This document shows, one piece after another, positions 1 through 64,000 of a stretch of 64,000 nucleotides of DNA. Source of the DNA: Panorpa germanica (taxonomy: Eukaryota; Arthropoda; Insecta; Mecoptera; Panorpidae); the NCBI GenBank assembly GCA_963678705.1, contig OY783203.1, positions 28,006,535-28,070,534 on the forward strand, written 5' to 3'. Numbering within the stretch: position 1 is the first letter of the stretch; the number at the start of each line of letters is the position of its first letter. The translations under genes were made by a program, and so were the position numbers. The notes under the pieces are model-generated. The model had not been told where the DNA came from, did no database searches, and worked only from the letters and a program-made list of their open reading frames with translations.

Positions 1-1720
1 GGTTCAGAGATACCACGTTACAACAGTACCACGCGAATGGTCTGATCGTGATCATAGATGTGTGAGTGTATCTGCTTCGTCAGCCCATACATTTGTATAT
101 GTATTAGTAAGTCGTCTACTACTGGCAGACAGAAGTGCATGCATATCACACGTGAATGTTTCGTGTTCTTCATACTCGTACATATACGACTAACAAAAAA
201 TATATATGAACATAAAAGTTACATTGGGAACCACGAATTTAAACATTTATTTATCGGTTTCATATTTATTAACTTGTTTTTTTTTTTTTTTTTAATTTTT
301 TGGGTTATGATTATAATAAATTGTTATATTTTTGAAATGAATGGTTAAATAAGATATTGCTCTTTAAGTTTAAATGGCAATATTTTATGTATTTGGTATT
401 AATATATGATTCTTCAATCCTCGTTAATTGGATTAAAAAAGTGTATTTCAATTCTAGTTTTGTCAATAGACAACCAGAGGTAACTTACAAAAAATGTAAC
501 TGAGATAATTATGACAGCTGAGAAACAAAATTAAGGTTTATAATAAACTACAGTTAACTGAGAATTAAAATCGGCCTTGAGTTTTTAATTGTATAGTTGA
601 ATTTTGATTTCGACGTTTTAAAGTCATTTATAGTTCAAATTACCAGAGATCGACCACACAAATCTACAATACGATGGTGTATTTTATCCATTTCGATCCT
701 ATATACATTATAAAAGAATTAATAAGACAGTGCTATTGCATTGTATCTTAGATTTATACGACACAACTTGTTTTAAGCATGAATCACCGCCGAACTCTCA
801 TAATTTAAACTATAATATCTAATATTAACACAGAGTCTATTTGATTTAACTTTACGACACTCGACAGTCATGCTTTTGTTAAAGTAAATAAAAGTAAACA
901 ATGGTAAACAAATATCGTGTGCCTAAACAATTGTGTGTATATCAACTTAACATCAAGTATAATTACAGATTACAGTTTTGTTACTATATGCTTCATTGAT
1001 TTAACAATTGATTCTTTCTCATGGTAGTCATTTAAACTGTATTTTCCACGTTTCGCTTTGGCTTCTTACGACTTCACTTTCTATAGATATTGTTGATTGC
1101 AAACATGTCTTTATGAGTGTATAAGAGAACACAAAAGTAAACACAGTAACACAATTACAATTATAATAACAAATTTATGAATTCGGTGCCCTTGTAAAAT
1201 GATGACCCGAGCCAAGGCTCTTCCCTTGAGGCGGCCCTGATTATATGGTACAAATCGTACTATATTGTGGTGACCACAAGTTTTTTGTCTGTATTACAAG
1301 TTTGCATTTCTCTTGTTGCATCTAATTTATAAGTTATACAATATAACTTTTATCTGACCATTTCTGTATTATGTCTACGGGTATGAATGACATTCTAAGA
1401 AAAGATTGAGTAACTGGGAGTATTAATTTTCGTTATAAACAACTGTAATGCACTGTTTTGCAGGCTATATCTTTATCTATAATTAGAAGGAAAACTTTAT
1501 ACTACATTATCAATCAAGGGTTCAATTCCAGATAACTCTTAGATGTGTACATTGATATATTTATAAGGAATAGATTGAAATATTATCACTATATTATCGT
1601 AGATCACAGGAAGGACAGTCTTCTGATAAATCTAGTAACATGAGATAAACATAACCTTAAAAATATATGTCTACCTTCATCAATTAATGACACAATATCT
1701 TATAAATAATTTTAAGTAAA
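1..1720. other. Non-coding, AT-rich
   Basis: No credible coding frame. Poly(T) at about 279-293. GAGGCGGCCCTGA at about 1219 resembles the end of a widespread repeat; a similar inverse piece occurs at about 26930. Confidence 0.6.
650..802. mobile_element. Short MITE with CGGCGGTGA end, degraded copy
   Basis: CACAACTTGTTTTAAGCATG followed by AATCACCGCCGAACTCTCAT matches the right side of the copies at 5586 and 63381; the left side is unrecognisable. Confidence 0.4.
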
Positions 1721-1722
1721 TA

Positions 1723-1930
1723 CGAGGCATGTTTTTTAAGTAAGTACCGTTTTGCGATTCCGCCTTTGCAGCGCTACGGTCGGCGTTCCGCGCATGCGCG
1801 CTGGTTACCTACATCTCTTGTCTACGCACTGACGCCATTACAGTCTGATTCTTCATTGTATACGTTGTTTACTGAGTGTTTAAGATGCCCCCGACAATCG
1901 TGAGTCCCGCCGACTTTTCTTGAGCGGTAC
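1723..1930 (+). mobile_element. 5' end of a mariner-type transposon
   Basis: After a TA dinucleotide the sequence reads CGAGGCATGTTTTTTAAGTA, a mariner terminal-repeat style, followed by a GC-rich leader and ATG at 1885. The encoded MPPTIVSPADF matches the N-terminus I associate with mariner transposases often annotated SETMAR-like; a stop follows at once. The rest of the transposase and the 3' terminal repeat are absent. Confidence 0.55.
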
Positions 1931-4177
1931 CACAATGAAGGATCTATGAGAAAATTATTGTTATGCTTTTTAAAACATAATATTTGTATTCGTTCATTAT
2001 AAACAACACTGCAGGCAGTTCTTTTACTAGTTCGGTCACTAGTTCAGGCCCTGTGTTTTGGCGTTCAGGCCCTGTGCATGAGGCCCAACCATTGGTTCTA
2101 TGCTTGCAATGATGTTTCAACAAACTTTGCTAATAAATGTTTACTTTGTAGAACGTTAACAAATGGTTGCGTTGCATACTATGAGAGTGTGAGCAGCGTT
2201 GGTCTGTTGTATTCTTTTTATTTAGTTTTATTGACCGTGTATTAAATAAAGAAATGTATATTTGGCAATGCAAACTGCGTGAGTAGTATATTTAAGTAAA
2301 AGAAAAATATTGCAAAAAAATAAAGGCCAAGCACAATGTCAACAATTTCGCTTTAATCATTTTTACCAGTGGCAGCGAAATAATGGGAATTGTATAGAAG
2401 TAACTAATTCTTTAAAGTTGGGTTTTTTTGGGATATAGTTTCATTTTTTAAGTCGTATTTATTTTTTGAAATATAAAAAAATTAACGGAGATATAGTAAA
2501 GTATAAAATTTGATTCACATCCAGAGCATTTCCGTCCGCGTATCTTAAGAATTTATCTTAAATTTCTAACATCAAATAATGATGATTATTTTATTTTAAC
2601 CTACAAAATTTCGCCACCAATGTGCAATTGAACAATAAATACGAACTATGTTGATTGTTGAGTTAGAGGAGGGGAATTGGGAGGAGACGGGGGTAATGTC
2701 ATAGTACATATACTACACGTACTTCCAAGTATGCTAATAAAAACACAGTTCATGCATTTAGCATACTAATGAAGTACAACTTATTACAATAATAATATGC
2801 AAATTTGTCATGGCACAACATTTTGAAGACAGATTCAAAATAGATTGTGAATGGAATAAATTGAGACTGCAATTTAAGAATTAAGGTCCATTAACCTACT
2901 AATTTGGACTGTATCGTGACTTTTGCAATAAGCAATAAGTTTTTCGATTTAGTTTTAACCAAGGATTGCGGAGTCGGATAAAATGTATCGTCTCCAACTC
3001 CGGCTTGAAATTCGTACAGTGAATACAATCAAATAAAGTTAATTGCTTATATTTCCAATAATATTATTTTAACTTATTTACTTATTTATTCTAGACTATA
3101 GATTTACACTAAATTAATTGGAGTAAGATAATTTTGCACCCCATAGATTGGAATCAGGGGCTAATTGATAATGTGATACATTTACACTGGATAATATATT
3201 ATCTGATGTAATAATGCGGTCCGTTACATAGTTTATTTTGAATAGAATACAAATATTAAATTATTTCTTAAGTTTAGTTCCCATTGATCCAATACACTAC
3301 CTCTCTTGAAAATAGTACTTTTTATGCCAAATTCAAAACAACGTACAATACGTAAATATTATAAGGGACAATTTTTCTAAACCAACTTGGAAATTCAATA
3401 AAAAAAACTTCCGTGAGGGGGTTATATGATTTTCTATCCTACTTCTGTTGAAATGTATCTCTTTTTCCAATATAACAGCTTAGGGTGGGCACACTTTACA
3501 GACAAAACTTTCTACATATAAAAACAGACATTTGAGACAAACCTCGCAACTACAGAGAGCTGTAAACAGCTGACGGAGCTACTGTATAATCAGCCCAATG
3601 TCAGAGTTGTATTCGGAGTACGATATTCTAATCGTACACTTCTTTGAGGAGAGTCTTGTATCAAGTGTGCGCCTAGGCTCAGAAAATATTGTTATTATTC
3701 TGGAAATAATTTTGAAGGAATGAACAATGAATGCATTAACTGTTGCCACGATTCCACGACCTCGTCAGTGGGTTCAACTTTAATAAATGCTGAATTATAT
3801 TTACCAGAAAACGGTTGTCATATTTTATGTTGCAAAGCTCATCAGTTCTCGTTACATATTGCTTTTTGAAATATAAATTATGTACGCCTTGTCTCGTTTG
3901 AACACTTTGAACAATATTTTACATTTTGCAGACGTTCATAAAATTCAATGTTTACGATGTTCAATATAAGAAAATAAGTAAGGCATGTTAATTACTTGTC
4001 AATTTTAATGTTGTAATATTAATGCAAAAATAATTGGCTTTTGAGGACCGTTGGTATTGTACGAGGGTCACTCAAAGATAAACCGGAATGTTTTAATATA
4101 GATTTATTGATTATTTATAAAAACACAAATTGAGTGTTATTTACCTTATTTTACCATACATTGGAATTTTCTATAAC
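1931..4177. other. Non-coding, AT-rich
   Basis: TTCAGGCCCTGTG occurs twice within 40 bp (about 2043 and 2065). Nothing else recognised. Confidence 0.6.
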
Positions 4178-4311
4178 GGATCCCTTTAATAATTAAAGGG
4201 AAAAAATGATATTTTTAGCTGTTATTATCTTCTAATACATTGGATATTTGACTTGAACTTTATCAATATATAATACAGTTTTATAAAAATTAAGTCGTGG
4301 TTCACAAGCCC
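4178..4311. mobile_element. GGGCTTGTGTCC MITE, right-end fragment
   Basis: Shares CCTTTAATAATTAAAG, TATCAATATATAATACA and the CACAAGCCCATT end with the full copies. More diverged relatives are visible near 29160-29460 and 41465-41545. Confidence 0.5.
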
Positions 4312-4904
4312 ATTGCAGTAAATATATAAGGAATAATTTTTGTAAAATGTTCTATTTATTTTAGGATATTTAGTCCCGAGTAGAAATTTTGAGAAAAAGT
4401 TGCTGAAAACATACATAATTTGTGATAATATTCTGAAGAAGTTAACCGACTTACTTAAGAGGTTAACCGACTCCTGCGCTTAAGACATCAAATGTTTCAC
4501 ATTTCCTGTGAAATTAAGTTACTGCGAAAATTTATGAATTATAAAATTAACAGTACAAATTCCAAGTATTTTCCGGGATTTCCTATTTGGTAATATCGAT
4601 AATATTGTGTGACGTGCCTTGTAATACGTAACATAGAAACCAAAAGCCGTATTTCTTATCTCATTTCATATCTACATATTTTATTAAAAAGAACGCTAAA
4701 CAGGATGTTCCAATAATGTAACACACTTTTAATGTTTATTTGAACATTGTTTCCTAAAGCACACGTGGATTTTGATATTACATGTTGAAGGAGACTAAGG
4801 TACAATCAGTTTTGAGTCATAGTAAACATTCAAGGAGGTAGACTTTGAGATCAGGTATCGGTGATTACTTGAACCAACGAAATTATAACACCACAAATTT
4901 TTGT

Positions 4905-5365
4905 ATTTAATTTATTTAACGTCCTATCATCAGCGACCTCATACTATGTTAGAAGTTTATATAGTGTCCTGGCCTCATATATGTGTATAAGACATTTTAG
5001 AAATTGTAAATAATTAATTAAACTTATGTATTGCTTTTGAAATCAAAGAAACAACATTTAAAATTTATTATTTTAATTGTCAATTCCTTTCTATCTAATT
5101 TTATAATAACAACATTATGCACAGTGAGTTCTGTCGACTACAAATATCAACTGTGTTTGCCGTTGGCACACATGAAAGTAGCTATAACTAATATATACCG
5201 TTAGCTCATCTGACCAGAAAGCAGTTGTAATATCTCTGGTCAGTGTTACGAACTAAAGAAATATAATTTCTTTACATGTATATTACAACGCTGCCTGATA
5301 AGTTTATGATTAAATATGTACAAAATTCATTTAATTTGATAACAACCAAACCCAGAAAATATGAC
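4905..5365. repeat. SINE remnant interrupted by a second repeat
   Basis: 4905-4990 is an inverse SINE tail (ATTTAACGTCC, CAGCGACCTCATAC) and 5285-5365 an inverse SINE core (AACAACCAAACCCAGAAAAT). The 300 bp between them (about 4985-5285) match 24630-25030: CATTTAAAATTTATTATTTT, GTCAATTCCTTTCTAT, AAAGAAATATAATTTCTTT. Confidence 0.5.
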
Positions 5366-5585
5366 ACAGCTCCTTTACACTTCTTTGCATAAAAGAGATT
5401 GCAGATTGAAGAGAAGAAGGTAGAAATAGGTAGAGACTTATTTTTCATAATTTTGTATTGTTTTACTAATTAAAGGGTCAAAAATTAACTGTATTTAGTC
5501 ATAATTGACTGTAAGGCTATTCATATAATGAGAATGATACCCCTCGGTACGCGTCTGCCTTTATCTCTTTACAAATAGCTCAAGT

Positions 5586-5735
5586 TGCGAGAGGTCGCCG
5601 ATGACTTATCCTTAAAACAGGCTGTGTCATATAATTCTACGATACAATTAAAAAGCACTGTCTCACTAAATTTTTTAGAATGTATATAGAAACATTATAA
5701 CCTCATTTAAGCATGAGTCACCGCCGAACTCTCGT
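5586..5735. mobile_element. Short MITE with CGGCGGTGACTCATG ends, copy 2
   Basis: GCGAGAGGTCGCCGATGACT at the left, AGTCACCGCCGAACTCTCGT at the right; core AAAAAGCACTGTCTCACT. An end and partial body of a third copy lie at about 650-802 (AATCACCGCCGAACTCTCAT). Confidence 0.6.
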
Positions 5736-7228
5736 AATTTGAACTATAAATACCTGACAGGGGTAAATCTCGTCATCATTCGCCACAATCCAGCTTTCGA
5801 TTATTAAACCATTGGCTTCTTTTTAGCATTCTTTATTACACACGTGTAACGCATCCTTAACTTATTATACTTGTACCATATACAGAAATTCACGGAGAAC
5901 ATTTAGGCGCCTGTCGGTCTGTCTGACTCAGTTTTTCTCCCAGTTTCACTGGCATGGTAACGTAGCATGGTTACCAGACGAGCTAACTTGGTCTACGAGC
6001 TAACTCGTATATTGATTGTAAAAGAAGAATAGCAACGGCCACAGTTATAGAAATTAATCGTAAATGTGATTTTAATTTAAATTCATTGGCGTCTGTATGC
6101 TTTATAAAATATGATGTGACATATTGAAATGTTAGGTTAGAATCCCCAAAAGCAGAATGCGTAACAGCTACAAGTTTCGTGACGTCACATCAAAGCGAAA
6201 ATTCAATTAAAATGATTATTGATTTATAATGAATTAGTCTTTAAATATTATTTTCAATATTTCTTAGTGGAGAGTACGTTTCTGTTTTCAAAAAGTTATG
6301 TTAACGATTTGGTTTACTTGTTTAGATAAGTTTGACTATGGTTAGAATGTATTTGTCTCTGGAATTATTGTTAAACTTAAGCGTCTAGATGCAAAGGGAT
6401 GTAAGTGACAAAATTAAAACTCTTCAGACAACGAGTTTAAAGTTAAGGGGAGAAGTAAAGTTTCAACTTTTTTTTTTCATTTTTTTTTTAATTTATTTAT
6501 ATTAATGTTCAACATATTAAGTTTATTGTGTGAAAATTTGAAGTCGATTAGAGGAAACCTGTCGAAGATATAGAGTTTTAAGTCTTCATCTCTCTTCGTC
6601 TTACTTTGAAACTTTTAAACGCGTTTTCTCACACTTATGTTTTTCAGAGTCGGTGCCATCTCTAGCTCAAAATCTACTGGACCGATTCTTTTAACATTTT
6701 GCACACTCTTTCGTTACATAAATACCGAGGTAACGCTGACGAGTTTTTTTTTTAATTTTAACATATTTTAAAATAACAAAGTTTCTGATTTTTTTCATGA
6801 AAATTCGGTATTTTGACTTTTAAGTGTTTTAAAATATTTAAAAATCAATTAAAAAAAACTCGACAGGGTTAGCTGCAGAAACTTATCCACTAATGAAATC
6901 ACTTTGGATTTTCGATTTCAGAAAATTCAGTGATAAATTAGGAGTGGCACCGCAATATTACTTTTTTTGGTGACGTCTACGGAGATTTGCTGTCAATGCC
7001 TCATTTCTTGATATTTATTTATGAAAATTTCACAAAGTATTCTTCAAATGTTATTTTATCATGTAGTAATTATAGAAATTATTATATATTAATTGTGTCG
7101 TCAAAAAACATTATCGAAATTATGCTTTTTTTTATCGTTACAAAATAAAACAGCAATGAGTACTGATTAATTAATTTTGCACAGTACAAAGTACCAGTAC
7201 AGTGCACATTAAGTGCACAGCGCATATA
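5736..7228. other. Non-coding, probable unclassified repeat
   Basis: 6600-6960 contains phrases such as CTACTGGACCGATTCTTTTA that are typical of dispersed insect repeats, but ends could not be set. T runs near 6462-6490. Confidence 0.4.
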
Positions 7229-7603
7229 CAGGGTGTCTCAATATTCAACGATAAGCGGGCACCAAAGGGTGGTCCTGCTTATGACTACACAAGAAAAAAA
7301 GAAAGAAAAAATTTATCTCATTTTGTTTAAGAATTAAATAAAAAAATAAAAATATTTCGAAAATTGAAACACCTTAAGATGTTTATTTAGGTTGCCGATA
7401 CAAAAAAAAATCAGAAATATTTGAAAAATTGTGGTCATGGTAGTTAAAAACATCTTAAGGTGATTCAATTTTCGAAAAAAAAATTATTTTTTTTCTAATT
7501 CCTAAACAAAATGAGATAATTTTTTTCTTTCTTTTTTTCTTGTGTAGTCATAAGCAGGACCACCCTCTGGTGCCTGCTTATCATTGAATATTGGGACACC
7601 CTG
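7229..7603. mobile_element. Fold-back MITE, CAGGGTGTCYCAATATTCAA ends (mariner type), copy 1
   Basis: Ends CAGGGTGTCTCAATATTCAA and its inverse pair over about 65 bases, bounded by TA on both sides as expected for Tc1/mariner. The interior is itself a palindrome: AAAATTGAA-x-CACCTTAAGATG recurs inverted before the right arm. There is no coding capacity. The whole transcript could fold into one long hairpin. Confidence 0.75.
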
Positions 7604-10600
7604 TATAATGGTAATAAATCGATCTCTTTCTCTCTCTCTCTTAGTTTTGTCTATGTTAGAGGTGGCACTAAAAACTAAAATTCAAATTCGAATTAAAACA
7701 GTAACTGTGAATGATTACACATTTTGCAATATTCTATATAATTTATATTAAAATGTAAAAAAAAATTCGAACAGTGAGTGAGAATGGGACTTCACAAAGT
7801 TTTATTTTAGGTTGTAGTATTTAAAACAGTTTGAGCACCACTGTGTTTGATATTTGCACATTCAATAAATATGGGAACTCCCTTGACTTGATGACTTAAC
7901 CAGAGTCCAGACCAAATATCAATGAATGTTTAAAAATCGTCTACTTAACAACAATAATAATATTAACGATATTACATATGATTACATGTGCATCCTCACT
8001 TCTTATCAATATTTTGTTTGCAGTAGAAGTGAGTATGAAGTATAAAACCTATGATAATTAATTAAATAGATAAAAATAATTCACTCATAAAAAATGTGAA
8101 CGAACCTTGACATATCATATTGACTAGTTTTGAATTTGCTGGCGCCAGTAAGTATGCTTCCGAGGTACATTCACATCAATATGCTGTGTTGTAAACTCAA
8201 CGGTCCAGATGCAAGAACACGGTCCTTGTGCGTGATAACACGTTATCAGTATTTATATCTGGTGCTGCTAATGGAGTCTTAGTCAGTATACTTAATATAT
8301 CTTCAAAGAAATTATGGTGAATATGTGAAAGTTTACTATTCCTGACAGCTGTTATTCAAATTCATATGTAAATTGCATTAGAACCTCGAAAAAAATTCGA
8401 AATATTTCAGATTCTTATTTATATGTAAAATGTGTGACAAACTTCAATTTAGTTTAGTTGTTATTTGTGTTAAATATGAATTCTAAAAAATTTGCTAAAG
8501 ACTGGGATTCCTGGACTTTCAAAGTTTTAACAAATGTAAGTAGTATACAAAAAAAAATTGCATCATGTTTTTTATTTATTCAATTACTTTAAACGGCACA
8601 GTATTCAAGAGTATTTATGCTTGACGCCAGACTACTAAGTCTTCGGGCTTGATCCCAGAATCAGCGCTATATGTTCTGGTTGTTATCAAGTTTATTTGAT
8701 TAAGTATTTACATAAACATAACCTTATTACGCGGCGGTGTAGTCCACATAAAAAAAATCATAGTCAAGTATACATAAAAAACATCAGTATCGGAAATTGG
8801 TAATAATTAAGTATTCATAAATATTTTTATTTTTCACATCAATTGTAGTACGAGTATATACTTTGATGAGATGCACGCCACAGATCGTTGGAGTAAAAGA
8901 CGTATCACACACACACTCGTATACATCTCTGTTATACAAAAGAGATGGAAAATTATCGGATATGACATTATTAGCAGATTTATTTACACACATTTATAAA
9001 AAACTTAAATGGATTGTGACTGTTTTGCCCAACTTTGTTCAAATTTTTGAACGAGCGCACGAAGCATGTGTGTTTACAATGGTATCAAAATACATTATAA
9101 GTATGATATTAGGCTGCTATATCATGTCAAAGACACAAATTTTGCGATTTGCTTTGAGAGTATTAGCCGCTCTACCAAGCCGCCGATTTTCGTCTGAATT
9201 CGCCGTTGCTTAAATATGGTTCCATTCTGAGACATACCTTAATCTATTGATACGCAAACTCTTAAATATCTCTAACAAAATTACCCAACATGCATTGTCA
9301 AATCAGCAGTTCTTAAGTAAAGTTATTACACCCTTGTCGTCGTTTGTTGTTTCGAATATGTTAATATCCTCTTCCTCTCGTTCAGTTATGTCAGTGTCAC
9401 TAATTTGTGTCAATACTATAAAAAGTTGGACTTAAAACATCACGCGTCTGCCATTCACCGATAAGAGTTTTATATTTTAAATCAAATGTAAACAACATCT
9501 AATTGCAGGAGTTGTTTTGTATTGCATGTCAGCCATATCGTGCCATTTTCCACAACTTAATATAATATAATATAAGGATGAATATATTTATGATAACGTA
9601 AATATATCATAAATATATTGACACTAAAATTAGTTATGTAATGAAACAAACAACCTTCATTAATGATGTAAGTCGATTGAACAGAGTTCAAAAACTAAAT
9701 AATTGGTTTGCTTAGTTTTTTAGTTAATTATAATACTCATACTAACAACCCAGACAGCACTGGATTACCTCTGATGGTAAGGCTGGGTTCACACGGCATT
9801 GTACCGCACGTTTCTTTACATTCCGTACCGATACGACAGTACGCCAAGTCAACTTGTATTGGAGTTGTTTTACATTAACATAATTTATCATGAGAACACT
9901 GTTCTTTCATTCTGTTTCATATCGCTTCCAGTGTATTTATTTGCCCCTTGCATGTATACTTCCGGCCAAAATTCGCTTAAATACGATTCCATACTGTTAA
10001 GTTTCATAAAAAGCCTTTGGTTTTCTATAAGGGACGTCGCGTAAGAACTTAATCGAGCGCGAATTTATTATGTATTTTTTATGTAATTTAATTATATATA
10101 TTTTATTATCTTAGAACTATAACTTAACACTAACAAAAAATCTAACTTTAAACCAATGTACAATGTACAATGGAAGAGGATAACAATATAACAAAAATTC
10201 CTTTCTCTTAGGCGGAGAAGGTTCAATATGTCAATGAAATATTTAAATAATTGAATATGATGTAAACAGTGTTAAATATTCATTGTTCAATTCAAACTAT
10301 ATAAAATGCGTAACAAAGGTTTTGCTTCTAGCAACGCAATACTGAACACATACTGAGACAGGCTAAACTTTTATTTGTTAATAAACCTCAGAATGTTTGG
10401 TTTCAATGCTTTTATTGAAAATGTGCCGGTTGAATAGAACCTGTGGTCCTGCTTAAGATCATTCTTTTTGAATATAATCAATCTACATTTCCTTACATGC
10501 CCACCGCGCCATCATTAACACGATCTTGACTCTATTATTGATTTTCAAGCGAAGACCTCTTTATAAAATTTCAGATTTCAGCTATAAATTTTTGCTATGG

Positions 10601-11782
10601 CTGTGATTCACTTGAGAAATATTCTCTTCACATATTGAGTTGTCATACCACCAACTAGTAATAAAAAGTTATATTTATTTTACGTAAGTTCTGTGATTTA
10701 TTAATAGTTATAAATATAAACTTTATAATACATTTACTATATGTATGAAATGCATGAAGACGTTATTACCTGTAAGATATAAAATCATAATGGTTCTTTT
10801 CGTATTCGTTTATACTGCAGTGAAGATAAAGTTTCAAATGTAAGAGTACTTGTTCTTTAAGGTCTAGATCTGAGCTCTAGAACTGAGGAATAATTTGTGT
10901 GGTCGATGCTAGAACTTAAAGTATAAAATGTCATGTGTCCAACGTTCATGTTGGATGAAGTTTGGCAGTTGTCGGTTTTTTGACCAGCGTCAAAAGGGTT
11001 TTTTCTGCTGCACGAATCGTCCAACAATGGAAGGTTTTATACTTGAAACTTTATTTATTTACTTGGAAGTTTTTGTTAAACAGTGTCAGTGTGATCAAAT
11101 ATTCGCTCCACCGTGTAGTAGGAAACTTGCCATGTCAATCTTCTAATATTTGACTCACAAATTTGAATCAAACGTTCACTGCATCGTCTGATGTTGCCTT
11201 TACTCATAGAATAATATGAACATACACTAACTGCGGTTTTAATTCCCCACGTGATAGTATATGGAATTAAAACCGTGAGGCAAAAAACCACGCGATATTA
11301 TTCCGCAGTGGGATCTAGGCCTACGAATGAAGACATATTATTTATATTTTTATAGTTAGATCAAAATTTTATATCAAGTAACAAACTTTTATTGCTTGTT
11401 TATTCCGCAAAGGTTAAACCTAAGGCACGTCATTGACCCGATAAATAGACTTAGAATACTACAAAAGACCTATTAGCTGAGAACTATTATGCAAATTGTA
11501 AAATAAAAATTAACATTTGTGAAATGTATGACGGTTATGAAAAATTAAATACTACTTACAATCGTTGGGCGTATAGTTGTTCATCACAATATTTTAATAT
11601 ACCTCTATTTTACAATTTGCATACATAACCTTCAAAGCAACGGTGTATTAGTAAAAACTTAAATTGTCGGTTCTCATACGTTGCGACAAGTACAAAAAAT
11701 ATTCTTCAATCATCTTAATTTCTATAAAACTGTACTATATGGGGATCCAACGTTATAGAAAATCCGCACTGGTCGTGTATAC
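7604..11782. other. Non-coding, AT-rich with scattered repeat debris
   Basis: Apart from the degraded SINE at 8620, GGCTGGGTTCACACGGCATT (about 9781) looks like repeat sequence. A short palindrome TTTTAATTCC...GGAATTAAAA lies at 11238-11272. No supported gene. Confidence 0.5.
8620..8745 (+). mobile_element. tRNA-derived SINE, degraded copy
   Basis: TGCTTGACGCCAGACTAC, TCTTCGGGCTTGATCCC and CAGCGCTATATGTTCTGG match the SINE head and core; GGTGTAGTCCACAT matches its body. Confidence 0.5.
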
Positions 11783-12040
11783 GCACAGAGATATAAGAAT
11801 AGAGTGCGTAAGAGGGTGAATACTGCGAAAAGGCAAAGACAGACATAGAGAGCACTCCGTCGGCTTGCTTGTTTACCCTCTACCTCACCGCCAATCAACA
11901 AAGTCAGGAGCACCGGTTCGGCTTGAATGAGACAGATAGAACACTCGGCTATCTCTCTCTCTCTTTGCTTTTATCGCTTCCTCTTACGCGAGGGGCGAGG
12001 CCGTACCCTTCGCGCACTCTAGTCTTATATCTCTATGTGC
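11783..12040. mobile_element. GC-richer MITE with ATATAAGAATAGAGTGCG ends, copy 1
   Basis: Left end GCACAGAGATATAAGAATAG and right end inverse (...CTATTCTTATATCTCTATGTGC-like, with one mismatch) form a terminal inverted repeat. The interior (CTTGCTTGTTTACCCTCTACCTCACCGCCAATCA) is clearly GC-richer than the flanks. No ORF of note. Confidence 0.7.
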
Positions 12041-12357
12041 ATACGACTTTCCTCTATTTATTCTAATCTAATTAATACTCTAAATGCGATGTGAGCCCTT
12101 ATCATACCTCTAAACGTATTTTCTCATTAAATGTTACGTAAAAACTACGTTTAAATGTACAGAGGATATGTACTCTTCTTATCAGTGCAGATGTACTCAA
12201 TGTTTGACATAACCTCTGTTTGACCCGTAAATCCCAAATCTTGTACTTCAAAGTATTTAATTTATGTTTGAATATCAATTTCGTTGTCTTGGGCCAGTAT
12301 TTTAATTTTAACCTACATTAAACATAGTAAGTAAATCTGTATTCAAAATAAACAATG

Positions 12358-12370
<13 letters not shown>

Positions 12371-12439
<69 letters not shown>
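12371..12439. repeat. (TA)n microsatellite
   Basis: About 34 uninterrupted TA units, flanked by near-palindromic ATGATATAAATATAAA and TCATTATTTATTATT. Confidence 0.98.
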
Positions 12440-12441
<2 letters not shown>

Positions 12442-12639
12442 TTATTTATTATTATTATTTATTGTTAATTGTGTGTGCCTTTCGGTTTTACAATCTACCG
12501 TATTCTGTTTCTTGTTACATTTCATTCCTATCTTAACAATTCAACCTTAAAGCTAAACTTACTAATTTTATTTAAAACTAATTATTTTCTTAAAACTAAA
12601 CTTTATTTATTTATTAAAACTAAAAAAAAAAAAAAATTA

Positions 12640-12960
12640 TTCTAGACTTTTAGTACTTCCAAAAAGTGCTTTCTGCTTCTTCTTCTCTTGACCCTCTCTC
12701 TTCATGTTCCCCATGCAAACTAGATAACGAGCTGGACCAGATAACTGGATTTTATATATGGACGACGGTCACTTCGCAGACAATTAAATTTACATTATTC
12801 TAGACCTTTTTATCTCCAAACGTACTTTCTGCTTCTTCTTCTCTTGACCCTCTTCCTTCATTTTCCCTAGTCTTCCTTCTGTACTGGTCTATTCCCTAGT
12901 CTATTTTTCTGGGATGAAGTTTAACTGTTTCCGCGCTACTTCTTTCTTTCTCCTGCTTCC
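12640..12960 (-). repeat. Imperfect direct repeat downstream of the LINE fragment
   Basis: Two related blocks near 12642-12720 and 12796-12870 share ATTCTAGAC and the run TTCTGCTTCTTCTTCTCTTG. They lie on the 3' side of the LINE coding remnant and are probably its 3' UTR, partly duplicated. Confidence 0.45.
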
Positions 12961-12997
12961 CTTCGTTGCCTCTTTTAGTCCTTGTGCAACCCAGCCA

Positions 12998-13500
12998 TCA
13001 GCTTATTTCTTCTCCTGTTTTTTCTTTTCTTCTTACTATTTCCGCCATCCACCTCTTTCCTTCACTGTCTCCCTTTAATAGCTGGCCAATATTCCTTTCG
13101 CTCGCTACTTTTTCCTTATACTCAAACTTAATGTGCTCCAGTGTTTCGTCCTCCGCTCCGCACACTGTACACTTTCTTTCCTCACTCTTTTCCCAGTATC
13201 TGTTTCCTTTTTCCTCATTTCCCACTCTAAACCTTGCTGTTCTTCTTATGTGTTTTATGTCTTTTTCTATCAGGTACTGAGGCACATTATTTTCCCATAA
13301 CCTTTTATATCTTTTATTGTAGTTGCTTTTTTCGATTTTTCCCATTCTCTCCTGCTGTTGTATCTCCTTATCCCTTCTCCTTAGCTCCTCTTCCACACTT
13401 GCGCCTCTTTCTCTTCTCCTCTCTGCCTCCTCGATCGCCATTTATTCCTTTCAAAGTACACCTTTCTCTTTTTTGGACCTCCCTTGAACCGGACATCACT
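12998..13500 (-). pseudogene. 3' end of a non-LTR retrotransposon ORF2 (truncated, frameshifted)
   Basis: A 147-codon open stretch (13441 down to 12998) encodes an Arg/Glu-rich segment followed by RVGNEEKGNRYW and a terminal C-x2-C...H motif (KCTVCGAEDETLEHI). This is the typical C-terminus after the reverse transcriptase in several insect LINE clades. Upstream, 13442-13500 continues in another frame with basic, LINE-like residues (KRKVYFERNKW), so a frameshift has broken the ORF. No reverse transcriptase core is present: the copy is 5'-truncated. The 3' flank (12640-12960) contains two imperfect copies of one motif (TTCTGCTTCTTCTTCTCTTG). Confidence 0.6.
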
Positions 13501-14068
13501 TGAACTTATACATCGAATGTTTATTTCAATTTAAATTATTGTAAATTAAAATTAGGGGTCATCTACAAATTACATAGTCTATTAAGCCTCCTTGTCTTGC
13601 CACGCCTTCCCCTTGCCTCTGCTGTGGCATCACATATTTGAAATCATGTTTTTTTTTTTTTTTTGAATACTAATTTAATAATTTAATACTAAGATTTGAT
13701 GTGACTTCACAAAGGGCATGACTTCTCCCCTTCTTATCACGTCGTGTCACAGTATGGGAACCCATCATCACCCTGCGTATTTAATAAATTTAAATAATAA
13801 TTTTGCAAAATAAAACACAAAATTTATGTTTTAAAAATCGAAAATGTAGACGTCTTTGAGTTCGATTCCAAGGCCAATGTTATAATTTCTGGGTCTGGCC
13901 AAGTTATCGCTTATAATATATGTATAATAATAAATGAATTAGTCTGAGATAATTCACATATATGAGGTAATAGAAAGTGCCAACGTGTTAAAAAAAATAC
14001 ATCCCGGGTAAAATTGTTTTGCTGTCAAGTATCACACTCGTCAGGTTACTACAAGCTATTTTAAGTCT
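13501..14068. other. Non-coding; T run and SINE-like debris
   Basis: T run at about 13649-13664; GAGTTCGATTCCAAGG (13858) and ATATATGAGGTAATAG (13959) are probable remains of a SINE. Confidence 0.4.
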
Positions 14069-14432
14069 AAAGTATTATTCCCACTCACTGTTTTAATGTT
14101 ATTTTAAATTTTGTATTTAATTTAAATTGTATAGCATGTGGGAATATGTGTATTTATTCCCTGCACCATTTTTAAATTAGAATTTAATTTTCATTATCTT
14201 TGTTTATTTAGATCCTTACATGTTCCAATTCTTCTAAATTAAAAAGAAGTATATTATATTATAACCTCCAAAATGTGACAATCTGTCTAACTGCAGTAGG
14301 ATTTATTCTTAAAAGAAATTCAATATCAGTTTGTCAAAAATAAAGAAATAAAAACAATTTCTATTACTAATTGTTATTAAAAACAGCAATTTTAATTATT
14401 CCACATTCAATTTTCTCCAACTGTCAAACTGA
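14069..14432. mobile_element. MITE with ATTATTCCCACTCACTGTTT end, truncated copy
   Basis: Matches the full copy at 20352-20818 along its length (GTATTTAATTTAAATTGTATAGC, TATATTATATTATAACCTC, TTCTATTACTAATTG) but lacks the right terminal repeat. Confidence 0.65.
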
Positions 14433-15201
14433 TACTTTTTTGCTTACGCTATAACTTTCATACTTGTTAGTTATGCTTCAAACCAACTCGCAAATGTGTC
14501 CTTGTTATCCATATGTGGATTGCATATTACCTTATTAAACACTTAAACGATTATATTAACATAATTTTCTTTCAGGAAGTGCAATTTCATTCAATATGTT
14601 TCAATTAATCTTAAATACTTTAAATCAATGTACAAAAATAAGTTTGTCTCTTCCTTTTCTATGTTACTCTTTAAATGCCATACACATATATATTCCTCTT
14701 GTGGCAGTTTATAATTGAATAGAAAAAACCTACGATTATCATCTATTAATTGAGTGCAACAATCGCCAATTTGGCGGATATATCTTCACCCAAGGAAAAT
14801 TACAATTTTAACAAATTCAGTTACAAGAGTTTCTATTAAAAAAATAAGTAGTGGAAGAAGAATGTGATCATGATCTTCAAACCATTACACGATTCGATAC
14901 AAAATGGTATACCTAGTGTATATGTAATGGCACCCAAGCATAGCTTCCGAAATGTGAAAGCAAAGACATTTTTTATTTTAGTCTATTAAAAATTAATTCA
15001 TTAAAAATTCAATAGAAAAATTCATTTTTAAACACTTCTATTTTCTTATTCCCTTTGCGGGAATTTCCATACGCATCCTGCTCTAATCTGTTTGAAGCAG
15101 TGCTGCATTAGCCATATAGCAGAAGTAGCTAATGCTACAAGCCCCGCGTTTCTGTAGGCCCGCGCCTAGAACAGAAATTGTTCAGCTTGTAAAATTTCGG
15201 T

Positions 15202-15931
15202 TTAAGGAGGTACAGGACGTATCGTCAATGCAAAAAGTTTATCTCTCGATAATACGAGCAAATATTCTGACTGTATGTTTGAAAATGAATTTTTCAATTC
15301 CCTATTAAACTGCTTTTTGCTTGTTAAAATAATTTTTTATGCATATAATAGTTTAATAAATTAAAAATTACCTATAATTAATATCAAATTTATATTAACT
15401 CAATTTAAATACAAATTAAATATTTTGAAAAAGGAATAATAAATTTTGCAACGCTGAAAATTTACGTGTGTTGGCGCATGCGTGATTTGGTTCTTTGACC
15501 AATAAATTGTTATATTTTACATAACATTTATTCCAATTTTGAATTTCCCGCTTAAATTGGCATTTGCAACGTTGCCGGCTTATAACCTACATTTACTGTT
15601 TCTTAAAGGTTTTATTTAAATATTTTCGTAAATAGGTATCCTTTTGATAATTTTCTTTTTGCAATAGTTACAGAAAAGATTATTTTATATACACCTAGTT
15701 TTTAAAAGCCGTGTCACCTTTTTTTATGGTTTAAAGTTATATTATGTGGTGAAATTGAGCTAAAAATTATGATTTGTATGGAAAATGACTATTTTTAATC
15801 ATGTATAAAAAGAAAACTATGAACCCTAGGTCTCTAAAATTTTGAGACAGCATGTATTTTAACTATTTGAATCGACCCTCCAAATTTCACAACGTTTTCA
15901 TCATTTACGTTAACCTCCTGTACCTCCTTAA
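15202..15931. mobile_element. MITE with TTAAGGAGGTACAGGACGT ends, intact copy
   Basis: TTAAGGAGGTACAGGACGT at the left is inverted at the right as GTTAACCTCCTGTACCTCCTTAA, so the element may use a TTAA target. The interior includes GCATGCGTGATTTGGTTC and GTTGCCGGCTTATAACCTAC, shared in inverse orientation with the copy at 18294. Confidence 0.75.
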
Positions 15932-16078
15932 CACATATTGTTGCAATATTTAACCCTTCTATAAGAAATGTACTGTAGTGTAAAAATCTGGATTATGTCT
16001 GTAATTAAAATAACATTTCTTTAGTATAACTGTTATAGATTCAAATAATAGACTAAACTCAATTATCTAGACTGTTTA

Positions 16079-16343
16079 TACTAAGAATAGAGTGCGCAAG
16101 AGGCTGAATACTGCGATAAAGGCAAAGGGAGAGATAGCTGCCGAGTATCCTCTGTGTCCCTTTCTAGCCGACCACTGTGTCTATTTGCTTGCTTACCCCC
16201 TACCTCACCGCCAATCAGCCAAGCCAGCAGCAGCGGTTCGGCTAGAAAGAGACAGATAGGACACTCGGCAGCTATCTCTTTCTTTGTCTTTATCGCTTCC
16301 TCTTACACGCGGCCATACCCTTCGCGCACTCTATTCTTATATC
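16079..16343. mobile_element. GC-richer MITE with TAAGAATAGAGTGCGC ends, copy 2
   Basis: Second copy of the family at 11783: same TAAGAATAGAGTGCGCAAG start, same ACCTCACCGCCAATCA core and GCGCACTCTATTCTTATAT end. Open frames across it are by-products of its GC content. A short fragment of the same end occurs at 22003-22025. Confidence 0.7.
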
Positions 16344-16460
16344 ACTTTGGTTTATATACTGCCACCGAGGAAGTGATTTCTGAACTCACATTGGAATGGC
16401 TACCTAAGAGATCGAGAATAGTTTGTTTGTAAAAGTTGTGTTTTATTTTATTATCATATA

Positions 16461-17089
16461 CAGGGTGTCCCAATATTCAACGATAAGCGGGCACCAGTGG
16501 ATGGTCCTGCTCATGACTACACAAGAGAAAAAGAAAAAAAAAATCCATTCAACAATAAAAAACCTCTTTTGGATATTGTAAAAGTGATAACTATCAACAA
16601 CAACAATTTATGAAATATGGCTCTTGTTTAGAAATAGTATGCATAATTTTCTTTTATTGCTGGTTTTCCTGGACTATTATACCTTTTTGGAATCCTGAAG
16701 ACTTGCGCCAATTTTTAAAAAAAACTTGCCATAGTAGTGTTCATACTTTTTTTTACACCACGATGACTTAAAGTGGACAGAAAGTAAAAATCTTTAAAAA
16801 TTATAGGGAAGAAAATAATTTCGATTAATTTTTGTGTAAAAACTACTTGCATTCTGGGATTTTTAATGGTTGTGGTGGATTGCAGTGCTATTTAGGTTGC
16901 CGATACAAAAAAAAATCAGAAATATTTGAAAAATTGTGGTCATGGTAGTCATTCAATTTTCGAAAAAAAATTTTTTTTTTTCCAATTCCTAAACAAAATG
17001 AGATAATTTTTGTTTTCTTTTTTTCTCGTGTAGTCATGAGCAGGACCACCCTCTGGTGCCCGCTTATTGTTGAATATTGGAACACCCTG
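16461..17089. mobile_element. Fold-back MITE, CAGGGTGTCCCAATATTCAA ends, copy 2
   Basis: Same terminal arms as the 375-bp copy at 7229, again bounded by TA. It is about 250 bp longer, with a unique middle (about 16540-16890), then the shared block TTTAGGTTGCCGATAC...GTGGTCATGGTAGT. Either this is the longer ancestor or it carries an insertion. Confidence 0.75.
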
Positions 17090-18002
17090 TATCAGCTCTC
17101 AGTAATATTTGATACAGGCCCGCGCTGTCTTAATTCGGCACTGGTTTTAAGCATGAACAAATGTTTATACCGATTTGTATACCTCACTTCAATATTAGCA
17201 TCAGTATATTATCATCAGGTAATACTTTGAGATATAATAATCATAACATAATAAATGAATTATTTACATGCAATTGAACATTACCACAGGGCACAAGCGA
17301 TAATAATTATCACATAATCGCATTCGTTTTGATTCTGTTTATACCGGTTTTTATAAAACTTATTTAACGTATAATTGCTCAATAAACAATTTCAACAAAA
17401 ATTATCATCCGGGTTAATTAGGTAAAAAAAACCTCGTTATCTTTTATTTATTATGAAATTTTATTGATTAGTAATCATTTAAAAATGAAATACATTAATT
17501 CCAATGCTGTAGACACGTTACACGTGAATGTCACGTGGATGTTTTGTTTGTCCTCGCTAAACCAGACAGTTTAGTCATTTACTGATTTGCTTATATAATC
17601 TAAATATCAGGCACTTGTGATTACGTGAGTGGTGGTGAGAACCAGGGAATTACAAACGAACCAAAACGAAATACTCAACCACAACTAGTTGTCCGTCGTT
17701 TGACGTGTGTCGTCAGAAACTTAGCGATTGCGAAGTAAATAACTCACAGTATGGCCAACGTGCGGGTGTGTAAACCATCAAATATATTATATGATTTAAT
17801 GATTAAAGTACGTTCTTCAAAAGAATTTGGTTAAACAAATTTTCATTAAGGTGAAACATTACTTCATGGTTATATAGATTGAATATAGATGGCAACAGTG
17901 TACTAAAATAACAATAGATTTACAAATTTGTACTAGCACTCTATGTTTTCAAATATAAAAAAGGTTAATAACTTTAGGAGTCAGATAAATGTTCAAGCTT
18001 TC
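17090..18002. other. Non-coding, nothing recognised
   Basis: AT-rich. A brief less-AT-rich patch at 17640-17770 has no frame or repeat match that I can see. Confidence 0.5.
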
Positions 18003-18340
18003 TTTATAAATAGATCATTAATTAGTATATAAATTATTTAGATACATACAGCGTGTTGAAAATCAAATTTTTATTTTCTGTTAATATTTTTATACTTGGT
18101 TCCATATGTTGTATATCACACCACTTAAGGAGGTATAGGACGTTAACGTAAATGATGAAAACGTTGTGAAATTTATAAATAGATCATTAATTAGTATATA
18201 AATTATTTAGATACATACAGCGTGTTGAAAATCAAATTTTTATTTTCTGTTAATATTTTTATACTTGGTTCCATATGTTGTATATCACACCACTTAATGA
18301 GGTATCCCAGTAAACAATTTGGTGAAGTGCCCTATTTTGT
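18003..18340. repeat. 169-bp tandem duplication including a MITE end
   Basis: The block beginning ATAAATAGATCATTAATTAG occurs at about 18006 and again at about 18175, 169 bp apart, with almost no divergence over about 120 bp. The unit also contains the first 50 bp of the TTAAGGAGGTA MITE, so the left MITE end is present twice. Confidence 0.8.
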
Positions 18341-19294
18341 GACGTTTCTATCACTATTTCACTTCAATTATAGTTTGCATCAACTTTATCTTCATTTGTA
18401 TTCCGACAGGTGGAGTGGTTCCGTCATCTGTAGCCGATAAAGTAGACATTTTATATGAAAAAATGTGAGAAACTGAACTATAAATGAACTCTTTTATGAC
18501 AAAAAAATCATGACGCATCTTCAATATGATGTCAAAGTGACTCCAAAATGTATACTGGGATAGGACGTTAACGTAAATGATGAAAACGTTGTGAAATTTG
18601 GAGGGTCGATACAAATAGTAAAAATACATGCTGTCTCAAAATTTTAGAGATCTAGGGTTCCTAGTTTTCTTTTTATACATGATTAAAAATAGTCATTTTC
18701 CATACAAATCATAATTTTTAGCTCAATTTCACCACATAATATAACTTTTAACTATGAAAAAATGGTGGCACGGCTTTCAAAAACTAAGTGTATATAAAAA
18801 AATCTTTTCTGTAACTATTGCAAAAAGAAAATTATCAAAAGGATACCTATATACGAAAATATTTAAATAAAACCAGTAAGAAACAGTAAATGTAGGTTAT
18901 AAGCCGGCAACGTTGCAAATCCCAATTTGAGCGGGAAATTCAAAATCGGAATAAATATTTTATAAAATATAACAATTTATTTGTCAAAGAACCAAATCAC
19001 GCATGCGTCAACACACGTAAATTTACAGCGTTGCCAAATTTATTATTCCTTTTTCAAAATATTTAATTTGAATTTAAATTGAATTAATTTTAGGTAATTT
19101 TTCATTTATTTAACTATTATATGCATAAAAAAATCATTTTAACAAGCAAATAGCAGTTTAATACGGAATTGAAAAATTCATTTTCAAAGGTACAGTCCCA
19201 ATATTTGCTCGTTCCTCATGTACTTCATATTTTGCATTTCGTATTTCCGAGAGATAAACTTTTTGCATTGACGGTACGTCCTGTACCTCCTCAA
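18294..19294. mobile_element. MITE with TTAAKGAGGTA ends, inverted second copy with a nested insertion
   Basis: Starts TTAATGAGGTA at 18294, is split by a 256-bp element at 18305-18560, resumes GGACGTTAACG at 18563, and ends GTACGTCCTGTACCTCCTCAA at 19294. The body is the reverse complement of 15202-15931. Confidence 0.75.
18305..18560. mobile_element. Nested MITE TCCCAGTA...TACTGGGA with TA duplication
   Basis: TCCCAGTAAACAATTTGG and the inverse CCAAAATGTATACTGGGA are terminal repeats; TA at 18303-18304 and 18561-18562 is the target duplication. Removing it restores the host MITE sequence GAGGTATAGGACG, proven by the uninterrupted copy at 18124-18174. Confidence 0.8.
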
Positions 19295-20351
19295 TAAGTT
19301 CGTTGAATGACATATAGATGGCGACACTATTGATAAATCCATATGATTTTTAGATAGTACCAACCTTCAAACGATATATGTAAAAAAATATCGAGTCTGA
19401 ATAGCACTTGACAAGTCATAGCTTTGCTTCATTTTCAATTGGTAACTTAATACTAATGTTATGATAAAATCATGACCATCATTGCTTATTGCTTCGGAAC
19501 ATGACATACGGCGTGATGTGATGATAATGTGTGCAGTCGGTGCACACTATTTACACGTGCTAATCCTGTAACATGTTTGTAATCAATTGTTTGATTACAG
19601 TGCATTTTGTAATTTCTTCATTACTCTTTATATACAACACATCTGCACATCAAGCATAGTTACATGTATTTGATGTTTATAAAAGAAATTAGGTATACAA
19701 GTTTTAAGTACACATAACGCATATTACATTTGCAAAGAATAACTTTTGACACACACGGTGTACCATCAGAAAATGTCTTTTTAAGGACGTTATAACAACA
19801 CAAAAACTATGTATATTTAGTAGTAAGGTACATTTATTATTTATTATTATTACAGGCCATACTGAAACTATGTAATTTGCACTGACACTGAAGCAGACTT
19901 TTAAAAGAACTGACGATAAGCGACCGATAGCATCGTTCGTTTGTTTACACATCAGATATACAATTTCTAATATCTGATTATAAGAATAAATCTGATAGTA
20001 AGATCTTTCTGTATACTATCTGATCAGATTAGATCTCCGACTACATTTAGATTCACCGTTCAGATTTTAGAGTTACAATAAACGGACAGTTCATCTAATC
20101 TGATCGTGTAAAGGCTCAAAATATTAATTTCATATAATACACATATTGATCAAATTCTTCTGCTTTGCTGGTTTATAATTTAGTGTCTTATCAATTGTCG
20201 TAAATATTTAATGACAGAAATGCAGTTTTATCCATTATAGATAAGCCGCCTATCTTGACCTTTTTGTATACATATACACAAAGTGTACACTTATAATATG
20301 ATGCATAATAGTTGCAGTTGCATCAAACGATTTGCTAAATCGCCACACAAT
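19295..20351. other. Non-coding
   Basis: TCTGATCAGATTAGATCTCC and nearby TCTAATCTGATC (20014-20105) form several short ATCTGAT-type direct and inverted repeats. No gene. Confidence 0.5.
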
Positions 20352-20818
20352 AAGGCATTATTCCCACTCACTGTTTTAATTTTGTATTTAATTTAAATTG
20401 TATAGCCATTTTAATGTACATTTACGTTTTCTTTACTTTTTTAGAACCTTACAAGGTTCAATGTTTCTAAATTAAAAAAACTATATTATATTATAACCTC
20501 TAAAATGTGTCAATCTGTCAAAATGCAGTGGGATTTATTTTTAAACGAAGTTCAGTGTCACTTTGTCAAATATAAAGAAGTAAAAACAAGTTTCTATTAC
20601 TAATTGCTATTAAAAAGAGTAATTTTAATTATTTTACATTCAATTTTGTCCAACTGTCGAACTGTCAAAGTTTATATTACTAACGACGCGTACCAACTAA
20701 ATTAACTAACCTCAAAATAAAACACGAATGTGACAAAGATTCCGAAAGCCTGAAATCTAGATTAAAATATTAAATAATAATAAATTAAATATCAAAACAA
20801 TGAGTGGGAATGAGGCTT
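20352..20818. mobile_element. MITE with AAGGCATTATTCCCACTCA ends, full copy
   Basis: Left end AAGGCATTATTCCCACTCA and right end TGAGTGGGAATGAGGCTT are inverted repeats. The interior is AT-rich with no ORF. Related end fragments occur near 7773 and 24146. Confidence 0.7.
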
Positions 20819-22039
20819 AATACGAGTATTATATATTTAACGAATCAATATAAATTATAATAGTAGAAAAAACTTTCGTATTCGTGACTTTGATCTTTTC
20901 GAATTGATTCTATTTAGAAATAGATATTGTTCGTTATCTGTAAAGGTCCTAATCTATAAATATTTATAATATCTTCTGTTTATTTGAAGTCAAGTGCAAT
21001 GCATTTAAAATTCACTTAAATTTCATTTATGTTTTACTATTTAAACTTCACGGTTCTAAAACTTTTATTCCGTAAACTACGTAACTTTAGAACCCCTTCC
21101 TCCCATGTGGCCAACCGTAACCTTCACCATGAATACAAACGTCAAAATGTATATTACTGACGCTTGGCGCATGCGCACTAAGTATCTATTATATGTATCT
21201 AAAACTTGCTACAAAATGTTACACATATTAGTGAAAAAAAAGAAGATATTTTTATCAATTAATAATATCAATACTGCATATTTTGCACGGTTATATATTC
21301 AGTTAATGACGAAAGCAGCTGATGTTTAATTTGAATTGACTTGCTTGCCAAATGCTAACGCCCACAGTTCGAGTAACCAACTTGACTTTGTTTTAAATTT
21401 AGAACGCAGATATTAATAATAGCTACGACTCATGTGAGAAAATTTTATTATTTGAAATATTTGGAAAAAAAACTCGTTAATAATATTTATGTATATATAT
21501 AATTTGGCGAGTTTTTATAATTTAGAAAACTAATTTTGGAGACTAATCGAAAATTTTATTTTTAGTTTAATTCTATTAAGGATTTATTTGCAACGCTAAA
21601 TAAATTTTAAACAATCCAGACAATATAATCTAGAAAATAAACATATCTGATTTTTGAAAAATTGCGACTAACATATATGTAAGCGGAGAATTTTCTTTCT
21701 TCACAGCATTCATAATATCAACATTTTATGTGTTGCATGAGTCAGCAACATTTTGTGACCCTTTTTACTACTTTTCCAAACATAATCTACTCCTTCCCAG
21801 ATTAACAATCTCATAAAACTTGTTAAGAACTTTATTTCAATGATTATAAAGTTTCAATAATGCTTTTAAAGTAGCTATATAAGAATAAAATAAAACCCTT
21901 TTAGATTTAATATTCTTGTGTTACGCTTATGTAAAATATTACATGAATGTAAGGTAACATGTTTTATATTTAGCGGGTAGTACCTAGTAATCATAGACCT
22001 AGGTATAAGAATAGAGTATGCAAGAATCCAGAATATGAA
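20819..22039. other. Non-coding
   Basis: No credible exon. A fragment of the TAAGAATAGAGTGCGC MITE end is at 22003-22025. Confidence 0.5.
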
Positions 22040-22320
22040 CTTTCTCCAAAGTTCCCTATCGGGACCCCGAATTTCTTCAACCTCCCCCCCCCCCCCTTTT
22101 TCAATTTTTGAATTTCTAATTTTTGAAAAATATCAGCATTGAATACCTTAATACACATGCAAAATTTCAACTTTCTATCTTTTACGAATTAAAAGTAATA
22201 CAGCAAAAAAGGGCCCATTTTTTTCAAGTTTTTCCAAAATTACGGGTTTCCAGAAAATTCAGTGAAAAATTCGGGGACGCCAAAAGTCTTAGAATTTTTT
22301 TTTCTACGAAATAGGAATAT
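22040..22320. repeat. Dispersed repeat with poly(C) tract, copy 1
   Basis: TACGGGTTTCCAGAAAATTC, GGGGACGCCAAAAGTCTTAG and a C run at about 22085-22097. It is the inverse of 59855-60100, sharing TTTACGAATTAAAAG and TAATACACATGC. Confidence 0.6.
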
Positions 22321-23158
22321 AAGAATATAAGATCATAAACATACACCTGGGACATTATAATATACAAGAATATAAAATCATAAATATACACCTGAAACAT
22401 TGTAATATATGATGATATTGATCAATTCATAGTACAATTTTATAGAAACGAATACATGGTACAAAACGTAAATAAATATGAGTTACTTTGTGTGGTTATC
22501 TCTTTATTATATTCGTATTTGCCAAAATATACGTCTACGACTATAGTCAAATAATCACACCATATTTTTTATTTATAAAATGACAATGAACTGACATTGA
22601 ATTTTTTTATCGTGTTTATTTTGTTATTTGAAAATGTAAATATTACATCTGTTCAAACAATTCTAAAACGAGTTCTTATTTAATTAAAAAGTGGTAATTT
22701 GATAAACACAATAAAAAATAAGTTTTAATTTAAGATAGTTGTCGTTGTTAAACTATTTATTGAGAAATTAAGGAGACCAAACTTTGCACACACATACTAT
22801 TTATGAATGGCAATGCAACGTATTGTATAAATTATTTTTGTCTTTATAATTTTCTGCCCTTCTAACAGTTCGCTACTGTCACAGATTCTTCTTGTAGATG
22901 TAGATATGATAATGATCTTGCCATAATAAACAAAGGCTCATTTCTTTTTTGCTTTAATTTATTCTGTCTCTGGTTTATACAGTCTTCTAGCTATTCATGC
23001 ATACATTTAAATATAATAAAATAAATATGCACATTTAAATCGAACCACATACGACTATACATAAAATGAAATTGCAATAGAAAAAAAAATACGCATTAGC
23101 CTTAGCCTTGTCTAGTAATATCACTAGGTTTCTGCCCGATTGCAAAACAACGTGCAAT

Positions 23159-23785
23159 GGGCTTGTGTCCTATGTCTTAATTTCTATAAAAGTGTACTAT
23201 ATATTGATAAAGTGTGTTACTAGAACCTCAAATGTTCAATTATTTTTTAAAAACTCCTTATATTTCAGGAGATATTAACAATTAAAAAAGTCATTTTGTC
23301 TTTTTAATTATTAAAGGGATTCAACGTTGTATACATTCCAAGTGCATGTGACATCATAATCCTTGTGTAAGGTTACCAACCTTACAGCTCTTAAATCTCT
23401 GCTATATGTATTTATACTAGTATATCAAAATATCAAATATTATTTATATCTATTTCAAGGAACAATAAAATTTCTGTATTCGTCTGCTGTAAGACGGTTA
23501 AATAAAATAAAAAACTTAATATTCTTTGACTTGACTTGATTATTTGACTACCAACAGCTACAGAACATTACTACAGCACTGACCTACTCAACAAATAACT
23601 GACGTTAAAATGCATTTCACCGCCGACCATTACTAGCGCTAAAACTACAATTCAAACTTTTAATTGCTATATCTCCGTCAATATTTAGATATTTAATAAA
23701 ATAGGACTCGCCACTACACATTTATTAACATCAATTTCAATTAACAATTGAAAAATCGACCACTAAAAAATGAGGACACAAGCCT
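23159..23785. mobile_element. GGGCTTGTGTCC MITE, copy in inverse orientation
   Basis: Terminal repeats GGGCTTGTGTCCTATG and GAGGACACAAGCCT, about 627 bp, flanked AAT...ATT. Same interior as three other copies (TAACGTCAGTTATTTGTTGAG, GCTGTTGGTAGTCAAATAATCAAGTC in inverse). No ORF. Confidence 0.75.
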
Positions 23786-24534
23786 ATTCTTTCTTAATGT
23801 TTTAAGACCGTTCATTTTCTTGTGGTTTTTAATTTTTATTATCTTACTCGATTTAGCAGGTAACTTTTTACCTAACTTACTATTCTTAATTTTCATTATT
23901 TCTGAAAATTTAATTTAAAAATTTTTGGTGTTAATTTTATGTACTGGCGCAAATATAATTAGTTATGCAAAGTATGCCGCCGCAAATAAACACATTCTAC
24001 ATAACTATATTTACTTATTCAAACTTTAGATAAAAATGAAAAAAGTAACTGATTTGCATTATCGTTTGCTTTGGAATTAATCAACAAATTTTCCCTTTTT
24101 TCTAACATCGTTGTTAATAATTGAAGGGGGGGGGGAGGTGTTTCGATGTCAGTGAGTGGGAATATTGATACTGGACGCCATGCAGCTGTGTGTTCGGGTT
24201 TCATTTATAATTGTGTGTTTAATTTTTAATTGATTAATTATGTACATACAGTATCGAATTTGACTATGTGTTTGTGTATGTCTGGAGTCCCGCAAAATCA
24301 ATTTGAAGGCCATACCTTGAAAGACAGTTGTGACTGCATATAATTGACTTCACCGAAAGGCAATTGTTGCTAGGTACATTGGATTCCGCAGCGTGGCAAA
24401 AGAAATATAATATAGTTAGCACATATTTCTATTTTCCTTGTAACTTTTTTAAAAGAGGGAGAACCTAAAATTTATTTTGCGTCTGCGACTCACCGACATA
24501 AACCGTATACATGTATACTGTATACATATTCATA

Positions 24535-25030
24535 AAATTGTTAGGCAACGGTATGTAGTATACATTTATGAGGCATCGACACCATAAAAATTGGCAACAC
24601 AGTATGAAATCTATAATAATAATAATATATATAAGACGATATCTTCAGTTTTGTTAGGAATTGTAAATTTTAAACAAACTCATGTGTTGCTTCTGAAATT
24701 TAAAGTTTATTTTGGTAATTTACATACATATTTTAATAATTACACTGTTTAACTTAATCATACGATCATACTATCATACCTGAAATTAAAAAAAACGACA
24801 TTTAAAGTTTATTATTTACCATAAATTGTCAATTCCTTTTTATGTAATGTTATTGTAACCTCACAATATGCACTAACTAAAAACGTGAGTTCTATCGGGC
24901 CCAAATATCAACTGTATTGGTCGTTATTCCTACAGTGACATCTTTGGCGTTCATGATGACGTTTTACCGACAGACGAACTTTGTACCCACTAAAGAAATA
25001 TAATTTCTTTCAAGATAATTTCATATTAGA
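24535..25030. repeat. Second copy of the repeat that interrupts the SINE at 4905
   Basis: GACATTTAAAGTTTATTATT, TGTCAATTCCTTTTTATGTA, AAATATCAACTGTATTGG and AAAGAAATATAATTTCTTTC match 4985-5285. A forward SINE-tail fragment (AGGCAACGGTATGTAG) adjoins at 24540. Confidence 0.5.
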
Positions 25031-25523
25031 TAGATAGTTTATTCAATTTAAAAATAGGTCTCAGAAATATTTTTCGTGTAAAATTACTTCCATTTTTTCT
25101 TGGTACATTATTTTGTGTAAAACACTCATAGAAAATTCTATGAAGACTCAATGCAACATTTTGGCCAACATAATGCATTTATATATGTAATTAGTATTAA
25201 CAAATTTAATATTACACTCACCATATGATCTGAGACTATTTCTAAGACAGATTATTCAACAGCGCCTTTCTGTTCGTTGGAGAAACTATTTTTACCTTTC
25301 ACGTGACCGTTCGTGATTTTCACGCTGTAACACGTGAACACAAGTAAAAATAAATGGAATGATTTTGATGCTTTATACTCGTACTATTCTTTATACACAT
25401 AAACCAGTCGTTTAGAAGCCAATATATGTGATTAGGTTTTTTTTTTAATTTGTGTTTTTTGTATATCTCTTTGTAAAAGAATAATAGTTTTTTTTATATA
25501 TTCAAGGTTTTTCTCGACTCAAT

Positions 25524-26155
25524 GGGCTTGTGTCCTCATTTTTTAGTGGTCGATTTTTCAATTGTTGATTGAACTTGATGTTAATAAATGTGTATTGGCG
25601 TGTCTATTTTATTAAATATCTAAATATTGACAGAGATATAGCAATTAAAAGTTTGAATTGTAGTTTTAGCGCAAGAAATGGCCGGCCATATTTGTATGAT
25701 GTGAAATGCATTTTAACGTAAGTTATTTGTTGAGTAGGTCAGTGCTGTGGTAATGTTCTGTAGCTGTTGGTAGTCAAATAATCAAGTCAAATCAAAGAAT
25801 AATAAGTTTTTATTTTATTTAACTCTGCTAAGGCAGACATAATATTGGAATTTTATTGTTCCTTGAAATAGCTGTAAATAATATTTGATATTTTGATATA
25901 TAAATGCATATAGCAGAGATTTATGAGCTGTAAGGTTGGTAACCTTACACTAGGATTGTGATATCACATGCACTTGGAATGTGTACAACGTTGAATCCCT
26001 TTAATAATTAAAAAAACAAAATGACTTTTTTAATTGTTAATATCTCTTAACATATAAGGAATTATTAAGAATAATTGAACATTTGAGGTTCTAGTAACCA
26101 ACTTTATCAATATATAGTATACTTTTATAGAAATTAAGACATAGGACACAAGCCC
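25524..26155. mobile_element. GGGCTTGTGTCC MITE, copy 2
   Basis: About 632 bp with GGGCTTGTGTCCTCATTTTT at the left and ACATAGGACACAAGCCC at the right, flanked AAT...ATT. Contains an internal short palindrome around CCTTTAATAATTAAA. Confidence 0.8.
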
Positions 26156-26215
26156 ATTATTCTTTTTAGCTTTCGAATATTTGTATAATTCATAATATGG
26201 ATCATATGCTTCGTA

Positions 26216-26470
26216 AAGATTGGTACGACATAAACATGCGACATTCAACATTCATATATTTTCATTCATAAGTTGACATTATTTAGACATGCGTGTACTA
26301 AATGTATTGTACTTTTAACGTACAGACTAGTGCGACATAAACATGCGACACTAATAAAACCTTTATTTATGCTATTTTTAAAAATTCTAGGTAGTATTTT
26401 TATAAAACAAAAATGTTTCAATCCTAAGTCGCAACATTTAACGAAATTACAGGTTTGAATGTGATCTCAA
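26216..26470. repeat. Repeat with GTGCGACATAAACATGCGACA motifs, copy 1
   Basis: Contains two direct copies of GACATAAACATGCGACA 110 bp apart (about 26228 and 26334), then CTTTATTTATGCTATTTTTA and CTCAAACAAAAGGGTCGAG. The block from 26265 matches 32985-33190 closely. A degraded transposon is likely. Confidence 0.6.
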
Positions 26471-29400
26471 ACAAAAGGGTCGAGTACCTACTCAGTCTCC
26501 AGTGTAACCTCCTTGTGCGTTGACGTTTTTGTTAGTTGTGTTTACTAAATAAATAAAAATAATTGAAAATGGTGTTTAAATAGACAAATGAAATTGACCT
26601 GAACAATAGACATTTGTGCGGCAGATCTTTGCGAGGCGCTTGTTCTTTGTGTAATTTATGTAAATTGAAGTAAGTATTTTTGATGATGATGGACGAGATG
26701 GACGAGGAAATTTTATGTTGGAGAATTTATAAAAGTTAACAAGCGCAAAGACGACAAAAATTAATGGTGATAAAGTAAGGTAGTAATTCTAGTGGGTTTT
26801 CTAAAGCGCGAGGTGCAAGATTCAAATACATATATTGTAATAACTTTTTCTACTTCGGTTGCGCGAGGATGCGAAGCACTTACAAAAGCGAGACCCCGGC
26901 TGGTTGCCCCGTTTGCCACCCCCTAAGGCCGCCTCTGCTGGTAGTAAAGTAATAGTAGATTTTAAAAAATATACATGGATACATAGATTATCATATTTTG
27001 ATGGTATAAATTTCAATATTTAAAACATAATTATACAAATATTTATATTTATAATATTTATTATATTATTAAACTAAATTTAAACGTTCCCGCTTCACAC
27101 CCTGCCGCAGTATCTTTGTCAAGGGTAAAAGGTTAAAGTCATAACACAAATAGTTGGTAAACAAATTATTATTTATAAAGGTTTTAAAATGTGCATATAT
27201 AAAACACGATAATCGTATATAAGTAAACCGATGGCGACATCTGATAAGATTCTGATTTTACACACGGAAAGACAATAGGATGCCACACAAAAACCATATA
27301 CAGAATTAAAGCGATGTGATATAATTTAAATACTGTTTCTTATTGCTGAGTCTGAGAAGTTACTTATAAAATATGCAAAGAATGAATCACTACTTGTTTT
27401 GTTTTTTTGCACTTTTTTTTTTATAATAGTGCAAAAAAATGTCCGTTTGTTTTAACACATGGTAAAGTATGTTACAATTAACCAATTGACATAGATTAAC
27501 CAATAGACAAGTAAAACAAATGTTTTAAAGCGAACTATCTATTTTAGAGGGGCTATTTTTAATTATCCCGAATTCTGTAAGGTCAATTTTGACTGGATAC
27601 TCATGACTCTTGCAAAAGCCTGAACTGTGATTGAAAATATAGATTCCGATGAAGCAATTGTGACTAGTTACAATGAGGTCTACAAAAAGAATAATGTATC
27701 ATTGTAGATACCATTAATTTCACTTTGTACTTACATTTTTTTTTACATAAAATTTTTTGTATATGTGTATTGGACAGAATTTTATATTTTGTCTAGAGCC
27801 CGATGAAGGTTTAAACCGGGCCTACGTGGCCTTTTTATGTTAGGAATACCTCTACCTAATAAGTTTTTATAATTATATGAACACACAATTAATACAACTT
27901 TGATAACAAATAAATTTAGAAAATATAGCGCTGGTTCGAGCATCGAGCCCGAAGATACCTACTTCATAATGTGGAATAACCTTAAAATATTCGTTTTCAT
28001 TATTTTGTCGAAATTTCTAGAAACGGTACCTTGTGCAAAAGTTGTTCAACGCATTGTAATTTTCCATTCACATTTTCGATATTTACAATTTGTACCAATA
28101 ACCCGTTAATCATACCTAAACTATAACATGAATCATTGATTGTTTGTGATAACAGACTGTTTGTGTTTTTCAAATAATGCTTTAAATATAAAAATAAACA
28201 TCGATGAAACATAAAATGAAATAAAGAATCTACAAGCTAATTACTAAACTGAAATACATTTTCAATTGTTTGAGAAAAATATTTTTAGGTGTTATTATTT
28301 AATTTGCATGTTTAACAATTTTATCATTTTTAACACATTCTTAATTATGCCTAAATAAATAACAAAATTGTTTACTTCTGCCAGTTGCAGATGCCTGTAG
28401 TGAAGATGGATTCACCGCTAAACTTAGTTAGGTGTATTTAAGGTTTATCCAACATTACAAAAGTTACTTGTTACGTACAAGAATATTAGTTAATATGGCA
28501 ACGTTTTATGATCCTTTTTACTGCTTTTTGAAAAATAAATATACCTTTTTGCGCATTTCCATACTTTTGAAAGTCCTTAAGTTATATTCGTCGAAAACTT
28601 TTGTATCTTGTTGATCAGAGGCGTAATCTTGACTCTCTTTCTCTAGTAATGTGATAAATGCTTTCAATCACACAAACAATTTGTATCCGGATTCAATTTT
28701 ATATTCAATTCTCTGTAAGGTTTGTATGTTTTTTTTAGAGAAAAGATAAATTTAATCGTTTAAAAACTTTCGAATAAAAATATATAACTGGGAATATGAC
28801 AAATGATAATTTTAAAATTATGTTGAATTATTTTATCAAAATGAAATTCTAATGAACTTAATATTTCCTTTGAACTGCATGTACAATTACAAGCATATTA
28901 TTGTTATTGTTATCTAAGACATAACATATATAAGATTATAAGAAATAAATAATAAGATTGATAATTCTAAACCTTCCTATATAGGTAGAATAATAATAAT
29001 TTTTGTAATTTTTACAATTTACAACAAGAGATATAATAGAAAATGTGTGTATACGTATGCTGAACCAAAAAAAAAGTGATTTACTGAACTCCAGCGACGT
29101 CATGTGACCAGAGCAGCACATTGTATACATTTTCAATGGCTTCAAATATTTAAAACCAATTGTATCTGAAGTTATATAAAACTGCGCTATATATTGATAA
29201 AGTTGTCTATCTAATCCTCAAATATCCAATTATTTTTATTTAATTCGCAATATCATAGAAGATATCAACGTTTAAAATAGGCATTTTTCCCATTTAATAA
29301 TTTAACTACTAGGGCAACAACAAAATTCAAACTTTAAATAGACATATATCCGTCAATTTTTGAATATTTAATAAAATAAAAACGCCGATATACGTTTATT

Positions 29401-29999
29401 AACCAATATTTCAATATAGAATTAAAAAATCGACCCCTAAACATGAGTTCATAACCCAGTTTCTCCCATTACTCATACTACACAAACGCACGACAACGTT
29501 GAATCATATTGCATCACAATGTCCGTAGTACAGGTGTGTTTGTGTGATTCAAAATACAAAACTATATGAATATAAAAATGAACTATCTATATTTTACCTA
29601 AGTTTTAGTAATGTACTCATATAATCTTAAACCTATCATTCTATGTGTCAGTATATTCGTACCTTTTGTTTCTCTTATTTTTCTTCTCCTATTATACAAT
29701 GATATATAAGACCACAAGAAATGTGACGCTTTTCTTATTATATTTATTTATAAGCCATGACAGCTTAAACTAGTTTGAATTCTCTTTTTTTTTTAGATAA
29801 CTTGTATATATTACTATAAATAGTGGACAAATCTTATTCTAACGTATTTCTACATATATGAAGTTATGTACAGTGTAGGATTTAGGTTGGTGGGGGCACA
29901 GACGCAGAAGAAATGTTGCCTCCCTACACTAAAAAACTACAGCCTTTTATATTAGTCAAACTGTCAAAAAGGCTTCACATGTCATTGCTTGATTTTTAT
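26471..29999. other. Non-coding with repeat debris
   Basis: 26890-26945 (GCTGGTTGCCCCGTTTGCCA, GGCCGCCTCTGC) is a GC-richer repeat end. 29160-29460 is a diverged relative of the GGGCTTGTGTCC MITE. Otherwise AT-rich without genes. Confidence 0.45.
27820..27965 (-). mobile_element. tRNA-derived SINE, degraded copy
   Basis: On the minus strand, GGTATCTTCGGGCTCGATGC and AACCAGCGCTATATTTTC recall the SINE head and core; the body is barely recognisable. Confidence 0.4.
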
Positions 30000-30004
30000 A
30001 TTAT

Positions 30005-30362
30005 ACTAGCTGTCCCGGCCACGCGTTGCTGTGACTAACGTTTTTGTCATATTACATTACATAGCGCCATCTATTGAATATTTACTCAATCTAGTCAACA
30101 GATTTCGATTTACTCAACAGAATATTTACTCAATCTAGTCAACAGATGTCGCCATCATCGTCGCCCGATGTCATATGTCATATACAGATAATTAATAGAC
30201 AAATAATTAGCAATAAGATAAATAAATTGAGATGTAAGCTATCCTATCTTTCAAGTTGGGTCAAACTGCACACGGTGTACAAATTTCATTAAAATCGATT
30301 AAGTAGTTTAGGAGTCCATAGCGGACAACACAGTGACACGTAATTTATATATATTAAGATAA
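30005..30362. repeat. Dispersed repeat starting CTAGCTGTCCCGGCCACGCG
   Basis: Starts ACTAGCTGTCCCGGCCACGC and ends GTAATTTATATATATTAAGA, a start and end style that I recall from repeats dispersed in many arthropod genomes. It contains a direct duplication (ATTTACTCAATCTAGTCAACAG twice, about 30079 and 30122). Confidence 0.5.
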
Positions 30363-30504
30363 TCTACATAAAAACAAAAAAGTGTTATTATTGTGTAACT
30401 AAATACTATCCTAAAACAAATAAAGTACCTACTATATAGAAAACAACTACAAAATGAAACTGTGTTTAAAAAGTAATATTACGATGATAATTATATCGCA
30501 TAAA

Positions 30505-31063
30505 CAAATTAGCGCTGCATTCAACCGTTCAGTAGGGAGCCGACCGCGCGAGTGACCCGCGCGGCATGGTATCTCGTTGAGCTACACCCCCCTCCCGGCT
30601 TGCCCGCAAGCACCACCTCTCTCCCGCCGCGCCGGCCAGCGCAGAGAGCGAGTTGGTTTTGTTTGGGAGTTATTTATCATTGTAATCTTTAAAGTTTTTT
30701 GTTGAAATACCATAAAAACGGTTTTTGTGAGTTAATCTTAAAAGATAGACATATACTATCGCGGACTGTTTTTTAGATCATTAAAAGAGCTATTATTCTT
30801 TAATACATATTTTTTGTGTATCTTGAACCGTTTTCACGGCGCACGCAACGGAAGGCTTCAAAGATGAAATAATTTCTCCCGTTTTTTACACATTTACCAC
30901 TATATCTTTGCTCCTATTGGTCGTAGCGTGATGTTATATAGCCTATAGCCTTCCTCGATAACTGGACTATCCAACACAAAAAGAATTATTCAATTCGAAC
31001 CAGTAGTTTCGGAGATTAGCGCGTTCAAACAAACAAACTCTGTCGCTTTATAATATTAGTATA
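30505..31063. repeat. Dispersed repeat with CpG-rich head and TTTATAATATTAGTATAGAT end
   Basis: A GC-rich block at 30511-30660 (GACCGCGCGAGTGACCCGCG) is followed by ACTATCGCGGACTG, CCTATTGGTCGTAGCGTGAT and the end GCTTTATAATATTAGTATAG. The 3' part resembles repeats I associate with Lepidoptera and other insects; this is recall, not a search. No ORF. Confidence 0.45.
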
Positions 31064-31577
31064 GATTCCAGCCCATTCCATTCCATCACTGTACAATTTT
31101 TGAATATTTTTCAGATACTCTAATAATTTAACGCAATAGGAAATGTATTGCGCTTTAAATTGTAGCTATATGAAGGTCGAAGGATATACTAATATAACAT
31201 TTAATAAACCCTCGACTCAATTTCTATGTAGTTTTAAATTAAGGTCTATCAAATGTTATTAACCAATTGTAACCAAAACAAATGCTGCTACTACATAGTG
31301 GCATTCATAGCCCATATATTTTGGACTTACACAATTCGTGGAACGATATTTATTTCATGGTTTTATTGTTGGACCAATTTATCATACGAGTAAGTATGCA
31401 TTATTTGCAATAAGTTTGCATTGTTTTATTTTATGTAATAATGACATTTTTTTATTTCAATATTTATTTGAGTTCATCAACTTTCGATAGTTACTAGCAC
31501 TTAAAATAATATATTCGTTTATAAACATTTGCAATACATACTTTTTAACTTATTTTTTGGGCGAATGTTGGTGCCCG

Positions 31578-32710
31578 GGCACCGTAAAGATTCAGAAAGT
31601 CTTTGAAATGGGCTTGTGTCCTCATTTTTTAGTGGTCGATTTTTCAATTGCTGATTGAAATTGATGTTAATAAATGTGTATTGGCGTGTCTATTTTATTA
31701 AATATCTAAATATTGACGGAGATATAGCAATTAAAAGTTTGAATTGTAGTTTTAGCGCTAGAAATGGTCGGCCATATTTGTATGACGTGAAATGCATTTT
31801 AACATCAGTTATTTGTTGAGTAGGTGCTGTGGTAATGTTCTGTAGCTGTTGGTAGTCAAATAATCAAGTCAAATCAAAGAATAATACGTTTTTATTTTAT
31901 TTAACCCTGCTAAGGCAGACATAATATTGAAATTTAATTGTTTTCTTGAAATAGCTGTAAATAATATTTGATATTTTGATATATAAATACATATAGCAGA
32001 GATTTATGAGCTGTAAGGTTGGTAGCGGTTATGATGTCACATGCATTTGGAATGTGTACAACGTTGAATCCTTTTAATAATTAAAGAGGCAAAATGACTT
32101 ATTTAATTGTTAATATCTCTTAACATATAAGGAGCTATTAAAAAATAATTGGACCTTTGAGGTTCTAGTAACCCACTTTATCAATCTATAGTACACTTTT
32201 ATAGAAATTAAGACATAGGACACAAGCCCATTCGTGAACTCAATATGATTTAAATATATATTTATTTCATACAAAGTTACATCGGGGTCGTAAATCCCAA
32301 CAGAATTACACAATTAAACACTTATCCTCATAATTAATAATAATGAATGTATATGAATGTCTTTATGTATATATTTTAATATTAAAGTGCACTTTTATTT
32401 AATACTTGTTATCTCGTTCAGAGCTGGTGTAAAAAGGGGTGATTTTTGTGAAACATATTTAACATTTTAAAATAGTAAAAAGAGGGGATGAATTTATAGT
32501 ACACTTTGTTGACACAGTTGACCGGAAATATGTAATCAAATTATTGGTAGTAACGAGAAATGTAAGTGCAGTTTTACACATCACACATCAAAACGTTCAG
32601 GCGACACTCACTGAAATAGATATACACTTTTGCTTTTAAAAACATATAAAATTAAGTTATGTCATAATTTCATTTTGATGCATGTTTTTGTCCACTTATA
32701 AACATCCAAA
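31578..32710. repeat. Dispersed repeat P, copy A (split by a MITE)
   Basis: Excluding the MITE at 31610-32229, this segment aligns with 56615-57870: CACCGTAAAGATTCAGAAAG, ATATGATTTAAATATATATT, ACACAATTAAACACTTATCC, AAATTAAGTTATG and TTTCATTTTGATGCATG are shared in order. It lacks the second MITE and the hAT MITE present in the other copy. Confidence 0.7.
31610..32229. mobile_element. GGGCTTGTGTCC MITE, copy 3
   Basis: About 620 bp, same ends and interior as the copy at 25524. It sits in a repeat whose paralogue at 56645-56648 keeps the uninterrupted AATT target. Confidence 0.8.
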
Positions 32711-32934
32711 ATAGAGAAAAAATTAGTTTCATTGATAAGGTCTTTTTAAAAGATTTTTAGTTATTTCTTTTATTAAATTTCCTTCAAACAATGTTTTTTA
32801 ATTGTTTTGTCCTATCTCTTATATCTTTCGATATATATTGATCTGCTAATATAAATCACTTTATCATGATTGTAGAAGTGTTGAAGCGAAACAAAGATAT
32901 TTTTGACATAAAAGGTATTTTTAAATATTATGCC

Positions 32935-33460
32935 TCGTACAGATTAGTGCTACATAAACATGCAACATATATATATTTTCATTCATAAGTTGACATTATT
33001 TAGACATGAATGTACTAAATGTGTTGTACTTTTAACGTACAGACACATGAACATGCGACACTAATAAAACCCTTATTTATGCTATTTTTAAAAATTCTAG
33101 GTAGTTTTTTTATGAAACAAAAATGTTTCAAAACGAAATCGGAACATCTAAAGAAAGTATGGTTTTGAATATGATCTCGATCAAAAGTGTCGAGGACCTA
33201 CTCAGTTTCTAGTATAAGCTCATTGTGCGTTGGACGTTTTTTTTAGTTCAGTTTAGAAAATAAATAAAAATAATTGCAAATGGTGTTTAAATGGACAAAT
33301 TAAATAGACCTGAACAAGAGCAGAGACTGAGCTTTATTACTTTGTTCTGTAAATATTTTTTTTCTAAAGCAGGTTGATTTGTTCGAAATATGAAAGCTTG
33401 TGACGTATTAAGTTGCATGTCGCACTAGTGTGGACGTGTTGTACAACTTCTTACAACAAA
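32935..33460. repeat. Repeat with GTGCGACATAAACATGCGACA motifs, copy 2
   Basis: Left part TACAGATTAGTGCTACATAA and right part TGCATGTCGCACTAGTGTGG are inverse-related, so a terminal-inverted-repeat transposon of about 520 bp is possible. The interior matches 26265-26520. Confidence 0.55.
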
Positions 33461-33689
33461 GGTATGTGTACGGGTCTTTAAATAAGCCTTAAATAGACAT
33501 AACTATGTTTAGAAAAATCTTTAAAGAGATTTCATTAAATTTTACTCTCCTAAAATACATTTCAGGTGTTATATTGAAATATGAAAACAACATGCAATAG
33601 TAATTTGCAATACACGGTATTTCTATCAGATATCTGTCTAATGCAACGTGTGATAAGGCGACATGATTTGCATCTGTATGGAGCGAATC

Positions 33690-34215
33690 TCCCATAATAA
33701 AATTTAGATATTGCGTGATAATTAATAATAATAATAGTCCCATAACGTCGTCTGCCGTCGTTGTGCCGCTGCCGTCTCGGCGCTATTCGTGTTCCCAGAA
33801 TATTCGTCGATGTTCGTTACCATGCCGGCGAGTCACTAGTCCGTCGATGCCTATATCGCCTAGCAGTATATCCAGTACATGTTGCAGTCAAGCATCAGTT
33901 CGTGCTAGGAGGTTGTCGCGGTAGTATTGAATTTGCTAGCTCTTGTAAACTCTACTACAATATACGACATCAATGACAGACCTCTTTTTCATCTTAATTT
34001 TTGGTTTTGTTGTGATTTTATACTAGAGGTGTGTCCATGACGATTTTGTTATTCTGTCAATTTGACATTGTCTGTGAATTAATTAAGTGATAAACCGTAC
34101 TTGTTAATTTATTAACATAAACGTGTAAATTAAATATAATCTGTTCATTTATTAAATTAAATAAGTGCTAAACATATTTATAATATAATTATTGTAAATA
34201 CACCTGTTGGTTTTT
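33690..34215. other. GC-rich block followed by AT-rich run, possible solo LTR
   Basis: 33735-33930 is far richer in G+C and CpG than its surroundings (GTCGTCTGCCGTCGTTGTGC), then the composition falls sharply, as in some BEL-type insect LTRs. I could not fix terminal repeats or a target duplication. Two overlapping short frames here reflect composition only. Confidence 0.25.
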
Positions 34216-34414
34216 TCTGTTGGGTTACTTCTTTAAACGCTGTTAATTTCGGTAAGCTAATTATATAATTATTATTTATTTATTTATTATTTACTGCGTA
34301 AAATGTCTATGAAATATTTCTACAATATGTTAAGCAACCACTTCGTTTTAATTATGTACATATTAAATTATTTATAATTATTATTTTATACCTTGTTATA
34401 TAAATTGATCTTCT

Positions 34415-34560
34415 CGGAGGCTGAGATCATTAGGCGCTGGCGCCAGGTTGCCATGCTTTCGAGTTCGATTCTCAAACCAGCACTATATTTTCTGAGTTTG
34501 TTTATGGTTTTATTTAATGGATTATATGCCATATATAATCATGAATTTATGGTGCCCTAA
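34415..34560 (+). mobile_element. tRNA-derived SINE, old copy
   Basis: GAGTTCGATTCTCAAACCAG, CTATATTTTCTGAGTTTG and ATATAATCATGAATTTATGG follow the SINE order B box, core, body. Confidence 0.5.
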
Positions 34561-34852
34561 TATGCAAAGTTTTGTGAAATATTTTACTGTCTTTTGATAA
34601 ATAAATTTACTCTTTTGCTTATTAGCACACTGATAACACTTCTTAAGAAACTTTTTTAAGCATTATAAAATGTTAAGTAGTATTTTAAGGATTACAGGGT
34701 TTTAGAATAGCTATAAAATAATATTAATAGAGTTTTGCTTAAGTAAAATATTACATTTCTGTTTAATGGGTTAAAATTGTTAAAACATAAGAGTTTACAT
34801 AAAAATTTGCTTTTGGTAAATGATTATAAAAAATATCTATCACAGGGTAGCT

Positions 34853-34995
34853 GAAAACGTTGGGATATTGACTCAAGCTTGTTTTATTTTCCGGTTCGAT
34901 TCCCAGGTAATTGCTGTATTTTCTGGCTTTCGTTTAATTGATTATACGCTAAAACTAATCATGAACTATTAGGCAACGGTGTACTGCACAAATTT
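34853..34995 (+). mobile_element. tRNA-derived SINE, old copy
   Basis: CCGGTTCGATTCCCAGGTAA, TGTATTTTCTGGCTTTC and AATCATGAACTATTAGGCAA reproduce the SINE layout some 430 bp after another degraded copy. Confidence 0.5.
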
Positions 34996-34999
34996 ACTC

Positions 35000-37900
35000 C
35001 CAAGCGTAGTGAGAGGTCTCCGGTGAAATTTAATTTATGATGCGTAATGCCAATACTTTTTGTTTATCGCTAATTATTACGAAAAATTAATTAATTAAAA
35101 AAATTAATTTTACAAATTATGCACTATACACGATAATAGACTTTTTAAATATTTATTTATATTATTATTTACATGTTGTATATTTCTATATTCATCTATT
35201 CAGGTGTTGAATCATTACAATATAGGCATACAGGTTGATTTGAACGGTGTGTTAGATGAAATGTTTTAAAAACAAAATCCATTTTTTCAGTTCATAAATT
35301 TATAGGAAGATATTCCTGTATAATCATACAAAAGTAATGTTTTTTCAAAATGTTCATTTTTAATTTTTTGCTGTTATATAAGGCCCTATAATACGAGAGG
35401 GATCGTTTATATCTAAGTCAATCTGCAGACAGCAAGTGTCACACTATTCTAACCCTATGTCCACACATGCGTGTTCGCTTAATCGTGCTCTTTGCTGATT
35501 ATCAGATTTGTACGCTTTAATTTAACTTAATGTTACTAGAGCGAAAACTTTCGTGTTCGTGAACAAATACATGAATCTTTACCCTGTGAACGCAAACCTA
35601 ACACTCTATTTAATACTAAGTTAATTCAGAGAACAGCAGGTGCGACAAAAGTGTAGTACGTCACTCCATATAGTATTAAAAAGTTCAAAAAAGCAAATTC
35701 TTTTGAAACCAATTTACGATTAAACAAACTTCTTGTGAACTAATAAACGATTCTAGTTGCAACTTACTATTTTTAAATAGCAACAATTTGTCTTAATTAT
35801 CTAAAGAACTTCTATAATTATTTAAGAAAATATTTGCATATCATTAGAATGCATTTATTGTGAATTAGTATAAATGTACTGAATTGTATAGCCACACTCA
35901 TTATCGGATAAAATGCCTGTATATACCTGTCAAATTAACATGAACAAATATTGAATTGTTAATACACATCTTGGTAAACATGTCTCAAATTGGTAGCTTT
36001 GTTTGTAGAATATCAAGCTTACAATTGTGTTTTACATTAAAGTTATTTCACTATAAAAATGATATAACGTTGTGTGACCTTTTTTCGATTACGAAATCTT
36101 GCGTACTGTTTCAGTTACACAATATATAATGATGTGGTAAATATCAGGATATTTATTAAAAAATATTTTATCTAATTTATTGTTTAATACATGTAATACA
36201 TTAACAATATTCGTTGCCTCTTATACATCTGTTATACCGAGTGATTAACGTATGGTGCTGCCGCAGCCACATAAATAAAACAATTGTGTACTATTTTATT
36301 AATAACAGAATAGCTAATAAAGTAACCTAACAATTTTGATTAAGCTGAGGGCTATAAAAACTCAATTTTAATAATTTGATACATTTATACACGATTTTAA
36401 ATTAGTCCGATATTAATTATTTTAATTGTTGTACTTCACATGCCAACAATTAGTATATTAAGCGCAGTTTTCTGTCAATAAATACGTCTAGACCTTAGCC
36501 GTGTAATGTTCTACTTTATTTGTACATCGATTAATGTGTTCTGAACAAAAACAAGAAAGGGTGCGCCATTACAATATGGTTCTACCTTTTAGTTGTTTTA
36601 TATTTAATAGTCTTGTAAGTTACATATATATTTAATGGTCAGATGGAACTTAAAATGAGAGTAGTATTTAAATAAACAAAGTTTATATATTATTTACATT
36701 ATCTTAAATTATTTTTCGGTCAAAATATTTAGTTACTCAAATAATTTATGGAATATATTTATACATAACCTGAATGTTAAATTCAGTGGGGCAATTAACC
36801 TGCGATTCTTGTGATAATTATTTACCTAATTACTGATAGCTGAACCTTTCTTATAGCTACACCAATAATAATATAGCAAAATCATTCGTTGTATTAAATG
36901 GTTTATAAATAAATATTAAATAATTTAAACATTTTCCTAATTTGACTTTTGAACTGTTGCAAATATTTTCAGATTATAACACTAATAAATTATGTTCAAT
37001 TGTTCATTTATTAATTTTTAAACATTTGCTAATTGTTAGTCAATAATTAGATATTGATTATTTCTTGAAAAATGTCAAGGATGATTGGATTGGAATTATT
37101 GGATATTAAAAAAATTATAGAAAGAGTTGAAATGGTATAGAAATTTTCCTTAGAATAAATATATTTTATAGGTTAATTTTGAGTACCCTTATTAAACAGA
37201 AACTATTATTATTATTTAAATATTTTTGTATGCAGAGGTGGCTAAAGAAGGCTCCTGTTTGAATATAGGCCACTAAAAATGGGTTAGGTACATGCGATAT
37301 ATTTTGCGTGGGAGGTAAAAAAAACCACGGTATTAAGCTTCAAATCATCATAGGTCTTGGTACGCACATATTATTAAACACATTTTTTTTTTACAAATAT
37401 TAGAATCTGTTGGATAATCACACAAGATAATTTAAATAATTAACGAAAATACAAGGATATTTGTAATTGACCTTGTATAAATCGTCAAATATTCTTTAAC
37501 TAGTCTACTGTCAAATTTGATTTTTTTTTTCTACATTTATAGCAATTCTAATAGAAATAAGTTATAATTTAAGAACACTTACGAAAACTTGATTGTCATA
37601 GAATAAAAGTTTCATGGAATGACAGTCTTAAATTAGTATATTTTGTGTTTATTCTATTTTATTAGTTATGTAAATATTATTATATAAGTAGTATATGCAT
37701 GAATACGATTATATATTCAGTTACGTGAGTTTAAGATCTATTTCATAAAAAAATATAGCTTTTAAATAAAAAGTGTTACCTAATGTAAAACGTTTTGTGA
37801 TCAATGTTATTGCCAAATCTATAATTTCAGTCAAAATTTTCATCTTTTAAATAAGTATTAAAAGCCATACTTTTAGAAATAGTTTGATTCTATTAAATAT

Positions 37901-38457
37901 AATTAATGAAGGTAAAAATTAATTTTACTTGATTTACCCTATCAAGATAATCCTTTAATCAGGCACTTCATTTAAAAAATAATAAAATTAATAAAAAAAA
38001 AAAAAATTTGCATTGTATGTAACTTTTTATTTTACTGGGCTTGAATAAAATATGTGTAATTCATTTATATCTTTTTTTGTTTTTTTCAATAAAAAATTTA
38101 ATTTTTTTATTATTTAATATTATATAATAACATACATCTACTATTTCAATTTTTAGTTTTAATTTTATATTTTAATGTTAAATTCTATTCAGGGTACTTT
38201 TCCCTTCGATTGTCACTAGTGTACCTTAAAAATTAAAACAGATGTGAACTTGCAATGCAGGAACTCTGTAATATGGTGATAAAATGACACAAATTATTGG
38301 AAAACCCAATAGTTTATGGGTAAACCCTATAGTAATGTGTAGTCGACTCAACATTAGCACGCGCTTGAAGAATGAAAAAAAACACTTAACATGATATTCA
38401 CTATATAACCACATTAAGAATTCTTAACTAAATTATTGTCATGAACAAATCAGCCGG
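35000..38457. other. Long repeat-poor, gene-poor AT-rich segment
   Basis: No open frame, splice-framed exon or repeat copy was recognised. It is the upstream flank of the PP1 glycogen-targeting gene and could hold its enhancers. Confidence 0.5.
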
Positions 38458-38677
38458 TATATAAATGGCATAGTACTTAAACGCTACGATTTTGACAGTT
38501 TCATGTTTGCATAGTTGTTAGGTAGATTACAGCTATCAATTAGGAAGCGTTTGATAACGTGATGATCAGCATCGGTCGATCACTCAGTCAGTCATACGTG
38601 CGCAATTCATAGTCTGGTTGTCAACGCGGCGCATCACGGATGTCTCATTGGTCAACATCAAATGACCTCTAAGCAAC
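38458..38677 (+). promoter_or_regulatory. Candidate promoter and untranslated first exon of the PP1 glycogen-targeting gene
   Basis: TATATAAAT at 38458-38466 is followed 30-40 bases on by a CAGT initiator-like site (about 38497), and a second initiator-like run TCAGTCAGTC occurs near 38586. The segment is less AT-rich than its surroundings and ends in a strong donor, CAAC|GTAAGT, at 38677/38678. Splicing to the acceptor at 39807 gives a 1130-nt intron. ATGs within the exon (38640, 38662) run into stops, so it would be 5' UTR with short upstream ORFs. This is inference from signals only. Confidence 0.4.
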
Positions 38678-39816
38678 GTAAGTCCTTCACTATGACACCT
38701 ATTTCTCTGGGAATCTTAACAATTTACGTCATTTTATTAGAGTCATAGATAAACCAAAGTAAAGATTAGTATAAAGGTAGTGATAAGAAATCAAAGTAAT
38801 TTTTGACAATCAAAATAATTCAAAGAAATAGATTTGTATGTTTTGATAAGTTTGACAATCTGTAGGTCAAAGATATTTATGAAGTATGCATATACGGGCT
38901 CATCCTTCGCTATTATAGATCCTTACGCGAGTAAGGAAACAAAATTACTTATCTCTGCTACCATTGTTACATTGCTTCGAACAGCTCACTCTTTTATTGA
39001 TTTATTGCATTAAAAATGTCACTTATTGGAGATCAAAATTTAATCCTTTACTATGGTCCACTTCGTAGTGCAACATATTTCACCTTCTTAGTGTAATAGA
39101 GGGCACAAAAGTTGCTGATCCTGAATTGTATTAAATATGGAAATATAATATTAATTGCAGACACCCGAATCCTAATACGAAGATAAAAAAAGTGCGCCTT
39201 GATAATGCAAGCGCTAATCATTTATTTTTCTAAGAATTCTAAATCTGAATCACAGAAACGATTTGTAATGATCCGTAACACATTAATAATTAAAAGTTGC
39301 ATTTATCTAAGAAATTGCACTTTAGTGTAATAATTATTGATACATTTTACGCTACAATCAAAATGAAAGATAAGTGTTTTATAAATAAAATATATGCCAT
39401 AATTATTCAAATTTAACGATTTATCTATCGTTAATAAGTGATTACGTTAATCTTAATCCATAACCTATACTATGATTTAAACATACCAAGAAATATTTCT
39501 GTTATCAAATCATTGGTTTGTTTGAAAGTTTATATTTTCTATCGCTTGAACTTTGAGTAACTTTAACACCATGACGCGATGGCATTGAACTAAGTAACCA
39601 GAGGTGGATGAATTACTTGATAGGGCATAAGCATTGCCCAGTTTTGAGGTCTCTTATTCTAATTTAAGTAATTTAACTAACTCGTATATTATATAAATTT
39701 ATCTATATATAAGCTGTTACAGGCCGCCTATGAGAATTATTTTTCCTAAGCTGTATTCGCTTAATTGTTTATTAACCTATTATTAATTGTTCCTTTTCTT
39801 GTTTCAGAGAGCCCCC

Positions 39817-40821
39817 ATGGTTTCCATCGCAATGCCTGGCGATTTGGAGATGTTAGTATCCCATAATAAGCCCGTATTTGGGCACAGTTCCTCGGGATAT
39901 CCTGCTGATAATTATCTCGTCGGAAGATTATACGAATCTCCACGTGTGTCATGTCGTCCACAAGTTCTGACACCGCCACTAAGTCGACGAGCACCACCTC
40001 CAGCAACGTTGTCCATACCACAACCAAAAAAGCAATTAGTTTTACCTACACAACTCTCTCCAAAACGTCCATGTCTGGTTACCCGACAGGAAGACATCCT
40101 AAGTCCAGAGAATAGTATTTCACCATCATCACCACGAAGCAAAAAGAAGGTCGTATTTGCAGACGATCAAGGTCTATCACTTACAGAAGTTCGAATAATG
40201 TCTGAACCATCTGATGTCCCACCTTTCTTAAAACTTGCTTTTACAAATGGATTTTCCCATGATAACTGCGAACCTTGGGAAGTTACTTTTGCTCAACCAG
40301 CTTCCGATTATTTGGGTTTCCGGCGGAAACTAGACGACGCAAAAGTATCATTGGAAAATGTTATTATTAAAGAGAATGAAGATTGCGCCACCGGCACTAT
40401 AAAGGTCCGCAACATTGCATTTAACAAAGAAGTAATTGTTCGAGCTACTTCAGACAGTTGGGAAACACACGAAGATGTTTTCGGCACATACGTCCCCACC
40501 GCTTGCCAATCCAGTGCCGCTTATATCCTTTATGATACATTTTCTTTCAAACTAACCTTACCTCCAAAATCAAGAAAACTGGAATTTTGTGTGGCTTATC
40601 GTTGCGAGGGACAAGAATTTTGGGACAACAACAATGGAGCAAATTACATATTAACTAAGAAAATTATTCCGCGTCTTCCACTCCAGCCGAACAATTTGGG
40701 AGATCTCCAAGATGTTAATAAATCAGTAAATAAATTCAGCGACGCAACAATGGCTAAAATTAGTACGTGGTCCGAATTTTCCAGTTGGCAACACTTAGAA
40801 ATTAATGGACCCTATTGGTGA
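39817..40821 (+). CDS. Glycogen-binding regulatory subunit of protein phosphatase 1 (PPP1R3/Gbs family)
   Basis: A 334-residue protein is encoded in one exon whose acceptor (TTTCTTGTTTCAG) ends at 39807; ATG 39817 is the first in frame and continues as MVSIAMPGDLEMLVSHNKP. Residues 110-114 (KKVVF) form the RVxF-type PP1 docking motif, preceded by a Pro/Ser-rich segment. A CBM21 starch/glycogen-binding domain spans about residues 154-280, with the typical start WEVTFAQP and the signature WDNNNGANY near 269-277. The family tethers PP1 catalytic subunit to glycogen, where it dephosphorylates glycogen synthase and phosphorylase. Length and layout match insect glycogen-binding subunits (Drosophila Gbs-76A/Gbs-70E type), but I cannot say which paralogue. 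The exon begins in phase 0 with AGA GCC CCC before the ATG, so an upstream coding exon is formally possible; the best upstream exon candidate does not keep frame, which favours ATG 39817. Confidence 0.9.
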   Translation: MVSIAMPGDLEMLVSHNKPVFGHSSSGYPADNYLVGRLYESPRVSCRPQVLTPPLSRRAPPPATLSIPQPKKQLVLPTQLSPKRPCLVTRQEDILSPENSISPSSPRSKKKVVFADDQGLSLTEVRIMSEPSDVPPFLKLAFTNGFSHDNCEPWEVTFAQPASDYLGFRRKLDDAKVSLENVIIKENEDCATGTIKVRNIAFNKEVIVRATSDSWETHEDVFGTYVPTACQSSAAYILYDTFSFKLTLPPKSRKLEFCVAYRCEGQEFWDNNNGANYILTKKIIPRLPLQPNNLGDLQDVNKSVNKFSDATMAKISTWSEFSSWQHLEINGPYW

Positions 40822-40935
40822 CCTCTCCGAGCTGCGTTTCGAAAATTTGCGAGAAAATTTTTACACTATAAATAAGGTATGTAATATTTATTATTTTTAT
40901 TTTTGTAGCTGATAAGAATTGTTGCACCGTTAGAC

Positions 40936-40941
40936 AATAAA
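40936..40941 (+). terminator. AATAAA polyadenylation signal after the PP1 glycogen-targeting gene
   Basis: AATAAA lies about 115 bases after the stop at 40821, a normal distance for a short 3' UTR. A competing reading is a 3' UTR intron: a good donor (AAG|GTATGT) sits at about 40877 and an acceptor (CTATTTCAG) near 44557, with later AATAAA signals such as that near 45783. Both could be used alternatively. Confidence 0.5.
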
Positions 40942-43900
40942 ATATGTTCTATATTTATATGAGTCTAGTCATTGGTTGAATGCGTGACCGAGAATTTATT
41001 AGGATAACGTGGACTTTCTAAACCTAACGACGTTTTAATACATCAAATGTCTGAATGGCGAAATCACACCCGCGGAGATTAGTTCATAAATCTGATATTG
41101 TAAGTCGTGAACATCCATAGAGCATTTCTGGCACACTGCAAGACTGGAACAAGGATCCACAAAGAAGCATCGCATAAATTAATAGCACAGCCTTAGTTTT
41201 TTGTATGTTTTCAAATTAACGTCCTTGTTATAAATTTGATTTTATTGATTTAAAGCAAATTAATTATTAATTTGCATAGATTTTGATAAAATGACATTCA
41301 CAAAATTGTTCAAAGTAAAACCTTGTACCACTTATTGTATATTTGGTTTTCTTCAATATTAAAAAAAATGTTTCCATCATTTAATTAATATGAATGATAT
41401 AATAATTTAAATATTGCCCAAATTCCAATACCTAATTTCCAAAATATTACCTGAGTATGATATTCTATAAAATTGGCGTATATATTGATTAAGTTATCTA
41501 TCAGGACTTCAGATATAAAATTATTTTTTAATTAGTCACAGCTGTAGAATAGATTAGCAATGCAAAGTACAATTTAATGGGACAAAGGTTATATATATTT
41601 GAATTCCACTGACGTCACAGGTGCAAAATAGCTTTATATCAATATAATCAGTCTTAGATATAGTAACAGGTTGTTAAACAAGCCCCTCTGCTTTCTAAGA
41701 TTCAATATAGTTTATAATTTTTAATAAATAAGACCAGGAAATTACCCTTACTAAAGTTTTGTACAAATAGCAAAATATACAGCTTCTAACAAAGTTTGTA
41801 AATATCAGTAAAACATAGGAAACTATCCAATTTTAAACTACTCCAGTAAAAACTAACGATCCGAGCACATTGTTATTTAATGCAGTAACAAACTTTACCC
41901 CGCAATGTATTCTGCTTGTTGTTATTGATACATAACCTAAAAAGATAATCATGTAACATGGTCAGTTCTTATCCAAAATATTCTGCTATGATCAATGTAT
42001 CTGTTCACTTTACTTTCATATTATTATCTGATTTGAAAATTGTTCATTAGTCTAAACATATCCCGTTATACTTCCTTTTTAATTAAATCATATCTATGAT
42101 TAGATCTAAATCAAATTTTAGTACATGAAATATACAATAATAAACTATATCAAGTATTATTCATTTAGAATCACATAAATCAAGTACTTTTAAAATACAT
42201 CTTTGATTTTGTTGGGCATTGAAGAGTTATGTGTCTGTCGGCATTACAGAACTCTACATAAACATAACCTATAACGTGAACACAACACGTGAAGTTCTTT
42301 TAAGTGGGTGTAACTGGTTTACATTCAGTTATTATATATGTATAATGTAAACTTTTCTGTTAAGAGAAATTCTCGAAGGTAGTAACTGACTGGTGAAGGT
42401 AGTCTTTAAAACAACTATAGTTGTTATATCAGTATGCACGGGTATAATACAATAAATGAGAAAACACTATAAGGTATAATTATAAATATACTTGTCACGT
42501 AATTTATTAATAATTATATAACAGCATATGCACGCATGAATAATAATTCTTCTATAAAACATGCAAGTATTGTATCTGGTTGGCAGTTTGCACAGATTAT
42601 GGCAGGTTCAATTTATGAAGTTCTTTACATTTGTTTAACACATATCAATTACTAATTCGAAAACAATTCAAGATCTCATGAGCTTTGAACTTACTTTTAA
42701 ATGACACTTTTGGATGAACATCAGAAATTCTTATTTTCTTAATTTAAATGTGTAGTGTGCATGTGTAGTGCATAGTAGGAGTCATAAAAATTGGTCTACG
42801 TTAAATAACTAAGAAGAAATAGGAATATTCATTTCAAACAGTTTTTGTATTACTTACTTTTTTGGGTTAGTACACTTTTATTACCATTCGCATACTCATA
42901 AACAATCGTATGAAGTTCAGTTGTAATATATTCGTACATGCTGCCAAAGTAACAAAGTCTCATTCAAAAAATATAAAATCTGACTGGAGTAGATATGACG
43001 CCTAGCTATTTATGCAACTACAATAACCTTATAATCTTATTTACATATTTAGATAAATTGTTCATTTACTATTAATCGAATAGTATAGGTTATATATAGA
43101 CATTAAATATATAAAACAACTGCATTTAAACGGTTTCTATAATTATTTGGCTTAATTGTTAAGCAGTTGTAAATATTAAATTAAAGATTACCTTATCAAC
43201 ATCTTAAATGAGTAATTTATAATAACTTAAAAATATTACTCATTTTAATCTCAACTATAGAAAAAATCGAACGGCTGACTTCGACGCAGTGGTCTAGAGC
43301 ATTCATGCTTTTTGCCAAACTGCTTTGTATTTGGGTTCGAACTTCGGATCAGCGATAATTTTTGTGGGTCTAATTCTCACATATATGAGGCCACGCAATC
43401 ATGAATATTGCTAACATAGTCGTCGGTGATAGGAACATATAGAACAATAGTTTCTGTAAGTTCAGTATTGAAGCATAGATCTTTAAAACAAAAGTTCAGT
43501 GTGATTTAATATATTGTATATACTGCAAAACACAGAATTGTTTCTGATTTTGTACAGTGTATTGTAGGTTTTTTTTATTATGGCTTATAACCTTATTCAA
43601 TAAAGCCTTTTGAACGTTATCGGTTACCGTTCTATATGCAACTCGCTCAGAACAATTATTCATGGTGTACAATGGTTCTACTTGGCCGTTATTGCCTTGT
43701 CTTAATGTTATTAACGAAGTTAAACCATAGCCCATAAAGTTTAAGAAGGCATGGCTCTGTTATATATATATCATTTTTCATGGAATTTTATTTTTACAAA
43801 TTATATTTAATTTTTTAACTGTAAATTAGGCGTTCTTTGTGAAGAAATACTGCTCCATGGCATTATTTTGACTAAGTACAAGTAACAATTTTTGGCTCAA

Positions 43901-46900
43901 TAGGAAAAACGGAAGTGGCGATATTCTTAATTAACTAATACGGCTCCATTATGCAAACTATTTTCTAAGGTCTTTGTTATCATGAAAATTGAAAGGGTGT
44001 AGTTTTAATGGTTCTGATATTTGCGAGGAAAGTTAAAACAATTTCAGCGCTTAGCATCGATTAGAACACTTTGAAAGCTTTAGTTATCTATCACTAGATG
44101 GCTTGCTCTTCAAAATAGGTAGCAAAAATTCTATTCAGTAATCTTAAACTATACACCAGAAAAGAGACTGTTTTATTAACAAGAAGAGGTCCCGCGTGCT
44201 TAACCCGTAAACAGGCAAGCAGCCTTTATCACCCAGACCACAGTCACTTTACAACACATTTTTAACTAGTGCAACGAGTTCTACAGGCTGTGTCTGTGTG
44301 GGATGTAGGTTTAAATATATGTTCAGGTCCGAACAAGAATCCATTCATTCAATACAAGTAATTCATTTAATAATAGTAATAAAATCAATTAGAATTTTTG
44401 TTACGAAAATTAATTAAGATGTATCATCTTTGTACTTTGGAGATAACCTAGAACGACTTAATTAGGAGATTTAATTTACATTAAAGGATAAAAATTTTAT
44501 AATACTTAATAATAATTAATATATTTTAATTAACAATTTGTTTTTTTCTATTTCAGACTTATAATTCGTGAATTCACCGTGCCAAACACTGACTGACACG
44601 TATAAAAAACATCCTTTTTACATGGAAAGAGAAAATATGCAAAAAAAAGAGAAGAAGAATATTACCCTATTAGCTGTGCTTAAGTAACTTAAAACTGGGA
44701 AAAATGAAGAATAATTTTTGTAATGTAACTATTTACTGTAGCTTTTAAGAAAATCGTTTAATAACTGTACTTGTACAAACTTTGTTAGTAAGTTGAGAGG
44801 CAAACAGCACACTTCTTGTGTAATGTATTTTTATTAAAATATTTAAAATAATGTATGCGAATTTCTTTTTTTGTGGAGGATAACGGCAGCTTTTTAACGG
44901 CCATTTATTTTGCAATACTGAGACAAACCAGAGTGATTGATCATCAATTATCTGTGATATGGTTAACTGATTGATTCAATAGTTTTAAATTATCAGTCAG
45001 AGTGAGAGACTCAATATCAACTTGTGTTAAACTTGATGGTCATACTATCAGTAATGATTGAAATTGGCTTAAACACTTCGTATTGTGCAACTAGCACATG
45101 GTTTTGTCCTACAAAAATGTTGATGTTTATGAATGAATCTTAAATTATTTTAGTTTGTAAAATTCATATTTTATATTTATTTTTTGTAAGAATGGAAAGA
45201 TAAACATTTTAATTGGCATCATGTTATTATTATGTTTTTTAAATTATTTATCATATAATCACACTTGCTTATCAATCACTTAAGGTAATAATGAAACACT
45301 AGTTTTATTAAAGTCTGCTCCAGTAAAACTAGTATTTCTATAAGTAATTTTAAGGAATTTATCTATATATTACTAGCAGACAAAGAGCTTTTTAAAAATG
45401 TACCATTGCATGTAAACCTGCTTTGTCGAATATATTTACCAGCTAATTACCGACACTGGTCCTATAGACAATTCCTTACTTTAACAGCACTAGCTTGTTA
45501 TACTACATAGCTGCCACATTATAGATTTTAGATGATAAAAATTTAATTATTTTTATATTTTTTGTAGATTTTAATATTTTTTTACTGTAACTTAACAACT
45601 GTAGTAGTTGCATAGCTTGGCCCTTGGTTCTTACAAGGGGTATTATTATTATTATTAATATGATAGAATGTTATTATTATTGTCATTATAATTATTACGA
45701 TATTGTATAATCGGCAGCCGGGACGCTTAAGCAATCTCTGTAGCTCCCAACAAATATATAATTCAATTCAACTCGAATTTGAAATAAAGTTCCTAGCATT
45801 AAATTAAATGTAATTTTTTATTTTAATATATATGGGACAAATAATTTCGCTATTCTTTTTAATTAAGGTTATATGGTATTTAAGGTTTTAATTCAACTCT
45901 AGTGTTATATACATAGAATATAAGTAACATTACAAACTCGTTGAATTGGTTATTTCTTTTTAAATACAATGACCTTTTATTTTATTTCTTGTTCAAAAAT
46001 TATTTTATTAAATTTGTGTGAAAAGACTGAAACTTTTTTATATATAAAAATATAATAAATATGAAAAAAATATATATATTTAAAAAATTGACTGTTATAA
46101 ATTCAATTTTAAATTTTATGTTAAAATATATTTAGATTATCTTATGTTATTAAATTTATAAAGAGTTATTACTACATAGATATTATTATACATAGAATAA
46201 AAATATGATGTGAAAAAGAAGATCTTGTCAAACAATTCATTTAATTATAAGTCTAGGTTAGCGATATTACTCAACTTTATAATGCGTAGATGAGCTTTTA
46301 TGTGTTTGTTGTCCAGTTAAAGTATCATACTCGTATATTTATCAATATCAAACTTGTTAATATATTTTTTACTGTAATTATTGTTTACTTTATTATTCAC
46401 CCTTTATTTAATCCCTATCATTTTCTTTCAATATTCAATGATACATTTATTGCTAGTTATACTCAGTGACAGACCAGGTTTTTAATTTTAATCCCTATCT
46501 CTATTTCTAAAATACAGTAACTAAAAAATAAATTTTATAACAGTAAGACTAGGCTACAGATTACTTTTGCAGAAAGCAGCGAACAACGACTGAACTGACC
46601 GAATTCAACACTTAGTTGTGGCAAAAACATATTGGCTCGCCTTGCAAAACATATTTGGGGTGGCACTGGTTATGCTTTTTACTGACAATGAGTATAACAG
46701 CAGCTTCTGTTTCTAATATAGTTTTTACCAAAACCAAGTACAGATTTGTCGATATTGGAAATAGTATTAAGTGTCCCACTTCTGAAACTACCCTCATCTA
46801 TGTGCAAGGTATGTACTTACAACACACGTGGCATAATCACAATGACTTAAACAGTAGTGGCAGAACTACTATTGAAAATAGATCAACATTCATTAAAACG

Positions 46901-47225
46901 AGTATTATAAATTTAATATCACATTGAGTCATTGGAAATCAAATACGAACAAAAATGAAATATTTAGAGAAATTATTTTCCTAGGACAAAAACCAATTTA
47001 GTTGTTTTGACATGTTGGTGGTTTGTGTCTTTGGATAGTTGGTTAAAATTTATATAGATGGAAACTTTTTCTGCTAAAAAATGATTATTTCAAGCAAACT
47101 TTCATATGGTATTTTTTTTTTTAACTCTTCTATTATAACTAATTATAACTAATGAAGTAGTACGATTGAAGACGGTAAATATGTACAATATTTTTGCACA
47201 AGATAATACAAAGCAAATTGTTGCA
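40942..47225. other. Intergenic or 3' UTR intron, mostly featureless
   Basis: Contains the old SINE at 43268-43440 and a possible 3' UTR acceptor at about 44557. Nothing coding is supported. Confidence 0.5.
43268..43440 (+). mobile_element. tRNA-derived SINE, old copy
   Basis: GCAGTGGTCTAGAGCATTCATGC, GGGTTCGAACTTCGGATCAG and CACATATATGAGGCCACGC match head, B box and body of the young SINEs, with heavy divergence. Ends near GTCGTCGGTGATAGGA. Confidence 0.6.
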
Positions 47226-47237
47226 CCGAAAGATTTA

Positions 47238-47512
47238 TTTATTTTTTTTTTTTTTTTTTTATTTAACGTCGGCCTATTTCCGATGCTGAGTCCTATCACC
47301 GACGACCTCCTTCAATGTTGGCAGTATTTATGGTGTCGTGGCCTCATATATGTGGGCTACACCACTGCCTAATAACTGTACGATTATGTATGACCATAAT
47401 CAATATAAGTTCATAATAACCAAACCCAGAAAATATATATCTGGTCCGGGGATCGAACCCGAAGACACAGCAGTCGGCGTCAAGCATCAATGCTCTCGCC
47501 GACTGTGTCGTC
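47238..47512 (-). mobile_element. tRNA-derived SINE, young copy with target-site duplication
   Basis: On the minus strand the head reads as a tRNA-like promoter: an A-box-like CAGTCGGCGAGAGC and a perfect B box GGTTCGATCCCCGG, then CAGATATATATTTTCTGGG, a body, and an A-rich tail (the T run at 47238-47262). Direct repeats CCGAAAGATTTA at 47226-47237 and 47513-47524 show retroposition. Confidence 0.85.
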
Positions 47513-48351
47513 CCGAAAGATTTACTTTATTTAGAAGTAAGCAAACTTTTTAAATGTTGACTAAACTATTACAGTTATGTTACATTTTGTGAAACATGAA
47601 ACCTTAAATAAAAAGTAAATTAAAATGCTTAGAGGTACGTATTCAATATATCTTTGACTAAGAAAATACCGGATGATAAAATAAAATGTAGGTCATATTT
47701 CTTTAAGTAAGGTAAAGTAAAATCAGTTTTAGGTAAGGAAGATACATTAATATGAATATGGATGGAATATATACTTATTTAATATAGTGGTGTATTGATA
47801 AACATTAAAGTTGACGGAGATAGAGGAAAGAGAAGGAATGGCAGAATAGAAACAGGAGGAAGAGTAGTAGGAGGAGCGAAGCAGTAGCAGTAGAAGTTTT
47901 GTTTTTATTTTTATAAGGATAATATTTTTCTTTTCGTTTGGAAGGAGTGAGAATGTTTAAATTTAATAAGGATCAAAATTGAATTAAGCACAATGATTTG
48001 TAAATAAATGAGTTAGGGCACAAGAATGTATTAAAAATAAAAATAAAATAACATTAAAGTTCCAGTTTGAAAGCCTAATAATGTTTCCAAAATTGACAAT
48101 TTTGTTAATTTAAAACTATAATAATAATATATATATAAAAAACCAAAAAATTTTTTATGATTATTTATTAATTAAATAATCCCACAATAACAAAAATTTC
48201 AATTGATAAAATGACAATAAAAGTAAATGAATAAAACATAATATTTTAAAATATTATTTAAAATTAATTTTTAAAAAGAATTTCAAATGTTAAAAATATT
48301 TGATTTTAAAATTTTTTATTTTAAAATAATCACTAGTTCGGTGCCCTATAC

Positions 48352-49641
48352 TTACCCATGTCTATCACGCTTCTTCTTTTTCTTAGACTTAACTAATGTC
48401 CAACATTGTTCTTTCAATTCTTGTTCTTTGTTCTCATTAAAGGACTTTCCCAGCTTCATTGTAAGTTGGCATCGTTGCATTTCCTTGGTCTCCAAAACGT
48501 CTGTACCAGTTGCAACTTGTCCGCAACTTTTTTTTTGTCTATTGTCCTTAATGTATTTATACATTCCATTCTTTTGTGGAGATTCTTTTCCTGGACCTCT
48601 TAGAGACTTGTGACTCTCTTCTTTTTCTTCGTTTTTATTAAAACATTTCTCGAGCTTCATTTCACGTTGGAATCCGTTTGTTTTCGTAGTCTTCGAGATG
48701 TCTATACCAGTTGCAATTTGTCTGGAACTCTTTTTCTGTCCATTATACTTAAAATCTATAAAGCTTTCATCCTTTTGAGACAAATCTTTTCCCGGATTCC
48801 TTTCAAACTTGTTGCGTCTACGATAACTAGACTTAACTAATGTCCAATCTTCTTTTTTCTCTTCTTTTTCTTCGTTCATATTAAAAGACTTCTGCAGCTT
48901 CATTTCACGAAGGAATCCTGTCGTTTCTATTCGTTGAATATTCTTTTCATCCTTTTGTGGCGAATCTTCTAGTTTCTTGTAGGTAAGTAATTTCCAATCT
49001 TCTTTCTTCTCTTCTTCTTCTTCTTCGTTCACATTAAAAGACTTCTCCAGTTTCACTTCCGGTTGGCATCCGTCCGTTTCCTTAGTTTCTAGAAAGTCTG
49101 TATCAGCTGTTACATATCTGTAACTCTTTCTTCGTCCATTGTCCCAACTTTTTTTATAGTTTACATCCATTTGTTGCGAAACTTTTAGCGGAGATACTGC
49201 TTGTCTTGTCAATTCTTTTCTTTCAATATTCTGCTGCTTAGTAAGCACACCAGTGCTAGGGCTAATCAAATCTTTATGTTTGTTAGCTTCTGCAGGATTA
49301 TATGTGATCTGATTGCAGTCATTCCAATCTTCTTCAGGCTGTGGAAGTTTCGCATTGATGACCTGAATGTCGACTGCTTGTGAATCATTTGCATCACATT
49401 CTATGTATCTGTATATTTTCCAACTATCTGGACAGTTTAGCATATGTTCTTGCAACAGCTCTTCCGTTTTAAACTGATGTGTAAAATTATAAGTACAAGT
49501 ACGTGGTTTCTCCGGGCAGCGTTGCAGATGGATCTGCAATCTTGATGGCGACATACGATGGCTCTTATCGTAAGGACATTTCACATTGACATCTTCTATG
49601 TCTTGAACATTTCGTTCTATCTTTTCTGTTGGAGGCAACAT
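48352..49641 (-). CDS. GTSF1/Asterix-like CHHC zinc-finger protein with repeat-expanded tail
   Basis: The 429-residue open frame starts at an ATG (49641) preceded by an in-frame TAA with no other ATG between; a polypyrimidine-CACAG acceptor ending at 49705 suggests a short 5' UTR exon. Two U11-48K-type CHHC fingers are visible: C22-x5-H28-x9-H38-x3-C42 and C49-x5-H55-x10-H66-x3-C70. A GTSF1-like acidic tryptophan motif (PEEDWND) follows at about 102-108. Residues 165-429 are Lys/Glu-rich degenerate repeats with an [ML]KLxKSFNxNEE...EDWxLV core (about 195, 247, 328, 395), alternating with a KKSxRQVATGTDVLETKET-like block (about 170, 302, 370). Known GTSF1 proteins are about 160-170 residues, bind small-RNA-related RNA through the fingers and bind PIWI through C-terminal aromatic residues. 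The tail expansion is unusual. The terminal TAA lies inside GG|GTAAGTA, so the mRNA may splice onward and the true C-terminus may differ. Confidence 0.8.
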   Translation of the reverse strand: MLPPTEKIERNVQDIEDVNVKCPYDKSHRMSPSRLQIHLQRCPEKPRTCTYNFTHQFKTEELLQEHMLNCPDSWKIYRYIECDANDSQAVDIQVINAKLPQPEEDWNDCNQITYNPAEANKHKDLISPSTGVLTKQQNIERKELTRQAVSPLKVSQQMDVNYKKSWDNGRRKSYRYVTADTDFLETKETDGCQPEVKLEKSFNVNEEEEEEKKEDWKLLTYKKLEDSPQKDEKNIQRIETTGFLREMKLQKSFNMNEEKEEKKEDWTLVKSSYRRRNKFERNPGKDLSQKDESFIDFKYNGQKKSSRQIATGIDISKTTKTNGFQREMKLEKCFNKNEEKEESHKSLRGPGKESPQKNGMYKYIKDNRQKKSCGQVATGTDVLETKEMQRCQLTMKLGKSFNENKEQELKEQCWTLVKSKKKKKRDRHG

Positions 49642-49704
49642 GTTGTATATTTTCTTGACGGACGGAGTGCTGGAGAAGTCTTACTGGCACCAACTCTAAG
49701 TGAA

Positions 49705-52700
49705 CTGTGAACAAAACAGAAACATTTCTCTGTAATCTCAATCAAAAATAACTAACAAAAGAAATGTTGTTTATTGTTTACTGCGCTCAGTAAAATAGTT
49801 ACACAATCATTTCAAATGTAAAGACATTTGTTTTGTGAACCATTTCTTAATTATCTTTTCTTTCTATAATTATGATTTGTCATGGTCTACCATAGCCACC
49901 ACAGTACGTAATTGTATAAGTTTTACTAAATAATTTTTTAATAATTATAAGTTTTTTCAAAAACTGGGAAAGTATTATTGACATCCATTTTTAACTTCCT
50001 AATAAATTTAGATCTTTGCAAACTATATAACTTATGCAACTAAATATAGGGTTGAAAATTTATATAAAAAATTATTTTAAAGAAGCTGAAATGGAATTTT
50101 GCAATGTTGATGCCTTGTCACCGGTGGAATCTGGCATGGGGGGGAATACAAAGTTTATTTTGAGCGAAGGATTCAAGTAAATTAAAGTTGGAGAGGAGTA
50201 GTTGTATTGAAGTTTATAGTCGAGTAAGTGTGAAAGTTCACTATATGGCAAAAAAAGGACTAGGGTCCTATGAAGCAGAGTTATATATAAAGTACACATT
50301 GATCGAAATCAAATTATCAAAGCTCTCAAATGGCAGGGTATCTTACTTTTGCTATTAACAAAAAATTGTTGTCAAACAAGTTGTTAAAACACGTCATTGT
50401 TGTTTCCTACATTTTTGGTTAATAACTTTTATAATAAAAGAGATATAAACAAAAACAATTAGGTAACAATAGTAATAGTTTAATAAAAATGCACCCAGAA
50501 TCAGTGTTTTCAAGAACCCAATGATCATGACCTAAAAAATGAATGAAATTGTTTTCTTATAAGACTGCTTAAGCTTGACGGGTAATTTAATTTTTTTTCG
50601 TTTGAAAATAATGAATCAAAAAACATGAAATATTATAAATAATCTTTTAATCATACTGTTACTGAAAAAACCAGATTTTTGAAACAAAGATTTGAAAAAA
50701 TAAATGTTTATTGATTCTAGGCATAACCAAACAAATTGATGCGATATTGTACGCCTTCGATTGAGGATTTCCAAATTGATGAATTATCGTATGTGTACAA
50801 TAATTATGCTACATCTGATAATGGTGGCTAATATATATTAACATACCTTTCAATTAAAATTCAACAAATGGTTTCACAGGCCTATTTTTATTTGTGGCAA
50901 AATTTGAATAAGAAAAACCGCGAGAATGGTTTACGGTTATATATATTTATAGATAAAATATATCTATCAACAAATTTAATAATAATAATAACTATAAATA
51001 TTATTAAATATAAGAATAATATTAAATATTATTACGTATTGTTATCTGAAGTCTATTACTTGGAGTGCTTCTACAAATATTATTTTAACACCTACCAAAT
51101 ATTCGATATAATTTTTGTTGGTAATTGTACATAGGTAAGTATGTTACAGATGATAATGCGTTGGTTTCTGCGACCGTATTGCCTAGAAGCACCCCCTCCC
51201 TCTAACAGTTCAGTGATCTTTTATTGTTGTGTTTATTCTTAGTGGTAGTCATTCAGTTATGTTGTGAATTGCATCGTTTTCATTTTTGTCCTGGTTAAAA
51301 CAAACGTTATTGTCATTTTCTTATTGTTGTTAAATATTTGTAAATGAAATATTTATATAAAGTTCATATTCTACCCTGTTAAGCCGGTCATATTGGCCCC
51401 GTAAGTTGCATTGTGAGATAACCACGGCGCGGCCTTTTGAACCCGCATCCCATAAGACCCATGCGGTGGCATCTGTTCTGACTGCATTGTTTTGATTATT
51501 TAAGGTATTTATTCACAAGAGATAATTATCATTGTTTTATCAAATAAAATGTTTAAATTTTAAATTAAAATTAATTCATTTTTTGTGAAAAGAGAATATG
51601 AATTAAGAAAATGTTCAAATTTGATAATCAGCCATTTTAGTTACTTTGTTAGGAAATGGAAAAGACACCTGTCAATATTTATATATACAATACGGCTTTT
51701 CCTTGTTTTGTTGCCATTTTGAAAGTTGTATATTTCTGGTAGATAACATTTAAAAGTGACTGTTAAACATAGCTGGTACATTTACGTAATTCATTTCGGT
51801 GTACACATTTGTCAAGTTATGCTATTGTTAAATGATAGTTGTTCAAGACAAAAGTCATATTTTGGCAAAATAGAACCCTTACAAAATTACCCAGCACATT
51901 TTTTATTTATATTTATTACATTTTGGTATTTTTTATTAGAAGAATCGTTGAATTTTTCTTAAATCATATTTGTCAAGAATAGTTTTTTTATGTTGAAGGT
52001 ACATATGTGAATTTTAATTATTAATTATTGCAGAAATATGCATCACATATCAAATGAAATAATATCAAAGGTAAGAATGTAAAAAACATTATAAAAATTG
52101 CAGCTCGTTTTAATTTACATATATGCAAAATATTTTTTGTTTATTGTTATCAATGTTTAGTAATATATTATATTACATTTGTTTATTTACATTCAAAGTT
52201 CCTTTCTCTATCTCCAGAATTGTTTGTTAATTCATTAGCAAACCACCATTTTGTTTATAACACTTCTGGAAGCCGGTTGATTATTTCTGCAGGTAAAATA
52301 ATTTTTTAACAATAATTTTAGTAATAATTAGGTCATAATTTATAGATATTTGTAGGAACAATGTAAGTATGTTTGTATGCCGTGTGGTGTAGATAGGAAT
52401 TCGTGTTAATCTGTATGTCATGGAATATGATACCCTGCTTTGAATGTCGAGTGTTTTACAGTTGTGAAAATATAAATATTTATTTCCAAGAATCATGTAG
52501 ATTTCAAAACTAATTAGTTTAATTTGTTTAACGAACTTATTCGGTATGTATCGTCACAGAGCGCGAAGAACCAGTAGTGGAATTGAATCGTTGGAGAATA
52601 GTAACAGACTTAGTTTATTACCATCAAGCTCAGTACACTTAATTGTTATAATAAACTTTTCATAAATTGTGTGATCCAGTGTAAATCTGTTCTTACTCAC

Positions 52701-52820
52701 GAATCAATTTTATTACGGATTCAAAGGCTCATTGGTGGAGGTTACTTTATTTAAATATATTTCATATATCAACACAAATCAAACTCATTAGTTTAAATTT
52801 GCATCTGTTTTGGCATTTAA
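49705..52820. other. Interval between the GTSF1-like gene and the head-to-head pair
   Basis: AT-rich, with no repeat copy or coding exon recognised. It should contain the promoter of the GTSF1-like gene; an intron probably lies upstream of the acceptor at 49705. Confidence 0.45.
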
Positions 52821-52852
52821 TCACAAATAACAAATAGTTGATTTATTTCTTG

Positions 52853-53095
52853 TTATTTGTTTTTAATTCCACAATTTAACATAATATTTACATATGTGCT
52901 AACTTTATTCTTTCTAATCTCTATTAGTTTTTCAGTTCTTACGATTGATTCTGCAAGCGATCTCAACCTATAGCTTGTCTTAAATTTAACGGCTTCATCA
53001 GATTTCACACACACGCAGTTTTCTTCATTAGTAACTGCCAATTTAACAAAATTAAAGTAATTTTTAGATTGGTATTGATTACATAACAACACCAA
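52853..53095 (-). CDS. Small unrecognised protein, head-to-head with the HORMAD-like gene
   Basis: An 80-codon frame starts 26 bases from the HORMAD-like start codon, on the other strand. The last 64 residues look protein-like rather than AT-noise: a charged, probably helical stretch with RLRSLAESIV and EKLIEIRKN. An AATAAA signal follows about 20 bases after the stop on the minus strand. An acceptor-like TTAAATTGGCAG inside the frame means it could instead be a terminal exon of a spliced gene entering from higher coordinates. I do not recognise the family. Divergent arrangement would imply a shared promoter near 53096-53121. Confidence 0.33.
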   Translation of the reverse strand: MVLLCNQYQSKNYFNFVKLAVTNEENCVCVKSDEAVKFKTSYRLRSLAESIVRTEKLIEIRKNKVSTYVNIMLNCGIKNK

Positions 53096-53121
53096 TATCT
53101 AAAAGAATTGAAACTACTAAA

Positions 53122-56100
53122 ATGGCAGCCATTCGAAGAAGCTTTGATGTAAGTTATTTTTAAAAATAGAAAATTTTGTTTTAAAATTTGACTTCTAAAC
53201 ATTCACCTTTAATCTAGCTTAACTAGAATACCATACGTATATTTTTTAATCTTCTTCCCCAGTAAACAATTTGAATTCCATTTGAAATCACTTTTTTAAA
53301 ATATATGAATAATTGTCATGAATAAATTTACTCAAAGTACAAATGTCGAAATCACTTCACCTCTCAGAATCCATGCGATGATAGAGTTGATGTGAACTAC
53401 ATTGGAACTAAAAAGTGACGAAACTTCATATGGCCTTCAGCCATTTCACCAAATTGTTTACACATTTTTTCTTTATTTATATATATTTATTCTCACTCAT
53501 TTATTTATTCTTTTAGATACTCAACGTCCCAGGAATGTTAGGAGAAAGCAATTTCACAATGTTCTGCCAAATAATCGCAGGAACCGGAATCAACACTGTG
53601 TTGTACTCTCGGAAAATGTTCCCGGTGCGATCTTTCAAGACTAGTTTTCTGAACGCTGTGGATGTTCAAATCCTTCAGAAGAATTACTCAGACCCTGACA
53701 TTACTGACTTCAATGATGCTTTACGTGGAGTGTTCGAAGCTATTGGGAAGTGCTACGTACGTATAATTCATTATTTCCTCTAATTACTCTGGGCTAAGCT
53801 AACATCTACTATTCATCCTCTTGTGAAAACTCGTTCCACTTATAATGATGTAAATATTTCAGTATTTAATATTTACAATTATTAATAATTTCATTATTGT
53901 CGAATTCAACATTCTGGCATTATCAGAAATTGTGTGGTAATTCACACTTGCTGGTTTACTACCAGCTAATTTAAGTGTTACATTATATTTTCTACCTGGA
54001 CATTTTAACACTTAACTACACCTTAGAATTTATATAATATTCAATATTCAGTTCAGAAGTTTTTCTTTGTGTTGCTGTCTTTTCTTTAGTTATTACTGCT
54101 TCTTCTGGAAATAGACTACTAGAAGGATCTTCTTTTTATGCTGCCTTAAACAAAAACAACAATCATAGTATTAAACCTTTCTATTCATTTGACCAAAGTC
54201 TTGATTTTATTTTGCTTTAGTCTTATAAATTTTTCTACGTCTCATTTCTAAATGTTTTAATTCTCTTTATCGATTGGAATTATCTAGTAAATACTTATCT
54301 TTAATTGTTTCTTTAATTTTTGACAATATACTAATTTGTTTAATAAATTTAGGTACAACAACTAGCGGTGGTATTGCTGCCAAAAGATGACCGATACAGC
54401 ATATACGAAAAATTTGTCTTCAATATGAATTACAACACGCATAAATTCGAAATTATAGGAGCCACGGGAGTCCGGTAAGACACTGATCTATATTAAGAAT
54501 ATTGTTATCTTTGCCTTTCCACATTAGTAAAATTTATAAAGTAAGAAATATTATTTCTTTATATCAGTACACCTTAAGAAAAAGATTATGTTATTACATC
54601 AATAAGATTTGATTCACGTCTCTCGGGACAGGTAGTAAATTATATATGGATTCAAATAAGAAACAAATAAATATAGATTCTGTTTATTTCCAAAACAAAT
54701 TTCAGAAAGTTCTAATTATTTTTGTTCTAATCATAATGTTTTATTCATTTTTACATAAAAGATATAAGATTATCTAAGTGTTGCTGGAATATCATCAACA
54801 CAACCAGGTGAAGAAATCGGTGTAGTACCTAGAAGTTTAGAGGGAGAGGGAGTCTTACTGAGCTGTAGGAATTAGGACTGGATATAAATAAATAGGAAAT
54901 CTCTTTAGAATTCAGATGTAGGATCCAAGAAAATGTAGGATAGTGATATAACCCACTAAGCACAGCTCTGTATTTAAGGTTTATTTAGTATAACAATGGT
55001 TACCCTTTACATAAATTTATTTAGGTAAATATAATAATGTTAGGTTATTTCATTAAAATTATCTTTCGACATAAATTTACGTTTTCTGATGTTAATAACA
55101 TTTTTTATGTAAGAAAATATAATGTTACATATTAAACTAATATATACTCTAAGTATTTAACGGCTCTTACATTTATTTAATGATTATATAATTTGCTTTT
55201 TGTGTTTACCGGGATTTGATTTTGTAACGGTTTAAAATAGACTTTGTTGTGAGGCCTATACTTTTGATGAGGAAGGATTAGGCACACTGATGAATTTCAG
55301 ATGTTCAATAAACTCACAGAAAAGTAACATGTAGTGATAAAATATTGAATCAGAGCATTTAAAAAAATGTTAATACAATTCATTTTATTATTTATTTATT
55401 GTTTATGCTTTTCTGCTTTTCATTTAATTTAAATTAACAGTTCTGCTGTTCTATTTCAACATATTTTGATCATCCTTAAAACTGAACTCTTTATTTCCTG
55501 TATCTAAACTATACATTTCTCTCCCTGTCACGTGTTCTATAATTAATTTACTTATTAACCGAAAAAAGAGCATGCTTCATCTTGCTTCTTGTTATATTGT
55601 TAAGTAATTCATTTATTTATCTTCTTGACATTAACATCAAGTTGATTTTTTAATAAGAATTTATTATAGCAACTTAGATCATATTTATATCTAATATCAT
55701 TATTTCAGGACCGTTATATTAGATAATACTGATTTGAACAAACCAAATTTAATTCCTGAGATTTTTACAAAAATCAAGGATGCAATAAATGTAAGGCGAC
55801 TTGATGTTTTACCTGCTGATACTACTCCATCAATTTTTATGACTTATTACGAGGAATGTAAGTATCAATTATTGTTTAATACTTTACAATTATCTACCTG
55901 TTTGTTTATTGAATTCTTATTGGGCATGCACTTTGCGACAAGATTATTTATAATCTTTTGAGCAAATATTTTGACTTATATGACACAAGTCATAAAATCG
56001 TTGTTTGTGTTATGAAGATTAATAATTGCCTTATTAGGGATTGTTATGGTGTTATGAATTGCGGTATTTTTATTGTATGGGTGAGAATTATCAATAGTTA

Positions 56101-59100
56101 TTGATTTCTACCTGAGAGGGTTAAGTCACTTAAGCATAACCCTATTTAACGTCAGCATATTTTCGCTACTGAGTGATTTCACTGACCTTCAACTTTGTTG
56201 GCAGACTTTTTGTTGTGTAGGCATCATATATAAATTTATGATTAAATCTTTAACAGTAAATCAATTAAATTTCATAAATACTACATCTTAAAAATGTAGC
56301 GCTGGTCCGGTACAAATACACGTATACCATTTCGCGACGAAACTGCGCAACAACATAAATTAATTGTTCTTTTTTTTAGACACTCCTACATTGTATCAAC
56401 CTGAGGGATTCTTCGATTGTAATACTATGGATTATGCTTTCTTGATAAAAAGCCTTCGCGTCAATTTGGGAAAAATCAGCACCACCTTCACTCCGATGAG
56501 ATATCAAATTACTGATGTTCATCCAAGTGTAAGTAACGTTTGTTGGTTTTATAATTAATAATTAAATTATAAAGACTTTCTTTTGGGTTTATTGAATTTA
56601 AACACCATAAATGAATCACCATAAAGAGTCAGAAAGACCATTGGAATTTGTAAATGCAATATGATTTAAACATATATTTATTTCATACAAGTTGCACATC
56701 GGGGCCGTAAATCGTAATAGAATGGGCTTGTGTCCTCATTTTTAGTGGTCGATTTTTCAATTGTTGATTAAAATTGATGTTAATAAATGTAAATTGACGT
56801 GTCTATTTTATTAAATATCTAAATGTTGACGGAGTTATAGCAATTAAAAGTTTGAATTGTAGTTTTAGCGCTAGAAATGGTCGGCCATATTTTTATGACG
56901 TGAAATGCATTTTAACGTCAGTTATATGTTGAGTAGGTCAGTGCTGTGGTAATGTTTTGTAGCTGTTGGTAGTCAAACAATCAAGTCAAGTCAAAGAATA
57001 ACATGTTTTTATTTTATTTAACCCTGCTAAGGCAGACATAATATTGGAATTTTATTGTTCCTTGAAATAGCTGTAAATAATATTTGATATTTTTATACAT
57101 AAATACATATAGCAGAGATTTATGAGCTGTGATGTCACATGCACTTTGATTGTGTACAACGTTGAATCCCTTTAATAATTAAAGAGACAAAATGACGAGG
57201 AGTTATTAAAAAATAATTGAACATTTGAGGTTCTAGTAACCCACTTTATCAATATATAGTATACTTTTATAGAAAGTTAGACATAGGACACAAGCCCATT
57301 ACACAATTAAACACTTATCCTAATACTTAATAATAATGAATATTCATGATTGTCTTTATGTAATGTTTTAATATAGAATTACATTGTTGCAAAACACTTG
57401 TTGTCTTGTCAAAAGATGGGTTAAGATGGAAAGATTTTAGTGCAAAAAAGTTAGTATTTTAAAAATAGCAAACAGATAAACCCATAGTACAATTTGTTGA
57501 TACAGTTGCACAGAAGTTAGTAATAAAATAATTGGTAGTAACACGTAGCATGATGCAATTTTACACATCAAAATATTCAGGCGACCCTCACTAAATTAAA
57601 TTTACACTTTTGTCTTTAAAAACATATAAAATTAAGTTATGTTATAATCAGAGATGTGCACTAATAGTTCTCAAAAGTATTTAAATACAAAATAGACCAG
57701 GCTCTCAGACGAGTTTCTTTGCAAAATATGCAGACCGTAAACTGTTTCCAAACGAAACTCCCCTGGGAGCCTGGTCTATTTAGTATTTAAATACTTTTGA
57801 AAACCATTTGTGAACATCTCTGGTTATAATTTCATTTTGATGCATGTTTTGGTCCAATAATAAACATTAAAATTTGAAGATATGTTGAAGATACATTTAT
57901 GATTAATAATTAATTCTTGATATACTCAATTTTTAAAAACAGTATCGAGATTTTTTAAGCTTGTAGAAGTATATATTATATATCGTTTGTCCAATTCATT
58001 GGAAAGATAACTCCGAATATTGAGTTGTATGCATTTCAATGGTATTAGATAAATTTATTTGCATTATAATTTTGTTGAGTTGTATTTATGAGTTACTTCA
58101 CTCATCCGACAGACCAGAAAGTTCTACATATAACTTGCCTCAATAATGACCTCGACTATCAATATGGACGTTTTCAATCCGGAGTTATGTAACTCATCTT
58201 TCTGACGAATTTTTCAACACAAATTGTCTTGTATATCACAAAATAATACCATTGATTAACTGTTGAATATCTGTTTTTAGACTTCTCTTGCTTCATATTC
58301 TGAAAACAAATTTGGTTCTTATGCTCGTCAAATGATCACCGTTGTTATCAATCACATCTTGTACACTAGACGAGTTTTCCCACCCAACTGTTTCAGCAAC
58401 ATCCTCTATGGCGATGTAGTCCAAGTCTTGGAGAGAGATTGCTTAAACAATGAGACCATTTGCGATCGCGTAATTGAGCTATTCCGTTGGATTCTTGGAA
58501 TAGTGGATGCTGTAGAGAAAGGCTACGTGAGTATAACCTTTATATATAATATTATATATTAAATATATAGTGAAGTTTATTTGGAAACCGGTCAATCCTA
58601 CACCGTCAGTAAACAATTTGGGTGAAGTGTCCTATTTTGTGACGGTTCTATCACTATTGCACTTCAATTATAGTTCGCATCAACTTTATTTTCATTTGTA
58701 TTCTGGCAGATGGAGTGGTTTCGCCATTTGTAGCCGATAAAATAGACATTTGATATGAACGACTGTGAGAAATTGAACTGTGTAAATGAACTCTTTCATG
58801 ACAAAAAAATCATACTCAGCTTCAATATGATGGCAAAGTGACTCCAAAATGTTTATTGTGCGATTTTTATGATTTTTTTTTTAAAATGTTACTATATAAA
58901 ATTTAATAACCTTTACAAAACAAAAATTGACACTCTAATTAGGAATATAGTAAAAAATCGAAAAATTGAAATTATATGTAATGTAATGTTCTCCAGGCAG
59001 AGTGTTGATTTGATTTATTATTTAATTTATTTAACGTCGGTCCATTTCCGATGCTGTATACTATCACCGACGACCTCCTTCAATGTTGGCAGTATTTATG

Positions 59101-62100
59101 GTGTCGTGGCCTCATATATGTGGGCTACACCACTGCCTAATAACTGTATGATTATGTATGACCATAATCAATATAAGTTCATAATAACCAAACCCAGAAA
59201 ATATATATCTGGTCCGGGGATCGAACCCGAAGACACAGCAGTCGGCGTCAAGCATCAATGCTCTCGCCCACTGTGTCGTCTTTTTTATGTTTTAAATGAA
59301 CAACATTTAAACAAAAAAAAAAAATCATCGAAATCGGAGTTAGGATTGACCGGTTCCCAAATAACGCATTTTTTTGTTAAATTTCTCTACTGATAGATAC
59401 CCAGGTAAAAAATTAAGCTTGCAATTAGTTTTAAGTAAGTTTGTAACTATAAACCTTGCGCTACAAGATATTTTAAAAATGGAAATTAGTTAGAATGTGT
59501 AGCGAACGCGCTAGGCGATCTCTGAGTAAAATTTATTTTAACTTTTAAGGACAGAAATATTAAGTCTATGTTAATATAGTATGTGGTTAGCCATGGATAT
59601 TTAAATTATCTAAATTAAAATTAGCAAATGTATATTTTCAGCTGCGCCAGTTGGTGATTGCAATGGCGCCCAAACATCAGCCTCACAGCGTCTATGAGTA
59701 TTACGTGATGATCCTAAATTATCATCTTTTTACCCTAGAAATTATTGGGGCCACCAACAAAGTGTAAGTGTTATCCTATATTATAATATTCCAAGTGTAT
59801 GTTTATATGTTTACGCGATTCGTAAAGGCGCATTTTCTTGAAAATTGTCTATTTTGTAGAGAAAAAAATTCTAATACTTTTGGCGTCCTCGGATTTTCCC
59901 CTGAATATCCTGGAAACCCGTAGTTTTGGAACCCGTACTTTTTACTCTATAACTTTTAATTCATAAAAGATAGAAATTTGAAATTTGGCATGTGTATTAC
60001 GGTGTTCAATACTAACATTTTTTGAAAATTAGAAATTGAAAACTTGGAAAAGGGGGCGTTGAGAAAATTAGGGGGCCCAGTAGGAAACTTTGGAGAAAAC
60101 TCAAATTTTGGCTTACATAATAATGAAATGATGTTATTAAGAAAAATAAATTCAAATTTCAAAAATTTTATTTGGGGGCACGCGGGCGGTTTTTGCCGAT
60201 GGTAAAAATAGGGCTAGAAAGTTCAAATTTTATATATGGACTAACTTTGGTACATAATTTACAAATCGAAAAAAAATCACAAATTTTGGAAAAAAGTTGG
60301 TCAAATAATGAACAAATTGAAAAAAATATATTTTTTTAGTCAGTTTATATGAAAAATTATTTGTTGTTATATATAAAATAAATATGGAACGAGTTTAGTA
60401 TTTCAATTTAAAAATGGAATTAAAATTTGAAATTAAATTCAATTCACACACAAAAGACAGTCGTCGCTGGCTCTAGTTTATTTATATAATCAGAGGTAGA
60501 TTAGGCAGTGGGTGCACCCCGCGGCGACCTTATAGCAGGTGTTCAATCGATTTACTATTATTTCTCTTTAACTGTCCATAGTAACTTATTTTTACCATAA
60601 CTGTGACGCCCAAAGTCTGATAAATATAAATATAAGTATATTTAGTAAATAATCAATCAGTTATAAAACATATAAAAGTTGATTTGAATAAATATTTATG
60701 CTATTAAAAGATATATTGAAAAAAATGAATTACAAACACTGTACAATCGTTGTTTTATCAACAACAGTCCGAAAGTTTTATCTATGGTGATGCACGTGCA
60801 TTTATAAAGCAAAACCAATCAAATATAAACAAACAAATATAAATAATATGCTAATTTTGTTAATGTTGTACAACATTACATATAAAAGCACTCATTTAAG
60901 GTAAGTGTCTACTTATCAAAATAGAAATCATTGCACGCATTGTTTTAAGTGCGTTCACTGTTCAGTACCGTATGCATCGAACGATGCGGTAATAGATCAG
61001 CATCGGACGTTTGGTATCAAACTAATTTCGCTTTTCCAACGTTGGTCTTCTAACTTTAGTACCCAGCAGACGAGAAATAGAAAGGGACGAATACCTTGTT
61101 GCGCGTAGTATATGTTAGCAGAAGAGGAAAGAAAAGAATGTTATATAAATTAATTAATTTTAAGTATCCATTTAGTGCTCCTGCGCATTACATTTCACTA
61201 CCCGAGTCAAAATATAAATTCATATTTAAACCTCAAAATCTTCAGTGAGGTTTTCGAGGGTCAGTTTAATTTTTTGGAGATTGGATTCAACATAGAAAGT
61301 AATCCCAATTTGTACCTCAAAATCCTACTTACGGACAGTTTTACAACTTTGAGGTTCACACCAGAACTGCAGAATCTACATTTGACCCTCAAAAACTTCA
61401 AACCATATAGAAATTATTCTATACGGGTTTGAACCTCAAAAACCTCAAATGATGTAATCCCCATAAAATTTACCCCCACTCCTTTTATGTATAGGAATAT
61501 TCCATAGCAAATCGAATGGTTTAAACAATTTTAAAAACAATTTAAACGATTTTATTAACAATATTGTGTGTTTTAAAACTTAAAAAATCTAAAATGTCAC
61601 CCTCATCTGGTAACTTATAAATAGCACATAATTTTTTTTTCCCTAAACCATAAATTTTCGAAGTCCTAACTACAACTTTTTTTTTAAGTCCTAACTACAA
61701 CTTTCTGATAAATGAGAGTTTCGAGGTTATAGTTAGGATTTCAAATCAATCGGTAATCACTATTTAACCTCATAGCCTTCAATGAGGGTTTTGAGTGTTA
61801 AAGTAGAGTTACTTTCTGTGCGGCAAATGGAACACCAAAGGAATTGAGGCTTCTGAGGGTAAAACGAGAATTTGTTTTTTGACTCGGGCACCCACTTATT
61901 TAAATATGCCTGGCACATCTTTTAATAACTAATGTCAAAATATACAATTATAATGAAATATTTATGTAACCAACGTACAAAAATTTTACTAATCAATAAA
62001 TGATGTTTTCACCAAATGTTCACTGTGAACTTTTTATACTAACTTATGATAACATATTTGAAATTAACAAAATGCTATGTACACGTGTACCATATATGAA

Positions 62101-63939
62101 CCCATGCTGTTCATATGCTATGAACCCATCTACAATATAAATACAAAAATATTTCTTATTTGATTTAATAATGAAAATTTTACTAACCTTCACTACTTTA
62201 TAGTTTAGTACTTTCACAAGTGCAACTTTATTATTATTACGGTACGGTATTATTGATGAGATTGACTGTTTACCCGTACTGAACAATAGACCCTGTCAAG
62301 CTTCGTCAAGAAGAATCTCGAAATATCAAAGGTTTCGACGTATTAAATTGTATGTCGTACTAGTGTGGATGTATTGTAAAACTTATTACAACAAATGTTT
62401 TATGTCGCATGTTTATGTCGTACGTATCTGTGCAAGCCATAACATATCACTACAAACATATTTTCGTATCGTAGTAATGTCGAATAGCCTGATTGCAGTT
62501 TGAGTATTGGTTTTTGAAGCTAAGCTGCAGGTAGAAAATATATTTAAGTACGTTCAGGAAAATTTTTTACGTATTTTATAGTTTAAGTTTATGGGGTGGG
62601 GTTATGCATTTTGGCTTCTGAAACTTTCGCCTCCGTTACAATACAAAATGCCTTCGAAACGGATATTCTTTTTTTGTTGTTGTCCATAAGTCACCCTATA
62701 TTGGCCAAATGTCACTTGCTATACTAGGTCGAGTTTTAGAATATTGTATTCGAATTGTATACGATTTGGATCCAAATTGTTTGTAGGGAGAAGGTAAGAG
62801 ATATGTCTATAAAAGTTGTTTATGGAAGCAACCAGATCTTTTGCACTGACAATACAGTGCAAATCCCTGATACGATGCAGATAAATGAACACACACTTGT
62901 ATGACACGCTGCTGATGTATGAATATACCTCTAAGCAGGCGCTATTGTTATCGAATTCATTGATACGTTGCGTCCAATGACTTCCATGCTGATACGTTGA
63001 CGCCTACCTTTAGAGCTTATTATAATCTATCTTACAATCTTATAACTTAAACTATGAATTATTATGTAAACAATATTTGTTCTCTATAGGTAATATAACA
63101 ATTAAAACCAATTTGACATGGTCAATGTTTTTCTTAGTAAATAATTTTATATTGTTACAGAGCGACTAAAATAACTTTGGATGACATGGAAGGTGAAATA
63201 TTGTGCTCTCGGGTCATTCAGTTGATGGAATCAGGACTTAAGGCCACCAGTTTGGGACTCTTGCCCGAAGATGCTGAGCCGTCTATTTTCTTAACATACT
63301 ACGACAATAGTAAGTAATTTTTTCATTTATAAAAATAATCGTTTTTTTTTAGACTGGTGTTAATTATATATGGTTGAAGTTACGAGAGTTCGGCGGTGAC
63401 TCATATTTAAAACAAGTTGTGGGGTATAAACTGCTGATATAACTAAAAAGCACTGACTCACTTATATTTCTATAATGTATATAGAAACGAATAAGACAAA
63501 ATTCATTATCGTATTATAAATTTATACCGCTCTTATAACCTCTTTTAAGTATAAGTCACCGCCGATCTATCGTGATTTTGACTTATATTAGTAAAGTTGA
63601 TATCTAGTTGACATGACAGTTGCAACGACCCAGCGCACACGACGCAACATGTTGCAAACCTTAGGCCGAATCTGCCCGAAGCGATTGTGATTACAACTAT
63701 GTTGTTAGTAAGAGATAGAAGGTGTATGCGAGGGAACACGCACATTTATGTAACAGGAGACAAACAAACCAAACTGAGATTTTTTTTAAATTTAAATTTA
63801 ATATATTTCAGTTACTCCTACCATTTACCAACCGTATGGATTTTACAAGAACCACATTGAGAAATTTCCATTTCTCATCGAGGCTGGAAATTCTGTGAAT
63901 GCCAAATTGAGTTCCACTGTTGAACGTGTGTATGAAAAT
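53122..63939 (+). CDS. HORMAD/Hop1-like protein with tandem HORMA domains (3' partial, 9 exons read)
   Basis: Exons 53122-53148, 53517-53756, 54353-54474, 55709-55857, 56380-56528, 58281-58526, 59642-59763, 63161-63309 and 63812-63939 join in one open frame of 444 codons; every intron is GT..AG and the last exon ends at a GTAAGT donor, so the gene runs off the window. The start at 53122 (AAAATGG context) has an in-frame TAG upstream and no intervening ATG; it gives MAAIRRSFD before the first intron. HORMA unit 1 is about residues 20-229 and unit 2 about 235-444. Each shows the meiotic-HORMAD signatures Y-[ST]-R-x-[MV]-FP, P-SIF-[ML]-TYY and TPT-[LI]-YQP-x-GF. By family knowledge, HORMADs coat unsynapsed meiotic chromosome axes, promote double-strand breaks and homologue bias, and are removed by Pch2/TRIP13. 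Known Hop1/HORMAD proteins carry one HORMA domain, so the tandem pair is unusual. Family assignment is strong; meiotic role is inference. Any C-terminal closure motif lies outside the window. Confidence 0.85.
53517..56528 (+). other. HORMA unit 1 (exon cassette A1-B1-C1-D1)
   Basis: Four exons of 240, 122, 149 and 149 nt, separated by introns of 596, 1234 and 522 nt, encode about residues 10-229. The intron after A is phase 0, after B phase 2, after C phase 1 and after D phase 0. Recognisable landmarks are NTVLYSRKMFP in A1, EIIGAT in B1, PSIFMTYY in C1 and TPTLYQPEGFF in D1. The unit covers a whole HORMA core, including the C-terminal hairpin region that forms the safety belt. Confidence 0.8.
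56145..56320 (-). mobile_element. tRNA-derived SINE, degraded copy in HORMAD intron 4
   Basis: CTATTTAACGTCAGC, TTCGCTACTGAGTG and TGTAGCGCTGGTCCGG are the inverse of the SINE tail, body and core. It lies just before exon D1. Confidence 0.45.
56724..57297. mobile_element. GGGCTTGTGTCC MITE, copy 4 (internally deleted)
   Basis: About 574 bp with the same ends, lacking short internal stretches (for example around 57127 and 57196). It lies in intron 5 of the HORMAD-like gene. Its empty site is preserved at 32304-32307. Confidence 0.8.
57649..57822. mobile_element. 174-bp hAT-type hairpin MITE
   Basis: Starts CAGAGATG and ends CATCTCTG. The arms pair for about 60 bases (TATTTAAATAC and AGACCAGGCTC repeat inverted) around a loop of about 50 bases. 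The flanks are an exact 8-bp duplication GTTATAAT (57641-57648, 57823-57830), diagnostic of hAT transposition. The paralogous repeat keeps the empty site GTCATAAT at 32661-32668. Confidence 0.85.
58605..58860. mobile_element. Second copy of the CAGTAAACAATTTGG MITE, in a HORMAD-gene intron
   Basis: Near-identical along its length to 18305-18560 (CCTATTTTGTGACG, TGTAGCCGATAAA, CATGACAAAAAAATCAT), with more degraded ends. A further end fragment is at about 53264-53290, just upstream of HORMAD exon A1. Confidence 0.7.
59015..59280 (-). mobile_element. tRNA-derived SINE, second young copy
   Basis: Nearly identical to the copy at 47238-47512, with a handful of differences. It lies within HORMAD intron 6 in inverse orientation to the gene. 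No clean target duplication is visible. Confidence 0.8.
59855..60110. repeat. Dispersed repeat, inverse copy in HORMAD intron 7
   Basis: CTAATACTTTTGGCGTCCTC, TGGAAACCCGTAGTTTTGG and GGCATGTGTATTACGG correspond in inverse to 22100-22320. The equivalent of the poly(C) run here is a short G run near 60050. Confidence 0.6.
61201..61887. mobile_element. 687-bp transposon with CCCGAGTCAAAA ends and internal CCTCAA repeats
   Basis: CCCGAGTCAAAA at the left and TTTTTTGACTCGGG at the right are inverted ends. The interior is peppered with AACCTCAAAA / TTTTGAGGTT motifs in both orientations. No coding capacity. It sits in HORMAD intron 7. Confidence 0.6.
62330..62440. repeat. End fragment of the ATGTCGYACTAGTGTGGA repeat
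   Basis: GACGTATTAAATTGTATGTC and GTACTAGTGTGGATG match the right end of the repeat at 33405-33450. Located in HORMAD intron 7. Confidence 0.5.
63381..63573. mobile_element. Short MITE with ACGAGAGTTCGGCGGTGACT ends, copy in HORMAD intron 8
   Basis: The left end is inverted at the right as AGTCACCGCCGATCTATCGT. Core AAAAAGCACTGACTCACTT and GTATATAGAAACG match the copy at 5586. Confidence 0.65.
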
Positions 63940-64000
63940 GTAAGTAACAACGTATATTTTATAATTTTTTTTTAAATAAAAATAACAAATATGTTTTAGT

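Follow-up and report, generated by a model that had tools for sequence, protein, structure and literature searches.

HORMA domains use a mobile safety belt to grip closure-motif peptides, and it is by binding such motifs that meiotic HORMADs reach chromosome axes, as set out in parts of PMC13381836 and PMC6349405. A chromatin-binding region composed of a PHD finger and/or a winged helix occurs in 107 of 149 surveyed HORMADs; in yeast Hop1 the PHD–winged-helix region binds nucleosomes, and in vertebrates it has been lost (sections of PMC10907721). One described system with several meiotic HORMADs divides roles among them and assembles via HORMA domains and closure motifs, each member being a separate protein with one N-terminal HORMA domain (portions of PMC6349405 and PMC13381836). 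The origin of this division of roles among HORMAD paralogs is called poorly understood (in a part of PMC13381836). Human HORMAD1 and HORMAD2 are a pair of this kind, encoded by separate genes and differing in recruitment: HORMAD2 depends on the closure motif of SYCP2 for its presence on axes and HORMAD1 does not (according to a section of PMC13396342).

The gene described here departs from these arrangements by carrying two HORMA units within one open frame. It starts in the window, the whole 64,000-nt stretch of DNA analysed, which corresponds to positions 28006535–28070534 of contig C21 (C21 coordinate = window coordinate + 28006534). The nearest layout is that of animal Hop1 proteins with a PHD and winged-helix region, for example Bombyx mori HOP1 (542 aa), with a HORMA domain at residues 28–234 and a PHD finger behind it at 279–325 (part of PMC10151401). 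The same layout is seen in our model of a paralog on contig C8, whereas the C21 gene has two copies of the HORMA block and a modelled middle region of 1,437 residues. Two HORMA domains working as a pair are found in the Mad2 conformational dimer and in Atg13–Atg101 (the latter proposed, in a portion of PMC4034400); however, these pairs form between two chains and serve other pathways, in contrast to the C21 pair, which is predicted to lie within one chain. The bacterial CBASS type III gene cap8 (Cap8) is said to encode two HORMA domains (passage of the review PMC10002423); it belongs to anti-phage signalling and is comparable with the C21 gene by description only.

In the open-access literature we found no two-HORMA meiotic HORMAD, and predicted ones may exist in eukaryotic protein annotations. 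The same literature yielded no paper linking HORMA with arthropods, duplication and the synaptonemal complex, the one paper that came up for a doubled HORMA concerns a double HORMAD1/CT83 knockdown, and the word "tandem" is absent from PMC9141381, PMC8131943, PMC10997794 and PMC13396342. Within this scope we rate the tandem two-HORMA arrangement as new among meiotic HORMADs.

Exons and HORMA units within the window

Nine plus-strand exons (53122–63939) join into 1332 nt, or 444 codons, with no stop; AG precedes each of exons 2–9 and GT follows each of exons 1–9. This confirms the original prediction of a 444-codon frame assembled from nine exons through GT..AG introns. Read in the two remaining forward frames, the joined exons contain 32 and 28 stops, compared with 32.0 expected in 444 codons from the stop frequency of the introns. 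The GC content of the part of the gene inside the window is 0.40 in exons vs. 0.295 in introns.

Exon 1 (53122–53148; phase 0 to 0) supplies the start codon and encodes MAAIRRSFD. Its ATG stands in the context CTAAAATGG, an in-frame stop lies upstream at 53065, and the donor consists of exonic GAT followed by GTAAGT. HORMA unit 1 is encoded by exons A1 (53517–53756; 240 nt, phase 0-0), B1 (54353–54474; 122 nt, phase 0-2), C1 (55709–55857; 149 nt, phase 2-1) and D1 (56380–56528; 149 nt, phase 1-0), the last of which covers the safety-belt region. The donor of A1, at 3.8 bits, is the lowest among the nine. After an intron at 56529–58280, unit 2 follows with exons A2 (58281–58526; 246 nt, phase 0-0), B2 (59642–59763; 122 nt, phase 0-2), C2 (63161–63309; 149 nt, phase 2-1) and D2 (63812–63939; 128 nt, phase 1-0). 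The 5′ part of the next intron (63940–64000) closes the window, and the modelled gene continues outside it. The two blocks therefore have lengths of 240/122/149/149 and 246/122/149/128 nt and identical phases at every exon.

A search with the Pfam HORMA profile (PF02301) matches the 444-codon protein with an E-value of 5.4e-41 in two stretches: unit 1 at 4.4e-20 (profile positions 4–208 of 209) and unit 2 at 1.8e-20 (6–196 of 209), so the two successive HORMA units that had been proposed are indeed present. The landmarks ascribed to them, Y-x-R-x-x-FP, PSIF-x-TYY and TPT-x-YQP-x-GF, are likewise all found in both. Sequence identity between the units is 30% (E 5e-34), and this similarity combined with equal exon phases identifies a duplicated block and rules out chance. 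No third unit accompanies them: beyond the known exons, tblastn of the window returned one weak stray match (26605–26727, E 3.3), and the same match appeared at E 5.3 when 39.5 kb of downstream sequence was included. We also excluded an assembly or copying artefact, as the units are just 30% identical and a repeat search over 52000–64000 (seed 12, at least 25 nt) links no blocks. A pseudogene as the main reading is excluded by the absence of stops in the 444 codons and within the 2,072 codons of the extended model.

Among solved structures, the closest relative of each unit is human HORMAD1 (PDB 8j69), which matches unit 1 at 8.2e-15 and unit 2 at 4.1e-14. REV7 (MAD2B) and MAD2 reach at best 0.051 and 0.78 with unit 1 and are absent up to E 1 with unit 2. 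Within these structures neither unit has MAD2 or REV7 as its best match, and the genome holds a separate MAD2-like locus. Hop1/HORMAD proteins are recognised by a single N-terminal HORMA domain, in place of which the C21 frame contains two Pfam HORMA stretches. Nevertheless, its start exon, block phases and tail follow those of a single-HORMA Hop1, and we class it as a Hop1/HORMAD variant. There is good support for one gene of Hop1/HORMAD type that is predicted to carry two HORMA domains: its tail beyond the window is of the Hop1 chromatin-binding type, and contig C8 holds a largely collinear paralog with a single HORMA domain.

The units differ at the safety belt. The belt end encoded by D2 falls 7 codons short of that of D1 and 8 codons short of that of the corresponding exon D on C8; in the alignment to HORMAD1, unit 2 stops short of the belt end and unit 1 runs through the belt. 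Both features lead us to expect unit 2 to be a specialised member of the pair.

Downstream exons, the C8 paralog and the probable internal duplication

Beyond the window we placed eleven further exons (10–20; G000:C21:28073961-28080370, plus strand) manually, guided by splice signals and open frames. The resulting model has 20 exons and 2,072 residues in an open frame, reaches roughly 9.8 kb beyond the end of the window and stops at extended coordinate 73836. The two alternative frames of exons 10–20 contain 125 and 161 stops. The predicted layout is HORMA1–HORMA2–long low-complexity middle–PHD–winged-helix-like segment. Lysine and arginine make up 28% of residues 445–661 (exons 10–14). The weakest link in the model is the donor of exon 10 (−1.0 bits), a poor score which leaves the 3′ end of this exon uncertain, and the model could have missed further exons between 63940 and 67426. 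Exon 15 is 3,495 nt long and begins with five in-frame 180-bp repeats (G000:C21:28075459-28076358; 60 residues each, 99% identity), followed by a 162-bp repeat in 3.6 copies at 91%. The exon 15 array is a recent expansion.

Exons 17–19 encode a PHD finger (Pfam PHD_5, 1.6e-6, 28.5 bits with a cut-off of 27). A joint profile of the C21 and C8 tails matches PDB 9mug (2.4e-12), with an alignment crossing the PHD finger and the next segment, and 9myp (6.9e-10); both entries carry the name HORMA domain-containing protein. The C21 tail by itself matches 9mug at 8.7e-6, ranking just below two SET3 PHD fingers. Pfam gave no winged-helix match in either the C21 or the C8 model, and our assignment of this segment is based on the 9mug alignments. 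Taken together, a PHD finger followed by a winged-helix-like segment is what is found in the tail, which we therefore read as a putative Hop1-type chromatin-binding region.

The paralog on contig C8 (locus L009, 11216000–11225580, with L010 and L011) was also modelled by hand, giving 13 exons and 639 residues with one HORMA domain (1.2e-42), a PHD finger (PHD_5, 6.3e-8) and a winged-helix-like segment in the tail. Judged by this architecture, it looks like an ordinary single-domain Hop1. As in C21, its exon 1 is short, carries the ATG and has phase 0-0, and phases agree between the two genes at exon 1, at A, B, C and D and at the final five exons; the exons between the HORMA block and the final five differ in number, and the four-exon HORMA block is present twice in C21 vs. 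once in C8. The shared phases suggest that the C21 gene is the C8 layout with A–D doubled and the middle expanded. The phase agreement in the tail is partly the modeller's choice, because exon ends in hand-built models are picked to keep the frame, but it is supported by the alignment of the two tails (26.7% identity over 135 columns, E 2.7e-18). By eye, the C-terminus ends in an acidic stretch in the C21 model and in a basic one in the C8 model.

Profile searches covered 464 Mb in 249 contigs, and the best candidates were scored. With PF02301, four exon matches were obtained among eight scored candidates: unit 1, unit 2, C8 and a locus on C19. The latter (L002, G000:C19:10996270-10999590; HORMA 2.8e-9) looks, by eye, like a MAD2-like locus. 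The same search produced a match in none of 14 control genomes. When the units themselves served as queries, unit 1 gave 7 and unit 2 gave 8 matches at E ≤ 10, confined to C21 and C8 among the best candidates, and the C8 matches to the unit 1 query were weak (E 0.0035 and 0.289). No REV7-like locus is among the candidates listed in the PF02301 genome search, which indicates that its reach is limited and that more distant HORMA genes may be missed. SYCP3 (Cor1) had no match in this genome or in any of the 14 control genomes, and none of 96 pattern stretches in viral contigs was confirmed as a relative.

A five-sequence tree of unit 1, unit 2 and C8, with HORMAD1 and HIM-3 as outgroups, places the two units as sisters (ultrafast bootstrap 90, standard bootstrap 85). 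Support for the pair is 98 in the quartet lacking C8. Grouping unit 1 with C8 is rejected by the AU test (p 0.011), grouping unit 2 with C8 is rejected at the borderline (p 0.049), and the c-ELW test keeps the latter alternative. Branch lengths are 1.21 and 0.79 for the units vs. 0.35 for C8, and with five sequences and such long unit branches, long-branch attraction is possible. The raw score of unit 2 is higher with C8 (139 bits) than with unit 1 (108 bits), and of the two units it is the one closer to the paralog. The evidence favours, as the simplest history, an internal duplication of the four-exon block that would have taken place after the split between the C21 and C8 genes. The suggestion that one domain is canonical and the other divergent holds in part: the belt end of unit 2 is indeed shorter, yet this same unit is nearer to C8, so that neither unit is simply canonical.

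Reading the locus as one gene

Very probably, the locus is one gene encoding two HORMA domains. The block phases are symmetric, no convincing start exon precedes unit 2 and a single tail follows. Exon D1 ends in phase 0 and A2 starts in phase 0; the D1-to-A2 join is predicted from these phases and from the absence of a good separate start exon. Within the D1-to-A2 intron there is no ATG exon with a phase-0 GT[AG]AG donor. Candidates running from an ATG to any phase-0 GT number 20 there, the best of them scoring 4.9 and 4.3 bits, and five other non-coding stretches yield best scores of 3.6 to 5.4 bits (a sixth, shorter one yields none).

These observations bear directly on the possibility of two adjacent genes, namely a truncated HORMA gene consisting of unit 1 and a second gene consisting of unit 2 and the tail. 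The higher score of unit 2 with C8 would fit such a case, in which the older gene could be the one made of unit 2 and the tail. The intron also contains 87 AG-to-stop terminal-exon candidates, mostly short, together with 12 A[AT]TAAA signals of a kind that chance also produces in AT-rich DNA, and its two best start-exon candidates score above A1, the real donor with the lowest value in the window (3.8 bits). However, the 20 loose candidates score as in other non-coding stretches, and the stricter ATG exon is lacking. In addition, the acceptor of A2 (exon 6) is a TAG forming an in-frame stop, and hence this exon cannot be extended upstream. D1 has a good donor, which at 6.5 bits ranks 23rd among 661 GT sites, and a separate unit 1 gene would be left with no recognisable tail. 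We consider two genes very unlikely. A live rival arises from the fact that both blocks are 0-0 and exon 1 can join exon 6 in frame. Exon 1 might be spliced to either A1 or A2, and either D1 or D2 to exon 10, so that mostly single-HORMA products would result; exon 1 plus exons 6–9 gives an open, in-frame join, and phase 0 is shared by the ends of D1 and D2 and by the start of exon 10. Such alternative use would nevertheless require four exons to be skipped jointly, and no other sequence feature speaks for it, which makes it quite improbable.

A different doubt concerns the protein rather than the gene structure. The C21 gene could be a relaxed, fast-evolving paralog that contributes little or nothing to meiosis and whose second HORMA domain no longer has a belt switch. 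This would agree with the long branches of the units relative to C8, with the belt end of unit 2 shortened by 7–8 codons and with the near-identical repeats of exon 15. A frame of 2,072 codons that stays open, including the 3,495-nt exon, against the many stops in the other frames of exons 10–20, argues to the contrary, as do the high Pfam scores of both units, and we regard a relaxed paralog as unlikely. The explanation that we prefer, with somewhat better than even confidence in its entirety, is a single gene with an internal duplication, a role on the axis and a covalent HORMA pair.

Putative function and neighbouring features

Under the preferred explanation, the gene would be a diverged Hop1/HORMAD paralog in which the phase 0-0 four-exon HORMA block was doubled inside the gene. 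By analogy with described HORMADs, the tandem protein would be placed on meiotic chromosome axes, and such an axis role is likely; its tail may contact nucleosomes, as the corresponding region of Hop1 does in yeast. A linker of about 10–20 residues would join the HORMA domains into a covalent pair, which could hold two closure-motif peptides, or one peptide and a HORMA partner; bridging of two partners or self-assembly in cis, as first suggested, might follow from this. Unit 2, with its belt end shortened, would be the specialised member. According to Ye in 2017, Pch2/TRIP13 reportedly works on HORMA domains via their N-terminus. If so, unit 1 might be directly accessible to it, with unit 2 becoming accessible only afterwards. 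A covalent pair with divided roles is a reasonable possibility, although we hold it with less than even confidence. More tentatively, and with considerable doubt, we speculate that unit 1 of this built-in pair grips an axis closure motif and is releasable by Pch2, and that the N-tethered, short-belt unit 2 acts as a fixed docking face. The jobs that mammals divide between HORMAD1 and HORMAD2 would then be merged in one chain beside the C8 Hop1, and the tandem protein would anchor both to nucleosomes via its PHD–winged-helix tail.

A doubled domain in one chain and a single-domain paralog in the same genome make the number of HORMA domains separable from gene copy number. The locus could thereby serve as a natural experiment on the effect of a second grip on meiotic chromosomes, and as a clear test case for the ability of Pch2 to remodel a HORMA domain with a tethered N-terminus.

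Several other features lie in the window, in which no tRNA genes were found. A dispersed repeat of 267 bases occurs in the A2–B2 intron (59014–59280) and, with 95.9% identity, at 47246–47512; weaker copies are located near 4.9, 5.3, 8.6, 24.5 and 43.4 kb. The D1–A2 intron contains an inverted repeat (57642–57829) with 79-nt arms that are 87% identical and 30 nt apart, which may be a small transposable element. On the minus strand, an open frame of 442 codons (48355–49680) encodes a U11-48K-like CHHC zinc finger (5.9e-10). A plus-strand open frame at 39817–40818 encodes a CBM_21 domain (5.6e-32), presumably of the type found in glycogen-targeting phosphatase subunits.
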